Below, piece after piece: positions 1 to 64,000 of a stretch of 64,000 bases of DNA. The notes beneath the pieces are model-generated. The model did not search any database, was not told the origin of the DNA, and saw only the letters and a list, made by a program, of their open reading frames with translations. Location: positions 248,001-312,000 of the forward strand of contig NZ_WODC01000003.1 of NCBI RefSeq assembly GCF_009729555.1, given 5' to 3'. Origin of the DNA: Pseudodesulfovibrio alkaliphilus (lineage in GTDB: Bacteria > Desulfobacterota > Desulfovibrionia > Desulfovibrionales > Desulfovibrionaceae). Numbering within the stretch: the first letter of the stretch is position 1; the number at the start of each line of letters is the position of its first letter. Made by a program: the position numbers and the translations under genes.

Positions 1-1
1 G

Positions 2-211
2 GCCATCATCCTGGCCGATGCCGAAAAGGAGGCCGAGATCGTCCGAGGCGACGGCGACGCGCAAGCCACGGCCATCTACGCCGAAGCCCTGGGCAAGGCG
101 CCTGACTTCTACGACTTCATGCGCAGCCTTGAGGCCTATCGCAAGAGTTTCGGCGACAACACCCGCTTCATCATGACCCCCGAGAGCCAGTTCCTGCGCC
201 ACATGCGGTGA
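2..211 (+). CDS. hflC: HflC-like SPFH/band-7 protein, C-terminal end only
   Basis: Only the last 69 codons are in the window; the gene begins upstream of base 1. The visible part has the alanine/glutamate-rich helix typical of HflC (AEKEAEIVRGDGDAQA) followed by the YAEALGKAPDFYDFMRSLEAY and FGDNTRFIMTPESQFLRHMR tail that resembles the HflC C-terminus. In the family, HflC pairs with HflK in an inner-membrane complex that restrains the FtsH protease. No downstream partner follows: the next gene is an unrelated repressor after a hairpin. Another SPFH-family member is possible, but the tail fits HflC best. Confidence 0.8.
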   Translation, partial: AIILADAEKEAEIVRGDGDAQATAIYAEALGKAPDFYDFMRSLEAYRKSFGDNTRFIMTPESQFLRHMR

Positions 212-237
212 CCCGGCTGACATTCGGAACACACCAA

Positions 238-267
238 GGCACGGCCCGCGCCAAGACGGGCCGTGCC
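238..267 (+). terminator. Hairpin downstream of hflC
   Basis: An 11-bp perfect inverted repeat (GGCACGGCCCG / CGGGCCGTGCC) with an 8-nt loop lies 27 bases after the hflC stop. No T-run follows, so it may be a weak or Rho-assisted terminator or a 3' stabilising stem. Confidence 0.5.
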
Positions 268-495
268 CTGAAACTGTCCTGCCCATCAGATATGCACGGC
301 TTGACAATACCGGGAAATTCTCCCAAAGTGCCTGGGAAGTTTTCGACAACACGATATTTTGACAGCTCCTCATCCACAGCACACCCTCCAAAGGCCGTCT
401 GTCAAAAAATCTCCGAGTGATCCAGAAAAATCATTCTCACGGCTAGGAAACCACGAGTATGCTCCTGGTTGACGGAGCATGAATGCGACAGTCAC

Positions 496-515
496 TGGCT
501 ACACAAATGTAGCCA
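496..515. promoter_or_regulatory. Palindromic operator upstream of the S24-fold repressor
   Basis: Perfect 7-bp inverted repeat TGGCTAC-N6-GTAGCCA, 19 bases before the repressor ATG. A TTGACG hexamer at 469-474 could be the -35 element, though the matching -10 is poor. The position just before a CI-type repressor suggests autoregulation. This is inferred from symmetry and location only. Confidence 0.55.
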
Positions 516-534
516 CAGGTTCAAAGGAGCCACC

Positions 535-1257
535 ATGCCGAAGAAAAAACGTCACTGTGACGAGGCCCAATTGAAATGGTTCGAGGAAGCGCTGGAGCGG
601 ATCAAGAAGGCCACAGGCGCCCGCACCCAGGTGCAATTGGCAGAGGTTCTGGATGTCAGGCAGTCAAGCATCTCCGACGCCAAGCGCCGCTGCTCCATCC
701 CGGCCGACTGGTTTCTCAAGCTCTACCGCAGCCACGGGCTCGACCCTGACTGGCTGTCCGAGGGAGTGGAGCCGGTCTATATCAACGCCGACAAGGCCAA
801 GATCCCGGCCGACACCCTGCTGCGCGAGACCCCGGCCCCCTATGGCCGCATGAATTCCCGCGGTCGCGTGGTCCCGGTTTCGACCATGGCCGGAGCCGAC
901 AAGGAAAGCGCCGCCTGGGAACCCAATCCCGTTGAGGAACTGTCCGTGCCCGAGTCCTTCTGCCGCCCGAAACTCCAGGTGGTCAAGGTCGACTCCTCGG
1001 CCATGGAGCCGGTCATCGGCCGCAGCGCCTTTGTGGGCATCGACCGCGACCAGCGCGAGCACCCGGACGGAGACCTCTGCGCCGTGCACTTTCCCCACCA
1101 GGGCCTGGCCATTCGCCGTGTTTTCATGCAGGGCGACAGCTTCCTGCTCAAGGCGGACAACGACAAATACACCGACCTGACCATCCCGGCCGCCGAAATG
1201 GACGAGCGCACCGTGGGCCGCGTCATCTGGGTGCTGCAAACCCTGGCTCCCATGTAA
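535..1257 (+). CDS. CI/LexA-fold transcriptional repressor (S24-like, degenerate catalytic dyad)
   Basis: A 240-aa phage-type repressor. Residues about 28-80 form a CI-repressor helix-turn-helix (QVQLAEVLDVRQSSISDAKR, then a DPDWLSEG segment), and residues about 110-240 form an S24/LexA-like C-terminal domain. The start at 535 is chosen because AAAGGAG lies 5 bases upstream; an in-frame ATG at 469 has no such site. In cleavable members the motif is GDSMEP with a downstream VKR lysine; here the aligned residues read SSAMEP (Ala156) and IRRV (Arg194). The Ser/Lys dyad therefore appears lost, and self-cleavage on SOS induction is unlikely. No phage structural genes are adjacent, so it is probably a domesticated regulator. 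Confidence 0.8.
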   Translation: MPKKKRHCDEAQLKWFEEALERIKKATGARTQVQLAEVLDVRQSSISDAKRRCSIPADWFLKLYRSHGLDPDWLSEGVEPVYINADKAKIPADTLLRETPAPYGRMNSRGRVVPVSTMAGADKESAAWEPNPVEELSVPESFCRPKLQVVKVDSSAMEPVIGRSAFVGIDRDQREHPDGDLCAVHFPHQGLAIRRVFMQGDSFLLKADNDKYTDLTIPAAEMDERTVGRVIWVLQTLAPM

Positions 1258-1280
1258 GACGGAAGAACCGCGATCCTTTC

Positions 1281-1319
1281 GGGGCCGGACCGAGCATTCC
1301 GTCCGGCCCCGTTTTCCTT
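1281..1319 (+). terminator. Rho-independent terminator after the repressor
   Basis: Stem GGGGCCGGAC / GTCCGGCCCC with a 10-nt loop, followed directly by GTTTTCCTTTT. It lies 23 bases after the repressor stop and is a classic intrinsic terminator, isolating the repressor from panB. Confidence 0.85.
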
Positions 1320-1378
1320 TTGTCCATTCCCTGGCCCGTCCCCTTGACGCGGCCATGCTCGCCCCATACTGTCCTGGT

Positions 1379-2257
1379 ATGAATACCAACACCGACACCG
1401 GACGCCAGTCGCCCGTCACCGCCCCGGACATCCAGGCCCGCAAAGGCGTGGACGACAAGATCTGCTGCATCACCGCCTACGACTACCCCTCGGCCATGAT
1501 CGCCGACTCGGCCGGGGTGGACATCGTCCTTGTGGGCGATTCCCTGGCCATGGTGGTCCTCGGCCACAGGGACACCCTGTCCGTGACCGTGGACGAGATG
1601 GTCCACCACACCCTGGCCGCCAGCCGGGGCGTGTCCCGCGCCCTGCTCGTGGCCGACATGCCCTTCATGTCCTACGGCACGGTGGAGCGCGCCATGGAAA
1701 CCGCCCACAGCCTCATGGGCCGGGGCCGGGCCAGGGCGGTCAAGCTTGAAGGCGGCACAGCTGTGGTTCCCCAGATCCGCGCCCTGACCGAGGCGGGCAT
1801 CCCGGTCATGGGCCATGTGGGCCTGACCCCGCAGCACGTCGCCCGTTTCGGCGGGTTCAAGGCCCAGGGCAAGTCGGTCGAGGCAGCCAGGGCGCTCATC
1901 GACGACGCCCAGGCCGTGGAAGAGGCCGGGGCCTTCTGCGTGGTCCTTGAGGCCATGCCCGTGGAATGCGCCCAGCTGATCACCGAAGCCGTGGACATCC
2001 CCACCATCGGCATCGGCGCGGGCAGCGTCACCGACGGCCAGATCCTGGTCTACCACGATGTGCTCGGGCTCTTTGATCGCTTTGTCCCCAAGTTCGTCCG
2101 ACGCTACGCCGACCTGGGCGAGGCCTCGCGTCAGGCTCTGGTCCAGTACTGCGAGGATGTGCGCCGCGGCCGTTTTCCCGGGGACAAGAACACGCTCTAC
2201 ATGCCCGAGGACCAGGTGGCCCAGGTCCGCAAGCTCAAGGTCAAGAAGAAGAAATAG
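1379..2257 (+). CDS. panB: 3-methyl-2-oxobutanoate hydroxymethyltransferase
   Basis: PanB transfers a hydroxymethyl group from 5,10-methylene-THF to 2-oxoisovalerate to make ketopantoate, the first committed step of pantothenate synthesis. The 292-aa product has the family segments ITAYDYPSAMIADSAGVD, VGDSLAMVVLGHRDT (metal and substrate loop), VKLEGG, GHVGLTPQ and IGIGAG in order over its full length. The C-terminus is extended by a lysine-rich tail (KLKVKKKK). Neither this start nor the in-frame ATG at 1355 has a clear Shine-Dalgarno; 1379 gives the usual length. panC and panD are not adjacent. The stop codon abuts the next gene's ATG, so the two are co-transcribed. Confidence 0.93.
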   Translation: MNTNTDTGRQSPVTAPDIQARKGVDDKICCITAYDYPSAMIADSAGVDIVLVGDSLAMVVLGHRDTLSVTVDEMVHHTLAASRGVSRALLVADMPFMSYGTVERAMETAHSLMGRGRARAVKLEGGTAVVPQIRALTEAGIPVMGHVGLTPQHVARFGGFKAQGKSVEAARALIDDAQAVEEAGAFCVVLEAMPVECAQLITEAVDIPTIGIGAGSVTDGQILVYHDVLGLFDRFVPKFVRRYADLGEASRQALVQYCEDVRRGRFPGDKNTLYMPEDQVAQVRKLKVKKKK

Positions 2258-3226
2258 ATGTTCTTTGACCTGTCGTGGCCAGTGCTCTGGCATGGGCTGC
2301 TTTGGCCGCTCATGCGGCTGACCTTCTTCATCAGTCTCGGCCTGTTTGTGGGTAACCTCATCGAGTCGCTGCACTGGACGCGCCACGCCGCACGGCTGGC
2401 CGATCCCCTGGCCCGGCGGGCCCGGCTCAAGGATGTGTCCGCTGCCAGCTTCTCCATGGCCTTCTTTTCCGGCATCACGGCCAACACCATGCTCTCCGAA
2501 GCCCACGCCAAGGGAACCATCAGCGACCGCGAGCTGATGCTTTCCAACCTCTTCAACAGTCTGCCCACCTATTTCCTGCATCTGCCCACGGTCTTTTTCA
2601 TCGCTGCCCCGTTCATCGGAAGCACGGCCGCCGTGTATGTGGGCCTCACCGCAGTGGCCGCCGTGCTGCGCACCGTGTCCATCGTGGTTGCCGGCCGCTT
2701 CCTGCTGCCGCCCGTGCCCGAGGGGTGCGTTCCCTGTCGTCTGGACGAGGCCGAGGCCATGCGCGACAAGGGCTCGGCCCTGCGCAAGACATGGCGCCGA
2801 TTTCTCGAGCGTCTGCCCAGGGTGCTGTACATCACGGCACCCATCTACGCGGGATTCTTTCTGCTCAAGCAGGCCGGACTCTTCTCCTGGCTTGAGCAGT
2901 TCATGGCCGGGCAGGTGGGGTTTTTCTCCTTCCTCCCCCCCGAGGCGCTGACCATCGTGGCCTTTCACATGGCCGCGGAATTCACCGCCGGGCTGGCCGT
3001 GGCCGGGGCCCTTATCGCCGACGCCGGACTGACCCAGTATCAGATCGTGCTGGCCCTCATGGTCGGCAACATCCTCTCATCGCCCATGCGTGCCTTCCGC
3101 CACCAGTTTCCCTATTACGCAGGCATCTTCAAGCCGCGCATGGCGGTCAGGCTCATCGCCTGTAACCAGACCCTGCGGGCGGCAAGCCTGATTCTGGTGG
3201 GCGGAGTCTATGCCCTGGTCGCCTGA
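2258..3226 (+). CDS. Nucleoside-recognition (gate) domain membrane protein
   Basis: A 322-aa polytopic membrane protein that starts on the base after the panB stop, implying translational coupling. Hydrophobic segments lie near residues 10-32, 65-85, 100-145, 190-215 and 225-300. The SMAFFSGITANTMLSEAHAKG and FHMAAEFTAGLAVAGALI segments resemble the duplicated gate domain of the nucleoside-recognition family, which includes SpmA/SpmB- and YjiH-type proteins. Substrate and direction of transport are unknown. Fusion to a panB transcript could hint at a pantothenate-linked substrate, but that is only context. Confidence 0.6.
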   Translation: MFFDLSWPVLWHGLLWPLMRLTFFISLGLFVGNLIESLHWTRHAARLADPLARRARLKDVSAASFSMAFFSGITANTMLSEAHAKGTISDRELMLSNLFNSLPTYFLHLPTVFFIAAPFIGSTAAVYVGLTAVAAVLRTVSIVVAGRFLLPPVPEGCVPCRLDEAEAMRDKGSALRKTWRRFLERLPRVLYITAPIYAGFFLLKQAGLFSWLEQFMAGQVGFFSFLPPEALTIVAFHMAAEFTAGLAVAGALIADAGLTQYQIVLALMVGNILSSPMRAFRHQFPYYAGIFKPRMAVRLIACNQTLRAASLILVGGVYALVA

Positions 3227-3347
3227 CCGCTGCCCAAAAGACCCACCCCTCACCCCCCTGCCGTCCTGACCATGCACAGGCCTTTCCGCGGTCGAAGAAT
3301 TGCACAAGAAAACCCTTGCCTTGCACTTGTGTGCAGAATGCACATCT

Positions 3348-3361
3348 GTTGCACTAGCAAC
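3348..3361. promoter_or_regulatory. Palindrome upstream of sigma54 promoter 1 (activator-site candidate)
   Basis: GTTGC-ACTA-GCAAC, perfect 5-bp arms, centred 44 bp before the promoter GG and about 68 bp before the predicted start. A second palindrome, TGTGCA-GAA-TGCACA, lies at 3330-3344. The equivalent site in copy 2 sits at the same distance to within 1 bp, which points to an enhancer-binding protein site. Confidence 0.6.
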
Positions 3362-3396
3362 AAACTTTAACCAGCTAGAATTTATCGATAAAATTT

Positions 3397-3412
3397 TGGC
3401 ATGAGTCATGCT
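3397..3412 (+). promoter_or_regulatory. Sigma54 promoter 1 (-24/-12)
   Basis: TGGCATG-N4-ATGCT, with GG at 3398-3399 and GC at 3410-3411 separated by exactly 10 bases, fits the sigma54 consensus TGGCAC-N5-TTGCW. The predicted transcription start is near 3423, one base before the small ORF's ATG. Confidence 0.75.
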
Positions 3413-3423
3413 TAAGCCAGGGC

Positions 3424-3624
3424 ATGAACAATGCGGCAACCTTCATCTTTCTCGTTCTGATGGCCCTCCTGCTGAAGCGGTCGCTGCTCTCCACCCGAGA
3501 GCCTTCAGCCGCCAGAAGGGAAGAGCAGGACAACGACCAAGTCCTGCGGCCTGCTCCGGTGACGGGCCGGCCATCCAGGCAACACCGGGCGGCAAGGCCG
3601 CACACCCGGCGCACAAAGCCCTGA
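3424..3624 (+). CDS. Small membrane peptide A (tandem paralogue of peptide B)
   Basis: A 66-aa ORF starting MNNAATF with a short hydrophobic helix at about residues 4-20 (FIFLVLMALLL), then KRSLLS and a strongly basic, proline- and arginine-rich tail. Its partner at 3874 shares AATFI, the helix, an [KR]RSLLS junction and nearly the same length. Nucleotide differences between the two fall largely at third codon positions in the helix region, which supports real coding. There is no convincing Shine-Dalgarno, and the ATG lies at about +2 of the predicted sigma54 transcript, so translation would be leaderless. Family unknown; a membrane-anchored stress peptide or a peptide-encoding small RNA are both possible. 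Confidence 0.6.
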   Translation: MNNAATFIFLVLMALLLKRSLLSTREPSAARREEQDNDQVLRPAPVTGRPSRQHRAARPHTRRTKP

Positions 3625-3680
3625 ACACACCCCAAAAACATCCTGCACCATCCCCCTCCTCATGGTGAACCCCCCAACCG

Positions 3681-3710
3681 AGAAGAGCCGCGCAAGCGGC
3701 TCTTCTCCTT
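3681..3710 (+). terminator. Terminator of sigma54 unit 1 (GCAA loop)
   Basis: Stem AGAAGAGCCGC / GCGGCTCTTCT (11 bp) with a GCAA tetraloop, followed by CCTTTG. It would end a transcript of about 285 nt begun at the sigma54 promoter. Confidence 0.75.
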
Positions 3711-3797
3711 TGCCTGCCCGGGCGGGGCGGATAAACCGAAAGCAAAGTGCAGAAGAAAGCACAACCACAGGAGTAAAAACCTGCACATTGCACAATC

Positions 3798-3811
3798 GTT
3801 GCTGTAACAAC
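3798..3811. promoter_or_regulatory. Palindrome upstream of sigma54 promoter 2 (activator-site candidate)
   Basis: GTTGC-TGTA-ACAAC, a near-perfect version of the copy 1 palindrome (one mismatch), centred about 44 bp before the promoter GG. The sequence TGCACATTGCACA lies just upstream at 3782-3794, matching the TGCACA elements of copy 1. Confidence 0.6.
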
Positions 3812-3847
3812 AATTTGCAACATACTGAAATAACGCCTAAAAATGTT

Positions 3848-3863
3848 TGGCACAGGAGATGCT
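3848..3863 (+). promoter_or_regulatory. Sigma54 promoter 2 (-24/-12)
   Basis: TGGCACAGGAGATGCT has GG at 3849-3850 and GC at 3861-3862 with a 10-base spacer. It is closer to consensus (TGGCAC) than promoter 1. The predicted start is at 3874, the first base of the peptide's ATG. Confidence 0.78.
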
Positions 3864-3873
3864 AAGAGTGTGT

Positions 3874-4077
3874 ATGCACGACGCAGCAACATTCATTCTC
3901 ATCATCCTGACCGCCGCCTTGTTGCGGCGGTCCCTCCTCTCCTCCCCGGATGCCTTCTCCGGCATCCGGGTAGGCGAGGGAGACAAGCCTGGCTTCAGGA
4001 CTCCGGTTCCAGTGGCCGTCCGGGTGAAAAGCCCCCACACCGCCCGGCGCCCGCAATCTGGACCCAGAGTTTTTTAA
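3874..4077 (+). CDS. Small membrane peptide B (tandem paralogue of peptide A)
   Basis: A 67-aa ORF beginning MHDAATF, with a hydrophobic helix (FILIILTAALL), then RRSLLSS and a basic, proline-rich tail. Paired with the 66-aa ORF at 3424. The start at 3874 is preferred over 3847 because it aligns with the paralogue and coincides with the predicted sigma54 transcription start; 3847 lies upstream of the -24 element. The GGAG inside the promoter spacer could act as a ribosome site only on a longer transcript. Function unknown. Confidence 0.6.
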   Translation: MHDAATFILIILTAALLRRSLLSSPDAFSGIRVGEGDKPGFRTPVPVAVRVKSPHTARRPQSGPRVF

Positions 4078-4138
4078 GCATACACCACACCTCCTTGAAC
4101 GCAGATCCTAACCTCCTCAACCAGTGAACCCCCAAACA

Positions 4139-4168
4139 GAAAAGGGCCGCGCAAGCGGCCCTTTTCCA
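4139..4168 (+). terminator. Terminator of sigma54 unit 2 (GCAA loop)
   Basis: Stem GAAAAGGGCCGC / GCGGCCCTTTTC (12 bp) with a GCAA tetraloop, the same loop and closing pairs as in unit 1. It would end a transcript of about 295 nt. Confidence 0.75.
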
Positions 4169-4226
4169 TGGCGTTGTCCCGGCTCGAAAGCAGCCTGTCA
4201 AGTACCCGCAAACCTCGGTTCGCCGC

Positions 4227-4376
4227 TTACTTGCCGACCTTGGCCTCGCGGACAAAAGCGGAGCCTGCCGTAAGGGAGCGGATGTGACGCTGGAGCACCA
4301 GCTCCACCTCACGCCGGCTCTCGGCAGAATAGACTACAAGCTCCACCCCATTGCGTTCAATCACCAGCTCAAACAT
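4227..4376 (-). CDS. 49-aa protein downstream of bactofilin
   Basis: A short ORF read on the minus strand, MFELVIERNGVELVVYSAES to VGK, preceded by AAGGAAGGAAG about 4 bases before the ATG. It starts 12 bases after the bactofilin stop, so the two are probably one operon. The composition is charged and soluble, with alternating hydrophobic residues suggesting a beta hairpin followed by a helix (EVELVLQRHIRSL). No family recognised. The strong ribosome site and the tight spacing are the evidence that it is real. Confidence 0.55.
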   Translation of the reverse strand: MFELVIERNGVELVVYSAESRREVELVLQRHIRSLTAGSAFVREAKVGK

Positions 4377-4388
4377 ATGCTTCCTTCC

Positions 4389-4880
4389 TTAGATGCTTGC
4401 GTCATCGGAGCCGGTCCGGGCCACGGAACCGGACGACACGGACGGCTCCGCATCCGGCTGGCCCGCGCTCCCGGAAACTCCCTTGCCGCCGAAATCGGCT
4501 GCCACCACTTTTTTTCTGACAGGTCCGGCGTTCCCGCTCATGGACACACAACCCTCCACGACTGCTCCGCGCTCCACCGTGAGCACGGGGGTGTGCAGAC
4601 TGCCGTTGAGCACCGAGGTCGCTTCGAGCACGGTGTGTTCAGTGACCACCACATCGCCGTCGATACGGCCGCACGAGGTCAGCCTGCCCACCCGGACTGT
4701 GCCTGTGATGTGCGCCTTGCGCCCCAGGACCAGATCGCCCTCGGTGGAAATCTCACCATCGAAACGGCCGTCTATGCGTACGGCGCCCACAAAGTCGAGC
4801 TTGCCGCGGTACTCCGTGCCAACGCCCAGGAATGCGTTCAGCTCGGTGTTGTCTGTCTTTTTTTTCGAAAAAAGGCCCAT
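4389..4880 (-). CDS. Bactofilin family polymer-forming protein
   Basis: 163 aa. A short charged N-terminus (MGLFSKKKTDNTELNAFLG) is followed by the bactofilin beta-helix core at about residues 20-115, with the regular hydrophobic/glycine spacing (YRGKLDFVGAVRIDGRFDGE, GDLVLGRKAHITGTVRVG, GRIDGDVVV). The last 40 residues are low-complexity Ser/Gly/Asp. Bactofilins assemble without nucleotide into membrane-associated filaments that scaffold envelope enzymes. A ribosome site GAGGTGA precedes the ATG. A palindrome GCCGAT-CAT-ATCGGC at 4926-4940 lies in its upstream region and may be regulatory. Confidence 0.88.
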   Translation of the reverse strand: MGLFSKKKTDNTELNAFLGVGTEYRGKLDFVGAVRIDGRFDGEISTEGDLVLGRKAHITGTVRVGRLTSCGRIDGDVVVTEHTVLEATSVLNGSLHTPVLTVERGAVVEGCVSMSGNAGPVRKKVVAADFGGKGVSGSAGQPDAEPSVSSGSVARTGSDDASI

Positions 4881-5051
4881 CGCTCACCTCACAGCTGTGC
4901 GGGGAATGCGGCGCATCCCCTCGGAGCCGATCATATCGGCGTCAACCGGACTCTTCTATACCCCCGGCCAGAGCCAAAGGCCACATCTTTTTCGCAACCA
5001 CGCCGCCCCAGGCTGTCCATGCCCGGCCTCTCCGGCGTTGCCCGCAAAAGC

Positions 5052-5537
5052 CTAGCCGCGCCGATGCGGACGCGGGCGAACGCCGAGAATCCGCCGCAAC
5101 CAAAGGATCAAGCCGCCTGCCGCGAGCATGGCCGCATCGCGGATCATGGCCCTGGCCGTCTCGCCAAGGCCATCGGAGGGCGGCGGGGGCGTGATCCCCG
5201 GCGGAAGCCCTGACGGGCCGAAGCAGCCGCAGTCCACATCAAGCCCCAGGTGCATGGCCCAGGCCAGCACGCCCATGAACACCAACAACTGTGCCACAAC
5301 CAGCCCCAACGCCCCGCGGATGTCGAAAACCAGCCCGGCTCCGGTGACCACTTCCACTGCGGGCAGCACCCTGGCCAGGGTCTTGGCCGTGCTCCAGCTC
5401 ACCAGCCCGTAGCCGTCAATGGCAGCGGCAAAGGCCATGGGGTCCATGAGCTTGAGCACCCCGGCATACACGAACGCGCCTCCCAGGCCGAGCCTGAGCG
5501 CGAGATACGCGCCTGTCATCAACGTCTGTCTGGTCAT
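5052..5537 (-). CDS. MauE/DoxX-like redox membrane protein
   Basis: 161 aa with four predicted membrane segments (about residues 8-28, 48-68, 73-95 and 130-150) and a conserved DCGCFGPSG motif near residue 100. The CGCFG loop and fold are those of the MauE/DoxX group, which handle disulphide or quinone-linked redox reactions at the inner membrane; the precise role here is unknown. AAGGAGG lies 12 bases before the ATG, a long spacing, but no better start exists in frame. The C-terminus is basic (RRILGVRPRPHRRG). It is the likely head of a leftward run toward bactofilin, 171 bases away. Confidence 0.7.
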   Translation of the reverse strand: MTRQTLMTGAYLALRLGLGGAFVYAGVLKLMDPMAFAAAIDGYGLVSWSTAKTLARVLPAVEVVTGAGLVFDIRGALGLVVAQLLVFMGVLAWAMHLGLDVDCGCFGPSGLPPGITPPPPSDGLGETARAMIRDAAMLAAGGLILWLRRILGVRPRPHRRG

Positions 5538-5683
5538 GAATCGCCGAATCCTCCTTAGCCCAGGGGCGCTTCGGTTATACGGACAATCCCCCTGGTGCGC
5601 AATTCCCCTGCCGACGACAACCCCGGCCAGCAACCACCTGCAACGCCATGCAACCGGCCACAACCGCGCAGCAACAGAATCCC

Positions 5684-5703
5684 GATATTGTCTAGAAAAT
5701 ATC
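5684..5703. promoter_or_regulatory. 20-bp palindrome in the divergent MauE-MerR region
   Basis: GATATTGTCT / AGAAAATATC is a 20-bp dyad with one mismatch, in the 306-bp AT-rich spacer (5538-5843) between two divergent genes. Length and symmetry suit a MerR-type operator, and the neighbouring gene encodes a MerR-like protein. No other gene or RNA is evident in this spacer. Confidence 0.5.
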
Positions 5704-5843
5704 AAGAATTTCAACCACAACCGCCGCAGAGAGGAAAAACTCTTTGAAATTAAGCAGATAAATAGAGATTTTTCTTGAGATGACGCGATTTTTTTTGTAC
5801 TCCAATGAAAAACAACAAGGCAACACATCAGGGGGAACAAGCA

Positions 5844-6461
5844 ATGAGCGGCAAGAAGGTGCTGTCTGTGGCCGAGATCGCAAGGGAGCTGGAGCTGCCG
5901 GAATCCACAGTCCACTATTGGAAGAATCGGTTTGCACAGCACCTGCCCAGCGTGGGTCGAGGCCGGCAGAAGCGCTTCAGGCCCGAGGCCGTCGAGGTCT
6001 TCGGCACCATCTCGCGGCTGCTCAAGGAAGGGCACACGGCCCGCGATGTCATGGACCAGCTCTCCCACGACTACCCGCTCCACGCCGACGCCATGCCACA
6101 GGGCGTCTCCCTGCCCCCCGCCATGGCTGCCAGCGCCATGGAATCGGCCATGGAGCCCGCCATGAAAATGGCCGCGGCCATCGGCCTGGAAATCGCGCGG
6201 AGCGTGGGCGAGGGCGTCCGCAGCGTACTGGCCGGGAGCGATTGCGGCAACGGCGCCGATGTGGCCGAGGTTCGCCAGGGACTGGAGGACGCTGCCCGGC
6301 GCATCACCGCCCAGATGGAGGAAACCCATCAGCTCAAGGCGGAAAACGAGCTGCTCAGGGAAAAGCTCAAGATCATGGAGGCCGAGATGGTCCGGTTGCG
6401 CAAGGACCGCCGCGAGATGGAAAAGTACCTCCTTGACAAGATCCGTTCCGTGACTACCTAA
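5844..6461 (+). CDS. MerR-family-like DNA-binding regulator with coiled-coil tail
   Basis: 205 aa. Residues about 5-75 are a MerR-type winged helix (LSVAEIARELELPESTVHYW, then RGRQKRFRPEAVEVF). The middle is alanine- and methionine-rich with repeated SAMESAMEPAMK, and residues about 150-205 form a coiled coil (QMEETHQLKAENELLREKLK). There is no cysteine metal site, so this is not a metal-sensing MerR. The start at 5844 has GGGGGAA 6 bases upstream; the ATG at 5805 lacks a site. A self-complementary stem at 6470-6491 follows. Divergent from the MauE-like gene, it may control that gene or itself through the palindrome at 5684. Confidence 0.7.
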   Translation: MSGKKVLSVAEIARELELPESTVHYWKNRFAQHLPSVGRGRQKRFRPEAVEVFGTISRLLKEGHTARDVMDQLSHDYPLHADAMPQGVSLPPAMAASAMESAMEPAMKMAAAIGLEIARSVGEGVRSVLAGSDCGNGADVAEVRQGLEDAARRITAQMEETHQLKAENELLREKLKIMEAEMVRLRKDRREMEKYLLDKIRSVTT

Positions 6462-6469
6462 CTCCGCGT

Positions 6470-6491
6470 GGCGCTGACCGCCGTCAGCGCC
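6470..6491 (+). terminator. Hairpin after the MerR-like gene
   Basis: GGCGCTGAC-CGCC-GTCAGCGCC, 9-bp perfect stem beginning 8 bases after the stop. No T-run follows, so termination may be inefficient and htpG could be partly read through. Confidence 0.5.
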
Positions 6492-6574
6492 CCACCCACA
6501 TATCATTTTCGCGTCCCCGCCGGGCCGAACGCCCGGCGGATCTTCGCGCACAGCACGTTTCGGAGGACAACCGC

Positions 6575-8467
6575 ATGGGCAAGAAAACCACCCACAAGTT
6601 CAAGGCCGAGGTCAGCCAGCTCCTCGACATCCTGGTCCACTCCCTCTACACCAACAAGGAGATATTCCTGCGGGAGCTCATCTCCAACGCCTCGGACGCC
6701 CTGGAAAAGGTCCGTTTCCTGACCACCGCCCAAGGCGGGCAGGACGACACCCCCCTTGAAATCCGCATCGAGGCGGACAAGGACGCCAAGACCGTCACCG
6801 TTACCGACACGGGCGTGGGCATGACCCGCGACGAGCTGATGAAGAACATCGGCACCATCGCCCACTCGGGAACGGCCGAGCTGACGAAAATGGCCACCGA
6901 GGGCAAGGAGTCCCTCGATACCCTCATCGGCCGCTTCGGCGTGGGCTTCTACTCGGTCTACATGGTGGCCGACGAGGTGGAAGTGACCACCCGCTCCATT
7001 GAGCCGGGCGCCAAACCCATGGTCTGGACCTCGGACGGCAAGACCGACTACAAACTCCAGGAACTCGAAGAGGACGGCGTGGCCCGCGGCACCCGCATCG
7101 TGGTCAGGCTCAAGGACGATCTGGCCGGGCAATTCGCCAACGCGGCGCACCTCAAGTCCATCATCAAGAAGCACTCCAACTTCATCAATTTCCCCATCCA
7201 TGTGGACGGCGAGCGGGTCAACACCGTCACCGCCCTGTGGCGCGAGCCCAAGTTCCAGATCACCAGCGAGCAGTACGCCGAGTTCTACAAGTTCCTGACC
7301 TACGACGCCGAGGACCCGCTCGACACCCTGCACACCTCGGTGGACGCGCCCGTGCAGTTCAACGCCCTGATGTTCATCCCCAAGGCAGGCGACGATCCCT
7401 TTGGCATGAACCGCGAGAACAGGGGGCTTGATCTCTATGTCCGCCGCGTGCTCATCGAGAAGCAGAACAAGGATCTTCTGCCCGAGTATCTCGGCTTCAT
7501 CAAAGGCGTGGTCGATACCGAGGACCTGCCCCTGAACATCTCCCGCGAGACGCTTCAGGACAACCTTCTCCTGCGCAAGATCAGCTCCACCCTGGTCAAG
7601 CAGGCGCTGGACAACCTGGAGAAGATCGCCAGGGACGACGCGGACCGCTACGCCGAGTTCTGGCGCGCCCACGGCACTCTCTTCAAGGCCGGATACATGG
7701 ATTTTCTGAACAAGGACAAATTCGCCCGGCTGGTGCGCTTCAACTCCTCGGCCAGTGAAAACGCCGAGGGGCTGACCTCCTTTGCCAACTACCTTTCCCG
7801 GGCCAGGGAGGGGCAAAAGGAAATCTATTACGCCTACGGCCCAAGCCGCGAGGCGCTCGGCCTCTCCCCCCACCTGGAAGTCTTCCGCAAGAAGGGCATT
7901 GAGGTCCTCTACCTCTTCGAGCCCATCGACGAGTTCGTCATGGACGCCCTGCGCGACTTCGACGGCCACGCCCTGGTGGCGGCCGAACACGCGGACATGG
8001 CCACCCTCGACGGATTCGAGAACCTGGAACGGGACCAAGAGGCCGCCCCCCTCAGCGACGACCAGAAAACGACCCTGGACAGGCTGCTGGCCCGCATCAA
8101 GGAAGCCCTTGGCGAATCCGTCACCGAGGTCAGGGTCTCGCGGCGGCTCTCGGGCTCGCCCGTGTGTCTGGCCAACCCGGACGGCAACGTCACCAGCTCC
8201 ATGGACAAGATCATGCGCGTCATCAGCAAGGACACCTCCATCCCGAAGAAGGTGCTGGAGGTGAACCCGGACCACGCCCTGGTGCGCAACATGCTGACCA
8301 TCTTCGAGCAGGACGCCGACGACCCGTTCATCGGCCAGGCGGCCAACCAGCTCTTCGAGTCCGCCCTGCTGCTCGAAGGCTACCTGACCGACCCCCACGC
8401 CCTGGTGGGCCGGGTTCAGGACCTGCTGACCAAATCGAGCGGCTGGTACGTGGATTCCAGAAAGTAA
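6575..8467 (+). CDS. htpG: Molecular chaperone HtpG (Hsp90)
   Basis: 630 aa, full length for bacterial Hsp90. The N-terminal GHKL ATPase shows LRELISNASDALEKVRF (N-box), DTGVGMTRDEL and GRFGVGFYSVYMVADEV; the middle domain has the RRVLIEKQNKDLLPEYLGF and VDTEDLPLNISRETLQDN segments, and the C-terminal dimerisation domain ends at about residue 630. HtpG is a cytosolic ATP-dependent chaperone. GGAGG lies about 8 bases before the ATG. Its 5' region contains a CCGGGC/GCCCGG stem; no clear heat-shock promoter was identified. An intrinsic terminator follows at 8493. Confidence 0.97.
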   Translation: MGKKTTHKFKAEVSQLLDILVHSLYTNKEIFLRELISNASDALEKVRFLTTAQGGQDDTPLEIRIEADKDAKTVTVTDTGVGMTRDELMKNIGTIAHSGTAELTKMATEGKESLDTLIGRFGVGFYSVYMVADEVEVTTRSIEPGAKPMVWTSDGKTDYKLQELEEDGVARGTRIVVRLKDDLAGQFANAAHLKSIIKKHSNFINFPIHVDGERVNTVTALWREPKFQITSEQYAEFYKFLTYDAEDPLDTLHTSVDAPVQFNALMFIPKAGDDPFGMNRENRGLDLYVRRVLIEKQNKDLLPEYLGFIKGVVDTEDLPLNISRETLQDNLLLRKISSTLVKQALDNLEKIARDDADRYAEFWRAHGTLFKAGYMDFLNKDKFARLVRFNSSASENAEGLTSFANYLSRAREGQKEIYYAYGPSREALGLSPHLEVFRKKGIEVLYLFEPIDEFVMDALRDFDGHALVAAEHADMATLDGFENLERDQEAAPLSDDQKTTLDRLLARIKEALGESVTEVRVSRRLSGSPVCLANPDGNVTSSMDKIMRVISKDTSIPKKVLEVNPDHALVRNMLTIFEQDADDPFIGQAANQLFESALLLEGYLTDPHALVGRVQDLLTKSSGWYVDSRK

Positions 8468-8492
8468 CGGCCGACAACGACCGACAGACAAC

Positions 8493-8528
8493 AAGGCCCC
8501 CCGGCTCAATACGCCCGGCGGGGCCTTT
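8493..8528 (+). terminator. Terminator after htpG
   Basis: AAGGCCCC and GGGGCCTT arms with internal CCGG/CCGG pairing and a short loop, then TTTGTCG. Located 26 bases after the htpG stop. Confidence 0.8.
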
Positions 8529-8625
8529 GTCGTGTCCGCCGGAATGGGCTGCCTCGGCTTGTCCAAAGCCGCCGGGGCTGATAGGAAGAGACTGACGAAA
8601 GACACCCACCGCCTGGAAGGTCGCC

Positions 8626-9786
8626 ATGCTCAAAGACACCCCATACACCCTGGACAGCGTGGTCCGCATGCTGCTTGGCGCAGCCTTTGTGGCAGGCCTT
8701 GTCTGGATGCTCGGCTACCTCTCGGGCGTGCTCATCCCCTTTGTGGTGGCCCTGCTCCTGGCGTATCTGCTCAACCCGCTGACCAGCCGGGTGGAACGCG
8801 CCGTGCGCAACCGCTGGCTGGCCGTGGCCATCACCGTGGCCGGGCTGGCCGCCGTGGCCACCGGAGTGGTCTGGCTGCTCTCCCCCCTGGTGGCGGCGGA
8901 GTTCGCCCACATGGGCCGGGTGCTGGCCGATCTGGCGGGCAATGCGGCCCTGGCCAGACGGGCAAGGGAATACCTGCCCGACGAGGTCTGGGTCTGGGTG
9001 CGTACCATGGCCGGGGACGAAAACGTGCGAGCCCTCTTCACCAGCGACGGCGCGGTGGAGGCCATGCGCCGAGTGGCCGGAACCCTGCTGCCCGGCGTCC
9101 GGGGCGTGCTCTACCGCACCCTGGACCTCTTTGCCTGGGTCCTGGGCCTGGGGGTGGTCCTGCTCTATGTGATCTTTCTGCTGGCGGACTTCGCCAGAAT
9201 CCGGGAGCGCTGGCAGGACTACCTGCCCGAGCGCTACCGGGCCGGAGCCGCGGCCTTCATGCAGGAATTCGAGCGGACCATGAGTCTGTATTTCCGGGGA
9301 CAGATGATCATCGCCCTGCTGGTGGGGACGCTCCTGTCCGTGGGGTTTGTCCTCATCGGTCTGCCCATGGCCGTGATGCTCGGCATGTTCATCGGCATCC
9401 TCAATATCGCCCCGTATCTGGGCACCCTGGGCATCGCTCCCGCCGTGGCCCTGGCCGGGCTCTCCTCGCTGGAGGCGGGCCAGCCGCCGTGGATCGGCAT
9501 CGTCCTGGTGCTGCTCGTCTTCGCCGTGGTCCAGGCCATCCAGGAGATCATACTCATCCCGAGAATCCAGGGTGAAAACCTGGGCCTCTCGCCCTGGCTC
9601 ATCCTGCTTTCCCTGTCCATCTGGGGCAAACTGCTCGGATTCCTCGGACTGCTCATCGCCCTGCCTGCCACCTGCCTGTGCCTCTCCTACTACCGCCGCA
9701 TGCTGGCCGGCCGCCGCCCCCTTGACGACGAGAAGGGCCAGCCGCCCACCCCGCAGCCGGACGACACAGGAGAGACGCACGGCTGA
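8626..9786 (+). CDS. AI-2E family (PerM/YdiK-type) transporter
   Basis: 386 aa with about eight membrane segments: two N-terminal hairpins (residues 12-70), one at about 72-92, and a C-terminal block (about 220-350) containing the family signature region NIAPYLGTLGIAPAVALAGL and the QAIQEIILIPRIQGENLGLSPW segment. The AI-2E exporter superfamily includes putative autoinducer exporters and PerM-like permeases and antiporters; substrate cannot be assigned from sequence. The last 30 residues are hydrophilic. It stands alone between htpG and a convergent sensor gene. Confidence 0.85.
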   Translation: MLKDTPYTLDSVVRMLLGAAFVAGLVWMLGYLSGVLIPFVVALLLAYLLNPLTSRVERAVRNRWLAVAITVAGLAAVATGVVWLLSPLVAAEFAHMGRVLADLAGNAALARRAREYLPDEVWVWVRTMAGDENVRALFTSDGAVEAMRRVAGTLLPGVRGVLYRTLDLFAWVLGLGVVLLYVIFLLADFARIRERWQDYLPERYRAGAAAFMQEFERTMSLYFRGQMIIALLVGTLLSVGFVLIGLPMAVMLGMFIGILNIAPYLGTLGIAPAVALAGLSSLEAGQPPWIGIVLVLLVFAVVQAIQEIILIPRIQGENLGLSPWLILLSLSIWGKLLGFLGLLIALPATCLCLSYYRRMLAGRRPLDDEKGQPPTPQPDDTGETHG

Positions 9787-9823
9787 CAACGGCGCCTTGC
9801 CCGCCCAGGCCCTGCCAAAAGAC

Positions 9824-11302
9824 TCATTGCCGCGAATCGCCGCACTCCACGGTCGCGGCGTCCTGGCTGATCGACTCGGGGGCGGCGTGTTTTTCCCTTG
9901 GCTCCTGCTCGAAGGGGAGCAGGCAGTAGAACTCGTTGCCGCGCCCGTCGTGGCGGTAGCCCACGCTGCCACCATGCAGCTCCACAACCTGACGCGCAAA
10001 GTAGAGCCCCCTGCCCGTGCCGCTCTCCCTGGCCACATTGTCGGCCCGGAATCCGGGCTTGAACACGGCCATGGGATCGTCCAGTCGCAGGGGGGGGCCG
10101 GTGGTGATCACCCACAGCCGGATGGCCGGACGGCCCGGTCCGTAGTAATCCTTGAGCAGTTGCCAGCCGTAGGAAAGAAACTTGCCCCGGCCAACGTCGG
10201 GAAGGGTTCCGGGCTCGGTGTACTTGACCGCGTTGGAGAGGAAGTTGGCAAAGACCTGGGCGATGAGGCCCCGGTCCATAACCATGCGAACCTCCTGGTC
10301 CGGCGCACCGCCGAGCTGGTAGCCGATCTGCACGTCCCGGTCCTCCAGGGCCTGACGGTAGCGCTCCAGCTGCGGCTCCAGCACCCCGGTGCGCAGGTCC
10401 ACCTCGCGCTTTTCCAGCACATAGCGCCCCTCCTCGAAGTGGCGACGGCGCAACAGGGTCTCAAGGAACATGGAGGTGGTCTCGTAGTGGCGGTAGATCT
10501 CCTGGTACTGGGCCTCGATGGCCGCGGCCGTGCGGGCCAGCCGCTCGCCCTGGCGCACGCATTCCCCGTCGGCGCAGCGGGCCATGTGGATGAGCACCCC
10601 TTCGGTGGTCATGTGCAGTTCCTCGATCTGCCGCTTGAGCCGGTTGAAATAGAGCTTGAAGTACATGTTGGGCACAATGACGTTGTGCCCGATGTCCTGG
10701 ACCATGGACTTGATGAACCGCAGATGTTCCCGGTTTCGCGAGCGGATGATGCGCTGATGGAGCTGGTAGCCCACGCGGTTGACGTATTTTTCAAGAAACA
10801 GGCACTCGTGGCCCTGGGTGTTTCCGCAGGGGTGGAGGACAAAGGAGCCGAGGATGTTGTGGGGCGGCTGAAAGGGAAGCATGTCCGCATAGTGGGGATT
10901 GCACCGGATGGGGATGTGCAGGCGGTCCCCGGAGAGGATGACATGGTGCGTCAGCTCGTGGTCCCAGGTACGCACCGGCTCAAAGGCGCATCGGTCCGTG
11001 GAGCAATCGGCCAGGGCAAAGGTCTCCTCGTCCTCCAGCAGATAAATGGAGCTTTCAAGACCGAAGAGAACCCTGGGGATCATCATGCACACGGCGTAGA
11101 ACATGTCCCGCCCGCGCACCTCCTGGGCCAGCTCGAAGAAAATGTTCAGGGCACGCACCTGACGCAGGGTGAAGTCGTACCCCTCGTAGTCGTCGAGCTT
11201 TTCCTCGATGCGCCGGACCACATACTCGAACCGCTCCTCGTCGGAGTCGAAGTCGAGCCGGGTCCTGGCTTCCTCGCGCCGGGAATCGTCGGCGAACCGC
11301 AT
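9824..11302 (-). CDS. Sensor-kinase-like protein with degenerate ATPase motifs
   Basis: 492 aa, no membrane segment, so cytosolic. Residues about 50-190 look like a GAF-type sensory domain. A histidine in a DIGHN context (His206) sits where a kinase H-box would be. The GHKL ATPase at about 340-465 retains an N-box (FANFLSNAVKYTE) and a G2-like box (ESGTGRGLYFARQVVELHGG). However, the usual DxGxG G1 box is replaced by ITTGPPLRLDD, and the H-box lacks the normal HE[IL]xxP pattern. It may be a weak or non-catalytic signalling protein. The start at 11302 is chosen for GGGAGG 4 bases upstream. The cognate regulator is not adjacent. Confidence 0.65.
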   Translation of the reverse strand: MRFADDSRREEARTRLDFDSDEERFEYVVRRIEEKLDDYEGYDFTLRQVRALNIFFELAQEVRGRDMFYAVCMMIPRVLFGLESSIYLLEDEETFALADCSTDRCAFEPVRTWDHELTHHVILSGDRLHIPIRCNPHYADMLPFQPPHNILGSFVLHPCGNTQGHECLFLEKYVNRVGYQLHQRIIRSRNREHLRFIKSMVQDIGHNVIVPNMYFKLYFNRLKRQIEELHMTTEGVLIHMARCADGECVRQGERLARTAAAIEAQYQEIYRHYETTSMFLETLLRRRHFEEGRYVLEKREVDLRTGVLEPQLERYRQALEDRDVQIGYQLGGAPDQEVRMVMDRGLIAQVFANFLSNAVKYTEPGTLPDVGRGKFLSYGWQLLKDYYGPGRPAIRLWVITTGPPLRLDDPMAVFKPGFRADNVARESGTGRGLYFARQVVELHGGSVGYRHDGRGNEFYCLLPFEQEPREKHAAPESISQDAATVECGDSRQ

Positions 11303-11416
11303 GCGGCCTCCCTGTCTGCCGGGCCGTTGTCCGCATCGGACCATGGCCCACGATTGCGAACAATATACGTCCTGCACAGCCCGAAGACAAGCAATGCGCG
11401 AAAAAACCGGCGAGAA

Positions 11417-12469
11417 TCATAAAAAACGCTTGCGCAGGAAGTAGACGAGCATGCCTGCGCCCACCGCCCCCATGATCGCCAGGGAATAGTAATACCCGTA
11501 ACGCCAGGAGAGTTCGGGCATGTATTCGAAGTTCATGCCGTAGACCCCGGCGATGAAGGTCAGCGGGATGAAGATGGTGGCGATGACCGTGAGAAACTGC
11601 ATGACCCGGTTGGTCCGCATGGAGAGGAGCGATATCTGGTAGTCGATCATGGACTTGAGGATGTCGTGGAGCGTGGTGGCCGCGTCCACGGTCTGCTCGT
11701 GATGCCCGGCCGCGTCGCGCAGAAAGGGCAGCACCGGCTCGGGCAGGTCCGCATCCTCGCCCAGCAGGGCCTTGAACATTTCGCGCATGGGCACCAGCTG
11801 GTTGCGCAGCAGGAGCACCTCTCGCTTGAGGGTGTAGAGGCGCCCCAGCAGATCATCGGTGGTGCGGCCCTCCAGACGGGCCTCAAGGGCCTCTGCCAGC
11901 TCACCGAAACGGGTCAGGGCGGCCATGTTGCAGTCCACCAGCACATCGAGAATGGCGCACAGAAGATACGCACCTCCCTCGGAGCGCAGGCGCCCCTTGC
12001 CCTTGCGGATGCGGGCCAGTACGCCGTCGAGCAGGTCGTCTTCGCGCTCGAGGAACACGGCCACCAGATTGTCGCGCCAGAACAGACTGACCTGTTCGCT
12101 GACCAAGCTTCCATCGATCTCGGCCAGATGCTTGAGCACGACAAAGGCGGTCTCGTCGTCTGCCAAGGTGAACTTGGCCCGCTGGCCCGCGTTCATCACA
12201 TCCTCCAGAGCCAGAGCGGGGAAACCGAGATCAGCGCCCACCCGGCGGATGGTCTCGGCATCATGGATGCCCACCACCACCACGAGGTTGACTCGATCCG
12301 GCGCAGGGGCGATGCTCTCGCCAGGGTCCAGCCGCCGTTCCATGAGGGCGTCCCGGGAGTAGGCGCACACCTCGACGAAGGGGGCGAAGTCGCGCCCCTC
12401 GCCCGCATAGATCAGGGAGCCCGGAGGGCTGTCGTGCTTGACGCGCATCCAGCGCAGGGAATCGAACAT
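11417..12469 (-). CDS. corA: CorA-type magnesium/cobalt transporter
   Basis: 350 aa. A large cytosolic alpha/beta N-terminal domain and a long stalk helix are followed by two C-terminal membrane segments, with the signature YGMNFEYMPEL in the loop between them. CorA forms a pentameric Mg2+ channel in the inner membrane. GGGAGG lies 5 bases before this ATG; an upstream in-frame start at 12514 has no such site. It diverges from the MscS-like gene by 86 bases, so the two promoters must share that gap. Confidence 0.93.
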   Translation of the reverse strand: MFDSLRWMRVKHDSPPGSLIYAGEGRDFAPFVEVCAYSRDALMERRLDPGESIAPAPDRVNLVVVVGIHDAETIRRVGADLGFPALALEDVMNAGQRAKFTLADDETAFVVLKHLAEIDGSLVSEQVSLFWRDNLVAVFLEREDDLLDGVLARIRKGKGRLRSEGGAYLLCAILDVLVDCNMAALTRFGELAEALEARLEGRTTDDLLGRLYTLKREVLLLRNQLVPMREMFKALLGEDADLPEPVLPFLRDAAGHHEQTVDAATTLHDILKSMIDYQISLLSMRTNRVMQFLTVIATIFIPLTFIAGVYGMNFEYMPELSWRYGYYYSLAIMGAVGAGMLVYFLRKRFL

Positions 12470-12555
12470 GGGCGCCTCCCTTGATTTGTCATGGGCCTGG
12501 GTTCCTGCTATCAAAATATACCGACGAAACCACCTATGTCCACGCGGGAGTTTTC

Positions 12556-13398
12556 ATGGATGCGCTGATCCTCCAGATTCTTGATAATCCCCAGTTGGTC
12601 AAGGTGGCCCACACCGTGGCCCTGGCCCTGACCCTGCTGGTCCTGGCCCGCATGGCCCGGTCATTTGCCACCCGCCGCGGCAGACCCGTGGCCGAGACGC
12701 CCCACGCCATCAAGTATGCGACCATGATCGCCTTTGTCGTCGGGCTGGTCTTCATCTGGTTCGAGGGATTAAGCCCGGTCTTCGCGGCCCTGACCTTTGT
12801 GGCCGCGGCCCTGACCATCGTGTCCAAGGAGTTTATCCTCAACTTCCTCGGTTCCTTCGTCATCTTCTGGCGCGAGCTTTTCGCCATCGGCGACAGGGTC
12901 CAGGTGGGCGAGAACGCGGGCGATGTCATCGCCAAGGGCGTGCTCTACTTCACCCTGCTCGAATCCGGCGGCTGCGGCACCACGGGCCACAGCACGGGCA
13001 AGCTGGTCAAGGTGCCAAACGCCCATGTCCTGACCCTGCCCGTGGTCAACCACACTCGGGGCGCGGGCTACCTCTGGCACGAGCTGCGCCTGACCCTGAC
13101 CCCGGCCAGCGACTGGCAGCGGGCGCGCTCCATCCTGCTGGACGCAGCCGAGGCGTACCGGGAGTCGCAATCCATGGACCTCGACAAGATCCGGGCCGCC
13201 TTCGAGCGCCGCTCGGTCTATTTTCGCGAGATGACCCCCCGGGTTTATGTCACCGTGGCACCGGGCGGCATCCGCCTGACCCTGCGCCACCTCTGCCGCA
13301 CCCGCCTGATCCGCGAAAGCGAAGACTTCATAATCACCCGCGTCCTCGGCCACCTCGCCCCGGGAGAGCTGGAGCTGGCAGCGATGCAGACAGAGTAG
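12556..13398 (+). CDS. MscS-family mechanosensitive channel
   Basis: 280 aa with three membrane segments (about residues 14-35, 60-78 and 78-100) and a cytosolic beta domain with the sequence IGDRVQVGENAGDVIAKGVL, which matches the MscS vestibule. Small-conductance mechanosensitive channels release solutes on hypo-osmotic shock. The usual pore-lining Ala/Gly helix is less regular here, so this is a divergent subfamily. A GGGAG ribosome site lies 6 bases before the ATG. The gene converges with the next one: stop codons are 2 bases apart with no visible terminator. Confidence 0.75.
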   Translation: MDALILQILDNPQLVKVAHTVALALTLLVLARMARSFATRRGRPVAETPHAIKYATMIAFVVGLVFIWFEGLSPVFAALTFVAAALTIVSKEFILNFLGSFVIFWRELFAIGDRVQVGENAGDVIAKGVLYFTLLESGGCGTTGHSTGKLVKVPNAHVLTLPVVNHTRGAGYLWHELRLTLTPASDWQRARSILLDAAEAYRESQSMDLDKIRAAFERRSVYFREMTPRVYVTVAPGGIRLTLRHLCRTRLIRESEDFIITRVLGHLAPGELELAAMQTE

Positions 13399-13400
13399 GG

Positions 13401-14915
13401 CTACCGCTTGAGGCGGTCAATGAGGGCGGCCACGCCCATGGTGGTCAGGAACCAGCCCATCAGGATGTGCAAGACCTGATACCAGCCCAGCCACCAGACC
13501 CGGCCGTCCGGCACCCAGCGGTTCTTCTGCTCCAGATCGACCAAGGGCAGAAAGGTGTCCAGGGAATAGATCAAGGCATGAAACGGCGGATGCCCCTGCG
13601 CCCCGTCCAGGGCCGGAACCATGGCCCCCTGCCCGCCCAGGCCAAACAGCAGCCAGCCCAAAGCCACCATGCCCAGCGCCAGGTACAAAAGCCGCTGCGG
13701 CCGATAGCCGTAGCCCACCACCGCACCGAGAACGTGGTGCCAGATTCCGGGCAGGAAACCGTATCCCGGCAATACCGCTTCGCCCGATGACCGGAAAAGA
13801 CGCTTGAGACCAGCCGCCATGTCGCGCCGATAGAACCTTGCCAGCCGCCTGTTCTTGGCGATGAGCACCTTCCTGGCCTGACTGCCAAACCCGTTTCGCG
13901 CATACACCGCCGCCAACTGCTCATAGGGCTGGGGCCGGTATTCGTCATCCGGCTGAAGGTCGAGCCAGGCGAGGCGCTCGGCAACGTCCTTGGTGGCTTC
14001 ATCGTGGATCGCCTCATAGGTGAATCCGTTCAGGCGCACATTCCCCTTGTCCGGCCATGCCCCATTACCATCGCAAAGCACATTGACCGATGTCCCGATC
14101 AGCGAAAGGGAGCTTCCCGCCTCCCATATGTTATCGGCAAGATGCAGCTTTCTGTGCAGTGAGCTGTTTTCGATTTTGACACGCCCGTCAACGGCCATGC
14201 CATTGCAATACACGGCACCAGACAGGGTGACGGCTTCAAGGTTCAGAGCGTCGCCGCCTGAATTTTGGAAGCTGCCGCCAGTGCACTCAAGCTTCCCGCC
14301 TATGGATGAGCCCACAAGGCACACTTCGCCCTCTGCGCTGAAGCCTTTGTTGAGAAAAACCGCCCCAGAAACCTTCATGCGATTCGTGCTCAGCGCGTAC
14401 CCGCCGGCATTGTCAAAAGTTGCGCCACTGCACTCCAAGTCCCCACCGATGCTCGCTCCCAGGAAACGGACCTCGCCACAGGCGGTGAAGCCCTGTCCAA
14501 GGAAGACATCCCCGGAAACCCCCATGCCATCGGCGCTCAACCATCCGACATGGGAGCGTGAAAGACGCAGCAGGCCCAAGGAGGCTTCCCGAAGATTCAG
14601 GCCCTCCGACACATGGCAATGGAATAGATTAACCTGCCACGGGAACCGCGCAAAGGACGCATCCAGCACCCCGGTCAACCTCGCCCCGACTACAGTCACG
14701 CCCCGGTGGGTGATCAGCTCCCCCACCTTTCTGTCCGTCAGCAGCCAGGCCACGCACTCGGCGGGGAGTTCTGGCAAATCGGCGGTGGAGGGATCAATGT
14801 CCTCCAAGTCGTCAAGGAAGATAGCCATCCCGTCCATTTGAATATCCAGAAACAGCTTTTCCTCAACCTCGGTCAGGTCGCCAAATCGCTCTTTCGCCAG
14901 TTTCAGCAGGGTCAT
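13401..14915 (-). CDS. Repeat-rich protein with beta-solenoid-like core and C-terminal membrane helices
   Basis: 504 aa of unknown function. Residues about 100-290 contain degenerate repeats of roughly 40 residues, with units such as GEVRFLGASIGGDLECSGAT and GEVCLVGSSIGGKLECTGGS, and spacing of Gly, Val and Ser that suggests a bactofilin- or pentapeptide-like solenoid. Residues about 310-400 are soluble and helical (PQPYEQLAAVYARNGFGSQA). Two membrane segments lie near residues 425-450 and 480-500. Proteins of this layout are sometimes annotated as oxidoreductases, but no cofactor motif is visible. The start at 14915 lacks a strong ribosome site. Confidence 0.5.
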   Translation of the reverse strand: MTLLKLAKERFGDLTEVEEKLFLDIQMDGMAIFLDDLEDIDPSTADLPELPAECVAWLLTDRKVGELITHRGVTVVGARLTGVLDASFARFPWQVNLFHCHVSEGLNLREASLGLLRLSRSHVGWLSADGMGVSGDVFLGQGFTACGEVRFLGASIGGDLECSGATFDNAGGYALSTNRMKVSGAVFLNKGFSAEGEVCLVGSSIGGKLECTGGSFQNSGGDALNLEAVTLSGAVYCNGMAVDGRVKIENSSLHRKLHLADNIWEAGSSLSLIGTSVNVLCDGNGAWPDKGNVRLNGFTYEAIHDEATKDVAERLAWLDLQPDDEYRPQPYEQLAAVYARNGFGSQARKVLIAKNRRLARFYRRDMAAGLKRLFRSSGEAVLPGYGFLPGIWHHVLGAVVGYGYRPQRLLYLALGMVALGWLLFGLGGQGAMVPALDGAQGHPPFHALIYSLDTFLPLVDLEQKNRWVPDGRVWWLGWYQVLHILMGWFLTTMGVAALIDRLKR

Positions 14916-15097
14916 GGTCTTGCTCGCCTCGTTTCTGGTTGCCCGAAATGTCGATTCCCCGGCGCTTTCGCCCTCTTTCGATATGCAACATTGCATGCCA
15001 AAAGGAAAGCCCGCCCCGCCACCCTCGCCGCCGCGCCATTTACTGCCGACCCGATTTGTGCCAAGGTCCGCAAAACCCGCGCAGGGGAGCGAGACGC

Positions 15098-16306
15098 ATG
15101 GAAAAGATCATACTGGTGCATGTGACCGGCAACGACAGGCCAGGGCTTACCGCCGAGCTTTCGGAGGTGCTGGCCGGATTCAATGTGGACATCCTCGACA
15201 TCGGCCAGGTGGTCATCCACAACTTCCTGACGCTTGGCATCCTCGTTCGGCTGCCTCACGACTCCCAGCCCGTACTCAAGGACCTGCTCTTCAAGGCCCA
15301 CGAACTGGGCGTGACCATGAAGCTCCACCCGCTGGCCGAGTCCGACTACGCCTCCTGGGTGGGAGAGGCAGACAAGCAGCGCCACATCATCACCCTGCTG
15401 GCCCGGTCCATCTCGGCCGAGCAGATCGCGGCCATCACCGCCGTGGTCAGCGAGTCGGGCCTGAACATCGACACCATCCATCGCCTCTCCGGCCGAGTGC
15501 CCCTGGCCGGTCGGCCGGCACAGAACTCCCGCGCCTGCGTGGAGTTCACCGTGCGCGGCACCCCCCCGGACATTGCCGCCCTGCGGGCTAAATTCCTCGA
15601 CATCTCCGCCGAGCTGGTAGCCGACATAGCGTTCCAGGAAGACAACATCTTCCGCCGCAACCGGCGTCTGGTGGCATTTGACATGGACTCCACCCTGATC
15701 CAGGCAGAGGTCATCGACGAGCTGGCCAAGGAAGCCGGGGTAGGCGAGCAGGTGGCCGCCATCACCGAAGCGGCCATGCGCGGCGAACTGGACTTCAAGC
15801 AGAGTCTGCGCAAGCGCCTCTCGCTGCTTGAGGGGCTCGACGAGTCCGTGCTGTGCCGGGTGGCCGAGCGGCTGCCCCTGACCGAAGGAGCGGAAAGGCT
15901 TATCTCCACCCTCAAGAATGTGGGCTACAAGATAGCCATCCTTTCAGGTGGGTTCACCTATTTCGGCAACATTCTCAAGGAGCGGCTGGGCATCGACCAT
16001 GTCCACGCCAACGAGCTGGAGATAGTGGACGGCAAGCTCACGGGCCGCGCCCTGGGCGAGATTGTGGACGCACAAAAAAAGGCCGAGCTGCTCCAGGCCA
16101 TTGCCGACCAGGAGGGCATCAGCCTGCAGCAGGTCATCGCCGTGGGCGACGGGGCCAACGACCTGCCCATGCTCAACCTCGCGGGCCTCGGCATCGCCTT
16201 CCACGCCAAGCCCAAAGTCAAGAAAGGCGCACGCCAGGCCATCTCCAACCTCGGGCTCGACTCGATCCTCTATCTCATAGGCGTCCGCGATCGGGATGTC
16301 CGCTAG
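15098..16306 (+). CDS. serB: Phosphoserine phosphatase with two ACT domains
   Basis: 402 aa. Two N-terminal ACT domains (residues about 3-80 and 95-170) precede a HAD phosphatase. HAD motif I is FDMDSTL (nucleophile Asp near 195), motif II is SGGF, and motif IV is GDGANDLPML near 349. The enzyme dephosphorylates phosphoserine to serine, the last step of serine synthesis; the ACT pair is a likely serine sensor. GGGGAG lies 8 bases before the ATG. No serA or serC is adjacent. Confidence 0.93.
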   Translation: MEKIILVHVTGNDRPGLTAELSEVLAGFNVDILDIGQVVIHNFLTLGILVRLPHDSQPVLKDLLFKAHELGVTMKLHPLAESDYASWVGEADKQRHIITLLARSISAEQIAAITAVVSESGLNIDTIHRLSGRVPLAGRPAQNSRACVEFTVRGTPPDIAALRAKFLDISAELVADIAFQEDNIFRRNRRLVAFDMDSTLIQAEVIDELAKEAGVGEQVAAITEAAMRGELDFKQSLRKRLSLLEGLDESVLCRVAERLPLTEGAERLISTLKNVGYKIAILSGGFTYFGNILKERLGIDHVHANELEIVDGKLTGRALGEIVDAQKKAELLQAIADQEGISLQQVIAVGDGANDLPMLNLAGLGIAFHAKPKVKKGARQAISNLGLDSILYLIGVRDRDVR

Positions 16307-16422
16307 GGACAGGGAAGCGGCGGAAAAAGAGGCCCGGCCGGGCCGTGATGCGCTCCAAGCCTTGATCCGCAAAGCCCCGAGAACGCGGTTTTGACAATCC
16401 CGCCACATCCGGCCTGAAACGG

Positions 16423-16866
16423 TCAATGCCCCAGGACCGTCAGTCGGCGGGAAAGGGCGTCTTCCTCAATGCTGACAAAGGCAGCCCATCGCTCAAGGCA
16501 GATGCCCGGCATCGGCTCGGGCGGAGCCAGCTCCTCGTTGGCCAGGGCCACCTCGGCAACCACGGCGTCTGCGCGGACAAAAACCAGACTCCACCTGCCC
16601 TGGCGCACGGCCGGGGAATAGGCCAGCCCGAAGCGGTTGCGCAGCTCGGGCACATGCCCCGGCCCCACGAAACAGACCGCATCCCAGTCATGGTAATCAA
16701 GAAAGGCGTCAAGGGAAAAAGGCTCGCCCGGCCGGTACTGCCCGGCTGCCAAGGCCTTGCGGAACCGCTCTGCCACGTAGGTGTCGGTGTAGTCCAGGGA
16801 CAAGGCCACGCCCACGGCCAGGGCCAGCAGAAAGAAAACGATCACGGCGCTGCGGCTTCGCGTCAT
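16423..16866 (-). CDS. Small exported or membrane-anchored protein, function unknown
   Basis: 147 aa with an N-terminal hydrophobic segment (AVIVFFLLALAVGVAL, residues about 7-22) that is a signal anchor or signal peptide. The rest is soluble, with FLDYHDWDAVCFVGPGHVPE and RWSLVFVRADAVVAEVALAN segments and two cysteines. No known family recognised. AAGGAGG lies 6 bases before the ATG, a strong site. It diverges from amtB across 237 bases that include the amtB sigma54 promoter. Confidence 0.6.
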   Translation of the reverse strand: MTRSRSAVIVFFLLALAVGVALSLDYTDTYVAERFRKALAAGQYRPGEPFSLDAFLDYHDWDAVCFVGPGHVPELRNRFGLAYSPAVRQGRWSLVFVRADAVVAEVALANEELAPPEPMPGICLERWAAFVSIEEDALSRRLTVLGH

Positions 16867-16995
16867 GCGGGACCTCCTTGGTACGGGAGACAGCGCGGTC
16901 CGATAAAGCATAGGACCCGGCCGGACCGCGGTCAACCCGTCCAGCCGCCCGGCGGAAAGCTTCTTGTTTTACATTTATGAAAAGATTTTGCAAAA

Positions 16996-17019
16996 TTTGC
17001 CACTTTTGTTAAGGGCAAA
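16996..17019. promoter_or_regulatory. Palindrome upstream of the amtB promoter
   Basis: TTTGCC-N12-GGCAAA, centred about 82 bp before the predicted amtB transcription start. Distance and symmetry fit an enhancer site for an NtrC-class activator, but it does not match the enteric NtrC consensus closely. Confidence 0.45.
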
Positions 17020-17062
17020 ATGCACGTTCTTGTGGAAAGCAAGGAAATTCGGCCGGATTTCT

Positions 17063-17080
17063 TTGGCCCCGGATTTGCAA
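17063..17080 (+). promoter_or_regulatory. Sigma54 promoter of amtB
   Basis: TTGGCCCCGGATTTGCAA has GG at 17065-17066 and GC at 17077-17078 with a 10-base spacer and a consensus TTGCA -12 box. The start would be near 17090, leaving a 14-base leader that contains GGAGG at 17093-17097. This is the expected mode of control for an ammonium transporter. Confidence 0.75.
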
Positions 17081-17103
17081 TAGCCGCCGCCGGAGGTACC
17101 ACA

Positions 17104-18667
<1,564 letters not shown>

Positions 18668-18723
18668 AACCCCAGGGCAACCACATCGCGCCCCGGCCCA
18701 GGTTCGGGGCGTGGTCATCCCCA

Positions 18724-18752
18724 GGGCGGCGGGAACCCCCTTCCCGCCGCCC
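18724..18752 (+). promoter_or_regulatory. 12-bp hairpin between the PII gene and glnD
   Basis: GGGCGGCGGGAA-CCCCC-TTCCCGCCGCCC is a perfect 12-bp stem ending 20 bases before the glnD ATG, with no T-run. It could reduce read-through, stabilise the upstream mRNA or hide the glnD ribosome site. Which of these holds cannot be told from sequence. Confidence 0.5.
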
Positions 18753-18772
18753 GCCCCAATCCATCGGAAGCC

Positions 18773-21385
18773 ATGCACACCGCCCTTCCTCCCTCAGCCG
18801 AGCGCCTCAAGAGCGGACGTGACGCCCTGTTCGAACGGGCCAGGGGCGGCGCTGTGGCAGGATTCCCCTGGGAATGCACCCACCTTGTTGATCGCTACTT
18901 CGAGGAGCGGGTCAAGGAGATAGGCGAACATCCACCGGGCTTCGCCCTGGTGGCCGTGGGCGGCTACGGCCGGGGCAGACTCTGCCCGGGCTCGGATGTG
19001 GACATTCTGCTCATTTTTGCCCGACGCATTCCCGGCCAGGCCGAGCCCTTTGTCAAATCACTGCTCTTCCCCCTGTGGGATCTCGGCCTTGACCTCGGCC
19101 ACGGCGTACGCACCGTGGCTGACTGCATTTCACTGGCGGGCAAGGATTTCCAGGTTCTCGCCTCCCTCATGGACGCCCGCCCTCTGGCCGGAGACGCCGA
19201 GGTGTTCCGCAGACTGTGCGACGCCTTTGCAACCAAGGCCCTGCGCGGCCACGGCCGCATCTTTGTCCAGAGCCTGCGCAGGCACAACGCCTCCCGCGCC
19301 GCCCAGTACGGCGACGCCAGCGCCATGCTCGAACCCGAACTCAAGAACGGCCTGGGCGGTCTGCGCGACGGTCAGCAGGTCTTCTGGCTTCAGCGGGTCA
19401 TGGAGGCCCTCGGCATTGAGCCGGTCTTTTTGCCCGAGGAGTTGGCCCGGCTGCGCGAGGATCAGGCGTTTCTCAACAGGGTACGCACCGCCCTGCACCT
19501 CTGCGCCGGGCGCAAGACCGACCGCCTCTTCTTCGACCTCCAGCCGCCAACCGCCCGGCTCATGGGCTTTGCCGCACCCGGCACCGGGCCCGAAGCCACC
19601 GGCCGGGCCGTGGAGTTCTTCCTTTCGCGCCTGCATCAGGCCATGACCCGGATCAAGGCCATGCGCGAAGCCCTGTTTCAGGAGGCATTCCCGGCCCTGG
19701 AACAAACCGCCCGAGCCACCCGCATGGGTGTGGCGATGGACGGACGCGGCGTAAGCCTGACTTCCCGGAGCCAGGCGGACCCGGCCACGGTTCTCGACGC
19801 CTTTCTCGAATCCGCTTATTCCGGCCTGCCCCTGACCTGGAACACCCGCCGGGTGATTCGCGGCCAGTTGCCGCGCATAGTCCGGGGGCTTGCCGACCAG
19901 GACGCCACCCTTACCGCCCTGGTGGAGATATTCTCTTCCCCGCGCTCCGGCCCGGCCTGCGACGGACTGCTGGAAACCCGGCTCCTGCCCGCCCTGATCC
20001 CGGAATTCGCCCAGGTGGAGCACCTGATCCAGTTCAACGACTATCACGTCCACCCCGTGGGCCGTCACACCATGGCCTGCCTTTCCCGGCTGGCCGGATT
20101 CGCCTCGGCGGAAGCGGACAGGGACGCCCCTTGGGCCGGAGAGATCGCGGCCCGGATCGCGGACCATGACCGCCTCGTGCTGGCCGGATTCTTCCACGAC
20201 CTGGGCAAGAACGAGCCCGACCACTGCGAGGCGGGTACAGCCATCGCCGCCAGGGTTCTGGAACGCTTCGGCCGCGACGCCAGGACCGTGGACGAGGTGG
20301 CCTTCCTGGTCCGCCACCATCTGCTTCTGGCCAAGACCGCCACAAGACGCGATCTGGCGGACGACGGGGTCATCGGGGAGGTTGCCGGACTGGTCCGAAC
20401 CCCTCAACGCCTCGACGCGCTATATCTCCTGTCCATGGCCGACGCCATGGCCACCGGCCCGCGGGCCTGGAACACGTGGTCGCGCTCGCTGCTTGGCGAG
20501 CTGTATTTCAAGGTGCGTCGGCAGCTGCTGCACGGCATCGCCGCCGAGCCGGGCCCCCTTGGCCGCGTGGAGGGGATTCGGGCCGCCGTGCTGGCCGCGA
20601 CACTCCCGGAGGAGAGGGATACGGTCGACGCCGCCTTAAACGCCATGCCCCGACGCGCACTCTTTGCCCTGGCCCCGGAGACCCTGGCCGGGCACATCCG
20701 GCTGGTGCGGCGCCTGTGGGAGGCCGTGGCGCGGGAACGCCGGGAAAATCATCCCGGCGCAACAGGCTCCGGCGGCGAAGGGATTGTCCTTGCCGAGGCC
20801 GGACCCGGCCCGGCGGAAGAGACATGCCGCCTGACCCTCGCGGCCCTGGACAGACCCGGACTTTTCGCGGTCATGGCCGGAGCCCTGGCCCTGCACGGGG
20901 TGAACATCCTGGCCGCCGAGCTCTTCACCTGGGCCGACGGCACGGCCGTGGACGTGTTCACCGTAACCCAGCCGCCCGACGCCCTGTTCCTTGACGAGGT
21001 CTGGCCCCGAGTCAGCCGCTCCATCTCCCTTGCCCTGACGAACCGCCTTGATCTCGAATCCCGGCTGGCCGAGCGGCGCAGGTCGCCTTTGGCCCGCAAC
21101 GGCTTATCGCCCAGACTGCGCCCCCTGGTCGCCATCCACAACCGGGACAGCGATGCCTTCACCGTGGTCGAAGTGGCCGCGCCGGACCGCATCGGATTCC
21201 TGCACGACATGGCCCGCGCCCTGGCCGCCCACGGCCTGTCCATCCACCTGGCCAAAATCGCCACCATCAAGGGCCGCGCCGCCGACATCTTCCACGTTCG
21301 CCACCGCTCAGGCGGCAGGCTGACCGAGCCCGGACAAATCGAGTCCCTACGCCGCGCCCTGCTCGCCGCGGCAGAACCGGCCTGA
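18773..21385 (+). CDS. glnD: Bifunctional PII uridylyltransferase/uridylyl-removing enzyme
   Basis: 870 aa. The nucleotidyltransferase signature GGYGRGRLCPGSDVDILLIF begins near residue 63, the HD hydrolase motif FFHDLGKNEPDH lies near 470, and two ACT domains (near 686 and 796, each with an RxG[LF] glutamine-site motif) complete the normal GlnD order. The enzyme adds UMP to PII Tyr51 when glutamine is low and removes it when high. Its gene lies directly after its substrate's gene, completing an amtB-glnB-glnD nitrogen-sensing cluster. No Shine-Dalgarno is evident before this ATG. Confidence 0.95.
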   Translation: MHTALPPSAERLKSGRDALFERARGGAVAGFPWECTHLVDRYFEERVKEIGEHPPGFALVAVGGYGRGRLCPGSDVDILLIFARRIPGQAEPFVKSLLFPLWDLGLDLGHGVRTVADCISLAGKDFQVLASLMDARPLAGDAEVFRRLCDAFATKALRGHGRIFVQSLRRHNASRAAQYGDASAMLEPELKNGLGGLRDGQQVFWLQRVMEALGIEPVFLPEELARLREDQAFLNRVRTALHLCAGRKTDRLFFDLQPPTARLMGFAAPGTGPEATGRAVEFFLSRLHQAMTRIKAMREALFQEAFPALEQTARATRMGVAMDGRGVSLTSRSQADPATVLDAFLESAYSGLPLTWNTRRVIRGQLPRIVRGLADQDATLTALVEIFSSPRSGPACDGLLETRLLPALIPEFAQVEHLIQFNDYHVHPVGRHTMACLSRLAGFASAEADRDAPWAGEIAARIADHDRLVLAGFFHDLGKNEPDHCEAGTAIAARVLERFGRDARTVDEVAFLVRHHLLLAKTATRRDLADDGVIGEVAGLVRTPQRLDALYLLSMADAMATGPRAWNTWSRSLLGELYFKVRRQLLHGIAAEPGPLGRVEGIRAAVLAATLPEERDTVDAALNAMPRRALFALAPETLAGHIRLVRRLWEAVARERRENHPGATGSGGEGIVLAEAGPGPAEETCRLTLAALDRPGLFAVMAGALALHGVNILAAELFTWADGTAVDVFTVTQPPDALFLDEVWPRVSRSISLALTNRLDLESRLAERRRSPLARNGLSPRLRPLVAIHNRDSDAFTVVEVAAPDRIGFLHDMARALAAHGLSIHLAKIATIKGRAADIFHVRHRSGGRLTEPGQIESLRRALLAAAEPA

Positions 21386-21476
21386 GTACCCGCGCACCGG
21401 CCTTGCGCTTTGCGTCAAACTCTGCAACATCGGGCGTGAGGCATCGCGACCAACTTCAGCCAGCACGGGGCGACCC

Positions 21477-22481
21477 ATGACAGAGACAGAGAGACAGGGA
21501 GAAATCGCCGTCTTCTTCACCGGAGGAACCATCGGCATGACCCCGGCCGAGGGGATGCCCGGCGTGGCGCCGGGCGGCAACTTCCACAAGCTGCTCAACC
21601 AGCTGGCCCCCCAGCGACCGGGTGTGACCCTGCGCCCCGTGGCCTGGTCGGACAAACCCAGCCCGCACATGACCCCCGCCGACATGCTTGCCCTGGCCCG
21701 CGAGGTGGAGGCTGCCCTGGCCCGCCCGCAGACCCTGGGCGCAGTCATTCTGCACGGCACCGACGTGCTGGTGGAAACCGCCTACCTCTGCGACATGGTC
21801 ATCGACTCGGACAAGCCCGTCATCCTGACCGGAAGCATGCGCTACTATTCGGAATCCGGCTACGACGGCATCCGCAACCTGATCAACGCTGTACGCGCCT
21901 GCCTGCTCCCCCTGCCGCCCGGCACCGGGGCCTGTGTGCTCATGACCGACCGCCTCTTCGCCGCCCGCGACGCGGTCAAGGTCAACTCCCTCAACGTGGA
22001 TGCCTTCGAGTCCCGCGAGGGAGGCATTGTCGGCTATGTGGCGGGCGAGTCCGTCATCCTGGCCGATCGCGCCCTGACCCACACCCCGCGCCGCAAGCTC
22101 CACCCGGTGGACATGGGCGCCAACGTGCCGCTCCTGACCGCGTACACCGGGATGGACCGATCGCTTGTCGATCACTTGCTAACCCTAGGAATACAAGGGC
22201 TTGTCGTTGAGGGATTCGGCGCAGGCAATGTGCCGCCAGCCGTTGTCCCGGCCCTTGGCGTGTGCCTGGACCAAGGCATCCCCGTGGTCCTGGCCACCCG
22301 CTGCATCAAGGGCGGAGTCTGGCCCATCTACGGCTATCCCGGCGGCGGGGCCGATCTGGCCGGGCTGGGGGTCATCCTCTGCGGCCGACTGGGCGGCCCC
22401 AAGGCCCGGCTGCGACTCATCTGCGCCCTGGGCACCACCCGCGACCCGGACCACATCCGCGCCCTGTTCGAGGACGCATGA
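21477..22481 (+). CDS. L-asparaginase (type I/II family)
   Basis: 334 aa. The first catalytic threonine motif is FFTGGTIGMTP near residue 14 and the second is HGTDVLVETAYLCD near residue 90, with the supporting lysine in AARDAVKVNSLN. The enzyme hydrolyses asparagine to aspartate and ammonia. No signal peptide is seen, so it is cytosolic. Placement after glnD fits a nitrogen-scavenging role, though the 91-base gap means co-transcription is uncertain. Confidence 0.88.
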   Translation: MTETERQGEIAVFFTGGTIGMTPAEGMPGVAPGGNFHKLLNQLAPQRPGVTLRPVAWSDKPSPHMTPADMLALAREVEAALARPQTLGAVILHGTDVLVETAYLCDMVIDSDKPVILTGSMRYYSESGYDGIRNLINAVRACLLPLPPGTGACVLMTDRLFAARDAVKVNSLNVDAFESREGGIVGYVAGESVILADRALTHTPRRKLHPVDMGANVPLLTAYTGMDRSLVDHLLTLGIQGLVVEGFGAGNVPPAVVPALGVCLDQGIPVVLATRCIKGGVWPIYGYPGGGADLAGLGVILCGRLGGPKARLRLICALGTTRDPDHIRALFEDA

Positions 22482-22583
22482 CAGAGAAGCTCCGCAGCAT
22501 CAGCGCCCTGAACAGGGAGAGGCTTTCCCCGGTTTTCTTTTGTCCCGGGTTGGCATAGGCTCAGGAAAAACAAGGAGCGGACC

Positions 22584-23156
22584 ATGAAAAAATCTCTCGG
22601 CCCGGCCACCCTGGCCCTGCCAACACCCGTGTGGGCCGTTGGCTCCTACGACGAAGAAGGCAGGCCCAACGCCATGATCGCGGCCTGGGGCGGCATCTGC
22701 TGCTCTCAGCCGCCCTGCCTGACCGTATCGGTGCGGCCGGGCCGCCACACCTATGCGGGTATCATGCGCCACAAGGCGTTCACCGTCAGCGTCTGCCCGC
22801 AAGCCCTGGCCGCCGAGGCGGATTTTCTCGGTCTGGTCTCCGGGCGCAAGACGGACAAATTCGCGGCAACGGGCCTGACCCCGGTTCGCGGCGAGCATGT
22901 GAACGCCCCCTATATCGACGAGTTTCCCCTGGTGATGGAGTGCGCCCTGATCCATTCCCACGACCTGGGCGCCCACACCCTGATGGTGGGCGAAATCAAG
23001 GATGTGAAGTGCGATGCGGACAAGCTGCTGGACGGCAAGCACCCTGACCCGGCCCTGGTGCAGCCCCTGGTCTATGCTCCGGGCGCTGGCACCTACCACG
23101 GCCTGGGGCCGATGGTGGCCAAGGGCTTCCATGTCGGCAAGGCGTTCATGAAGTGA
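22584..23156 (+). CDS. Flavin reductase-like/flavoredoxin protein
   Basis: 190 aa with the FMN-binding split-barrel pattern: TPVWAVGSYDEEGRPNAMIA, then ICCSQPPCLTVSVRPGRHTY and FTVSVCPQALAAEADFLGLV. This matches flavoredoxin-like proteins known from Desulfovibrio, cytosolic FMN electron carriers or reductases. An AAGGAG site lies 7 bases before the ATG. The physiological partner is not apparent from neighbours. Confidence 0.82.
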   Translation: MKKSLGPATLALPTPVWAVGSYDEEGRPNAMIAAWGGICCSQPPCLTVSVRPGRHTYAGIMRHKAFTVSVCPQALAAEADFLGLVSGRKTDKFAATGLTPVRGEHVNAPYIDEFPLVMECALIHSHDLGAHTLMVGEIKDVKCDADKLLDGKHPDPALVQPLVYAPGAGTYHGLGPMVAKGFHVGKAFMK

Positions 23157-23216
23157 CCCGGCCAGGGCCATCCCAGGCGTATTGACTTTTCGGACCAAAG
23201 CAGATCGAATGCGGAA

Positions 23217-24620
23217 ATGAGAACCTCTGTGCGCCCCATCGCAATAGTGAAGAAATCCCGCCCTGCGCGGACCATCCGGCCGTCCCTGGCCATTGCCCTT
23301 GTCTGGATCCTGGTTCTGACCGGCTGCACCCCGCGCACCCCGGACGGGCCGGCGGCCGACCTGATTCCCCTGGCCCAGGACGCCGGGGTGTATCACGGCC
23401 TTGATCCCGAACAGCCGCTCATTGCAAACACAGCACAGACCCTGGCCTACGCGGAGTTTCTTCAGGCCCATTTCGCCCCGTGGGAGCCGGATCGGACGCC
23501 CATCGAGGCCGACGCAGCCTACTGGGGGCTGACTCACTTCGGCACGGCGCACCTCTTCGGCGAAAACACCCTGGCCCGCGACCCGGACTGGATCAAGCGC
23601 CTGGGCCGCTACGCACGGGCGGACAGCTATCCTTCCATGAACCGCCGGGCCATTGCCGTGACCAACGTCAACATGCGGGTGCTGCCCACCCTGCCGCCCA
23701 CCTTTTACGACCCCTCCCGGGCTGGCGAAGGGTTCCCCTTTGACATGATGCAGAACTCCCTGGTGGCGGCGGGTACGCCGCTGCTCGCCACCCACACCAG
23801 CGAGGATCGGGCCTGGGTGTTGGTGGAGGCGCGGTACGCCTTCGGCTGGGTCAGGGCCACGGACATCGCCTGGGTGGACGACGGATTTGAGACATTCTTT
23901 CGCACCGGCACTTACGCCGCCATCGTCCGCGACGACGTGCCCGTGGTGGACGGAGACGGCGTGTTCCGCTTCGACGCCCACATCGGCTGGATTCTGCCCG
24001 TGCTCCAGGGCGGTTTCGGCGACAATGGCATGGCCCTGGTCATCCCGGTGCGCGATCGCCGCGGCGATGCAGTGGCCCAGGTGGCCTTCCTGCCCTCTTC
24101 CGTGGTCCGGCCAGCGCCCCTTGCGGCCACTCCCGCCAACTTCACCGCGCTGATCAACGCCATGCTCGGGCGGCCCTACGGCTGGGGCGGGCTGTACGAG
24201 GGGCGCGACTGCTCCATGGCGGTCATGGACCTGATGGCCCCGTTCGGCATCTTCCTGCCGCGAAACTCCCGGCCCCAGGCGGCCTCCGGCGAGGTGGCGA
24301 CCATCGCCGGACTCGACCGGCAGGCCAAGAAGCGGTTCATCCTGGCCCGGGCCACCCCGTTCATGACCCTGGTAGGCAAGCCCGGCCACATCATGCTCTA
24401 CATCGGCCAACACGACGGCGAACCCGTGGTCTTTCACGCGGTCTGGGGCCTTCGGACCATGCACCAGGGCAAGCCGGGCCGCGAAGTCATCGGCAGCGCG
24501 GTCATCACCACCCTGGAGCCGGGCCTTGAGCTGCCCACCCTGTCGCGGCCCGACGGCATCCTCCTGGAGACCGTGACCTCCATTAACACCCTCGGCCCGG
24601 CATCCGGCGCGACCCCATAG
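23217..24620 (+). CDS. NlpC/P60 cell-wall peptidase lipoprotein with SH3 domains
   Basis: 467 aa. The N-terminus has a basic region, a hydrophobic stretch and a lipobox LTGC at about residues 34-37, so it is a lipoprotein. Residues about 60-140 look like the NlpC/P60 N-terminal domain, followed by two SH3-like segments (about 140-300). The catalytic domain carries the nucleophile cysteine in YEGRDCSMAVMDL and the histidine in GKPGHIMLYIG. Such enzymes cut gamma-D-glutamyl-meso-DAP bonds in peptidoglycan. A second lipoprotein gene follows. Confidence 0.88.
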   Translation: MRTSVRPIAIVKKSRPARTIRPSLAIALVWILVLTGCTPRTPDGPAADLIPLAQDAGVYHGLDPEQPLIANTAQTLAYAEFLQAHFAPWEPDRTPIEADAAYWGLTHFGTAHLFGENTLARDPDWIKRLGRYARADSYPSMNRRAIAVTNVNMRVLPTLPPTFYDPSRAGEGFPFDMMQNSLVAAGTPLLATHTSEDRAWVLVEARYAFGWVRATDIAWVDDGFETFFRTGTYAAIVRDDVPVVDGDGVFRFDAHIGWILPVLQGGFGDNGMALVIPVRDRRGDAVAQVAFLPSSVVRPAPLAATPANFTALINAMLGRPYGWGGLYEGRDCSMAVMDLMAPFGIFLPRNSRPQAASGEVATIAGLDRQAKKRFILARATPFMTLVGKPGHIMLYIGQHDGEPVVFHAVWGLRTMHQGKPGREVIGSAVITTLEPGLELPTLSRPDGILLETVTSINTLGPASGATP

Positions 24621-24742
24621 CCCGGCCACACCGGGCGACGGTTTCCCGACACTGGACCGCGCACAGACCGAAAAGCCCCATCCAAGGGGGCCATCCGCCA
24701 GGGAGAATCCTCCTCGGGTACGGGTCATGCACATCCCCTGGC

Positions 24743-25534
24743 ATGAAAAGACCGTCACGCACCCCATGGATCCCCGCCACCCTGTTGGCCGCATTGCCCG
24801 CGTCCTTGGCGGGCTGTCTGGCCGTCAACGCCATGCTCGGCGTTCTCGGGCTGGTTGGCCCGGCCCCGGTCCAGTATGCGGGAACGGCCTGCACCGTGGC
24901 CGAGTATGCCTACCACTACGCAGTCAACGACAAGACCCCGGACGAGGTTTTTGGCGAGAAGTTCGCGTGGTTCATCGGCCCGGCGGGAGAACCCCCGGAG
25001 CAGCACCCCCTGCTCGCCGGGGCCGCCCCCAGCGCGGTCAGCGAGGCGGAACCCGCCGCAGCGCCAGTGCTCGCTGCACCGGCAGACGCAGACCCCGTGC
25101 CGCCAAAGGGGCTGACCACCCCTATATACCCGACCATGACCGCCTCCCTCGCCACGCCGTGGCCAGAAAGACAGACACGGGATGACGTTCGACCGGAAGC
25201 AAAACCGGAAGCACGGCTCGAACCTCTGCGCCGGGCCGGGCCGATTCCGACCGAGACCGGGGCTCTGACGGCCGTCGGCTCCCGCGCCATCGAGCCAGAC
25301 CCGCTCGCCGAGCGGCTCAACCGCCTCGAATCCTCCCTGGCCCAGGCCGAGCGCATGTATCTGCGCGGATTCGACCCTGGGGTCCGCTGCGTCGCCTCCA
25401 CCCCGGACAGTCAAGGCGTGGCTGGCGTCAGCGGCGCAGGCTCGGTGCGCCATCCCGTGATGCAGACAAGCCCTCCCGCCTCGTTGGACGCAGCCCTCCC
25501 GGAAGCAGGGGCTGCGCCGACCCTGCGCTCATGA
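24743..25534 (+). CDS. Lipoprotein, function unknown
   Basis: 263 aa with a signal sequence and lipobox LAGC at residues about 22-25. The first 75 residues of the mature part contain CTVAEYAYHYAVNDKTPDEV, a motif seen in small Desulfovibrio lipoproteins. Beyond that the protein is low complexity, rich in Ala, Pro and Glu, with a short helix (LAERLNRLESSLAQAERMYL). It may span the periplasm or bind the wall. It follows the NlpC/P60 lipoprotein by 122 bases and its last 6 bases overlap a convergent small gene. Confidence 0.6.
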   Translation: MKRPSRTPWIPATLLAALPASLAGCLAVNAMLGVLGLVGPAPVQYAGTACTVAEYAYHYAVNDKTPDEVFGEKFAWFIGPAGEPPEQHPLLAGAAPSAVSEAEPAAAPVLAAPADADPVPPKGLTTPIYPTMTASLATPWPERQTRDDVRPEAKPEARLEPLRRAGPIPTETGALTAVGSRAIEPDPLAERLNRLESSLAQAERMYLRGFDPGVRCVASTPDSQGVAGVSGAGSVRHPVMQTSPPASLDAALPEAGAAPTLRS

Positions 25535-25765
25535 ATCCCGCGCCCAGGGTCGGCACACATCGGCCAGCGGCGGCCGCTCCAGATGCTGATTGCGCTGCTC
25601 GCGCATCCAGGTGTGCAGGTCCTCGGGCAGGGCCCGCCATGTTCCCTTGACGCCCCGCTTCCAGGCGGGCAGGCCATACTCCCGCACCAGACGGTGCATG
25701 TTTTTGGGGTTCTCGCCCACGGCCAGGCAGATGTCCTTGGCCCCCTTCAGGCAGATGGAGTCCAT
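25529..25765 (-). CDS. Small helix-turn-helix protein
   Basis: 78 aa. The segment ICLAVGENPKNMHRLVREYG followed by LPAWKRGVKGTWRALPEDLH has the shape of an excisionase- or MerR-like recognition helix and wing. GGGAGG lies 4 bases before the ATG. It overlaps the DUF5675 gene upstream by 19 bases, so the two are one operon. Such pairs occur in prophages; there is no integrase nearby. Confidence 0.6.
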   Translation of the reverse strand: MDSICLKGAKDICLAVGENPKNMHRLVREYGLPAWKRGVKGTWRALPEDLHTWMREQRNQHLERPPLADVCRPWARDS

Positions 25766-26178
25766 ACGCCCTCCCCCCCTGTATCGCGGATGGTCAGTTC
25801 AAAACGATCCTGCCCCGCGCAGCGCTCCATGAAGGCGACAAAGGCACGGCCGGACTCGAGAATCCCCCGAATACCGCCCACCACGCCGAAACGCGACCCC
25901 AGCAAGACGCACCCGCTGGTGTCGGCTGACACATTTCCCCGGTGAAACAGGATATGTGTCCGGCCGGGCACGCCAGCCACCTCGAAGGTGTCGCCAAACC
26001 TCGGCGACTTGACCCGGCGGCACTGATAGCGCCCTGCAGGGATGCAGGACAGGCCCACCGCATTGCCCCGATCCGGCGGCTCCAGAGTCAGGCAGAAAAC
26101 CCGCCCGTCAAGGCGGAGTGCGCCAAAGGTTCCGGCCTCACTGCTCTCCATTCTAACAAGCTCCATATTTTCAATCAT
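25747..26178 (-). CDS. DUF5675 family protein
   Basis: 143 aa. The sequence GTFGALRLDGRVFCLTLEPP, then CIPAGRYQCRRVKSPRFGDT, VPGRTHILFHRGN and DTSGCVLLGSRFG are the conserved blocks of DUF5675, a phage-associated family of unknown function that tends to lie among lysis or late genes. AAGGAG lies 6 bases before the ATG. It is transcribed away from the S24 repressor at 26338, with a shared 159-bp control region. Confidence 0.78.
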   Translation of the reverse strand: MIENMELVRMESSEAGTFGALRLDGRVFCLTLEPPDRGNAVGLSCIPAGRYQCRRVKSPRFGDTFEVAGVPGRTHILFHRGNVSADTSGCVLLGSRFGVVGGIRGILESGRAFVAFMERCAGQDRFELTIRDTGGEGVWTPSA

Positions 26179-26234
26179 TTGACACTCCTTATGCAGAGAT
26201 CCTCCACTGGCACGAACAAGGAGATCGTAGACGT

Positions 26235-26253
26235 TTGACTATGAAGCAGTCAA
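26235..26253. promoter_or_regulatory. Palindromic operator between DUF5675 and the S24 repressor
   Basis: TTGACT-N7-AGTCAA, perfect 6-bp arms, midway in the divergent spacer. It is a natural binding site for the adjacent repressor and is placed to control the DUF5675 operon. A TAGACA-N16-TATATA pair at 26274-26301 could be the promoter of the repressor itself. Confidence 0.55.
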
Positions 26254-26337
26254 CAGTTTTTGTCATTTTACTTTAGACATTCATCAAATTCCGTGTATAT
26301 ATGTCCGTAACTTCGCGTCATTCATAAGGGGAGGATC

Positions 26338-27084
26338 ATGGGGTTCACCGAAGACGTGCGTCAGGCCCTTCTCAGTCGGGTGGGCCGGGGCAAGCGGTAT
26401 CCGAACAACAAGCGCATGGCCGACGAGCTGGGCATCGACCCCTCGCAGCTCAACCGATTCCTCAAACGCGAGCGCGGCCTCAACGCCGACTCGCTGGGGC
26501 ACATCCTGGACCGCATCGGCGTCTCGCTGACCTTTGGCGACGAGCCCGCGGACGCGGCCCGCGAGGTATGCTTCCGTCTGCCGGACAAGACCCAGGCAGT
26601 GCCTGGCGCGGCCGATCCGCAGCCGGACGACTATCTTGCCGTGCCCCTGGCCAGTTCGCCCGTGGCCGCCGGACCCGGCCTGATTCCCGAGGACAGGATA
26701 GAAGGATGGGTTCTTGTCTGGCGGCATCAGGAGTCCATCCGCTTCCGCTCCAATCTGGTGGCCGTTGAGGTCGGCAAGAACGAGCTGTCCATGATCCCCA
26801 CCCTGCATCCCGGCGACATCGTGCTGGTGGACCGCAACGACCGCGATCCCAGCCCGGCGGGCAAGATCATGCTCGTCAGCGAGCCCGGCCCGGACGGGGG
26901 CACCATGGTCAAGCGCGTCAACACCAAACGCCTCGACGGCGACCTGGAACTCATCTTCTACTCGGACAACAGCCGGCAGTTCCCGCCCGTCACCTACCGC
27001 CTGGAGCGCGATTACGACGGCGACATCCGCCGCGCCATCGGCGGAAACGTGGTCTGGGCATGGAGCGACATGACCAGGAAATAG
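26338..27084 (+). CDS. S24-family (CI/LexA-like) repressor with intact dyad
   Basis: 248 aa. Residues about 20-65 form a helix-turn-helix (NKRMADELGIDPSQLNRFLK), and residues about 120-248 an S24 peptidase domain. The catalytic serine is in LSMIPTL (Ser151) and the lysine in TMVKRV (Lys192), so RecA-stimulated self-cleavage is possible, unlike the repressor at 535. GGGGAGG sits 3 bases before the ATG. It likely represses the DUF5675 operon; no lytic or structural phage genes follow. Confidence 0.82.
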   Translation: MGFTEDVRQALLSRVGRGKRYPNNKRMADELGIDPSQLNRFLKRERGLNADSLGHILDRIGVSLTFGDEPADAAREVCFRLPDKTQAVPGAADPQPDDYLAVPLASSPVAAGPGLIPEDRIEGWVLVWRHQESIRFRSNLVAVEVGKNELSMIPTLHPGDIVLVDRNDRDPSPAGKIMLVSEPGPDGGTMVKRVNTKRLDGDLELIFYSDNSRQFPPVTYRLERDYDGDIRRAIGGNVVWAWSDMTRK

Positions 27085-27106
27085 CCCCTGAGCACAGGAG
27101 ATAGAC

Positions 27107-28081
27107 ATGTGTTTAGCCATCCGACTTTTCACTTGCTGCCTGCCAGTCCTGTGCCTGCTGTTCCCGGTCGGCCCGGGCGCGGCCGCCCAGGCCCTTGAGG
27201 CTGAGATTCCCGCCCTGGCCGACATTCTCGGCGGAACCGACCCCCAGGCCCGAGAACAAGCCGCCGCCCGCCTCAAGGGGCTGGGACAGCCCGCCATGCG
27301 CGGCCTTGTGTCCGCCCTGGACAAGGGCGACGCCGTCCGGCGACGCGGCGCGGCCCTGGGCCTGGGCCTGTTACCCGCACCCGGACTGGCCGCCGGAGCC
27401 ATAGAGGCCGCCCTGGCCGACCCGGACACCACGGTGCGCAGCATGGCCGCCCATGCGGCCGGCGCGGCCGGTCCGCCCATGGCCCCCCGGCTGGTGGAGT
27501 TGCTGGCCGACCCGGATCGGGCCAGACGGGACGCGGCAGCCTATGGCTTGAGCCTCATGGGCACACGCGCCCTTCCCGCCCTCATCGCGGGCCTGGCCGC
27601 GGACGACGCCTTTGCCCGGGCCAAGGCCGCGTGGCTGCTGGGGCACATGGGCGCGGACGCCGCCCCGGCCGCTCCGGCCCTGATCCGGGCCCTTGATACC
27701 GAAGACCTGCGGGTGCTGCATGTGGTGGCCGAGACCATCGACAACATCTCCCCTCCGCCCGCCCTGGTCTGGCACCATCTCATGCTGCTGGGCGCGACCC
27801 CCTCGGGGCTGTATCCCCAGGAAAGGCTCGGCAGAAACGCCGCATCCACCCTGGTGCGACTGCTCGACCGGCCCGGCACCCCCCTGGCCCAGACCGCCTT
27901 CCGCGCCCTGCTCGGCATCGGCCACGACGCCATACCGGCCCTGTCCCGCGCAGTGACCACCGGCAGCCCGAGCCAGCGCACCGGAGCGGCTCTGCTCCTG
28001 GCCCACATCGACCCGGCCTCGGTGCTCTCGCTGCCCGAGGATCTCCGCCTGTCCCTTTCCGGGCTCAGGCACGACCCCTAG
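27107..28081 (+). CDS. Exported HEAT-repeat protein
   Basis: 324 aa with a signal peptide (cleavage after about residue 25, GAAAQA). From residue 35 onward it is a series of HEAT/PBS-lyase-like helical repeats, for example AREQAAARLKGLG, VRRRGAALGLGLL and VRSMAAHAAGAAG. Such repeats form protein-binding surfaces. Location is periplasmic by signal prediction. It follows the repressor by 22 bases and precedes a small gene by 19, so all three may be co-transcribed. Function unknown. Confidence 0.72.
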   Translation: MCLAIRLFTCCLPVLCLLFPVGPGAAAQALEAEIPALADILGGTDPQAREQAAARLKGLGQPAMRGLVSALDKGDAVRRRGAALGLGLLPAPGLAAGAIEAALADPDTTVRSMAAHAAGAAGPPMAPRLVELLADPDRARRDAAAYGLSLMGTRALPALIAGLAADDAFARAKAAWLLGHMGADAAPAAPALIRALDTEDLRVLHVVAETIDNISPPPALVWHHLMLLGATPSGLYPQERLGRNAASTLVRLLDRPGTPLAQTAFRALLGIGHDAIPALSRAVTTGSPSQRTGAALLLAHIDPASVLSLPEDLRLSLSGLRHDP

Positions 28082-28100
28082 CCCGCCATCGGAGGCTTCC

Positions 28101-28505
28101 ATGCCAAGACTCGTGTACGCCCTGCTCTGCGCCGACCTGATCATTGACAGGGATTCCAACAGCACCTCCCTGATCCGGACCGTGGAACACGCCGTGGTCC
28201 CGGCGCTTCCCGCCACCCTGCCGCCCCTGTTCTTCGTCAGCCTGTGGGAGCTGGACAGCGAAGGCGGCCAGCCCTTCACCGTGTCGCTGACCCTGACCCC
28301 GCCCAAGGGCGAGGGCATCATGCTCGGAATCCAGGAGGTCTCCCCCGGCGCGACCATGCTCCACAAGATGAACTTCCAGCTGCCCGGCCTCAAGGTGGCC
28401 GCCGAGGGCCGCCACACCCTTTCCGCCGCCATCAAAACCGACAGCGGCTGGCAGACCAAGGTCGAGCTGCCCCTGTTCGTGTTCACGGGCACGAACGCCT
28501 CCTGA
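28101..28505 (+). CDS. Small conserved-looking protein (possibly DUF6941)
   Basis: 134 aa, predicted soluble and beta-rich, starting MPRLVYALLCADLIIDRDSN. The opening with a CADLIIDR-like segment, and the later LWELDSEGG and MNFQLPGLKV blocks, recall the DUF6941 family, but this is from memory and not certain. GGAGG lies 7 bases before the ATG. No function can be assigned. Confidence 0.55.
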   Translation: MPRLVYALLCADLIIDRDSNSTSLIRTVEHAVVPALPATLPPLFFVSLWELDSEGGQPFTVSLTLTPPKGEGIMLGIQEVSPGATMLHKMNFQLPGLKVAAEGRHTLSAAIKTDSGWQTKVELPLFVFTGTNAS

Positions 28506-29544
28506 GGCCGTACGCGCTTCCGGGCGGCGGTGCGCGTCCACTCCTGCGCCGAAAGAAACGCATTGAATGACGGCTGGCCTGACGCAGCGTCAGGAACACC
28601 TGTACCAACACCGCAAGGGCCGGTTCCGACACACCATGTCGGAACCGGCCCTTCTCCTGTCAGCCCGCTAAAGGAGCCAGCGCACCGAGGGCGTCAGCAA
28701 TGGTGAGCCGTCGACGCAAACGGACCCAAGGCCGAGGCCCTGGGCCGTCTTCGCGCCCCACAGATCAGGCGGACAGAGAGGGGCGACTCCCGCACCAAGG
28801 ACAGGCACTGTGCGGCGTGAAGGCTTACCCTCTTCTGCCAAAGGGCGGCAGGCCGCCGTCTTTGCACTCCCCCTCATGCCCCGGCAAATGCAAACAGGTC
28901 TGACGCGACGCATTGCCAATGCAGTGACGGCCGAGGCCAATGTATTGACCAACCCACAACAGACCTTTCTTTACTTCGGAAATGTCGCGCCAGCCGCCAT
29001 GAAGCCCACTGCCTCTGCATCAGCAAAAACTTATAATGTTATTTGACACTTTTTTCAAAGTAAAATAGCACATTACGTACAATTTTGGTCAGTTTTTGCT
29101 GGACATTCGCCGCTGTCGACCCTAATGTTTCAACGCTTATTCTGTATTTTTTCTATTCACAATATCAGCATTGCGATTGTTGTGTGCGGTCGTGATGCCG
29201 CGAGGTTGGCTATGCGGGCTGCGCTATTGATACTTGGCAGTGAGGGGGAGGGGCTCCCGACGAGCGAGGACTTCCGCCGCGCAGGGTTTGCGGTGTCCGC
29301 GGCAGTGCCCCGGCGCGACGGACAGGCTCGGAGCCATGATGCGCTTCAGGTACCGATGCCCGCCGAGGGCGGGTTCGGCCGCGAAGGAGACGGGGTGATC
29401 AAGAGTGCAGGAAAGACGCCCGGGGAACCTTCCTCTGCTCCTGGCCCGGCAGGACGGCCCGCCCCCCCGGGCCAGGGGACCGAAACGGCGCAGACGCAAA
29501 AGGAGGCGCCGGAAGAGCCGCGTCTCCCATGGTAGCAGGAGCGC
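28506..29544. other. 1-kb region without a convincing gene
   Basis: After the terminator at 28615, the next 900 bases contain only weak frames: a 78-codon frame at 28810, a 94-codon minus frame at 28668 and a frame from 29125 or 29212 to 29535. None has a ribosome site or a recognisable family. The centre (28960-29200) is clearly AT-richer than the surroundings, with an inverted repeat TTTGA-N8-TCAAA near 29043 and GG-N9-GC at 29087. It may be a decayed gene, a transferred segment or an untranslated RNA. Confidence 0.5.
28615..28655 (+). terminator. Long terminator-like hairpin
   Basis: A perfect 17-bp stem AAGGGCCGGTTCCGACA / TGTCGGAACCGGCCCTT with a CACCA loop, followed by CTCCTG. It lies 110 bases after the small gene at 28101 and probably ends the transcript that begins near the S24 repressor. 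Confidence 0.7.
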
Positions 29545-30348
29545 TTACAGCACGTCCCGGTAGCCGTCCAGGGCCTCGTCCACGGCCAGGCCCTCGTGAA
29601 CAACGCGGCCAAGGACCTGCACCAGCCTCGAGGGATCGCGGTGCTGGAACACGTTGCGGCCCACCGAGAGCCCGGCCCCGCCCGCGTCGATGGACACCCG
29701 GACCATGTCCAGGAAATCCCGTGTGGACTCAAGCTTGGGGCCGCCCGCGATGACCACGGGCACGCAGGCGCACTCCACCACATGGGCAAAGGTCTCGGCA
29801 TCCCCGGTGTAATTGACCTTGACCACGTCGGCTCCCAGCTCGGCGCCCACCCTGGCGCAATGAGCCACCACCTCGGGGGCGTATTCGTCGGGCACCTTGG
29901 GGCCGCGGGCATAGACCATGGCCAGAAGCGGCATTCCCCACTCGGCGGCAGTGGCGGCCACCGCGCCCAGATCGGCCAGCATCTGCCCCTCGGTCTCGTC
30001 GCCAAGGTTGACATGCACGCTCACCCCGTCCGCTCCCAGACGGATGGCCTCCTCCACCGTGGTCACCAGCCGCTTGACATTGGGATAGGGCGACAGGACC
30101 GTACCCGCCGACAGGTGGACGATGAGCCCGAAGTCCCGCCCCTGCATCCGGTGGCCAAGCTTGACCTGCCCCTTGTGCACCAGGCCCGCGTTGGCCCCGC
30201 CCGCCACCAGACTGGTCACGGTGTCGCGCATCTTTTCCAGGCCGGGAATGGGGCCAACGGTCACGCCGTGGTCCATGGGCACGATGATGGTGCGCCGGGT
30301 GTCGCGATTGAAGATCCTCTCCAGACGAATGGCTTTTCCGATATGCAT
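29545..30348 (-). CDS. 2-amino-3,7-dideoxy-D-threo-hept-6-ulosonate synthase (class I aldolase)
   Basis: 267 aa. The sequence [20 protein letters not shown], then [30 protein letters not shown] and [16 protein letters not shown] closely follows the archaeal-type ADH synthase and class I fructose-bisphosphate aldolase group. This enzyme starts the alternative DHQ synthase II route to aromatic amino acids found in archaea and some sulphate reducers. The Schiff-base lysine is likely in VKVNYTGD. A plain class I aldolase role cannot be excluded. DHQ synthase II is not in the window. AGAGG precedes the ATG. Confidence 0.78.
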
Positions 30349-30491
30349 CCTGCACCTCTTGCATGGTGGTTTGGCGTCGCGCCGCCGGAGTGCTCGACAG
30401 TGCCGTTGACATAATACACTCCAGGGCCGGAGGAAAGCACAATGATCACTCCCTGCTGCGCGGTAATCATGCTCCGCGCCCACTCACCGTA

Positions 30492-30520
30492 TTGACTCCA
30501 TCGGAAAATACGACCACAAT
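30492..30520 (+). promoter_or_regulatory. Sigma70-type promoter candidate for the EAL-HDOD gene
   Basis: TTGACT at 30492-30497 and CACAAT at 30515-30520 with 17-bp spacing, 32 bases upstream of the ATG. The -35 is good; the -10 is moderate. Confidence 0.4.
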
Positions 30521-30552
30521 CCTGCAAGCACACGCCCCCAAAGAGAGGGACC

Positions 30553-31797
30553 ATGGACGAGACCACCTACCAGACCATATTCGTCGCCCGCCAGCCCATT
30601 TTCACCGCGCACAACGACACCTGGGGCTACCTGATGCTTTTTCGCGACAGCCAGGACGCCGACCGGGCCGTGATCTCGGACAACTCCGAGGCGACCATGA
30701 ACCTGGTGGCCAACCTGCCCCTGTGCCGGGGGCTGGCAGGCAACCGCTCGCGGCTGCTCATCCACTTCACCCCCGAGGACGTGACCGCCGGAACCCCCCT
30801 GGCCGTGCCCTCGGGCAATACGGTCATCACCCTTGGGGAGCGTGCCGCCCCCCCGGAAGCCCTGCTCCAAGCCCTGCGGGGGCTCAAGAGCGACGGCTAC
30901 GAGGTAGCCATCAACAACTTCCTGGGGAGCCCGGGCAGCGAACCGCTGGCCGAGATGGCCGACGCGCTCCTGGTGGACATGACCGGCAAAAGCGCCTCGG
31001 AACTCGCCGCCATCGTCGGCAAGGGCCAAAAATTCGGCGTCTCCCGGATGATCGCCAAATGCGTGGAGAACGCCGACGACCTGGAGCGGGCCAGGGAGGC
31101 CGGGTTCACCCTCTTCCACGGCTTCTTCTTCAAGCACCCGCAGACCGAGTCGGGCCGCAAGCTCGCCTCTTCGGAGATCACCCGGCTCAAGCTTTTCGAG
31201 ATCATCGAAAAGGACGAACCGAACTTCGACGCCCTGGCCCCGGCCATTGAGGCCGATGTGGCCATCAGCTACCGATTGCTGAATTTCCTCAACTCCGCCA
31301 GCTTCAGCTTCGCCACCACCGTCACTTCCATCCGGCAGGCCGTGGTCCTGGCCGGGTGGAAGCCCATCCGCAATTGGCTGCGGCTGATCATCCTCACCGA
31401 CATGGCCCCCTCGCAGAAAAGCCTTGAGCTTTCCTACCTCTCTGCCCACCGGGCCAAGCTCTTCGAGACAGCGGCCCTTGGCGGCGGCTACGAGGAGGAG
31501 TCGGACAAGCTCTTCATGCTCGGCCTCTTCTCCCTCCTCGACGCCCTGCTCGACATGCGCATGGAGGACATCGTCAGACACCTGCCCGTGGAGGACGACA
31601 TCAAGAGCGCCCTGTGCGGCGAAAACAACCGCTACGCCCCCTGGCTCGCCCTGGCCAAGGCCATTGAGCAGTCGGACTGGGACGCGGTGGGCACCACGGC
31701 CAAGACCCTGGACCTGCTTCCCGGCACTGTGGCCGTCAGCTACCAGCACGCCTTTACCTGGGCCGACTCGTTTTTCGCATCGGAAAGCGCTGACTAG
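30553..31797 (+). CDS. Degenerate EAL-HDOD (YuxH-type) signalling protein
   Basis: 414 aa. The N-terminal half has the YuxH/EAL opening VARQPIFTAHNDTWGYLMLF, in which the catalytic glutamate of the EAL motif (usually Y-E-L-L-[YF]-R) is replaced by leucine, so c-di-GMP hydrolysis is unlikely. Residues about 200-400 form an HDOD domain (IEADVAISYRLLNFLNSASF), also without HD catalytic residues. Such proteins are output or scaffold modules in stress or motility signalling. A long purine-rich leader and AGAGAGGGACC precede the ATG. Confidence 0.82.
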   Translation: MDETTYQTIFVARQPIFTAHNDTWGYLMLFRDSQDADRAVISDNSEATMNLVANLPLCRGLAGNRSRLLIHFTPEDVTAGTPLAVPSGNTVITLGERAAPPEALLQALRGLKSDGYEVAINNFLGSPGSEPLAEMADALLVDMTGKSASELAAIVGKGQKFGVSRMIAKCVENADDLERAREAGFTLFHGFFFKHPQTESGRKLASSEITRLKLFEIIEKDEPNFDALAPAIEADVAISYRLLNFLNSASFSFATTVTSIRQAVVLAGWKPIRNWLRLIILTDMAPSQKSLELSYLSAHRAKLFETAALGGGYEEESDKLFMLGLFSLLDALLDMRMEDIVRHLPVEDDIKSALCGENNRYAPWLALAKAIEQSDWDAVGTTAKTLDLLPGTVAVSYQHAFTWADSFFASESAD

Positions 31798-32002
31798 TAG
31801 AAAAAACAGCATTTTTCGCAAACGATAACGTATCGACGCCTCTCCCGGCACCCGCCTTCCGGCTGCTGCGACAGAGGATGCGGCGCGTGGTTTCGCACTC
31901 TGGCGACCCCAAAGGGGATCTGGCGCGGAGTGGCGCGAAGGCGAAGTGGGGGAGGGGCGGCCGGAGGCCAGAAGCGTTCGGGACCAGAAGCGCTCAGGCA
32001 GG

Positions 32003-34195
32003 TCAGGCGCCGGGAATCTCCACGACAAACACCGTGCCCCTGGGGGAGTTGGGCGTGGCCCGCACCTGGCCACCGTGATCGGCCACGATGGAGCGCACTA
32101 TGGTCAGCCCGAGTCCCGTGCCGCCCTTCTTCTCGGTGTAGTAGGGCTCGAACATGCGCGAAGAGTCCTTGGGCAGGCCCGGGCCGTTGTCGGCCACGGT
32201 GATGGTGATCAGCCCGGCTTCGGCGTCGTGGCCCGCTCGAACCTGCACCCGCCCGTCGCGCTGGCCGCGCAGGGCCTCGGCCGCGTTGGTGAAGAGGTTG
32301 ATGAGCACCCGGCGGATGGCCTCGCGGTCAAAGGAAAAGGTGTCGATGGTCGTGAATATCTCGAGTTTCCACCGGATTTTGCGATGGGTGTTCTCGAACA
32401 TGCCGACCACCTCTTCCAGCACAGGGGCCAGCTGGTCGGGCCGGGGCTGTATCTCGGGCAGCTTGGCGTAGGAAGAGAACTCGGTGACCATGTTCTGCAA
32501 CCGCTCCACCTGTTTGACGATGAGCTCGGTGCAGTCGTCGAAGACCTTTTCATGGACCCGCTCGCCGTACTTGCGTTGCAGCCGCTGAGCCGAGAGCTTG
32601 ATGGGCGTGAGCGGATTCTTGATCTCGTGGGCGATGCGCCGGGCCACCTCGCGCCAGGCGGCAAGGCGCTGGATCTTCTCAAGCTCGGTGATGTCCTCCA
32701 GCACCACGACATGCCCGGCCTCCCGCCCGCCCACGTTGCGCAAGGAGACCACGTTGACCAGGGCCTTGATGTTGCGGCCGCGCACGGGCAGGTCGATCTG
32801 CCGGGACCAGAGGGTGCCGGGGTTGGCGCTGACCGAGGAAAGGGCCTCGTTCATCATGTCCGCAAAATCGCCAGAAAGCAGCGACTGCGGCTTGCGCCCG
32901 ATGAGCATGGAACCGGGTACGCCCAGGATGTGCTCGGCCGCGGTGTTGACCGTGCCGATGCGCCCCTCGGCGTTCATGGAGATGACGCCTGAGGTGATGT
33001 TGTTGAGCACGGCCTCGATATACTGGCCGCGCCGCTCCAGCTCCTGATTCTGCTGGGCCAGACGCACATTGGCCTGCTGCACGGACTTCTGGCTCTGCTC
33101 CAGATCCTCGGCCATGCGGTTGAAGGACTGGACCAGGAACCCCAGCTCGTCGTCGGAGCGGTCCTCAAGGCGCACCGAGAGATCGCCCCGCGCAATGCGC
33201 TCGGTACCCGCGGCCAGGGCCTGGACAGGGGCCGACAGCTCCTTGGCCAGCCGAAAACCAAACCAGATGGCCCCGAGGATGATGAGCATGGCCATGACCC
33301 CCATGGTCAGGTACAGATTCATCTTCCAGGGATATTTGCGGGTCTTGAGCTTCTTGTATTCGTCCAGGCCGCGCACGATCTGGTCGAGGCGGTGCATCAG
33401 GCCATGGCCCACGGTCTCGCCGATGACCAGGTAGCCGGAGCGGCCCTCGTCCACCGGAGTGACGCCCAGCACCAGGTCGCTGCCGGGCCTGGGGATGATG
33501 GTGGTCCAGGAGCGCGGGTCCGCACGCAGGCTCTGCCAGTCCACCTTTTCCTTGATCTCGGGCCATGCCTGCTCCCATTGTGCCGTTGCATGGGTGTTCT
33601 GTTCCTGCCCTTCTGGACTGATGACGCCGATGAGGCTGAAGTCGTACTCCTCGAACTTCCCGCCCAAGTAGTCGTTCATGGTTTTGCCGCCCCAGGCATA
33701 GCCGCTGCGCCGGATTTCGGCGATCATGGCTTCGCCGCGCCGTTCCAGCCGCTCCTGGGCCGAGCCGTAAAAGGCGCGGCCAAGTTCCAGGGCCTGCTCC
33801 ATGGACTCCTCCACCTGCCCCTTGAACCAGTAGTCCACCGAGGTCTGCACGAACTTGACCGAAACGAGGTAGATGAGGGCCGTGGGGATGAGGGAAAGGG
33901 AGATGAAGGCCAGGACCAGCCGGGTGCGGAGCTTGGAGCCGAGAACCCTGCGGCGGCGTTCCAGCATCAGGCGCACGGCGTTGCGGGCCACATAGAAAAT
34001 CATGCCCAGCAGCAGGACCACGTTGAGGATGAGCAGGTTGAGGATGAGGTAGTAGTCGCCGCTCAGGTATTTCAGCTCGGCCCAGGTCAGCCCGACAATG
34101 AGCAGCAGGAAGACCACGGCCACGACATACTCCCGCTTGCGCCGCTTCCGCTCGGTTCTGGTGGTCGGGTTGATGCGGATGGGATCGGGAGTCAT
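32003..34195 (-). CDS. ntrY: NtrY-like membrane sensor histidine kinase
   Basis: 730 aa. Three N-terminal membrane segments (about residues 23-43, 47-70 and 87-108) are followed by an extracytoplasmic region, a further segment near 300-320, a HAMP domain, a coiled coil, a PAS domain (about 395-500), and a kinase core with the H-box AHEIKNPLTPIKLS (His near 522) and ATPase boxes NLFTNAAEAL, DNGPGLP and GGTGLGLTIV. NtrY senses an envelope or redox signal and phosphorylates an NtrX-type regulator. None is adjacent; candidates are at 58915 and 45861. It starts 7 bases after the DUF4390 stop, forming one operon. Confidence 0.9.
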   Translation of the reverse strand: MTPDPIRINPTTRTERKRRKREYVVAVVFLLLIVGLTWAELKYLSGDYYLILNLLILNVVLLLGMIFYVARNAVRLMLERRRRVLGSKLRTRLVLAFISLSLIPTALIYLVSVKFVQTSVDYWFKGQVEESMEQALELGRAFYGSAQERLERRGEAMIAEIRRSGYAWGGKTMNDYLGGKFEEYDFSLIGVISPEGQEQNTHATAQWEQAWPEIKEKVDWQSLRADPRSWTTIIPRPGSDLVLGVTPVDEGRSGYLVIGETVGHGLMHRLDQIVRGLDEYKKLKTRKYPWKMNLYLTMGVMAMLIILGAIWFGFRLAKELSAPVQALAAGTERIARGDLSVRLEDRSDDELGFLVQSFNRMAEDLEQSQKSVQQANVRLAQQNQELERRGQYIEAVLNNITSGVISMNAEGRIGTVNTAAEHILGVPGSMLIGRKPQSLLSGDFADMMNEALSSVSANPGTLWSRQIDLPVRGRNIKALVNVVSLRNVGGREAGHVVVLEDITELEKIQRLAAWREVARRIAHEIKNPLTPIKLSAQRLQRKYGERVHEKVFDDCTELIVKQVERLQNMVTEFSSYAKLPEIQPRPDQLAPVLEEVVGMFENTHRKIRWKLEIFTTIDTFSFDREAIRRVLINLFTNAAEALRGQRDGRVQVRAGHDAEAGLITITVADNGPGLPKDSSRMFEPYYTEKKGGTGLGLTIVRSIVADHGGQVRATPNSPRGTVFVVEIPGA

Positions 34196-34202
34196 GGCCG
34201 CC

Positions 34203-34793
34203 TCAGTAGGTGAAATCCAGTTGGAAGGAAGTCCCGGCCCCGGCGTCCAATGACCAGAAGTAGATGAAGCGCGACAGCCCCTCGGGCGCGTCGGCGTCGG
34301 CCATGAAGGCGTCAAGGGAGAGACGGTACTTGCGGCCGCGCTCCAGCATGTCCCACGGCCCGAGCCCAACCTCCAGAACTCCCCAACCCTCCAGGAGCAG
34401 GGCCTGGATGTCCTTGCCGCGCAGGGGGGCGGCCCTGCCCGGCAGGGCCATGACGAATTCGCCGCTCAGGGCGTCGCGGGAAAGGGTGCTGACAAAGGTG
34501 GCCGAGGCCAGATGACCGTCAAACCAGTAGTCCCGGGCGGTGCGCAGGCTGACCGAGCAGCGCAGGGCGAGTTGCGCCCCGTCCTCCAGCTCGCCCTTGA
34601 GCACCACCGGCTCCAACACGCCCACCCCGAAACGGGCCGTGAGCACGCCCGAGACATTGGCCAGGGAGGGTGCCCGAAGACTGATGGCCTGGGCCCAGGC
34701 CGGCCCCGCCGCCAGGAAGGCGGCCAAGACCAGAACCAGGGCCAGGGGAAGCCGGAATCGGGCCGGCGCCGAAACGGCGTGGGTGTTTTTCAT
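34203..34793 (-). CDS. DUF4390 exported protein
   Basis: 196 aa with a signal peptide (ALVLVLAAFLAAGPAWAQA, cleaved near residue 35). The mature part is beta-rich, with RCSVSLRTARDYWFDGHLAS and RYLSLD-type strands ending in SRFIYFWSLDAGAGTSFQLD. This fits DUF4390, which is often encoded just before NtrY kinases. The periplasmic location and the tight linkage suggest it acts as a signal input or modulator for the kinase. The function is unproven. Confidence 0.78.
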   Translation of the reverse strand: MKNTHAVSAPARFRLPLALVLVLAAFLAAGPAWAQAISLRAPSLANVSGVLTARFGVGVLEPVVLKGELEDGAQLALRCSVSLRTARDYWFDGHLASATFVSTLSRDALSGEFVMALPGRAAPLRGKDIQALLLEGWGVLEVGLGPWDMLERGRKYRLSLDAFMADADAPEGLSRFIYFWSLDAGAGTSFQLDFTY

Positions 34794-34912
34794 ATATGCC
34801 CGCTGTGTATCAGCACCGCCGACAAAGGACAAGCGGCGCGATTCCCGGCCACGGCAAACCTGTCAATGGCGGGAAGCCTCCGGCGGCTCCTTCGGGGGGC
34901 CGAGGGTTTGAC

Positions 34913-34942
34913 GGAGAAAAGGGGTTTTCCTCCCCTTTCCCC
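34913..34942 (-). terminator. Terminator after the 34959 gene
   Basis: Read on the minus strand, GGGGAAAGGGG and CCCCTTTTCTCC arms around an 8-nt loop lie 17 bases after the stop of the exported protein gene, and the stem ends in a T-rich stretch. Confidence 0.6.
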
Positions 34943-34958
34943 GCTTTCCGGGCCACGG

Positions 34959-35411
34959 CTAGTCGTCCTTGGGGAGGATGACAGCGCGGCCTTGGTTGTA
35001 GGTCAGCCGCCAGGGTTCGGTGCGGACAACGGCGTCAAGCAGCGGGGTCAGCGGCGTGAGGCTCGTGATGGCCCCGTCGTTGGACGAGACGGTGACGAAC
35101 ACCTTCTGCCCCTGCTTGGGATTGAAATATACCGTGCCCGGCGAGCGCTGCTGCCACGCGCTCTCCATGGTGTTGCAGCCGCCCGTGAAGGACTCCGGGG
35201 TAAAGGAGGTCAACGCGTAGTCGGTCTTGAAGGTCACGCGCAAAAAGGTGCCCTCGGCCCCGGCCCCCATGCGCTGCACCCGGGAGACGACCGCGATGCT
35301 CTTGATCTCGGATTCAAAGGCCATCCGGTCCAGGTAGCGGGAGTCGGCGGCCAGGGCCGGGATGCTGGAAATAATCAACGCCAGAAACAAGGCAAGCAGT
35401 GATATTCTCAT
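34959..35411 (-). CDS. Small exported protein, function unknown
   Basis: 150 aa with a signal peptide (LLALFLALIISSIPALAADS, cleaved near residue 22). The mature protein has one cysteine (SFTGGCNTM) and beta-rich segments TFLRVTFKTDYALTSFTPES and QGQKVFVTVSSNDGAITSLT. No family recognised. A TTGACAACC hexamer region at 35,478 may serve its promoter. No clear ribosome site was seen. Confidence 0.6.
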   Translation of the reverse strand: MRISLLALFLALIISSIPALAADSRYLDRMAFESEIKSIAVVSRVQRMGAGAEGTFLRVTFKTDYALTSFTPESFTGGCNTMESAWQQRSPGTVYFNPKQGQKVFVTVSSNDGAITSLTPLTPLLDAVVRTEPWRLTYNQGRAVILPKDD

Positions 35412-35516
35412 GTCTTTGATCGCAGTGATGGTTCAGATCGTAACGGGTGGAAGCGAGCCTAGCCCAACCCCAGGACATTGACAACCGTTATCAACCACAG
35501 GGATGGAGGACGGTCG

Positions 35517-37745
35517 TCATGCGCCCTCATCCACCGGCCCGCCCTTCAGGCTCAGGGAGATGCGGCCGCGGGCATGGTCCACGCCGATGACCGTGGCCAG
35601 CACCTCGCGGCCCACGGCCACCACTTCGGCCGGGTCGGCCACATAGCGGTCGGCCAGTTGGCTGATATGGACCAGACCGTCGCGATGGACGCCGACATCC
35701 ACAAAGGCGCCGAACTTGGTCACATTGGTAACGATGCCGGGCAGTCGCATTCCCTCGCGCAGGTCCGCGATGTCGCTGACGCTGTCGTCAAAGGCAAAGG
35801 CGCTGAACCCGGCGCGGGGGTCGCGTCCGGGACGGGCCAGCTCTGCCAGAATGTCCCTGAGGGTGGGCAGCCCCACCTCCTCGGACACATACGCTTCCGG
35901 CCTGATACGCCCCCTGGCCGCCTCGTCGCGCAGCAGGTCCGCCACAGCGCAGCCGACGTCCCGGGCCATGCGCCGGACCAGTTGATAGCGCTCGGGATGC
36001 ACCGCGCTGGCATCCAGCGGATCATGCCCCGGTCCCTGCCCGCGCACCCGCAGAAATCCGGCCGCCTGCTCAAAGGACTTGGGTCCGAGCCGCTTGACCT
36101 TGAGCAGATCGCGGCGCGAGGCAAAAGGGCCGTTCCCGTCCCGGTGGGCCACAATGTTGGCGGCCAGGACCGGGCCAAGGCCCGAGACATGGGCCAGCAG
36201 CTCCACACTGGCCGTGTTCACATCCACCCCGACGGAGTTGACGCAGCTGGCCACCACATCGTCCAGGGCGCGTCCGAGGGCCGCCTGATCCACGTCATGC
36301 TGGTACTGGCCCACGCCGATGGAACCGGGGTCGATCTTGACCAGCTCGGCCAGGGGGTCCATCAGTCTGCGCCCAATGGAGACCGCGCCGCGCACGGTCA
36401 GGTCCAGGTCCGGGAACTCCCGCCGGGCCGCCTCGGACGCGGAATAGATGGACGCGCCCGCCTCGTTGACCAGAACCACGGGCACACCCAGGTCCAGGGC
36501 TCGGACAAACGCCTCTGTCTCGCGGCCAGCGGTGCCGTTGCCCACGGCCACAGCCTCGATGCAATGCCTGGAGCACAAGGTGCGCAGGGCTTTCCCGGCC
36601 TCGTCCCGCTGCCGCGCCGAGCCGGTGGGAAAGAGAGTGGTGTGTTCCACGAGGGCGCCCTGGGCGTCGAGCACGGCCAACTTGGCCCCGGTGCGATAGC
36701 CAGGGTCCAGGGCCAGCACCCTTTTCTGCCCCAGCGGCGCGGCCAGCAGCAGCTGGCGCAGGTTGGCGGCAAAGACGCGGATGGCCTCGGCGTCCGCCCT
36801 GGCCTTGACCTCGGCCCGCACTTCGGTTTCGATGGATGGTCCGAGAAGCCGCCGATAGCAATCATCCAGGGCCGCGCCCACCTCCCGGGCCGCCGGGCCG
36901 TTGCCGCGCACCAACGGGCGACGCAGCAGCCCCAGGGCAAGCTCCTCGGGCGGGCGCAGGGAGAGCTTGAGCATTCCCTCGCGCTCTCCCCGGAACATGG
37001 CCAGGGCGCGGTGGCTCGGAATTGAGGAGAGCGACTCGTCCCAGTCGAACCAGTCGCGGTAGGTGGCCCCCGCCTCCTCGCGCCCCTTGACCACTCGGGA
37101 GACGAACCGGCCGCGGCGAAGAAACAGGTCGCGCATGGTCCGCCGCGCCTCGGCGCTCTCGCTGACGCGCTCGGCAATGATGTCCCGGGCTCCGGCCAGA
37201 GCCGCATCCGCGTCGGTCACGAACTTTTCCGGGGCGGTATCGGCGGTCGCGCCGGACGGGGTGACGAATCGACGCGCCTCGGCCACGGGGTCCATATCCG
37301 GCCGCGAGAGCAACGCATCGGCCAGCGGCGCCAGCCCGCGCTCCCGGGCCATTGTCCCCCGCGTCCGCCGCTTTGGCCGATGCGGCAGATAGATGTCCTC
37401 AAGGCGGGCCTTGTCCGTGGCCGCCTCGATCTCCCGGCGCAGAGCGTGGGTGAGCAGGTCCCGTTCGGCCAGGGAGGCCAGGATGGCCTCGCGCCGCTTG
37501 TCCAGGGCCGCCAGCTCTGCGAGCCGGTCGCGCACCAGGGCCACGGCCACCTCGTCCAGGGAGCCCGTGGCCTCCTTGCGGTAACGGGCGATGAACGGCA
37601 CCGTGCCCCCTTCGGCCAGGAGCCGGGCCACGGCCGCCACCTGCCCGGCCGAAACGGTCAGCTGGTCCGCTATCAGACGGACATGGTCGGCCCCGGGGCC
37701 GGTGTCGGAAACAGGGTCAATGCGGGCGGTGTCGGCGTGTGTCAT
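35517..37745 (-). CDS. tex: Tex-like S1 RNA-binding protein
   Basis: 742 aa. The order matches Tex: an N-terminal helical Tex domain (residues about 30-210, with VPFIARYRKEATGSLDE), a YqgF-like domain (LALDPGYRTGAKLAVLDAQG near 360), helix-hairpin-helix motifs (SVELLAHVSGLGPVLAANIV), and a C-terminal S1 domain (RLPGIVTNVTKFGAFVDVGV). Tex binds nucleic acid and influences transcription and ribosome function. The start at 37745 gives normal length; an upstream ATG at 37886 adds an unrelated segment. No strong ribosome site. Confidence 0.93.
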   Translation of the reverse strand: MTHADTARIDPVSDTGPGADHVRLIADQLTVSAGQVAAVARLLAEGGTVPFIARYRKEATGSLDEVAVALVRDRLAELAALDKRREAILASLAERDLLTHALRREIEAATDKARLEDIYLPHRPKRRTRGTMARERGLAPLADALLSRPDMDPVAEARRFVTPSGATADTAPEKFVTDADAALAGARDIIAERVSESAEARRTMRDLFLRRGRFVSRVVKGREEAGATYRDWFDWDESLSSIPSHRALAMFRGEREGMLKLSLRPPEELALGLLRRPLVRGNGPAAREVGAALDDCYRRLLGPSIETEVRAEVKARADAEAIRVFAANLRQLLLAAPLGQKRVLALDPGYRTGAKLAVLDAQGALVEHTTLFPTGSARQRDEAGKALRTLCSRHCIEAVAVGNGTAGRETEAFVRALDLGVPVVLVNEAGASIYSASEAARREFPDLDLTVRGAVSIGRRLMDPLAELVKIDPGSIGVGQYQHDVDQAALGRALDDVVASCVNSVGVDVNTASVELLAHVSGLGPVLAANIVAHRDGNGPFASRRDLLKVKRLGPKSFEQAAGFLRVRGQGPGHDPLDASAVHPERYQLVRRMARDVGCAVADLLRDEAARGRIRPEAYVSEEVGLPTLRDILAELARPGRDPRAGFSAFAFDDSVSDIADLREGMRLPGIVTNVTKFGAFVDVGVHRDGLVHISQLADRYVADPAEVVAVGREVLATVIGVDHARGRISLSLKGGPVDEGA

Positions 37746-37857
37746 GGGCTCGGTGTGCCCCCATGCGCGGTCCGCGTCAAGGCATGGTTTCTTTTCCGGC
37801 CATTGCCAGCCTTGGCGGATGGGTGTACAGCTTGCGTCAGACCGCAAGGAGGAACCC

Positions 37858-38061
37858 ATGACCCTGGACAAGGAACTCATCGACATACTCGCCTGCCCGC
37901 GCTGCCGGGGCGCGGTGGCCCTGCTCCCGGCCGGGGACGGCCTGTCCTGCCCCGCCTGCGCGGTGATCTATCCGATCAGGGAAGGCATCCCGGTCATGCT
38001 TCTGGATCAGGCCGTGCCCGAGGCGCAATGGCCCGGGCGGCCCATCCCCGCCAAAGACTAG
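37858..38061 (+). CDS. Trm112-family small zinc-ribbon protein
   Basis: 67 aa. The pattern ILACPRCRGAVALL then GLSCPACAVIYPIREGIPVM gives four cysteines in a zinc-ribbon-like fold, followed by the typical MLLDQA tail of Trm112/YcaR-like proteins, activators of methyltransferases. AAGGAGG lies 5 bases before the ATG. It diverges from tex across 112 bases and is followed by a large palindrome. Confidence 0.85.
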   Translation: MTLDKELIDILACPRCRGAVALLPAGDGLSCPACAVIYPIREGIPVMLLDQAVPEAQWPGRPIPAKD

Positions 38062-38093
38062 CTTCCGCAACAACGCGATTTTTTCTGCCGACC

Positions 38094-38126
38094 GACAGGG
38101 CCGGACCGTCACGGTCCGGCCCTGTC
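38094..38126 (+). terminator. Large palindrome after the Trm112-like gene
   Basis: GACAGGGCCGGACCGT and ACGGTCCGGCCCTGTC form a 16-bp perfect inverted repeat with a single base between the arms. There is no T-run after it. It may terminate the small gene, or be a protein-binding or structural element upstream of the hsp20 promoter. Confidence 0.5.
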
Positions 38127-38176
38127 GCCGCGTCCGGCCATCCGCCGGCCTGCCCCTGTTTTTTCCACAAGCGAGC

Positions 38177-38204
38177 TTGACGCGGGAAAAACCGTGCCTA
38201 TCTT
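38177..38204 (+). promoter_or_regulatory. Promoter candidate for the hsp20 pair
   Basis: TTGACG at 38177-38182 and TATCTT at 38199-38204 with a 16-bp spacer. The preceding C (CTTGAC) also suits a heat-shock sigma -35, but the -10 is not the CCCCAT type. No CIRCE repeat was found. Confidence 0.45.
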
Positions 38205-38235
38205 CCCAAAAACAACGACAAAGGAGGTGTCTCCC

Positions 38236-38649
38236 ATGGTTATCGATTTCAACACCCTGTATCATTTCCCGTCCAGGCTTGATCGCGTGTTCGAGGAGTT
38301 CTTCAAATCCCCGATGGGGGATGACCGCCGTCTGGCCTATCCCCCGCTCAATCTGAGCAACGACGACGAGAACATCTACGTGCGGGCGGAGCTGCCCGGC
38401 GTGGAACTGGCCGACGTGGAGCTGACCCTCTCGGACAAAACCCTGGTGCTCAAGGGCGAACGCGCAGCCCCCCAGGGAAAATACTACCGCCAGGAGCGCC
38501 AGAGCGGCGTTTTCCACAGGGTTGTCAACATCGCCGTTCCAGTGGACAGGGACAAGGTCAAGGCGGTCATGACCGATGGCATCCTGACCGTGACCCTGCC
38601 CAAGGCCGAGGATGTCAAACCCCGTTCCATCAACATCGAAATAGCGTAA
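38236..38649 (+). CDS. Hsp20 small heat-shock protein, copy 1
   Basis: 137 aa with an alpha-crystallin domain (about residues 35-135) including NIYVRAELPGVELADVELTL and a GILTVTLPKAE motif. Small heat-shock proteins bind unfolded clients in an ATP-independent way. AAAGGAGGTG lies about 6 bases before the ATG, a strong site. It is followed after 13 bases by a second hsp20, a typical tandem in Desulfovibrio-type genomes. Confidence 0.92.
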   Translation: MVIDFNTLYHFPSRLDRVFEEFFKSPMGDDRRLAYPPLNLSNDDENIYVRAELPGVELADVELTLSDKTLVLKGERAAPQGKYYRQERQSGVFHRVVNIAVPVDRDKVKAVMTDGILTVTLPKAEDVKPRSINIEIA

Positions 38650-38662
38650 GGGAGGTACGGAC

Positions 38663-39028
38663 ATGAGCGAAATAGTGAAAAAGGAAGACAGGAGCCCGGC
38701 CCGCTACCGGCCCGCCACAGACATTCTGGAGCGCGAGGACGGCTTCCACATCTTTATCGACCTGCCCGGCGTCAGCCGGGAGAATCTGCATATCGACCTG
38801 CAGGATGACGAGCTGACCGTCCGGGGCCGTACCATCCTGACCCCGGGCCAAAACGAGCGTTTTTCGGAAATGCAGTTCGGCGAGTGCGAGTATGTGCGCT
38901 CCATCTCCATCACCGACATCGTGGACCGCGACAAGATCAAGGCCAACCTTGTCGGCGGGGTGCTGGAACTCCATCTGCCCAAGGTGGAAAAGGTCCTGCC
39001 CCGCAAGATAGAAATCACGGCCGGATAG
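38663..39028 (+). CDS. Hsp20 small heat-shock protein, copy 2
   Basis: 121 aa. The alpha-crystallin core shows FHIFIDLPGVSRENLHIDLQ, then KANLVGGVLELHLPKVEKVL. It shares the pattern but not close sequence with copy 1, suggesting different partners or hetero-oligomers. A GGGAGG site lies 8 bases upstream. Confidence 0.92.
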   Translation: MSEIVKKEDRSPARYRPATDILEREDGFHIFIDLPGVSRENLHIDLQDDELTVRGRTILTPGQNERFSEMQFGECEYVRSISITDIVDRDKIKANLVGGVLELHLPKVEKVLPRKIEITAG

Positions 39029-39063
39029 CCCGGACAACGGCAATAGCCAGCGAGCGACAATGA

Positions 39064-39098
39064 AAACAGCCCCTTTGCATCATGCGAGGGGGCTGTTT
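39064..39098. terminator. Bidirectional terminator
   Basis: AAACAGCCCC and GGGGCTGTTT arms with a 15-nt loop, A-rich before and T-rich after. It sits between the converging hsp20 and molybdenum hydroxylase operons and can serve both. Confidence 0.75.
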
Positions 39099-39132
39099 GC
39101 GTTGCATCCCGACTGGTTTTTCGCCGGTCCGG

Positions 39133-39996
39133 TCAATCGCCCGGCCCCCGGCCAGGGAGATCGGCCAGGCGCAGGAGCAGATTGCCGGCCACCTGACGCC
39201 GGTAGTCGGCCGAGGCCCGGATATCGGAGATGGGGGCCACAGCGCGGCGGGCGGCGCGGGCCGCCTCGGCCAGAGCGCTCAGGGTCAGTCGCCCGCCCCT
39301 GAGGATGGCCTCGGCCTCGGGACTTCTGATGACGGTCGGCCCCACGCTGCCCCAGGCCAGCCGGGCTTCCCTGATCCGGCCGTCCTCCACGGCCAGCATG
39401 GCGGCCAGACTGACCACGGCGATGGCCATGGCCCGGCGCTGCCCGACCTTTTCGAAATGGTGGAAGGTGAACCCCCGAGGAACCGGCACGACTACGCCGG
39501 AGAGCACCTCGCCCGGCTCCAGGGCCGTGCGGCCCGGGCCCAGGACGAAATGGGGGATGGGCAGGATGCGCGCTCCGCGGCGCGACGCCAACTCCACCGA
39601 AGCATTCATGACGAGCAAGGCTGGCAGGGTGTCGGCTGCGGGCGAAGCAGTGCAGATATTGCCACCCAGGGTGGCCGCGTTGCGCACCGTGGGCGCGGCA
39701 AAGGCCGAGGCCGCGCGGTGGAGCAGAGGGAGCCGCTGATGCACGGTGTCGCTGCGCAGCAGGTCGGTCATGGTGGCTGTCGCCCCGATACGCACGGCCG
39801 GGCCGGTCGCGGTCTCCAGGGCCTCGATGCGCCCTAGCCCCGCCACCCGCTCCAGACTGACGATGGTTCCGGGAGATGCCCCGCAAGCCCGCAGACGCAC
39901 CAGCAGGTCCGTGCCCCCGGCCAGGACCCGCGCCTCGGGGTGTTCGGCCAGCAGGTCCAGGACCTCGTTCAGACCTGTGGGCAGGAGCAGGGGCAT
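39133..39996 (-). CDS. FAD-binding subunit of a molybdenum hydroxylase
   Basis: 287 aa. VLAGGTDLLVRLRACGASPG near residue 25 is the FAD site of the CoxM/XdhB family, and TLGGNICTASPAADTLPALL near 105 is a second FAD motif. It passes electrons between the iron-sulphur subunit and the acceptor. The ATG overlaps the stop of the upstream 2Fe-2S gene (TGATG), a sign of tight operon coupling. Confidence 0.9.
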   Translation of the reverse strand: MPLLLPTGLNEVLDLLAEHPEARVLAGGTDLLVRLRACGASPGTIVSLERVAGLGRIEALETATGPAVRIGATATMTDLLRSDTVHQRLPLLHRAASAFAAPTVRNAATLGGNICTASPAADTLPALLVMNASVELASRRGARILPIPHFVLGPGRTALEPGEVLSGVVVPVPRGFTFHHFEKVGQRRAMAIAVVSLAAMLAVEDGRIREARLAWGSVGPTVIRSPEAEAILRGGRLTLSALAEAARAARRAVAPISDIRASADYRRQVAGNLLLRLADLPGRGPGD

Positions 39997-40493
39997 CAGC
40001 GTTTCTTCCGCATGGTTTCGGCCGCGTCCTCAATGGCGTCCACGATCTTGTGGTAGCCCGTGCAGCGGCAAAGGTTGCCGGAGATGGCCTCGCGGATGGC
40101 GGTCCGGTCTGCGTTCGGCTCGCGGCGCAGCAGCTCGGCCGCGACCATGGCCATGCCCGGCGTGCAGTAGCCGCACTGGACCCCGCCCCGCTCGGCCAGG
40201 GCCGCCTGGACCGGATGAAGGGAGCCCTGGGCCGCCGCTTGCGCCTGATCCACTCCGGGTGCGCCCAGCCCCTCGATGGTCGTCACCTCCCGACCATGGA
40301 GCTGGCCCGCCAGTGTCAGGCAGGAGAGCCGGGTCACGCCGTCGATCCAGATGGCGCAGGCTCCGCATTCGCCGGAGCCGCACCCCTCCTTGGGGCCTGT
40401 CAGGCCGCAGTGCTCGCGCAGGACATCCAGGGCGCGCAGGGTGGGGTCCACGTCGAGACTGCGCCCGACGCCGTTGAGGGTGAAGACGATCAT
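39996..40493 (-). CDS. 2Fe-2S subunit of a molybdenum hydroxylase
   Basis: 165 aa. Two iron-sulphur clusters are visible: the plant-type motif GCGSGECGACAIWIDG with a later CLTLAG, and the second GGVQCGYCTPGMAM with NLCRCTGYHKIVDAI. This is a typical XdhC/CoxS small subunit. Its ATG overlaps the large-subunit stop by 4 bases (ATGA). Confidence 0.93.
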   Translation of the reverse strand: MIVFTLNGVGRSLDVDPTLRALDVLREHCGLTGPKEGCGSGECGACAIWIDGVTRLSCLTLAGQLHGREVTTIEGLGAPGVDQAQAAAQGSLHPVQAALAERGGVQCGYCTPGMAMVAAELLRREPNADRTAIREAISGNLCRCTGYHKIVDAIEDAAETMRKKR

Positions 40494-42784
40494 GAGGGTG
40501 CACCGCCTCCGGCCGGACCGCCCCCCAGGGCTGCCAGCACTCGCTCTAAAGTGAAGGGGGCGCGGGTCATGGGCAGTCCGGCCCGGAACAGGGCCGAGGC
40601 CACGGCCGGAAGCGGGCCGTTGAGCCCCACTTCGCCGATCCCCTTCATGCCAAAGGGGCCGGTGTGCTCGACGGTCTCCACGGCGTGGGATTCCATGTCC
40701 GGCAGGTCCAGGGACGAGGGGATGACGTAGGTGCAGAGGTCTGTGGTGCGCAGCACGCCCGCCTCGGTGGCCGCGTCCTCGGTCAGGGCATAGCCCAGCC
40801 CCTGGGCCACGGCGCCGTGGACCTGCTGCTCGAAATTCTGCGGATTGAGCACCCTGCCGCCGTCGGTAAAGGCCACGTAGTCGCGCACGGTCACCCGGCC
40901 GGTCAGCTCGTCCACCTCGATGCGGGCGAGATGGGCGGCGTAGGGAAAGATGAGATGCGGAAAACCGAGCCTGAAGACCTCGCCTCCGCGCACAGGCTCG
41001 GGCGTGACCGGCATGAGGTGGTCGGCCATGCAGATGCGGTCGTCAGGGTGCATCATGGCGGCCAGGGCGGCCAGGGGCAGATCCCGCCCCGTGGGCAGAT
41101 GGCGCACCCCGCCCGGAATCATGGCGAACCCCGAGCCGTCGTCCACAAAAAGCATGAGCGCCGCCCGGTTGAAGAGCTTGTCGCGCAGGGATTCGCACGC
41201 CTTGATCAGGGCCTTGCCATAGGTATAGGTGGTCCGCCCGGCAGCGGAGGAGCCCGAGGGATGGGTGCGGTCCGTGTCCGGCTGGACCAGCTCCATCATC
41301 GACTCGGGCTGGCAGAGGATTTCTCCTGCCATCTGCACAAAGGTGGAGGCATTACCCTGGCCCATGTCGCTGACGCCGTTGTATATGCGGATGCGGCCCG
41401 CCCCGGTCAGGCGAACCTTGGCCACGGCGTAATCGGCCAGCCCCCGGCCATAGCCCATGCCGTTGAAGACCGCGGCCACGCCCACGGCCCGGCGGGTGAA
41501 GGGAGGGGCTTCGGCCCGCCACGCCTCGCGGCCCTTCCACAGGGGATGGTCGCCAAGGCGCAGCAGACATTCCTCCATGCCCGTGGAGGTGGTCATGGTC
41601 ACGCCCGCACAGTTGCGCTCGCCCCGGGTGAGGGCGTTTTTGAGGCGAAATTCCAGGGGGTCCATGCCCAGGGTGCTGGCCAGCCGGTCCATCATGCCCT
41701 CAAAGGCGAAGCTGACCTGGGCCACGCCAAAGCCGCGAAAGGCCCCGGCCACGGGATTGTTGGTGTAGACGCAGCGCCCTTTGGCCTCGAGGTGGGGCAG
41801 CCGGTACGGCCCGCCCGAATGCTCCAGGCCCAGGGCCATGATCTCCACGCCCAGATGGGCGTAGGCCCCTGTGTCGTAGTCCAGCTCGCAACGCACCGCG
41901 TGCAGGGAGCCGTCGCTCTTGGCTCCGGCCGTGAAGCGCATCCGCGCCGCGTGGCGCTTGTAGCCTGCCAGGAGGCTTTCCTCGCGGCTCCACCACATCT
42001 TGACCGAACGGCCCTTGGCGTGCATGGCCGCCAGGGCCAGCAGGCACTGGACCGTCGCCCCGTCCTTGCCGCCGAAGCCGCCGCCCAGGTAGGGGCCGAC
42101 AACATGAATGCGCGAGGGGTCGAGGCCCAGAGCGCGGCCGATCTCGAAACGGTCGCGGAACGGGGCCTGGGTGGACACCGTCAGATGGAGGACGCCGTCC
42201 TCGTCCATGCGGGCCACGCCGTTCTCGGTCTCGATGAAGGCGTGCTCCTGGGCCGGGGTGAAAAAAGTCTCCTGCACCACCACGTCGCACTCGGCCAGCC
42301 CGGCCTCGGCGTCGCCCTTGGCGATGGTGGCCGCCTCAAGCACGTTGCCGGTTTCCAGACCGTGGATATTGGGGGCGTCGTCGGCCAGGGCCGCGTCCAG
42401 GGTGTCCACCACGGGCAGCGGCTCGATCTCCACCTCAATGGCGGCAAGGGCCTCGACCAGGGCCCGGCGCGACCCGGCCACCACCAGGGCCACGGCGTCG
42501 CCCGCATGGCGCACCCTGGTGCCGCAGAGCACGGGCATGTCCCAGTGGACAAAGCCCTGGCGATTGGTGCCGGGCACGTCCTTGCGGGTCAGCACCGCCT
42601 CCACGCCCGCCACCCCTTGGGCCCGCGCCGTGTCGATGCGCCGGATGATGCCGTGGGGCACACCCGCCCGAAGCGCTCCGGCCCAAAGCATGTCCGGGGG
42701 ATAGATGTCCGAGGCGAACTGTTCCGCGCCCCGCGCCTTGTCCAAGGCGTCGAAACGGCGAGAGCGGCGGCCTATGTCCTGCAT
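40490..42784 (-). CDS. Molybdopterin-binding large subunit (xanthine dehydrogenase/aldehyde oxidase family)
   Basis: 764 aa. Conserved motifs include GGGFGGKDGATVQ, an AFRGFGVAQVSFAFEG block and the active-site glutamate in GMKGIGEVGLNGPLPAV near the C-terminus. The enzyme hydroxylates a heterocycle or aldehyde; the substrate (xanthine, nicotinate or an aldehyde) cannot be fixed from these motifs. The GAGGAAA site lies about 9 bases before the ATG at 42784; the upstream in-frame ATG at 42850 lacks one. No cofactor-insertion gene (xdhC-type) is in the operon. Confidence 0.88.
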   Translation of the reverse strand: MQDIGRRSRRFDALDKARGAEQFASDIYPPDMLWAGALRAGVPHGIIRRIDTARAQGVAGVEAVLTRKDVPGTNRQGFVHWDMPVLCGTRVRHAGDAVALVVAGSRRALVEALAAIEVEIEPLPVVDTLDAALADDAPNIHGLETGNVLEAATIAKGDAEAGLAECDVVVQETFFTPAQEHAFIETENGVARMDEDGVLHLTVSTQAPFRDRFEIGRALGLDPSRIHVVGPYLGGGFGGKDGATVQCLLALAAMHAKGRSVKMWWSREESLLAGYKRHAARMRFTAGAKSDGSLHAVRCELDYDTGAYAHLGVEIMALGLEHSGGPYRLPHLEAKGRCVYTNNPVAGAFRGFGVAQVSFAFEGMMDRLASTLGMDPLEFRLKNALTRGERNCAGVTMTTSTGMEECLLRLGDHPLWKGREAWRAEAPPFTRRAVGVAAVFNGMGYGRGLADYAVAKVRLTGAGRIRIYNGVSDMGQGNASTFVQMAGEILCQPESMMELVQPDTDRTHPSGSSAAGRTTYTYGKALIKACESLRDKLFNRAALMLFVDDGSGFAMIPGGVRHLPTGRDLPLAALAAMMHPDDRICMADHLMPVTPEPVRGGEVFRLGFPHLIFPYAAHLARIEVDELTGRVTVRDYVAFTDGGRVLNPQNFEQQVHGAVAQGLGYALTEDAATEAGVLRTTDLCTYVIPSSLDLPDMESHAVETVEHTGPFGMKGIGEVGLNGPLPAVASALFRAGLPMTRAPFTLERVLAALGGGPAGGGAPS

Positions 42785-42958
42785 GATGGCGGTTTCCTCA
42801 AGGGTGTCATGACGATGGATCACTGTGCGGCAAAGGAGCCAGCGTGTCAACGCGGACCCAGGCGGCCTGGGCGCGAAAAGTCATCTTTGTCCTTCATGTC
42901 AGGGCTTTCCCGAAGCACAGGGCTGTGCTATCAGAAAGTCGGAACAAAGGAGGCACGC

Positions 42959-43486
42959 ATGCGACAGCAGGACAGGGGCATGAACCCCTATGTGGCCGGG
43001 ACGCTGGCCGGGCTGGTGCTGACCCTTTCCGTGCTCGTGGCCGGAAAGTTCTTCGGCGCATCCACCTCGTACGTACGTTCGGCCGGGCTGGTGGAACAGG
43101 TCGTGGCCCCGGCCCATGTGGAACAATCGAGCTATTTCATGAAATACCTGGCCAAGGACCCGGGCATTGACTGGCAATGGATGTTCGTGCTGGGCATCTT
43201 CTTTGGCGCGTTTCTCGCTTCCAACGCCACGGATTCCTTCCGCTGGACCGACCTGCCCGACAGCTGGCGCGACCGCTTCGGACCGAGCCGGATCAAGCGG
43301 TTCGGCACAGCCTTCGCAGGCGGGGCCCTGGCCCTGTTCGGCGCCCGGCTGGCCGACGGCTGCCCGAGCGGCCACGGGCTTTCCGGCGTGGCCCAGCTCT
43401 CGGTGAGCGGGCTGGTGGCCATGGCCTGTTTCTTTGCGGGCGGCCTGATCACGGCCCGCATCCTCTTTTCCGGGAGGAAATCATGA
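42959..43486 (+). CDS. YeeE/YedE-family membrane protein, first half
   Basis: 175 aa with an N-terminal membrane segment, a soluble linker, and three further membrane segments. The signature LADGCPSGHGLSGVAQLS contains the family cysteine and SGHG motif of thiosulphate/sulphur-transporting YeeE/YedE proteins. AAAGGAGG lies 5 bases before the ATG. The last 4 bases overlap the next gene. Confidence 0.85.
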   Translation: MRQQDRGMNPYVAGTLAGLVLTLSVLVAGKFFGASTSYVRSAGLVEQVVAPAHVEQSSYFMKYLAKDPGIDWQWMFVLGIFFGAFLASNATDSFRWTDLPDSWRDRFGPSRIKRFGTAFAGGALALFGARLADGCPSGHGLSGVAQLSVSGLVAMACFFAGGLITARILFSGRKS

Positions 43487-44007
43487 CCCTGATGTTCGGA
43501 CTGTTCACCGGCATACTCTTCGGCTGGCTCCTCCAGCGGGCCAGGGTGCTGCGCTACGACAAGCAGCTCGGGGCACTGCGCCTTAGGGACATGACCATCC
43601 TCAAGTTCATGCTCTCGGCCATCCTGGCGGCATCGGTCGGTGTGCACCTGCTGGCCGACGTGGGGTTGGCCGAGTTGTCCATCAAGGGAACAGCCCTTGG
43701 GGCGCAGATTCTGGGCGGCCTGCTCTTCGGGGTCGGCTGGGCGCTGCTCGGCTACTGCCCCGGCACGTCCTGGGGCGCCCTGGGCGAGGGGCGCTTCGAC
43801 GCCCTTTGGGGCATCCTGGGCGGCTGGTTCGGGGCCGCCCTCTATGCCGAAGCCTACCCGGCCATGGAAACCAGCGTGCTCACCTGGGGCAACCTCGGCA
43901 AGCTCACCCTGCCCGGCATGCTGGGAGTGAGCCACTGGCTGGTCATCGCAGCCCTGGCCCTGGGGTGCTTCGCCCTCTTCCGGCTCTTCGAGCGCAAGGG
44001 ATTGTGA
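43483..44007 (+). CDS. YeeE/YedE-family membrane protein, second half
   Basis: 174 aa with four or five membrane segments and the complementary motif GYCPGTSWGALGEGRFDALW holding the second family cysteine. It overlaps the previous gene (ATGA), so the pair probably forms a single two-subunit sulphur transporter, equivalent to one fused YeeE protein. Sulphur-compound uptake fits a sulphate-reducer, although the cargo is not proven. Confidence 0.85.
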   Translation: MTLMFGLFTGILFGWLLQRARVLRYDKQLGALRLRDMTILKFMLSAILAASVGVHLLADVGLAELSIKGTALGAQILGGLLFGVGWALLGYCPGTSWGALGEGRFDALWGILGGWFGAALYAEAYPAMETSVLTWGNLGKLTLPGMLGVSHWLVIAALALGCFALFRLFERKGL

Positions 44008-44029
44008 ATCTGCGCCCGGAGGTTGTCGA

Positions 44030-45850
44030 GTGCATCAACTGACGAGCATCACCATCGCCCTGATCCTGGTGGCGGGCATCCTCTGCCAATGGCTGGCCTG
44101 GAGGGTCAAGCTGCCGGCCATCATCTTCCTGCTCTCCTGCGGCGTCCTGGCCGGGCCGGTGCTGGGCTGGCTCGACCCCGACCTGCTCATGGGCGACCTG
44201 CTCTTTCCCTTCATCTCCCTGTCGGTGGCGGTCATCCTCTTCGAGGGCAGCCTGACCCTCAAGCTGCGCGAGATACCCGGCCTTGAGCGGGTGATCCGCA
44301 ACATGATCACCCTGGGGGCGCTCATCACCTGGCTGATCACGGCCACGGCCACGGCCCTGCTCCTCGGGTTTTCCTGGGAGATCGCCTGTCTGTTCGGAGC
44401 CATCATGGTGGTCACAGGCCCCACTGTGGTCATGCCCATGCTGCGCACGGTCCGGCCACGGGAGAGCGTGGCAAACATCCTGCAATGGGAGGGCATCCTC
44501 ATCGATCCCATCGGGGCCATTCTGGCGGTGCTGGTCTACCAGTTCATCGTGGCCGGGGGTGCCCAGGGCGGTGTGGCGGCCGGGGCTCTGGTCTTCGGCA
44601 AGATAGTGCTCATCGGCGTGGGCCTGGGCGTTGGCAGCGGGCAGCTCTTCGGCCTGCTGCTCAGAAAATACTGGGTGCCCCAGTTTCTGCACAACGTCAT
44701 CGCCCTGGCCCTGGTCTGCGGCGTGTTCGCCCTCTCCAACCTGATGGAGGCGGAATCCGGCCTGCTCACGGTGACGGTCATGGGCGTGTGGCTGGCCAAC
44801 ATGCGGGGCGTGGATCTCGACGAGATCATGGATTTCAAGGAGAGCTTGAGCCTGCTGCTCATCTCGGCCCTCTTCATCCTGCTGGCCGCGCGCATGGACC
44901 TGGCCGCCTTCGTGTCCCTTGGCTGGCCCGCGCTGGGTGTTTTCCTGGCCATCCAGTTCCTGGCCAGACCCTTGAGCGTACAGGCCAGCGCCCTGGGTTC
45001 GGGGTTGAGCATGGCCGAGCGGCACCTGCTGTCCTGGATCGCCCCCCGCGGCATCGTGGCCGCAGCCATCACCGCGGTCTTTGCCCTGAAGCTCGGCGCC
45101 CTGGGGTACGAGGACGCGCCTCAGCTGGTGCCCCTGACCTTCATGGTCATCGTCGGCACCGTGGTCCTTCAAAGCACCACGGCCCGGTTCCTCGCCAGCA
45201 GGCTGGGCGTGGCCGAGCCCGAGCCCCGCGGGTTCCTCATCGTGGGAGCCAATCCCGTGGCCCAGGCCGTGGGGCTGGCCTTGCAGGAGAACGGCTACCG
45301 GGCCCTGCTGGCCGACCAGAACTGGTCTGCCGTGCGCGACGCCAAGCTCGCGGGCCTGCCCGCCTACTGGGGCAACCCGGTCTCGGAACATGCCGAGCGC
45401 AACCTGAATCTCCTTGGCATCGGCCACCTGCTGGCCCTTTCCGCCAATGTGGAGCTCAACGCCCTGGCCGCGCAATACTACCGGCTTGAATTCGAGCCGG
45501 TGCGGGTCTTCTCTGTGCGCAACCGGCCGAAGAAGGAAGGGGTGCCCGATGAAAAGACGGCCTTTCGCTACGGTGGGCGCGTACTCTTCGACAACACTGT
45601 CACCTACCGCGACATGGAGCGCATGATCCGCCTGGGCGGGGAGATTCGGCGCACGGCCTTGACCCGCGAATTCTCCTTTGCCGACTATCTGGCCGATGTC
45701 TCGACCCAGCGGCTGCCGCTCTTCGCCATCGACCCCGACGAGGGCATCCACGTCTTCACGCCCGATGCGGACTTCACCCCCAAAGAAGGGTGGAGCATCC
45801 TGGCCCTGACCCGCGAGGGACAGGCAGCCGACGGCAATGGGGACGACTGA
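44030..45850 (+). CDS. Na+/H+ antiporter (CPA1) with C-terminal TrkA-N domain
   Basis: 606 aa. About twelve membrane segments over residues 5-400 with ACLFGAIMVVTGPTVVMPML (the transport motif region) and EGILIDPIGAILAVLVYQF. The C-terminal domain starting GFLIVGANPVAQAVGLALQE is a Rossmann-type TrkA-N nucleotide-binding module. The start is GTG at 44030, with GGAGG 7 bases upstream; no closer ATG fits. It probably handles pH or sodium homeostasis, tuned by nucleotide. Confidence 0.9.
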   Translation: MHQLTSITIALILVAGILCQWLAWRVKLPAIIFLLSCGVLAGPVLGWLDPDLLMGDLLFPFISLSVAVILFEGSLTLKLREIPGLERVIRNMITLGALITWLITATATALLLGFSWEIACLFGAIMVVTGPTVVMPMLRTVRPRESVANILQWEGILIDPIGAILAVLVYQFIVAGGAQGGVAAGALVFGKIVLIGVGLGVGSGQLFGLLLRKYWVPQFLHNVIALALVCGVFALSNLMEAESGLLTVTVMGVWLANMRGVDLDEIMDFKESLSLLLISALFILLAARMDLAAFVSLGWPALGVFLAIQFLARPLSVQASALGSGLSMAERHLLSWIAPRGIVAAAITAVFALKLGALGYEDAPQLVPLTFMVIVGTVVLQSTTARFLASRLGVAEPEPRGFLIVGANPVAQAVGLALQENGYRALLADQNWSAVRDAKLAGLPAYWGNPVSEHAERNLNLLGIGHLLALSANVELNALAAQYYRLEFEPVRVFSVRNRPKKEGVPDEKTAFRYGGRVLFDNTVTYRDMERMIRLGGEIRRTALTREFSFADYLADVSTQRLPLFAIDPDEGIHVFTPDADFTPKEGWSILALTREGQAADGNGDD

Positions 45851-45860
45851 GAGGACGGCG

Positions 45861-47240
45861 CTACTTCGCCTTGCCCATCAGGTCGTATTTCTTGAGCTTG
45901 TATTGCAGGTTGCTTTTGGAGAGGCCGAGCATTTCCGCGGCCTTGACCTGGACGAACTCCGCCTTGACCAGGGCGCGTCTGACCAGGGCGCCCTCGATCT
46001 TGTCCATGGTCTCGGCAAGGTTGAGCTGCGAGGGCAGGAGATCTACCGCGCTCTTGAACTGGGCCTCTTCGTCCTTGATCTCGGGGGGCAGGTCGTCGGC
46101 GTCGATGACATCGGTGCGGGCCAGCACCGTGCAGCGCTCCACCACGTTCTCCAGCTGGCGCACGTTGCCCGGCCACTCGTAGGCGGTCAGGTAGTCCATG
46201 GCCGCGCCGGTAAACCCGGTGATCTCCACCTGGTTCTCTCTGGCGTACTTGTCCAGAAAATGGGCGGCCAGGAGCGGGATGTCCTCACGCCGCTCGCGCA
46301 GGGGGGGCATGAAGATCGAGACCACGTTGAGCCGGTAGAAGAGATCCTCGCGGAATTCACCCCGCGAGACCGCTTCCTGGAGATTCTTGTTGGTGGCGGC
46401 CACGATGCGGATGTCCACGTCAAAGGTCTCGGCGCCGCCCACCCGCTCTATCTGGTGCTCCTGAAGCACGCGCAGCAGCTTGACCTGAAGCTCGGGCGTC
46501 AGCTCCCCGATCTCATCGAGAAACAGGGTGCCCTTGTTGGCCAGCTCGAAGCGGCCCTTGCGCATGGCCGTGGCTCCGGTAAAAGACCCTTTTTCGTGGC
46601 CGAAAAGCTCGCTTTCGAGCACGCCGGGACTGAGCGCCATGCAGTTGACCGTGACAAAGGGCTCGTCGCGGCGCGGGGACGAGGCATGGATGGCCCTGGC
46701 CACCAGCTCCTTGCCCGTGCCGGATTCGCCGAGGATAAGCACCGTGGAGCGGCTGGGCGCGGCCCGGTCCACCATGTCCATAACCTGCTGCATGCCCTTG
46801 CCCCGTGCGATGATGTTGCTCTTGCCGAAGCGGTCGAGGATTTCGCGCTTGAGGCGGATGTTCTCGCGCTGGGTGGCGGCGAACTGCACGGCCTTGGAGA
46901 TGGAGAGGAGCATCTCCTCGTTGGCAAAGGGCTTGGTGATGTAGTCAAAGGCTCCGACGCGCATGGCTTCCACCGCGGCCTCGATGGAACCGAAGGCGGT
47001 CATGATCAGCACCGGAATGTGCGGGTAGCCTTTCTTGCAATGTTCGAGCACGTCCTGGCCCGTGAGCTTGGGCATCTTCATGTCCGTGAGGATGATGTCC
47101 ACCTCGGATTCCTCAAGGTAGGCCAGGCCCATTTCCGGGTCGGACAGGGCGGTCACGGCGTATCCTTCGTCCTCGAGGATGGACTCGAGGATGAGCAGAT
47201 AGTTTTTCTCGTCGTCAAGGACCAGGATGTTGGCGGGCAT
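45861..47240 (-). CDS. NtrC-class sigma54-dependent response regulator
   Basis: 459 aa. A receiver domain (phospho-Asp53 in [11 protein letters not shown]), an AAA+ domain ([13 protein letters not shown] near 170, LFLDEIGE Walker B) and a C-terminal Fis-type HTH ([20 protein letters not shown]). The sigma54-contact loop reads GSFTGA rather than the usual GAFTGA, a substitution found in some members that is worth testing. It would activate GG-N10-GC promoters such as those at 3397, 3848 and 17063. No kinase gene is adjacent. Confidence 0.93.
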
Positions 47241-47386
47241 GCGTTCTCCGGCGTTTGTTCAGGCAATGGTGGGCAGGATAAATCAAGACGGCCCGAAAAC
47301 CAAGGGGGCATTTAGGCGGGCCGCGCCGACCCGAATTTTCTCCTTCGTTGCTGGATTGTGCCCCTGGCCCATGGTATCATCCGCCC

Positions 47387-47968
47387 ATGAGCGACATTGA
47401 CAAGAAGCGGCTGCGGGGCGAAATGCTCGCTCTGCGCGGCCGGATGGACGAGGCGGCCGTGGAGCGGACAAGCCAGGGGGTTCTGGAGCTGATCCGCACC
47501 CTGGCCGAATGGCGCACGGTGCGCGAGGCGCTGGTCTACTGGCCCAAGGGCGGCGAGGTGGATGTGCGCCCGCTGGTGCAGGAGCTGTGGCAGCGCGGCT
47601 GCCGGGTGCTCCTGCCCCGGTGCCGACCGGACGCCCACGGCGTGATGGACCTGGCCTGCGCTGCCTGCGAGGACGACCTGACCCCCGGACCCTACAGCCT
47701 GCTGGAGCCGGATGCCCGGCGCTGCCCATCCCTTGCGGCATGCAGCCCGGACCTGGCCCTGATTCCGGGCGTGGGTTTTGACCGGCGCGGCTACCGGCTG
47801 GGCTTCGGCGGCGGGTACTACGACCGGCTTCTGGCCTCGGGCACCATGGGCCGCCCCCTGCTCATCGGCATCGCCTACACCTTCCAGCTGGTGGACGAGC
47901 TGCCCGTGCAGCCCTGGGACATGCCCGTGGACATCGTCTGCACCGAGGAGGAGCTGTGGCGGCCATAG
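47387..47968 (+). CDS. 5-formyltetrahydrofolate cyclo-ligase
   Basis: 193 aa. The C-terminal segment LIPGVGFDRRGYRLGFGGGY is the conserved phosphate/ATP site, and RPLLIGIAYTFQLVDELPVQ follows it. The enzyme recycles 5-formyl-THF to 5,10-methenyl-THF. In many bacteria the 6S RNA gene lies just upstream, but no such structure is seen in the 146 bases here. The start is the first ATG that matches family length. It overlaps the next gene by 13 bases. Confidence 0.9.
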   Translation: MSDIDKKRLRGEMLALRGRMDEAAVERTSQGVLELIRTLAEWRTVREALVYWPKGGEVDVRPLVQELWQRGCRVLLPRCRPDAHGVMDLACAACEDDLTPGPYSLLEPDARRCPSLAACSPDLALIPGVGFDRRGYRLGFGGGYYDRLLASGTMGRPLLIGIAYTFQLVDELPVQPWDMPVDIVCTEEELWRP

Positions 47969-48720
47969 CCTTTTTTCCCTTTCTTTTTCCGGGCGTTCCC
48001 GGCGTGGGCTGCGCCTTCACCTCGCGCCGGGGCGGGGTGAGCGAGCCGCCCCACGACACGGCCAACCTCTCCTTCGAGGTGGGCGACGACCCGGACGCAG
48101 TGCGCCAGAACCGCCGACTGCTCCACGACCGGCTGGGCCTGAGGGGTTGGTGCGAGTGCCGTCAGGTGCACGGCGACGCCATCCACTTCGACCCCCCGCC
48201 CGCAGAACCCGAGGCCGAGCCGACCCTTGAGGGCGACGGCCTGGCCACGGCCACCCCAGGCATGGGGCTGGTCATCAAGACCGCCGACTGCCAGCCCCTG
48301 ATCCTGGCCCACCGCGCCGGTCGCCATGTGGCCGCCCTGCACGTGGGCTGGCGCGGCAACAAGCTCGATTTCCCGGGCTCAGGCGTGGCCCGCTTCTGCG
48401 AGCATTACTCCCTCTCGCCCGCCGACATCCTGGCCGTGCGCGGCCCGAGCCTCGGTCCCGCCGCCGCCCAGTTCGTCCACTTCGACACGGATTTCGGCTC
48501 CGGCTTCGAACCCTACCACGACCCGGCCACCCAAACCGCCGACCTTTGGCGCATGACCCGCGACCAGCTCCGGGCCGCTGGCGTCCCGCCCCACCAGATA
48601 TACAGCCTGGACCTCTGCACCCTGACCCGCGACGACACCTTCTTCTCCCACCGCCGCGCCAGCGCCTCCCCGGTCAAGACCACCGGCAGGCAGGTGGGGT
48701 TGGTGTGGATCAAGGGGTGA
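47956..48720 (+). CDS. pgeF: PgeF/YfiH-family multicopper-oxidase-like protein
   Basis: 254 aa. The metal-binding histidines and cysteine appear in CRQVHGDAIHFD, IKTADCQPLILAHR and AALHVGWRGNK. Members are peptidoglycan-editing or purine-nucleoside-phosphorylase-like enzymes. The start is GTG at 47956, with GAGGAGGAG upstream, inside the end of the previous gene, so the pair is translationally coupled. Confidence 0.88.
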   Translation: MAAIAFFPFLFPGVPGVGCAFTSRRGGVSEPPHDTANLSFEVGDDPDAVRQNRRLLHDRLGLRGWCECRQVHGDAIHFDPPPAEPEAEPTLEGDGLATATPGMGLVIKTADCQPLILAHRAGRHVAALHVGWRGNKLDFPGSGVARFCEHYSLSPADILAVRGPSLGPAAAQFVHFDTDFGSGFEPYHDPATQTADLWRMTRDQLRAAGVPPHQIYSLDLCTLTRDDTFFSHRRASASPVKTTGRQVGLVWIKG

Positions 48721-48815
48721 TGGGGGGGCAAACGGGGGCGGCATATGGTTGTGTCAAGGGCTGGCAACTGCAACCCGGCAGCGATTGGCCGGGAATGAGC
48801 GCAAGGAGAGCGGCA

Positions 48816-49742
48816 ATGCGACAGTATTTCAGAATCATGCTCGGCCGGGGCAGTCGGCTTGCGTCGGAGTGTATCGAGGGAGGGTTCATCGGGGCGAATT
48901 ATGAGGTCAAGCAGGATATCTCGGGCCGCCTGCCCGACGACGTGCGCAGCTTCAACACGCTCTGCGTTCCGATATTCCTGGAATCCCACCCCGGCAAATC
49001 CAAGGTCTCGGCAAGTCTATCCTGCGGTGCCCTGTGGACGGTATGCAAGGGGGCCAGGACAGGGGACGTGGTCCTTTGTCCCGATGGCGGCGGCAGGTAT
49101 GTGGTCGGAGAATTCAACGGAGAGTACGAGTACCACCCCGGAGGCAACTTGCCGCACCGCCGCCCTGTGACATGGTACAAGGAACGGATCGACCGCGAGG
49201 ACATGAGCCAGGCCCTGAAGAATTCCTGCGGGATCATCGGGACCGTGTGCAACATCACAAAATTCAAGGAGGAAATCGACAGGCTCCTTGAGACTTCTCC
49301 AGCCGCGCAATACGGGGTGAAGAATGAAATCGTGGAAGACCTGACCTGCTTTGCCCTGGAGAGGCATCTTGAAGATTTCCTTGTGGACAACTGGGAGCAG
49401 ACCGAGCTTGGGAAGGATTACGACCTCGTCAAGGAGGATGGAGAGCTGGTGGGGCGGCAGTTTCAGACCGACACGGGAGCCATCGACCTGCTGGCCATCA
49501 GCAAGGACGGGAAAACCCTGCTCGTTGTCGAGCTGAAACGGGGCAGGGCAAGCGATGCGGCCGTCGGCCAGGTGCTCCGCTACATGGGTTTTGTGAGGGA
49601 CGAGTTGGCCGAGGAGGGGCAGCAGACCAAAGGGACCATCATCGCCCTTGAAGACGACGCGAGAATCAGACGCGCCCTGGCCATTGTCCCGGACGTTGAC
49701 TTTTACCGCTATCAGGTCAGCTTCAAGCTGCTGAAGGCGTAG
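48816..49742 (+). CDS. Putative type IV-like endonuclease (PUA-like reader plus NucS-type nuclease)
   Basis: 308 aa. The N-terminal half contains GDVVLCPDGGGRYVVGEFNG and a later HRRPVTWYKERIDRED segment, a pattern like the PUA/EVE-type modified-base reader domains of type IV restriction enzymes. The C-terminal half is a PD-(D/E)xK nuclease with Asp224 in GAIDLLAIS and Glu239-x-Lys241 in VVELKRG, close to the NucS/RecB-like clade. AAGGAG lies 7 bases before the ATG. The fusion suggests cutting of modified or foreign DNA. It is next to a RhuM gene, so a small defence locus is plausible. This is inference; no activity is known. Confidence 0.7.
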   Translation: MRQYFRIMLGRGSRLASECIEGGFIGANYEVKQDISGRLPDDVRSFNTLCVPIFLESHPGKSKVSASLSCGALWTVCKGARTGDVVLCPDGGGRYVVGEFNGEYEYHPGGNLPHRRPVTWYKERIDREDMSQALKNSCGIIGTVCNITKFKEEIDRLLETSPAAQYGVKNEIVEDLTCFALERHLEDFLVDNWEQTELGKDYDLVKEDGELVGRQFQTDTGAIDLLAISKDGKTLLVVELKRGRASDAAVGQVLRYMGFVRDELAEEGQQTKGTIIALEDDARIRRALAIVPDVDFYRYQVSFKLLKA

Positions 49743-49822
49743 CAGCGGGAGGGGCGGCGATAGCCCGCCGCGCTCCCGACTGCATCGGCGGCGTCAGGCG
49801 GGCGGGCTGTCCGCCCCCGGGC

Positions 49823-50845
49823 TCAGGGCTTCCTTCCCTCAACTCCCTTCACCAGTTCCTCAAAGTCCCGTTCGGCTTCGATTTCCGCCTGTTCCAGCTC
49901 CCGTTGCCTGCGGGCGTTGTCAAAGGTCCTGTACTCGCCGTGGGCGTGCTCCTCGGCCTGTAGGCGGGAGACGGTGCCCGCATTGGTCAGCACCTGCCAC
50001 TCGTTGAACTCCAGGAAGCGGTCGGCTATCCCGACCCATTCCTGCATGGTGATGCGCTGGCGCTTTTCGGCGCGGTCTTCGGCGTGATCCAGGAACATGG
50101 TCACGAGCCGGTCCAGCCGCGAGAGTTCATCCTGTTGCAGGTAGTTCTTGGAGGTGAGCACGTCGCCTTTGCGGGCCACGGCTCCCTTGAAGCTGGTCAG
50201 GCCCATGTTGGGTGCGGCGGCATTGGCGCGCTCGACCACGATTTGCGCCGCTGTCTTGCCGGTGATGGCGTAGAGCATCTTGTTCTGGATGGTCTTGAAG
50301 AAATTGTGCGCGGTTTCCGAACTGCCGTCATAGTCGGCACTGGTTTGGGCGAACAGGTCCTTGATCTTTTGGTAAAAACGCTTTTCCGAGGCCCGGATTG
50401 CCCGGATGCGTTCAAGCAGTTCGTCGAAATGGTCCCAGCCGCCGGGGTTCATCAGCCGCTCGTCGTCCATGGTGAACCCCTTGACCATAAACTCCCGTAG
50501 ACGCTGGGTGGCCCAGCGCCGGAACTGGACGCCCACGGACGAACGGACCCGGTAGCCCACCGCGATGATGGAGTCCAGGCTGTAGTGTTTGGTCAGGTAT
50601 TCTTTTCCATCCGAGGCAGTTATTCGGAAATTCCTAATAACTGCCTCTTCAACAAGCTCCCTGTCTGCAAATATGTTCCTGAGGTGCTCGTTGATCGTGG
50701 GCACCGAGACCTGGAAAAGGTCGGCCATAAGCTTTTGGGTGAGCCAGGCCGTTTCATCCACGAAACGGACTTGCACACGGATGTTGCCGTCTGGGGCGGG
50801 GAAAAAGTCTATCCGGGACTGCGAGGCAGGCGTGTTGTCGTTCAT
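49823..50845 (-). CDS. RhuM-family protein
   Basis: 340 aa. The RhuM block is clear: VDETAWLTQKLMADLFQVSV, then TINEHLRNIFADREL, VIRNFRITASDGKEYLTKHY and DSIIAVGYRVRSSVGVQFRR. RhuM proteins are conserved, often phage- or restriction-linked, with an unproven role. The C-terminal half here carries a RhuM-like helical domain (KFYQKIKDLFAQTS and LNAGT-type elements). The start at 50845 is the natural one; the ATG at 50911 adds an unmatched extension. It converges with the nuclease gene at 48816. Confidence 0.85.
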   Translation of the reverse strand: MNDNTPASQSRIDFFPAPDGNIRVQVRFVDETAWLTQKLMADLFQVSVPTINEHLRNIFADRELVEEAVIRNFRITASDGKEYLTKHYSLDSIIAVGYRVRSSVGVQFRRWATQRLREFMVKGFTMDDERLMNPGGWDHFDELLERIRAIRASEKRFYQKIKDLFAQTSADYDGSSETAHNFFKTIQNKMLYAITGKTAAQIVVERANAAAPNMGLTSFKGAVARKGDVLTSKNYLQQDELSRLDRLVTMFLDHAEDRAEKRQRITMQEWVGIADRFLEFNEWQVLTNAGTVSRLQAEEHAHGEYRTFDNARRQRELEQAEIEAERDFEELVKGVEGRKP

Positions 50846-50918
50846 GGGCTGTCCTTTTCGAGCTTGCTTGCCCGACCATAATACAGGCCGCCCCCCGCAA
50901 CAACCCTGCACCGGAACA

Positions 50919-50950
50919 AGAAAAACCCCGAAGGCGCGAACCTCCGGGGT
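50919..50950 (-). terminator. Terminator after malate synthase G
   Basis: On the minus strand, ACCCCGGAGG-N6-CCTTCGGGGT (10-bp stem, one mismatch) is followed by TTTTTC. It lies 42 bases after the malate synthase stop and is a strong intrinsic terminator. Confidence 0.85.
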
Positions 50951-50992
50951 CTGTCCGGGACAATCGGTGTTCCCTCTTCTCTCCGCCTTCGG

Positions 50993-53155
50993 CTACCCCC
51001 GGTACCTTTCCTTGGCCTCCAGGCGTCGGGCGTGGAGGATGGGCTCGGTGTAGCCGCTGGGCTGGGCCGCGCCCTTGAAGATCAGGTCGCGGGCGGCCTG
51101 GAAGGCGATGCTGGTGTCGAAGTCGGCGGCCATGGGGCGGTAGGCCGGGTCGGCCTCGTTCTGGCGGTCCACCACGGCGGCCATGCGCTTGAGGGCGGCC
51201 ATGACCTGATCGGGCGTGCAGACCTTGTGGCGCAGCCAGTTGGCAATATGCTGGCTTGAGATGCGCAGGGTGGCGCGGTCCTCCATCAGGCCCACATCAT
51301 TGATGTCCGGCACCTTGGAGCAGCCGATGCCCTGGTCGATCCAGCGCACCACATAGCCCAGGATGGACTGGCAGTTGTTGGCCAGCTCGCGCTCCACCTC
51401 GGCCGCCGAGGGCCGGTCGGTCATCAGCGGCAGGGTCAGGAGCTGGTCGCGGCTGGCCCGGCGCTTGCCGATGAGCGCGTGTTGCCGGGCAAAGACATCC
51501 ACCTCGTGGTAGTGCATGGCGTGCAGGGTGGCGGCCGTGGGCGAGGGCACCCAGGCGCAGTTGGCCCCGGCCAAGGGATGTGCGCCCTTGACGGCCACCA
51601 TCTCGGCCAGCCGGTCCGGCTTGGCCCACATGCCCTTGCCGATCTGCGCCCGGCCGCTGAAGCCGCAGGCCAGGCCCACATCCACGTTCCAGTCCTCGTA
51701 GGCCAGAATCCAGGGCTGGCCCTTCATGGCCTCCTTGGGGACCACCGGCCCGGCCTCCATGCAGGTGTGGATCTCGTCGCCGGTCCGGTCCAGGAACCCG
51801 GTGTTGATGAAGATGACCCGGTCGGCGGCCCGGCGGATGCACTCCTTGAGATTGAGGGTGGTCCGCCGCTCCTCGTCCATGATGCCTATCTTCATGCACC
51901 CGGCGGGCAGGCCCAGGGCCTGCTCGGTGCGGGCGAAGAGCTCCACGGCAAAGGCAACCTCGGCTGGCCCGTGCATCTTGGGCTTGACGATGTGGATGGA
52001 CCCGGCGCGGCTGTTGGTCAGCGGGCCGCGCCCCTTGAGATCGTGGGAGAAGATCAGGCCCGTGGCCATGGCGTCGAGCATGCCCTCGGGGACTTCCCTG
52101 CCCTCTTTGTCGAGCACGGCGGGCGTGGTCATGAGATGGCCCACATTGCGCACCAGCAGCAGGCTGCGGCCGGGCAGAACCAGCTCAGTGCCGTCCGGCC
52201 GAGTGTAGCGCCGGTCCGGGTTCATGGTCCGGGTCACGATCCGCTCGCCCTTGGAAAACGACGCCTCAAGGGTGCCCATGACCAGCCCGAGCATGTTGGC
52301 GTAGGCCAGGGCCTTGTCCTCGCCATCCACCACGGCCACCGAGTCTTCGCAGTCGAGGATGGTGGTCAGGGCGGCTTCGAGAACCACATCCCTGACCCCG
52401 GCGGGGTGGGCCTTGCCCACAGGGTGGGCGCGGTCGATGCACAGCTCGATGTGCAGGCCGTTGTTGACGAAGAGCAGCCGCGAGCCCTGGTCCGCGCTGC
52501 CCGCGAACCGCTCGGGGTGGCGCAGGGGGGTGGCATCGCCTCTGGCCAGCCGCGCCCGCAGGCCGTTCTCGCCCAGGGCGTATGCGGTCACATCGGCGTG
52601 GGAGCCCGAGGCCAGGGGAATGGCTGTGTCCAGGAGCCGGGCACAACAGGCAAAGACCTTGTCCCCGCGCACCGGGTTGTAGGCGCCGCCCCGCTCCGCG
52701 CCGTCTGCCTCGTCGATGACATCGCTGCCATAGAGGGCGTCGTAGAGGCTGCCCCAGCGGGCGTTGGCCGCATTGAGGGCATAGCGGGCGATGGTGACGG
52801 GCACCACCAGCTGCGGCCCGGCAATGGTGGCGATCTCCTGGTCCACGCCCTGGGTGGTGATGGCGAAGTCCCCGCCCTCGGGCCGCAGGTAGCCGATCTC
52901 CTCCAGAAATGTCCGGTAGGCCACGGGGTCGTGGGCATGGCCGGTCCGCTCACGATGCCAATTGTCGATGGCCTGTTGCAGGGCCTCGCGCCGTTCGAGC
53001 AGGGCCCGGTTCTCCGGGCCGAGGTCGGCCACCATGCGCTCAAGGCCGCCCCAGAAAGTTTGGGCGTCAAGGCCCGAGCCCGTCAGGGCAGACTCCATGG
53101 TCTCGAACAGGGGGCCGGCCACGGAAAGGCCGCCGACCTGGATTCTTTTTGTCAT
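50993..53155 (-). CDS. glcB: Malate synthase G
   Basis: 720 aa, full length for malate synthase [60 protein letters not shown] and [20 protein letters not shown] are strongly conserved, including the catalytic arginine and acidic pair. The enzyme joins acetyl-CoA and glyoxylate to make malate. AAAGGAG is 8 bases before this ATG; the in-frame ATG at 53161 is too close to the site. No isocitrate lyase is visible, so glyoxylate may come from glycolate or purine breakdown rather than a glyoxylate shunt. Confidence 0.95.
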
Positions 53156-53408
53156 GCACATGGCTCCTTTGGGCTGTGGTCCGTCAATTTCGCATTACCG
53201 ACAGGCCGCTCCCGCCTTCAGGGCTGGCAGGGCCGAGTCTACAGGCTAGCCTTCCCGGCCCGGAAGCGCAACGTCCGATCTCTGCGCACAGGTCAGTTGC
53301 GCCGCAATGGCGCATACGCGACGGAGACCGGCCGCAAGGGGACGGCACCAGCCCTGGCAGGGGCAAAGGGGAGCGTTGACAGAGGCCGGGCGGAAGCGAA
53401 GACAGGCG

Positions 53409-54284
53409 CTACTTGACCGCCACCCAGCTGCTGGCCATGGCCACCAGGGTCACGCCCCCGGCCAGCATGAGCATCTGCTCTGGCGGCAGAAAGGGGATGC
53501 GGATGAAAAAGGGCGCGAAGTCGAGGGCGTCAGCGGCCAGGGCGTGCGCTCCGGCCAACAGGCCGAGCCCGGCCGAGGCGCCCGCCAGCCCCTGGAGAAA
53601 CCCGGAGGCGAGCAGCGGCCAGCGGATATAGGCCGGGCTGGCGCCCACCAGGGCGAGAATCTCGATCTCGTCCCGGCGCGTGAGCAGGGAGAGCTTGATG
53701 GTATTGTGGACCACCAGGGAGATGACCAGCCCGAGAAAGCCGAGCACGGGCCAGATGACGAGCTGCGACAGGGTCATCCAGCCCTGGGCGAGATCGGTCT
53801 GAAAGGGCGTGTAGTTGACCTTGTCCACCCCGGGCAGCTCCTTGAGCGAGGTGAGCAGCCGGGCGGCCCAGCCCTCTTCCTGGGCCTCGGGCGGCACGGC
53901 GAAGCGGACCAGGGCCGAATGGGGCAGGGGGTTGTCCCCGGCCAGCCAGGAGAAATCGCCGCTTTCGCCCAGGGTGGAGGCCAGCTCGGTCAGGGCGTCC
54001 TCCGGGGTGAATGTGGCGAACTCGGTCAGATGGTCCATGGCCCCGATGGCATCCCAGTCGGCGCGTACCGCGTCGCGGGACTGGCCGTGCTGCCAGTATG
54101 CCTGGAACTCCACCTGCCCCCGGCTCTTGAGCAGTTCGAGGTTGACGGTGTGAAAGCCGATGAGGATCAGGCCGGTGAGCAGCGTGACCATGGCCACGGC
54201 CACCATGGTCAGTAACTGGGCCACGGGATGGAGCCGGAAGTCGGCCAGCCCGCGCAGGGTCAGACGCAGAAACCGACCAATCAT
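53409..54284 (-). CDS. ftsX: Cell-division protein FtsX
   Basis: 291 aa. A short cytosolic head, a first membrane segment (about 24-45), a large periplasmic loop (about 45-170) and three further membrane segments (about 175-290) give the FtsX layout. The family core TRRDEIEILALVGASPAYIR is present. With FtsE it forms an ABC-type complex that activates peptidoglycan hydrolases at the septum. It overlaps ftsE by 4 bases (ATGA). Confidence 0.9.
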   Translation of the reverse strand: MIGRFLRLTLRGLADFRLHPVAQLLTMVAVAMVTLLTGLILIGFHTVNLELLKSRGQVEFQAYWQHGQSRDAVRADWDAIGAMDHLTEFATFTPEDALTELASTLGESGDFSWLAGDNPLPHSALVRFAVPPEAQEEGWAARLLTSLKELPGVDKVNYTPFQTDLAQGWMTLSQLVIWPVLGFLGLVISLVVHNTIKLSLLTRRDEIEILALVGASPAYIRWPLLASGFLQGLAGASAGLGLLAGAHALAADALDFAPFFIRIPFLPPEQMLMLAGGVTLVAMASSWVAVK

Positions 54285-55054
54285 GCCCGGCCTCCGTCAG
54301 GGAAAAGGGCCTCGGGATCGGCCGCGTCGTCCGTGGGATCGCTGCCGGATGCCGCGTCCGGGCGCTGGCAGGGCTCGCCTCCGGGCGGCTGCTCCCCTTG
54401 GGCCATGGCCCGTCCGTCCTGCAGATGAAGGATGCGCGCCTCGGGCACGCAGTCGAGCACCTCGCGGCTGTGGGTGGCCATGATGATGGAGGTTCCGTAG
54501 GTGTTGAATTGCTTGAAGATGTCCATCAGGTGCATGGTCAGGTCAAAGTCCAGGTTGCCTGTGGGCTCGTCAGCCAGGATGAGTTCGGGGTTGGCCACCA
54601 TGGACCGGGCGATGGCCACCCGCTGCTGCTCGCCGCCCGAGAGCCGCTCACAGGGGGAGTAGCTCTTGGTATCGAGCCCCAGGGCGCGGATCACGGCGCG
54701 TACCCGGCGCTCCAGGTGGGCCCTCGGCATGCCGCGCACCTCAAGGGCCATGGCCACGTTGTCGAACACGGTGCGCTGGGGCAGGATCTTGAAATCCTGA
54801 AAAACCACGCCCACCTTGCGCCGCAGGCCCGGAATATGGCGCTTCTTGAGCGAGTTGAGGGAGATTCCGGCCACCGAGGCGCGGCCCCGGGTCACGGGGA
54901 GGGCGCCGTAGAGCAGCTTGAGCAGGGTGGACTTGCCCGCCCCGGAGTGGCCCGTGAGAAACAGGAACTCCCCCTTGGCAAGGGTGAAGGAGATGTCCTT
55001 GAGCGCCCAATGCGCCCCGAAGCTGTACGACAAGCGCTCCACATTGACCATCAT
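54281..55054 (-). CDS. ftsE: Cell-division ATP-binding protein FtsE
   Basis: 257 aa. Walker [17 protein letters not shown] (near 34), ABC signature [14 protein letters not shown], Walker [13 protein letters not shown] and an H-loop ATHSREVLD are all present. The last 35 residues form an Asp/Pro/Gly-rich extension not typical of FtsE, which is usually about 220-230 aa; it is low complexity and may be a flexible tail. Start is one of two adjacent ATGs; the first is used. Confidence 0.92.
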
Positions 55055-55289
55055 GCCCGGCAATGTACCCGGCCATGACGCAATTGTACAGCGCCGGGGG
55101 TCGCAAACAGGGGCAAACGCATCGCGGTATCGCCGGAGAGGGGACAATCCCCTCCTGCCCAAGGCGTTGTTCGGGCTTCGACGCCTTTACCCGGAAAAGC
55201 CGCCACGCCGCCCTTTACCTGTCCCGACCCAGCCTGCTACATTGCCCCACGGCCATCCTGCCGCCAGACTCAGCCCACGGGAACCTCAC

Positions 55290-56147
55290 ATGATAGACCT
55301 GCACACTCACTCCACCGCCTCGGACGGCACCCTGACCCCCACCGAACTGGTCAAACTGGCCAAGGACATCGGCCTGGACGCCATCGCCCTGACCGACCAC
55401 GACACCCTGGCCGGACTCGACGAGGCCGAGGAGGCTGGCCGGGCTTGCGGCATTGAAGTCATCCGGGGGTGCGAGCTGAGCCTGGAGTCGCCCCGCGGCG
55501 CGGGCTGGCTGCACATGGTGGCCCTCTGGGTGCCCAGGCAGGCGGAGGAGCTGCAGGCCGCCTTTGACTGGGTCATCGAGGGGCGGCGCATCCGCAATCA
55601 CGAGATCGTGGCCAAGCTGCGCTCCCTCGGGGTGAACATCACTTACGAGGCCGTGGCCGCCAGGGCGGGCGGCACCATCGGCCGCCCTCACTTCGCCCAG
55701 GAGATGTTGGCCCTTGGCGTGGTCTCCAGCCTGGACGAAGCCTTCAAGGTCTGGCTGGGCGACCGGGGCCGCGCCTATGTGCCCAAGCGCAAGCTCAAGC
55801 CCGCCGATGCCCTGGCCATCCTCGGCCGGGCCGGAGCCACCAGCATCCTGGCCCATCCCTTCATTCTCGGCCTGGACCTGCCGGGCACGGAAACCCTGGT
55901 ACGCGAGCTGCAAGCCCAGGGACTTGACGGCATTGAGGTCTACTACTCCGAGCACGACGACGCTGCCACCAGAGCCTACAAGGCCATGGCCGAGCGCCTG
56001 GGCCTGCTTGCCAGCGGCGGCTCGGACTTCCACGGGGCTGTCAAGCCGAGAATCCAGCTGGGCCGGGGCAAGGGCGGCCTGCATGTCTCCACCGCCCTGC
56101 TCGACGCCATGAAGGCCCATCGCCGCGAACGCGGCCTGCCGGTATAG
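55290..56147 (+). CDS. PHP-domain phosphoesterase
   Basis: 285 aa. The metal-binding histidines and aspartates appear in MIDLHTHSTASDGTLTP, ALTDHDTLAGLDEA, ILAHPFILGLDLPG and GGSDFHGAVKPRIQLG. The TrpH/YciV-type PHP proteins hydrolyse 3'-phosphoadenosine or RNA ends (5'-to-3' nanoRNase). It diverges from ftsE with 235 bases between, so it has its own promoter. Confidence 0.9.
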   Translation: MIDLHTHSTASDGTLTPTELVKLAKDIGLDAIALTDHDTLAGLDEAEEAGRACGIEVIRGCELSLESPRGAGWLHMVALWVPRQAEELQAAFDWVIEGRRIRNHEIVAKLRSLGVNITYEAVAARAGGTIGRPHFAQEMLALGVVSSLDEAFKVWLGDRGRAYVPKRKLKPADALAILGRAGATSILAHPFILGLDLPGTETLVRELQAQGLDGIEVYYSEHDDAATRAYKAMAERLGLLASGGSDFHGAVKPRIQLGRGKGGLHVSTALLDAMKAHRRERGLPV

Positions 56148-56504
56148 CCGCAGGCCCCGCTGCCGACAGGCGTTTCATCATTGCCGACGACTTATCGGCA
56201 AGGTCACGATTATGCCGTGCAACACCGTTTTTTCGGTGACTCTTCCTGTCTTCCGGGGGTCGCTCCAGGCAGCCGGGGCGGTTCATTGTGCGCAGGCTTG
56301 TCAAAGCCCGCGGTTTTCGTAGGTCGGTTTTCCCAATTTTGAGACGGCGAGGAGACGACACTGCCGCAATCAGCGAATGACAATCGACACCCTTCCTTAC
56401 AATAAATATTCGACACGCCTACCCTACGGACATCGTGCTTTCTTTTCCGCGCAATCCGGTATAATGATTTTGGTAGAGATTTCTTTCCGGGGAGGATACC
56501 CCTC
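56148..56504. promoter_or_regulatory. Leader region of the periplasmic binding protein
   Basis: No gene. It contains a TTGCCGA-N7-TCGGCAA stem near 56190, a CACCG-N6-CGGTG stem near 56225, and a strong TATAAT -10 at 56460-56465 with a weak -35. The promoter places a short leader before the binding-protein gene. No riboswitch was recognised. Confidence 0.45.
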
Positions 56505-57419
56505 ATGCTGGCCAAACATTTCTTCCTGCTGTTCCTTGGATGCATGGCGCTGATCCCCACTTCGTCTTTTGGCAGCGACACGGTGACCATTACAATCAAT
56601 AAGCAGGCCTTTGAGGAATACCAACGATTGATGGCCGTGTTCGACAACGACCCACTCAAGGTCGACCGTATCCCCTCGGAATTCAATCACCGGAGCACAA
56701 TTGACGCCATCATTCTCACCAAGGCTCTAAAGCTGGGCGGACTCGACAGCCCGCCCGAATTCATTCCTGTTACCAATGCCCGGCGGGAAACCGAGGAAGT
56801 TGCGGCGGGAAGGGCCGTCATGGCCGCTCATCAACTCAACTACCGCACCGTGGATGTGCCGGAGTATAAGAATGTCTTCTACATGAGCGCCCCCATCGCC
56901 CGCCATGGCGAATTCGTTAAGGGATTCTTCTGCCTACAGACCAACGAACAACTTCTGCAGGCCACCTCGGCCCAAGATATCAACCGCATGACGGGCATCA
57001 TCGGCCAGCACTGGGACAACGACGCCGCAGTTCTGAAGGACATGGGCATCACCAACGTCATCAGGGCTCCCACAATAGAATCCATGGTCAAGATGGTCAG
57101 TGCGGGAAGGGCCGACTGGATTCCCCTGGAGTTTCCCGACAACGATCGCCTGGAAATAACTCTCTTCGCCTACAGATTGGTGCCCGTGCCGGGGATCAAG
57201 TTCTCCCTGATCGAAAGCCGACACTTCCTGGTCTCGAAAAAACATCCCTTGGGCAAGAAGGCTTTCGAAGCTCTGCAAAAGGGGATCAAGGGACTGCGCA
57301 AAAAGGGCTTCATTGAGCAGGCCCTGATCGCAGCCGGTTTCTTCAACCCTCGGACCAAATCATGGAAAACGCTCAACCAGGATGCCTTGGACCAAGGCAG
57401 ACCGGCAGCGAAAGAATAG
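56505..57419 (+). CDS. Periplasmic solute-binding-like protein
   Basis: 304 aa with a signal peptide (FFLLFLGCMALIPTSSFGS, cleaved near residue 23). The mature part is a two-lobed binding-protein-like fold (DNDPLKVDRIPSEFNHRSTI, then LIESRHFLVSKKHPLGKKAF), similar to family-3 type substrate-binding proteins. GGGGAGG precedes the ATG. No permease or ATPase genes are near, so it may serve a distant transporter or act as a sensor. Codon use is somewhat less GC-biased than its neighbours. Confidence 0.65.
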   Translation: MLAKHFFLLFLGCMALIPTSSFGSDTVTITINKQAFEEYQRLMAVFDNDPLKVDRIPSEFNHRSTIDAIILTKALKLGGLDSPPEFIPVTNARRETEEVAAGRAVMAAHQLNYRTVDVPEYKNVFYMSAPIARHGEFVKGFFCLQTNEQLLQATSAQDINRMTGIIGQHWDNDAAVLKDMGITNVIRAPTIESMVKMVSAGRADWIPLEFPDNDRLEITLFAYRLVPVPGIKFSLIESRHFLVSKKHPLGKKAFEALQKGIKGLRKKGFIEQALIAAGFFNPRTKSWKTLNQDALDQGRPAAKE

Positions 57420-57570
57420 CGCAAAGAGAGGTGCGGTCCAACCAACAACCACTCAATCGAACATCTAAAGACAATCATTCCGGTGACTTTCTATTGGGGT
57501 GACTGGAGATTGTATCAACGTCCGGCCTTCAATCCGACAACGATGGAAACCCAGCTCACGCAGAAAACGC

Positions 57571-58080
57571 TCAATGCGCTACTGCTTTTGCATTGTTTCC
57601 ACCCCTGCTACAACGCCTCAAATCTCTTGGGTCCATCGGAATTTTTGTTCCACTTGGTGGCATGAGCCCTTCAGCCTTATCTTCTCGCCCGACCCGCCGC
57701 CCGCGCAGGAAGACCCTATTTCCCCGAAGGAGGGTCGCGTCGTGTTCGCGGTCGGACCTGAGCGCAAGAATGTGGTGGACCATGTCGGAAAACAGATCGA
57801 TGGGGTGGTGGCTGATAACCAGGAGTTGCAGGCCGAGGCGGTCGGCTATCTCGGCGATGAGCTTCATGAGTTTTGGGACAGGGGCGACCTGATCCAGCAG
57901 TCCTGTTCATCAAGCCCAGGAAGGGCGGTGCGCCTCGGGCGCAAGCTGGGACAGGGCGATATGACGGAGCTCCACGTCTTCTCCATCATCGCGCTCATTG
58001 TCATGTCGCGCCGCGCCGCCTATCCCAAGGAGCTGCTGATTCCCTTCAGGAAGAGCGAAAGGCTGGGATTTTCCGAGGGG
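57571..58080 (-). pseudogene. Decayed ATPase-like gene fragment
   Basis: Read on the minus strand, three overlapping frames each show a piece of one ATPase-like protein: a helix region ELRHIALSQLAPEAHRP, then GLDEQDCWIRSP (Walker B-like) in the next frame, then VPKLMKLIAEIADRLGLQLL and VISHHPIDLF in the third. The pieces read as a continuous AAA/SMC-type C-terminus broken by at least two frameshifts. No intact start is present. Sequencing error is an alternative explanation. Confidence 0.45.
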
Positions 58081-58096
58081 CTTCCCGGCAGCGGGA

Positions 58097-58813
58097 TCAG
58101 CCCATCTCGGGCTCGGTGCGCCAGGCAAAGAGGGGATTGAGGGGACGCATGTTGACAAAATCAACGCGCACCGCGCCAAAGGCTCCCACAAAGGGGGGAT
58201 AGAGGGCACAATTGACGGCCCGGCAGACACGGCCCTGACGCCAGGTTCCGCTCGGGCCGGGAAGCACCGAGCGGGCCAGGGTGGGCCGGAATCCGGTGGC
58301 CCTGCGGATCATATCCTGGATTTCGCACCAGGTGTACCAGGTCCCGGAGTCCAGGGTGGACCCGGTGTTGCGCACGTTCATGGCGTAGTAGAGGGAGTTT
58401 TTGTTGAGAAATCCCAACAGGATGCCCTTTTCCGCCAGCCGGGCGGCCTCTGTCAGCATGGCTTCGGGCTCGTCGGCGAACTCAAGGGCGGACCAGATCA
58501 TGGCGTAGTCGAACTCGTTGTCCCCGTAGGGGGTCAGTTCCCCGTCGCCCAGGTGCAGCTCGGCCCGCTTGCCCAGCCGCTTGCGGGCGGCCATGATCAT
58601 TTCCGGGCTGCTGTCCAGGCCGGTGACATCGAAACCCATCTGGTAGAGCATTTCCAGCATCAGCCCGGTGCCACAGCCCAGTTCGACCAGCTTGTGGCCG
58701 CGCCGGGGCCACCCCGCAAGCACGGCCTGGAGCAGCCGCGTCTCGCAGTCGAGGGCAAAGCGCCCCTCGGGCGTGTCGAACCATTGCTCGTAGCGTTCCG
58801 GGTCCCAACCCAT
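58097..58813 (-). CDS. SAM-dependent methyltransferase
   Basis: 238 aa. The SAM-binding motif VELGCGTGLMLEMLYQMG lies near residue 42, followed by VTGLDSSPEMIMAARKRLG and FDYAMIWSALEFADEPE. The substrate is unknown; the fold is class I. AAGGAG lies 5 bases before the ATG at 58813, while a GTG at 58819 would be too close. It is adjacent to an NtrX-like regulator that reads in the same direction. Confidence 0.82.
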   Translation of the reverse strand: MGWDPERYEQWFDTPEGRFALDCETRLLQAVLAGWPRRGHKLVELGCGTGLMLEMLYQMGFDVTGLDSSPEMIMAARKRLGKRAELHLGDGELTPYGDNEFDYAMIWSALEFADEPEAMLTEAARLAEKGILLGFLNKNSLYYAMNVRNTGSTLDSGTWYTWCEIQDMIRRATGFRPTLARSVLPGPSGTWRQGRVCRAVNCALYPPFVGAFGAVRVDFVNMRPLNPLFAWRTEPEMG

Positions 58814-58914
58814 GCCCACTCCTTCAGACTCCGCGGCACCGGCCTCGGGGCCGGCCCGTTGCGCTGCGGCACGCCCCCAACGGCCCGACAGGCGGGCCAG
58901 GGAGACGGACCGGA

Positions 58915-60330
58915 TCAGTCTATTTGTATCCGATACGCCTTGAGCTTGCGGTACAGGGAGCTGCGCTCCAGGCCCACGGCTTTGGCCAGTTGCGTAATAT
59001 TGCCGTCAAAGTCGCGCAACTTCGCTTCCAGAAACCGCGCCTCAAACTCGGCCCGGGCCTGCTTGAGGTCGGTCGGCGCCCCGGCCACGAGGTCGTCCAG
59101 CGACCCCCTGTCGGCCTCGTTCGCCTCTGCGCCTCCCCTGGCCGGGGTCCGCGGCTGGCGGCCGCCGGAAAACTCCGGGGGCAGTCTGTCGCGGGTCACG
59201 GTTCCGCCAGCGTGCAGGATGAACATCCGCTCCACGAAATTCTTGAGTTCGCGCACGTTGCCGGGCCAGGGGTGGGCCACAAGCACCTCCATGGCCCCGT
59301 CGTCAAAGGCGATGGGCTTGAACCCGTGCTGCCGCACCAGGGTGGCGATGAAATCCCTGATGAGCAGGGGGATGTCCTCGGTGCGCTCGCGCAGAGGCGG
59401 CACTTCCAGGGGAAAGACCTTGAGCCGGTAATACAGATCCTCTCGAAAGGCACCCGCCTCTATTTCGCGCAGCAGGTCCTTGTTGGTGGCCGCGATGACG
59501 CGCACGTCCACGGTGATGGTCTTGCGTCCGCCCACATGCTCGAAGGACTGTTCCTGAAGGATGCGCAATATCTTGGCCTGGGTCTTCAGGCTCATGTCGC
59601 CGATCTCGTCGAGGAAAAGGATGCCGCCGTCGGCCAGCTCGAACTTGCCTGCCTGGGCCTTGTCCGCGCCGGTAAAGGCCCCTTTTTCATGACCGAAAAG
59701 CTCGCTCTCGATGAGTTCCTCGGGAATGGCCGCGCAGTTGACCGCCACCAGGGGCTTGTGCCGACGGCTCGATTGGTGGTGAATGGAGCGGGCCACTATC
59801 TCCTTGCCGGTGCCGTTCTCACCAGTGATGAGCACCCAGGCGTCGGTGGGCGCCACCCGCGAGATGACATCGTTGAGGGAGACGATGGCCTCGGATCGGC
59901 CCGTGAGCACCACGGGCTGCTCGGAAGAGATGCGGGTCCTGAGGGCGAGGTTTTCCTGACGCAGACGGGAAAACTCCAGGGCATTGCGGGCGGTCACCAC
60001 CACCTTCTCCAGGGAGAGGGGCTTCTCGATGAAGTCAAAGGCCCCCTTCTTGAGCGCCTTGACCGCGGTTTCGATGGTCCCGTGGCCCGAGATCATGATT
60101 ACCGGCAGCCCCTCGTGATCGCGGGCAATGGCGTCGAGGACGGCCAGGCCGTCCATGCCGGGCAGCCAGATATCCAGAAAGACCATGTCCGGGGTCGCCG
60201 CGCCAAGCCGTTCGAGGCCCTGCTCGCCGGACTCCGCCTCGGCCACCTCGTGGCCGTCGTCCTCAAGGATGCCGCGCAGGGAGAAGCGGATGCCCTCCTC
60301 GTCGTCGATGATCAGTATCCTGCCGCCCAT
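58915..60330 (-). CDS. ntrX: NtrX-like sigma54 response regulator
   Basis: 471 aa. A receiver (Asp53 in [11 protein letters not shown]), an AAA+ domain ([13 protein letters not shown] near 170, GAFTGA sigma54 loop, ILFLDEIGD Walker B) and a Fis-type HTH ([20 protein letters not shown]). The domain pattern and the [20 protein letters not shown] segment resemble NtrX more closely than NtrC. The likely partner is the NtrY kinase at 32003, which is 25 kb away. AAGGAG lies 5 bases before the ATG. Confidence 0.9.
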
Positions 60331-60424
60331 CAAAGCTCCTTGGGTGATAATTGCCACGGCCAGACCGGGACGCCCTCCCCTCATACCGGAGCGGGACGAT
60401 TCCTTCAAGCCGGACCGCCCCGGC

Positions 60425-61345
60425 TCAGACGGTTGGCCTTGCCACGGCCAGCAGGTCGGCCAGCGTCTCCTCAAGGTCGGGATGCCGGAACACATAGCCC
60501 GCCTCGGTCAGCCGGGTCGGCAGGGCCAGCTGGCCCGAAAGCAGCACCTCGTCGGCCATCTCGCCAAACAGCAGGCGCAGGGCAAAGGCAGGGGCATTGA
60601 GCCGGTAGGGTCGTCCCAGGGTCTGGCCAAGAATGCGGGCGAACTTGCGAAATCGAACCGGCGTAGGCGCGGTCAGGTTGTATGCGCCCCGGGCCTCCTT
60701 GTTTTCCATGAGAAAGCGGATGGCTCCCACCTCGTCTTCCAGATGGACCCACGACACCCCCTGGTACCCGGAGCCGGGCGGCCCGCCCAGGAAATACCGA
60801 AATGGCGGCAGCATCCTGGCCAGGGCGCCGCCATGCCCGAGGACCATGCCCGTTCGCACGACGACCCGTCGTACGCCCATGGCTTCCACCTCGGCCGAGG
60901 ATGCTTCCCAGGCGCGGCAGACCTCCGCCAGATAGCCGCTGCCCGACTCCGCGCCCTCGTCCACCGGGTCGTTGCCTCGCGGGCCGTAGTAGCCCACGGC
61001 CGACGCCTGGACAAACACGCCGGGCTTGGCCGAGGCCTCGCCCACCGCCTTTACCAGGGAGCGGCCCGCATTGACGCGGCTTTCGAGAATCCTGCGCTTG
61101 ACCTCCCCGGTCCAGCGCCCGGCAGCGATGTTCTCCCCCGCCAGATTAACCACCGCCGTGTCCGGCCCCAGCAGCTCGAGCCAGCCGGAGCCGTCCCAGC
61201 GCATGCCGATGACCCCGTGCCCGAAGACCTCGGCCACCTTGCCCGGCGAACGCGAGAGGACAACGATATCCCACCCCGCGTCGCGTAACGCGACCACCAG
61301 CGCCTGCCCAATGAAGCCGGTTCCCCCGGCGATGATTGCCCGCAT
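60425..61345 (-). CDS. TIGR01777-type NAD-dependent epimerase
   Basis: 306 aa. The Rossmann motif IIAGGTGFIGQALVVAL is at residues 4-20, followed by VVNLAGENIAAGRWTGEVKR and QASAVGYYGPRGND, which are signatures of the YfcH/TIGR01777 branch of extended SDR proteins. The reaction is unknown. GGAGG lies 4 bases before the ATG. Confidence 0.88.
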   Translation of the reverse strand: MRAIIAGGTGFIGQALVVALRDAGWDIVVLSRSPGKVAEVFGHGVIGMRWDGSGWLELLGPDTAVVNLAGENIAAGRWTGEVKRRILESRVNAGRSLVKAVGEASAKPGVFVQASAVGYYGPRGNDPVDEGAESGSGYLAEVCRAWEASSAEVEAMGVRRVVVRTGMVLGHGGALARMLPPFRYFLGGPPGSGYQGVSWVHLEDEVGAIRFLMENKEARGAYNLTAPTPVRFRKFARILGQTLGRPYRLNAPAFALRLLFGEMADEVLLSGQLALPTRLTEAGYVFRHPDLEETLADLLAVARPTV

Positions 61346-61474
61346 GCGGCCTCCTGTGCGGTTCATGGGTCCACCATTCCCAGGTATCCGGCCTCCACGA
61401 TTACCATGCCTTGACGCCTTGCGCCACAGTCTTCGCCGGATTTTCGGGGCAATGCGGCCGGGACCGGCCTGAGA

Positions 61475-62866
61475 TCAGTCCAGGGAATCGAGATCCCAGG
61501 GCTGGCGGATGAACATGCCGGGCTTGATCTCGGGATGATCGCAGATGAGCAGCGCCCGCTGCCCCGGATGGGCGGTGGTCAGCCCCACGCCCAGGTCGTT
61601 CTCCACGCCGTAGTCCTCGGCTGCGATGCGCGGCCGGATAAGGCCGGGAATGAGCAGCTCCATGTCCTGCCCCGTCTGCCAGCGCGACTTGGTCTGAACT
61701 TGCCAGCGCCCCTCCCCGGCTTGCTCAAGGACGCGGGCGAGGACGGCTCGCTTTTCGCCCTCTTCGGGCGGCAGGGCGATGGCGGCCCGGCGCTCGGGGT
61801 CGAAAAAGCCGGTGGTCAGGGGGCGCGAGGCGGCGTTGACCAGCTCGGAGAGGTATTTTTCGGGGGCGAAACTCCCGGCGGCGATGTCGCGCAGGGCGGT
61901 CTTGTAGGCATCCACCACCTGGGCGAGATACGCGCTGCTCTTGGTCCTCCCCTCAATCTTGAGCGAGGCCACGCGCATACGGGCGAACCACTCGAGATAG
62001 TGGATCAGGCAGAGGTCCTGGGCCGCGAAAAAGGCGGACCAGCCGCCCGTGTCGTGGGCCAGGGAAAGGGCCGGATCAGCAGGCCTCTCAGGGCAGGGTT
62101 CGTCATCGCCCAGAGGCTCGAAGGCGAAATCGTCCTCGGCCCGCTCAAAGGTGAACTCCTCACCCGCGCCGTACTCGCGCACCTCCCACATGGGCTCCCC
62201 TGGACGGGTGCGCTCTTCGAAGGTCACGGACAGAGGGCGGTACTCGTAGCGACAGGGATGGGAACACTGGCCGAGGTTGCCCGGCCGGTCGCTCTGCAGG
62301 GCCGAGAGATAGCAGCGGCCGGAAACGGCCATGCACATGGCCCCGTGCACAAAGACCTCAAGCTCCATGGTCGGCAGCTGCTTGCGGGCGATGGCCAGCA
62401 TCTCCAGCAGTTCCTGGGCGCGCAACTCGCGGGCCACGTTGACCCGTCTGGCCCCGCACTCGCGCCAGAAACGCACGGCCTCGGAATTGGAGGTGTTGGC
62501 CTGGGTGGAGATGTGCACCGGGATTTCCGGCAACTGGCGGCGCAGCAGGCGGACCACACCGGGGTCGGCTGCGATGACCCCGTCGGGCTTCAGCTCGCCG
62601 AGCCGGTCGATGACGCGGTGCACCTCGGGCATCATGCTCTCGCGGGGGTAGACATTGAGGGTGAAGTAAGCCTTGACCTTGGCCGCCCGCGCCTTGGCCA
62701 GCCCCTCGGTCAGCCCCTGGTCGGAGAACCCCCCCGCCCCGGAGCGCAGGTTGAGGCCGTCGCCGCCGAGATAGACCGCGTCCGCGCCGTAGAGGATGGC
62801 GGTTTCGAGTTTTTCCATGTCCCCGGCCGGGGCGAGCAGTTCGGGCAGGCGGTTGGTGTCGGCCAT
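61475..62866 (-). CDS. U32-family peptidase-like protein (TrhP/YegQ type)
   Basis: 463 aa. LLAPAGDMEKLETAILYGAD and AVYLGGDGLNLRSGAGGFS, then VFVHGAMCMAVSGRCYLSAL and NLGQCSHPCRYEY (cysteine cluster) match U32 proteins. E. coli relatives take part in tRNA uridine hydroxylation (TrhP) or ubiquinone synthesis. The [Fe-S]-type cysteines are visible. The role here is likely tRNA modification, but that is by analogy. Confidence 0.85.
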   Translation of the reverse strand: MADTNRLPELLAPAGDMEKLETAILYGADAVYLGGDGLNLRSGAGGFSDQGLTEGLAKARAAKVKAYFTLNVYPRESMMPEVHRVIDRLGELKPDGVIAADPGVVRLLRRQLPEIPVHISTQANTSNSEAVRFWRECGARRVNVARELRAQELLEMLAIARKQLPTMELEVFVHGAMCMAVSGRCYLSALQSDRPGNLGQCSHPCRYEYRPLSVTFEERTRPGEPMWEVREYGAGEEFTFERAEDDFAFEPLGDDEPCPERPADPALSLAHDTGGWSAFFAAQDLCLIHYLEWFARMRVASLKIEGRTKSSAYLAQVVDAYKTALRDIAAGSFAPEKYLSELVNAASRPLTTGFFDPERRAAIALPPEEGEKRAVLARVLEQAGEGRWQVQTKSRWQTGQDMELLIPGLIRPRIAAEDYGVENDLGVGLTTAHPGQRALLICDHPEIKPGMFIRQPWDLDSLD

Positions 62867-62996
62867 GGATTTCCCTGGGCGGCGCTGAAGGTGATTGTGG
62901 GGTTACGACCCAGGATGATACAGCAAAGCGCGCTGCCGCGCCAGCCGCAATATGCCGGGGCGCAAGCAGGAAGTTGCGGTCATGGGCATGCCGCCC

Positions 62997-64000
62997 TCAA
63001 GCAGGGTTCCGGTCCGACCCGGCCGCGATGGCCTGGTCAACGCGCCGGAGCAGGAGGCGCAGCAGATACAGGCCGAGCAGGCCCGAGGCCATTTGGGAGA
63101 CGGTGTGGCTCAGGTAAACACCCTCCCCGCCCAGAAGATGGCCGAAGAGGAAGGCCAGGGGCAGCCGCAGGGCCAGCAGCCGCACAGAGCCGAGGAGCAG
63201 GGAATAACCCGGCCGCCTCGCCCCCTGGGCCACGCCCAGAATCGCCAGCTCCACCGGGGCCAGCGCCATGCCGAACAGGGCCAGCCGGAAGGCGTGGGAG
63301 GACAAAGAGGCCACCTCGGGGCCGGGATTGAACAGAGCGAAGATTTCGTGGGAAAAGACGGCAAGCAGCACGCCCGCCGGGACAAGGACCGCATAGCAGG
63401 CGCGGACGCACAGCCGCACGGCCTCGCGGATGCGGCCCCTGTTGCCCTGGCCCATGTTGAAGCCCACAAAGGGAATCAGGGCGCAGCTCAGGCCGTAGAT
63501 GGGCAGGATGAGCATCTGTTCCATGCGCGAGGAAAGGTTCCACGCGCCCACAAAGGCCGGGCCGAAACCGGCCAGCACATAGTTGAGGCCAGCCGTGGAC
63601 ACCGGAATGATGAGCATGGTCAGGCTCACCGGAAACCCCAACCGCACCATGCCGCCCCACTGCCCGACGCTGTCGCGGCCCCGGGCCAGGGTGGGCCGAT
63701 CCATGCCGCGCCGGCCAAGGACGACGAAGAGAATGGCCCCGGTCACGGCCCATCCGACAAGGGAGGCCAGCGAGGCCCCGGCAATGCCCATCTTGCAGGA
63801 GAAGATCAGCAGCGGATCAAGCGCCAGGTTGACCACGTTGCCCGCGATCATGGCCAGCATGGGCGTGCGCGAGTCGCCGTGGCTCAGAAAGACCGACTCG
63901 CAGAGCATGGCAAAACCCATGACCGGAAAGGTCCAGGCCAGCCAGAAGACGAATTGCTCCGCAGCGGCCAGCACCTCACCGTCCACGCCGAAGAGGCCGA
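62997..64000 (-). CDS. MATE-family multidrug exporter, N-terminus cut by window end
   Basis: The gene runs off the right end: the frame stays open to base 64000, so only the C-terminal 334 or so residues are present. They hold about nine membrane segments with FVGFNMGQGNRGRIREAVRL, a MATE conserved motif, and SLVGWAVTGAILFVVLGRRG. MATE proteins export cationic drugs or metabolites using Na+ or H+. The stop lies near the U32 gene with 130 bases between. Confidence 0.85.
   Translation of the reverse strand, partial: GLFGVDGEVLAAAEQFVFWLAWTFPVMGFAMLCESVFLSHGDSRTPMLAMIAGNVVNLALDPLLIFSCKMGIAGASLASLVGWAVTGAILFVVLGRRGMDRPTLARGRDSVGQWGGMVRLGFPVSLTMLIIPVSTAGLNYVLAGFGPAFVGAWNLSSRMEQMLILPIYGLSCALIPFVGFNMGQGNRGRIREAVRLCVRACYAVLVPAGVLLAVFSHEIFALFNPGPEVASLSSHAFRLALFGMALAPVELAILGVAQGARRPGYSLLLGSVRLLALRLPLAFLFGHLLGGEGVYLSHTVSQMASGLLGLYLLRLLLRRVDQAIAAGSDRNPA

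Follow-up and report, generated by a model that had tools for sequence, protein, structure and literature searches.

Anti-Shine-Dalgarno motifs and a putatively leaderless small ORF in a predicted sigma54-dependent RNA family of Pseudodesulfovibrio alkaliphilus and its genus

Two neighbouring units in a 64,000-nucleotide stretch of Pseudodesulfovibrio alkaliphilus DNA (the window; the genome that carries it, G000, is 3.22 Mb) are read here as members of a family of stress-induced, dual-function RNAs that would act like anti-Shine-Dalgarno (anti-SD) small RNAs and that carry, in most of the genus, a leaderless ORF; we consider this reading fairly probable. It is built on what the sequences show, namely the geometry of the promoters, signs of selection in the ORF, covarying pairs, enriched motifs and a promoter architecture in common with a ZraP-like gene, and from these we infer the transcription start, the identity of the activator, the signal, translation, the targets and the effect. 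An earlier, sequence-only reading saw in the locus a dedicated membrane-peptide output, which is too narrow.

The units lie between a membrane-protein gene (2258-3226, plus strand) and a gene on the minus strand (4389-4880) that we take to be bactofilin-like (Table 1). In both, TGCACA/TTGCACAA boxes are followed by a palindrome, then by a sigma54 site and an ORF (66 codons in one unit, 67 in the other), and last by a GCAA-loop hairpin; the sequence-only reading had described two units with the last four of these parts, and both were found where it had placed them. The 3' ends of the units form a direct repeat (84%) with an offset of 459 nt, and the ATG codons are 450 nt apart. A simple terminator scan flagged the GCAA-loop hairpin in neither copy.

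Table 1. Features of the two-unit locus, in window coordinates.
Feature	Position	Strand	Basis
Copy 1 upstream activator region, putative	3300..3362	+	read from sequence
TTGCACAA, copy 1 upstream box	3300-3307	+	read from sequence
TTGCACTTGTGTGCA, copy 1 upstream region	3321-3335	+	read from sequence
TGCACA, copy 1 upstream box	3339-3344	+	read from sequence
Copy 1 palindrome TGTTGCACTAGCAACA	3347-3362	+	read from sequence
Copy 1 sigma54 promoter TTGGCATGAGTCATGC	3396..3411	+	TGGCAY-N6-TGC family pattern
Copy 1 small ORF, 66 codons	3424..3624	+	stop 3622-3624; family coding signal
Copy 1 3'UTR with short predicted hairpin	3646..3667	+	
CCCCCTCCTC, loop of predicted copy 1 3'UTR hairpin	3652-3661	+	
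Copy 1 terminator hairpin GAGAAGAGCCGC-GCAA-GCGGCTCTTCTC	3680..3707	+	direct repeat with copy 2
Copy 2 upstream activator region, putative	3782..3812	+	read from sequence
TGCACA, copy 2 upstream box	3782-3787	+	
TTGCACAA, copy 2 upstream box	3788-3795	+	
Copy 2 palindrome CGTTGCTGTAACAACA, weaker than that of copy 1	3797-3812	+	read from sequence
Copy 2 sigma54 promoter TTGGCACAGGAGATGC	3847..3862	+	family pattern
Copy 2 predicted RNA, ~300 nt, strongly structured	3873..4172	+	fold z = -6.7; family covariation
Copy 2 small ORF, 67 codons + stop	3874..4077	+	family coding signal
Hairpin H1 within copy 2 ORF	3909..3932	+	covariation
CCTCCT separating H1 from H2, first anti-SD motif, RSLLS-junction codons	3933..3938	+	
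Hairpin H2 within copy 2 ORF	3945..3970	+	covariation
Copy 2 3'UTR anti-SD region GCATACACCACACCTCCTTGAA...AACCTCCTC	4078..4117	+	predicted mostly unpaired
CCTCC pair, copy 2 3'UTR	4090-4094 and 4112-4116	+	
Copy 2 terminator hairpin GAAAAGGGCCGC-GCAA-GCGGCCCTTTTC	4139..4166	+	direct repeat, fold, covariation

The family has 31 distinct members (32 before the exclusion of L024, whose ORF is identical to that of L023), and a TGGCAY-N6-TGC site is found 5' of the ORF in all 31, in agreement with the GG-N10-GC type of promoter proposed earlier. The distance from the first G of the GG to the A of the ATG is 26 nt in 25 members, 27 nt in five and 25 nt in one; in the window it is 26 nt in copy 1, the ORF of which is predicted to be leaderless, and 25 nt in copy 2. 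The start codon is ATG in 31/31, and it is preceded by C in 30 and by T in one. The GG of sigma54 promoters usually lies at -25/-24 from the transcription start. Since the GG is 25-27 nt before the ATG in every member, the mRNA should be leaderless, and the transcript would begin 0-2 nt 5' of the AUG. The position of the ATG at the expected transcription start had not been remarked in the sequence-only reading. In Sinorhizobium, mapped leaderless transcripts have an AUG at the 5' end in all cases, according to the excerpt of the report drawn on here (PMC3616915). A search of open-licence PMC articles, by titles and the starts of abstracts, that combined leaderless with sigma54, small RNA, dual-function or Desulfovibrio gave no comparable locus among the matches listed.

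The small ORF had been put forward as the gene of a peptide, and the alignment shows that it is under selection. There are no in-frame stops in the 31 sequences, compared with a mean of 49.8 and a lowest count of 31 in 200 shuffles, and the frame-aware substitution score reaches 1.09, the null from 100 column shuffles being -0.02 (sd 0.22, maximum 0.49); each half of the ORF also scores above its own null (z 3.1 and 3.7). The distinct internal gap runs of the ORF, counted without the last 8 codons, are multiples of 3 in 5/5 cases, as compared to 13/38 in the 3'UTR. The pN/pS ratio is 0.81 over the whole ORF and 0.62 over codons 1-25, and the former value indicates that selection on the protein is weak; the mean pairwise differences at codon positions 1, 2 and 3 are 0.32, 0.33 and 0.37, respectively. 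The codon-position bias that had been suggested as a check on coding thus gives a mixed answer, with these differences and the pN/pS on one side and the frame score and the gap runs on the other. Judged from the alignment, the ORF is held open and shaped by selection and its nucleotides are also constrained for another reason, since conserved RNA hairpins and motifs are visible in it. The weak pN/pS would also fit a locus that is a non-coding regulatory RNA only, in which the ORF is left over from an earlier state or its translation has no effect, but a frame score about 5 sd over its null, an ATG in every member and gap runs that keep the frame argue against this, and we regard it as quite improbable.

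The peptide is 62-68 residues long and has a single short hydrophobic segment (~15 residues) that is followed by a basic pair, which suggests that it touches the membrane. In Pfam, 3 peptides had no matches with E of 0.1 or less, DUF1127 included, NCBIfam gave no family for 2 peptides, and in Rfam no family reached its gathering score (window locus and ten related loci), so the earlier statement that no family of this form has been described stands for these collections. The AATFI motif to which the sequence-only reading pointed is indeed present in both window copies, but it is absent from the other peptides of our profile, which was built from 14 peptides.

At the level of RNA, RNAalifold run on the family alignment gives three hairpins, namely H1 and H2, both inside the ORF, and the terminator. 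Standard pairs occupy 96.1% of the cells of this three-hairpin structure, and 63 cells carry changes on both sides as compared to 20.6 (sd 4.8) in shuffles, with 0/500 reaching 63; these counts refer to a structure derived from the same alignment and can be inflated by the relatedness of the sequences. Structures that were slid along the alignment score far below the actual one. In H1, 95.9% of the cells are paired and 6/7 pairs have changed on both sides, and in H2 the values are 95.6% and 6/8. Another, less uniform hairpin, the third of the predicted fold, carries CCCCCAU in its loop. Fold z values were computed for three RNAs, copy 2 (-6.7), L021 (-4.9) and copy 1 (-3.1); in copy 1, H1, H2 and one anti-SD stretch are largely lost.

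The anti-SD motifs tend to lie in regions predicted to be unpaired, CCUCC being given as the anti-Shine-Dalgarno core of 16S rRNA in the source excerpts used here. The segment between H1 and H2 contains CCCUCCUC, which consists of codons of the RSLLS junction; the junction noted in the sequence-only reading is real, but it coincides with this unpaired motif and is conserved as RNA. The 3'UTR, which is conserved across the family, carries ACCUCC(C)UUGAA and CCCCUCCUC, both predicted to be mostly unpaired. There are 2.97 CCTCC per RNA as opposed to 1.10 in dinucleotide shuffles; the motif is found at nt 61 in 26/31, near nt 212-229 in 24/31 and near nt 232-261 in 30/31 members, and its mean predicted unpaired probability is 0.70 as compared to 0.44 overall. 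These features bear on the possibility that the transcript serves the peptide only, as a normal (albeit leaderless) sigma54 mRNA from which a small stress peptide associated with the membrane is made; the RNA structure and the C-rich stretches would then stabilise the message or follow from codon use. The coding signal, the frame-keeping gaps, the ATG in 31/31 and the conserved hydrophobic segment with its basic pair are all compatible with it, but the covarying hairpins, the conserved 3'UTR and the enriched CCTCC, predicted to be mostly unpaired, speak against it, and we consider it unlikely.

The conserved element could in principle belong to a minus-strand gene or RNA and be the start of such a gene, as the complement of GCATATACCATACCTCC reads GGAGGTATGGTATATG, i.e. 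a good ribosome site and an ATG, the runner-up among the six frames in the frame-aware score is antisense (0.77), and the best Rfam match, which is below threshold, is to rsmX on the minus strand (22.7 bits, gathering score 56). The two best minus-strand frames, however, contain 15 and 12 stops over the 31 sequences, as opposed to 0 in the plus frame, and the sigma54 sites point in the plus direction in 31/31; we therefore hold an opposite-strand product to be very improbable.

For targets of the RNA, five genomes were examined by ranking duplex energies over the start regions of predicted genes (71, 27, 30, 32 and 29 per genome), and this crude ranking, made on gene starts guessed by a script, gave no consistent target; several of the top ranks were doubtful ORFs. 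The ZraP-like gene ranked 56/71 in G000 and 21/29 in G003, the response regulator 11/30 in G024 and the kinase 1/29, this last in G003 only. None of these three genes was recognised by the script in G012 or G011. A single trans target for the extended complement GGAGGTRTGGTRTATG was considered and rejected, as no second place was shared among the matches listed (36 genomes, at most 2 mismatches); among those matches, the best one in many genomes was the opposite strand of the locus itself. Hfq (PF17209) was not found in the genome that carries the window, and a control search found it in 5/14 named genomes.

The peptide profile finds the family in 30/36 genomes of the genus, accompanied by the GG-N10-GC promoters, so the orthologues expected in the sequence-only reading do exist. 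A weak second match (G041:C1:2035990, E 0.0035) was excluded. Other genera gave just four weak matches (E 0.002-0.009) in a 297-genome sample of the order. Two copies were found only in G000 and G015; the duplication noted earlier holds for the window, but elsewhere the locus was found double only in the latter genome. The distance from the ATG to the terminator is 290-326 nt in those 29 of 30 sequences in which the script located the hairpin. The RNA lies directly 3' of the same membrane-protein gene in 13/20 fetched regions; it adjoins this gene in another orientation in L098, the gene is about 7 kb away in L090, and 5/20 regions are without it. A bactofilin-like gene is found in 18/20.

Six genus genomes are without a profile match. 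Each has a locus with boxes of the same type and a sigma54 site, directly 3' of the same membrane-protein gene (53-73% identity). Four of them (G020, G023, G016, G013) carry a different small ORF of 85-90 codons with another N-terminus, the ATG of which is 43-44 nt past the GG, leaving a leader of ~18 nt. The remaining two (G043, G008) have no ATG-led homologous ORF, and their remaining ORFs are dissimilar to each other, but both retain CACACCUCCUCUC, a C-rich element, with a hairpin after it. In these two the homologous frame contains stops but is open in part, and it is therefore possible that an ancestral ORF was lost in these lineages. The RNA locus and its promoter are thus found in 36/36 genomes and the leaderless hydrophobic ORF in 30/36, so the RNA appears to be more widespread than the leaderless hydrophobic peptide, which is found in most but not all of the genus. 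Two orthologues without an intact ORF and four with another N-terminus, all beside the same gene, speak against a locus that serves the peptide only, and the two ORF-less ones fit a purely non-coding RNA as well as the dual-function one that we favour. Such a series on one side of one gene (a leaderless ORF, a different ORF with a leader, no intact ORF) could show how small proteins arise or vanish on regulatory RNAs.

We turn to the regulator. At least two TGTGCA/TGCACA boxes, putative activator sites, are present upstream in 30/30 members with upstream DNA. The exact pair TGTGCAA-N9..13-TTGCACA occurs in 22/36 genus genomes at one place each; 20 of these places are at the RNA locus, and of the other two one is at the divergent locus of G020 and one elsewhere (G003); the full pair is absent from the window's own genome, the boxes of which are less perfect, and from 13 others. 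A ZraP-like protein is found in 35/36 genomes, and similar boxes with a sigma54 site lie upstream of its gene in 28/30 fetched loci, the exceptions being L164, which has neither, and L150, which has a distant sigma54 site only. A gene for a GAFTGA response regulator is near the ZraP-like gene in 4/5 fetched regions (none was found in L179), and a kinase gene lies between the two in L178 and L181. The best NCBIfam names are ZraS for the L181 kinase, AtoC and then ZraR for the L181 regulator (457 bits with a cut-off of 714 and 417 bits with a cut-off of 760, respectively) and ZraP for the chaperone of the window's genome, all below cut-off.

Similar promoters extend beyond the genus. Searches with the RNA model in 150 genomes gave weak matches outside it (E 0.004-0.1 per genome). 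In L140 and L147 boxes and a sigma54 site precede genes for Metal_resist (PF13801) proteins above the Pfam cut-off, in L141, L144 and L146 they precede ORF-poor, C-rich stretches, and L142 has a sigma54 site only, with a protein under the Pfam cut-off. L143 and L145 were rejected as true relatives; they are without clear boxes and were treated as chance matches. The combined pattern TTGCACA-N38..68-TTGGCAY-N6-TGC is found across the family in 61/159 genomes and 24/44 genera, the reversed control giving 4 matches in all. Among 50 matching loci inspected, some precede secreted ZraP-like or glycine-rich proteins and some small proteins that are presumably SHOCT-like, and others are CCTCC-bearing stretches in which no long ORF with an SD in front lies close to the start, which would also suit a non-coding RNA. 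It is very probable that an NtrC-class activator drives the locus, as the sequence-only reading held, but the locus does not look like its dedicated output, since similar boxes and promoters precede ZraP-like and SHOCT-like genes and C-rich RNA-like stretches as well. The co-occurrence also points to the response regulator near the ZraP-like gene as the one that would bind the boxes, and a regulator of the zinc- or envelope-stress type probably switches the RNA on.

Taken as a mechanism, each unit would be one sigma54-dependent transcription unit of ~300 nt. Under metal or envelope stress, a ZraR/AtoC-type response regulator of the NtrC class, encoded with a ZraS-like kinase near the gene of a ZraP-like periplasmic chaperone, would bind the TTGTGCAA/TTGCACAA boxes, and the RNA would be produced together with the chaperone; activation by stress and co-production are suggested by the shared promoter architecture. 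As an mRNA it would be translated without a leader or a Shine-Dalgarno sequence into the 62-68-residue peptide, a step suggested by the promoter-ATG geometry. As an RNA it would fold into H1, H2, the third hairpin and the terminator and expose several CCUCC motifs, which may pair with Shine-Dalgarno sequences elsewhere in the transcriptome and reduce translation of the mRNAs concerned, with no need for Hfq; here we rely on motif conservation and on the NfeR1 precedent. An AUG at the 5' end would permit translation despite the anti-SD motifs, as leaderless initiation needs no Shine-Dalgarno sequence. That an anti-SD RNA carries its own leaderless, SD-independent peptide without interference, on a conserved regulatory RNA whose small ORF has appeared, changed or disappeared within one genus, is a tentative proposal that we consider less likely than not. 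The locus lets one ask whether anti-SD RNAs tend to be coupled to leaderless translation. Its family is conserved and can be aligned, the promoter and the set of motifs are defined and the activator is a likely one, and no Hfq was detected in the genome.

It is useful to compare these features with known systems. By the tests made, the locus is a member of neither the anti-SD small RNAs nor the CcaF1-CcsR group, although it is like both. NfeR1, in the excerpts of its description used here, silences ntrB through redundant anti-SD motifs, is Hfq-independent and belongs to a circuit of the NtrC class (PMC10746234). The locus would share with NfeR1/alpha-r14 (the cuckoo RNAs of rhizobia) the hairpins and several redundant, predicted unpaired anti-SD motifs, the independence of Hfq and the tie to an NtrC-class regulator. 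The excerpts describe NfeR1 as an alphaproteobacterial trans-sRNA of 123 nt with a sigma70-type promoter, whereas the RNA described here would be ~300 nt long, with a sigma54 promoter and a selected small ORF. In Rhodobacter, according to the part of the report cited, CcaF1-CcsR combines the gene of a 71-residue protein with stress sRNAs in a single transcript that has a stress-sigma promoter and a Rho-independent terminator (PMC10253847). A small-protein gene and an RNA function in one transcript, as in CcaF1-CcsR (CIN1), are predicted here as well. The loops of CcsR are C-rich. CcaF1 differs in that it is a DUF1127 RNA-binding protein, a domain that Pfam does not find in the three peptides here, and CcaF1-CcsR has an RpoH promoter, with the sRNAs processed from the part 3' of the ORF.

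The ZraSR/ZraP system of zinc and envelope stress offers a parallel in its ZraS-like kinase, sigma54 response regulator, ZraP-like chaperone and common promoter architecture, but the kinase, regulator and chaperone score below the NCBI equivalog cut-offs in our genomes. ZraR of E. coli is not known to control an RNA of this kind. For D. vulgaris, ncRNA genes are reported to be driven by NtrC-class regulators through sigma54, and DVU1419 is labelled as an envelope stress regulator, in the excerpts of PMC4641369 and PMC3333781; for one sigma54-driven sRNA of sulfate reducers the function is given as unknown in the latter excerpt. Such sRNAs of sulfate reducers are thus already on record, and the likeness of our locus to the ncRNA targets of DVU0653, DVU0679, DVU1419 and DVU2359 is by description only, as given in those excerpts. 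The locus also resembles the Qrr sRNAs of Vibrio in its probable NtrC-class regulator (LuxO in that case), sigma54, TTGCA-type boxes and terminator. Qrr sRNAs are ~100 nt long, Hfq-dependent and non-coding, and are controlled by LuxO and sigma54 through TTGCA-type boxes. The unit described here differs from them in its predicted length of ~300 nt and in its small ORF.

In copy 1 of the main locus the boxes, the promoter, the start position and the ORF are all retained; the hairpins inside the ORF (H1/H2) and the GCATATACCATACCTCC stretch are largely gone, as they also are in its counterpart in the sister genome, G015. Two further ORFs within the window carry a GAFTGA-type motif and are likely to be sigma54 activators.

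Coordinates and loci of the features discussed
Feature	Position or loci	Strand
Copy 1	window 3424-3713	
ORF with GAFTGA-type motif	window 45861-47240	-
ORF with GAFTGA-type motif	window 58915-60495	-
Second candidate sRNA (L213)	G000:C1:553500-556500	-
RNA-like loci in genus g20	L144 (= L197), L146, L191, L192, L194-L196, L232	

The promoter type of the main locus, i.e. TGTGCA/TGCACA-type boxes with a sigma54 site, is also found in front of a second candidate sRNA, which is kept in both sister genomes (L213 in G000, the genome of the window, and L215 in G015). Its locus has the boxes and the sigma54 site, together with GCGACACCTCCCCCTTGTGAAG and a hairpin that strongly resembles a terminator stem; the ZraP-like gene lies about 11 kb from it. 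Elsewhere in the genus, four species (L214, L216, L233 and L235) have similar boxes and a sigma54 site ahead of genes for small proteins of 91-98 residues, in which a glycine/histidine-rich part is followed by a C-terminal part that we take to be SHOCT-like; for three of the four, a ZraP-like gene is located on the same contig, 8-12 kb away.

Outside the genus, an RNA-like locus with the same promoter type is common to genomes of g20, where a GACCGCCGCGACCCGCCGGTCGCGGCGGTC-like hairpin is followed by a C run with CCTCCCC. Further loci with this promoter type (L221 and L224 in genus g17, L198 in g20) have CCTCC motifs and another ORF, about 60 codons long and preceded by an SD sequence; compared by eye, the two g17 peptides are alike.
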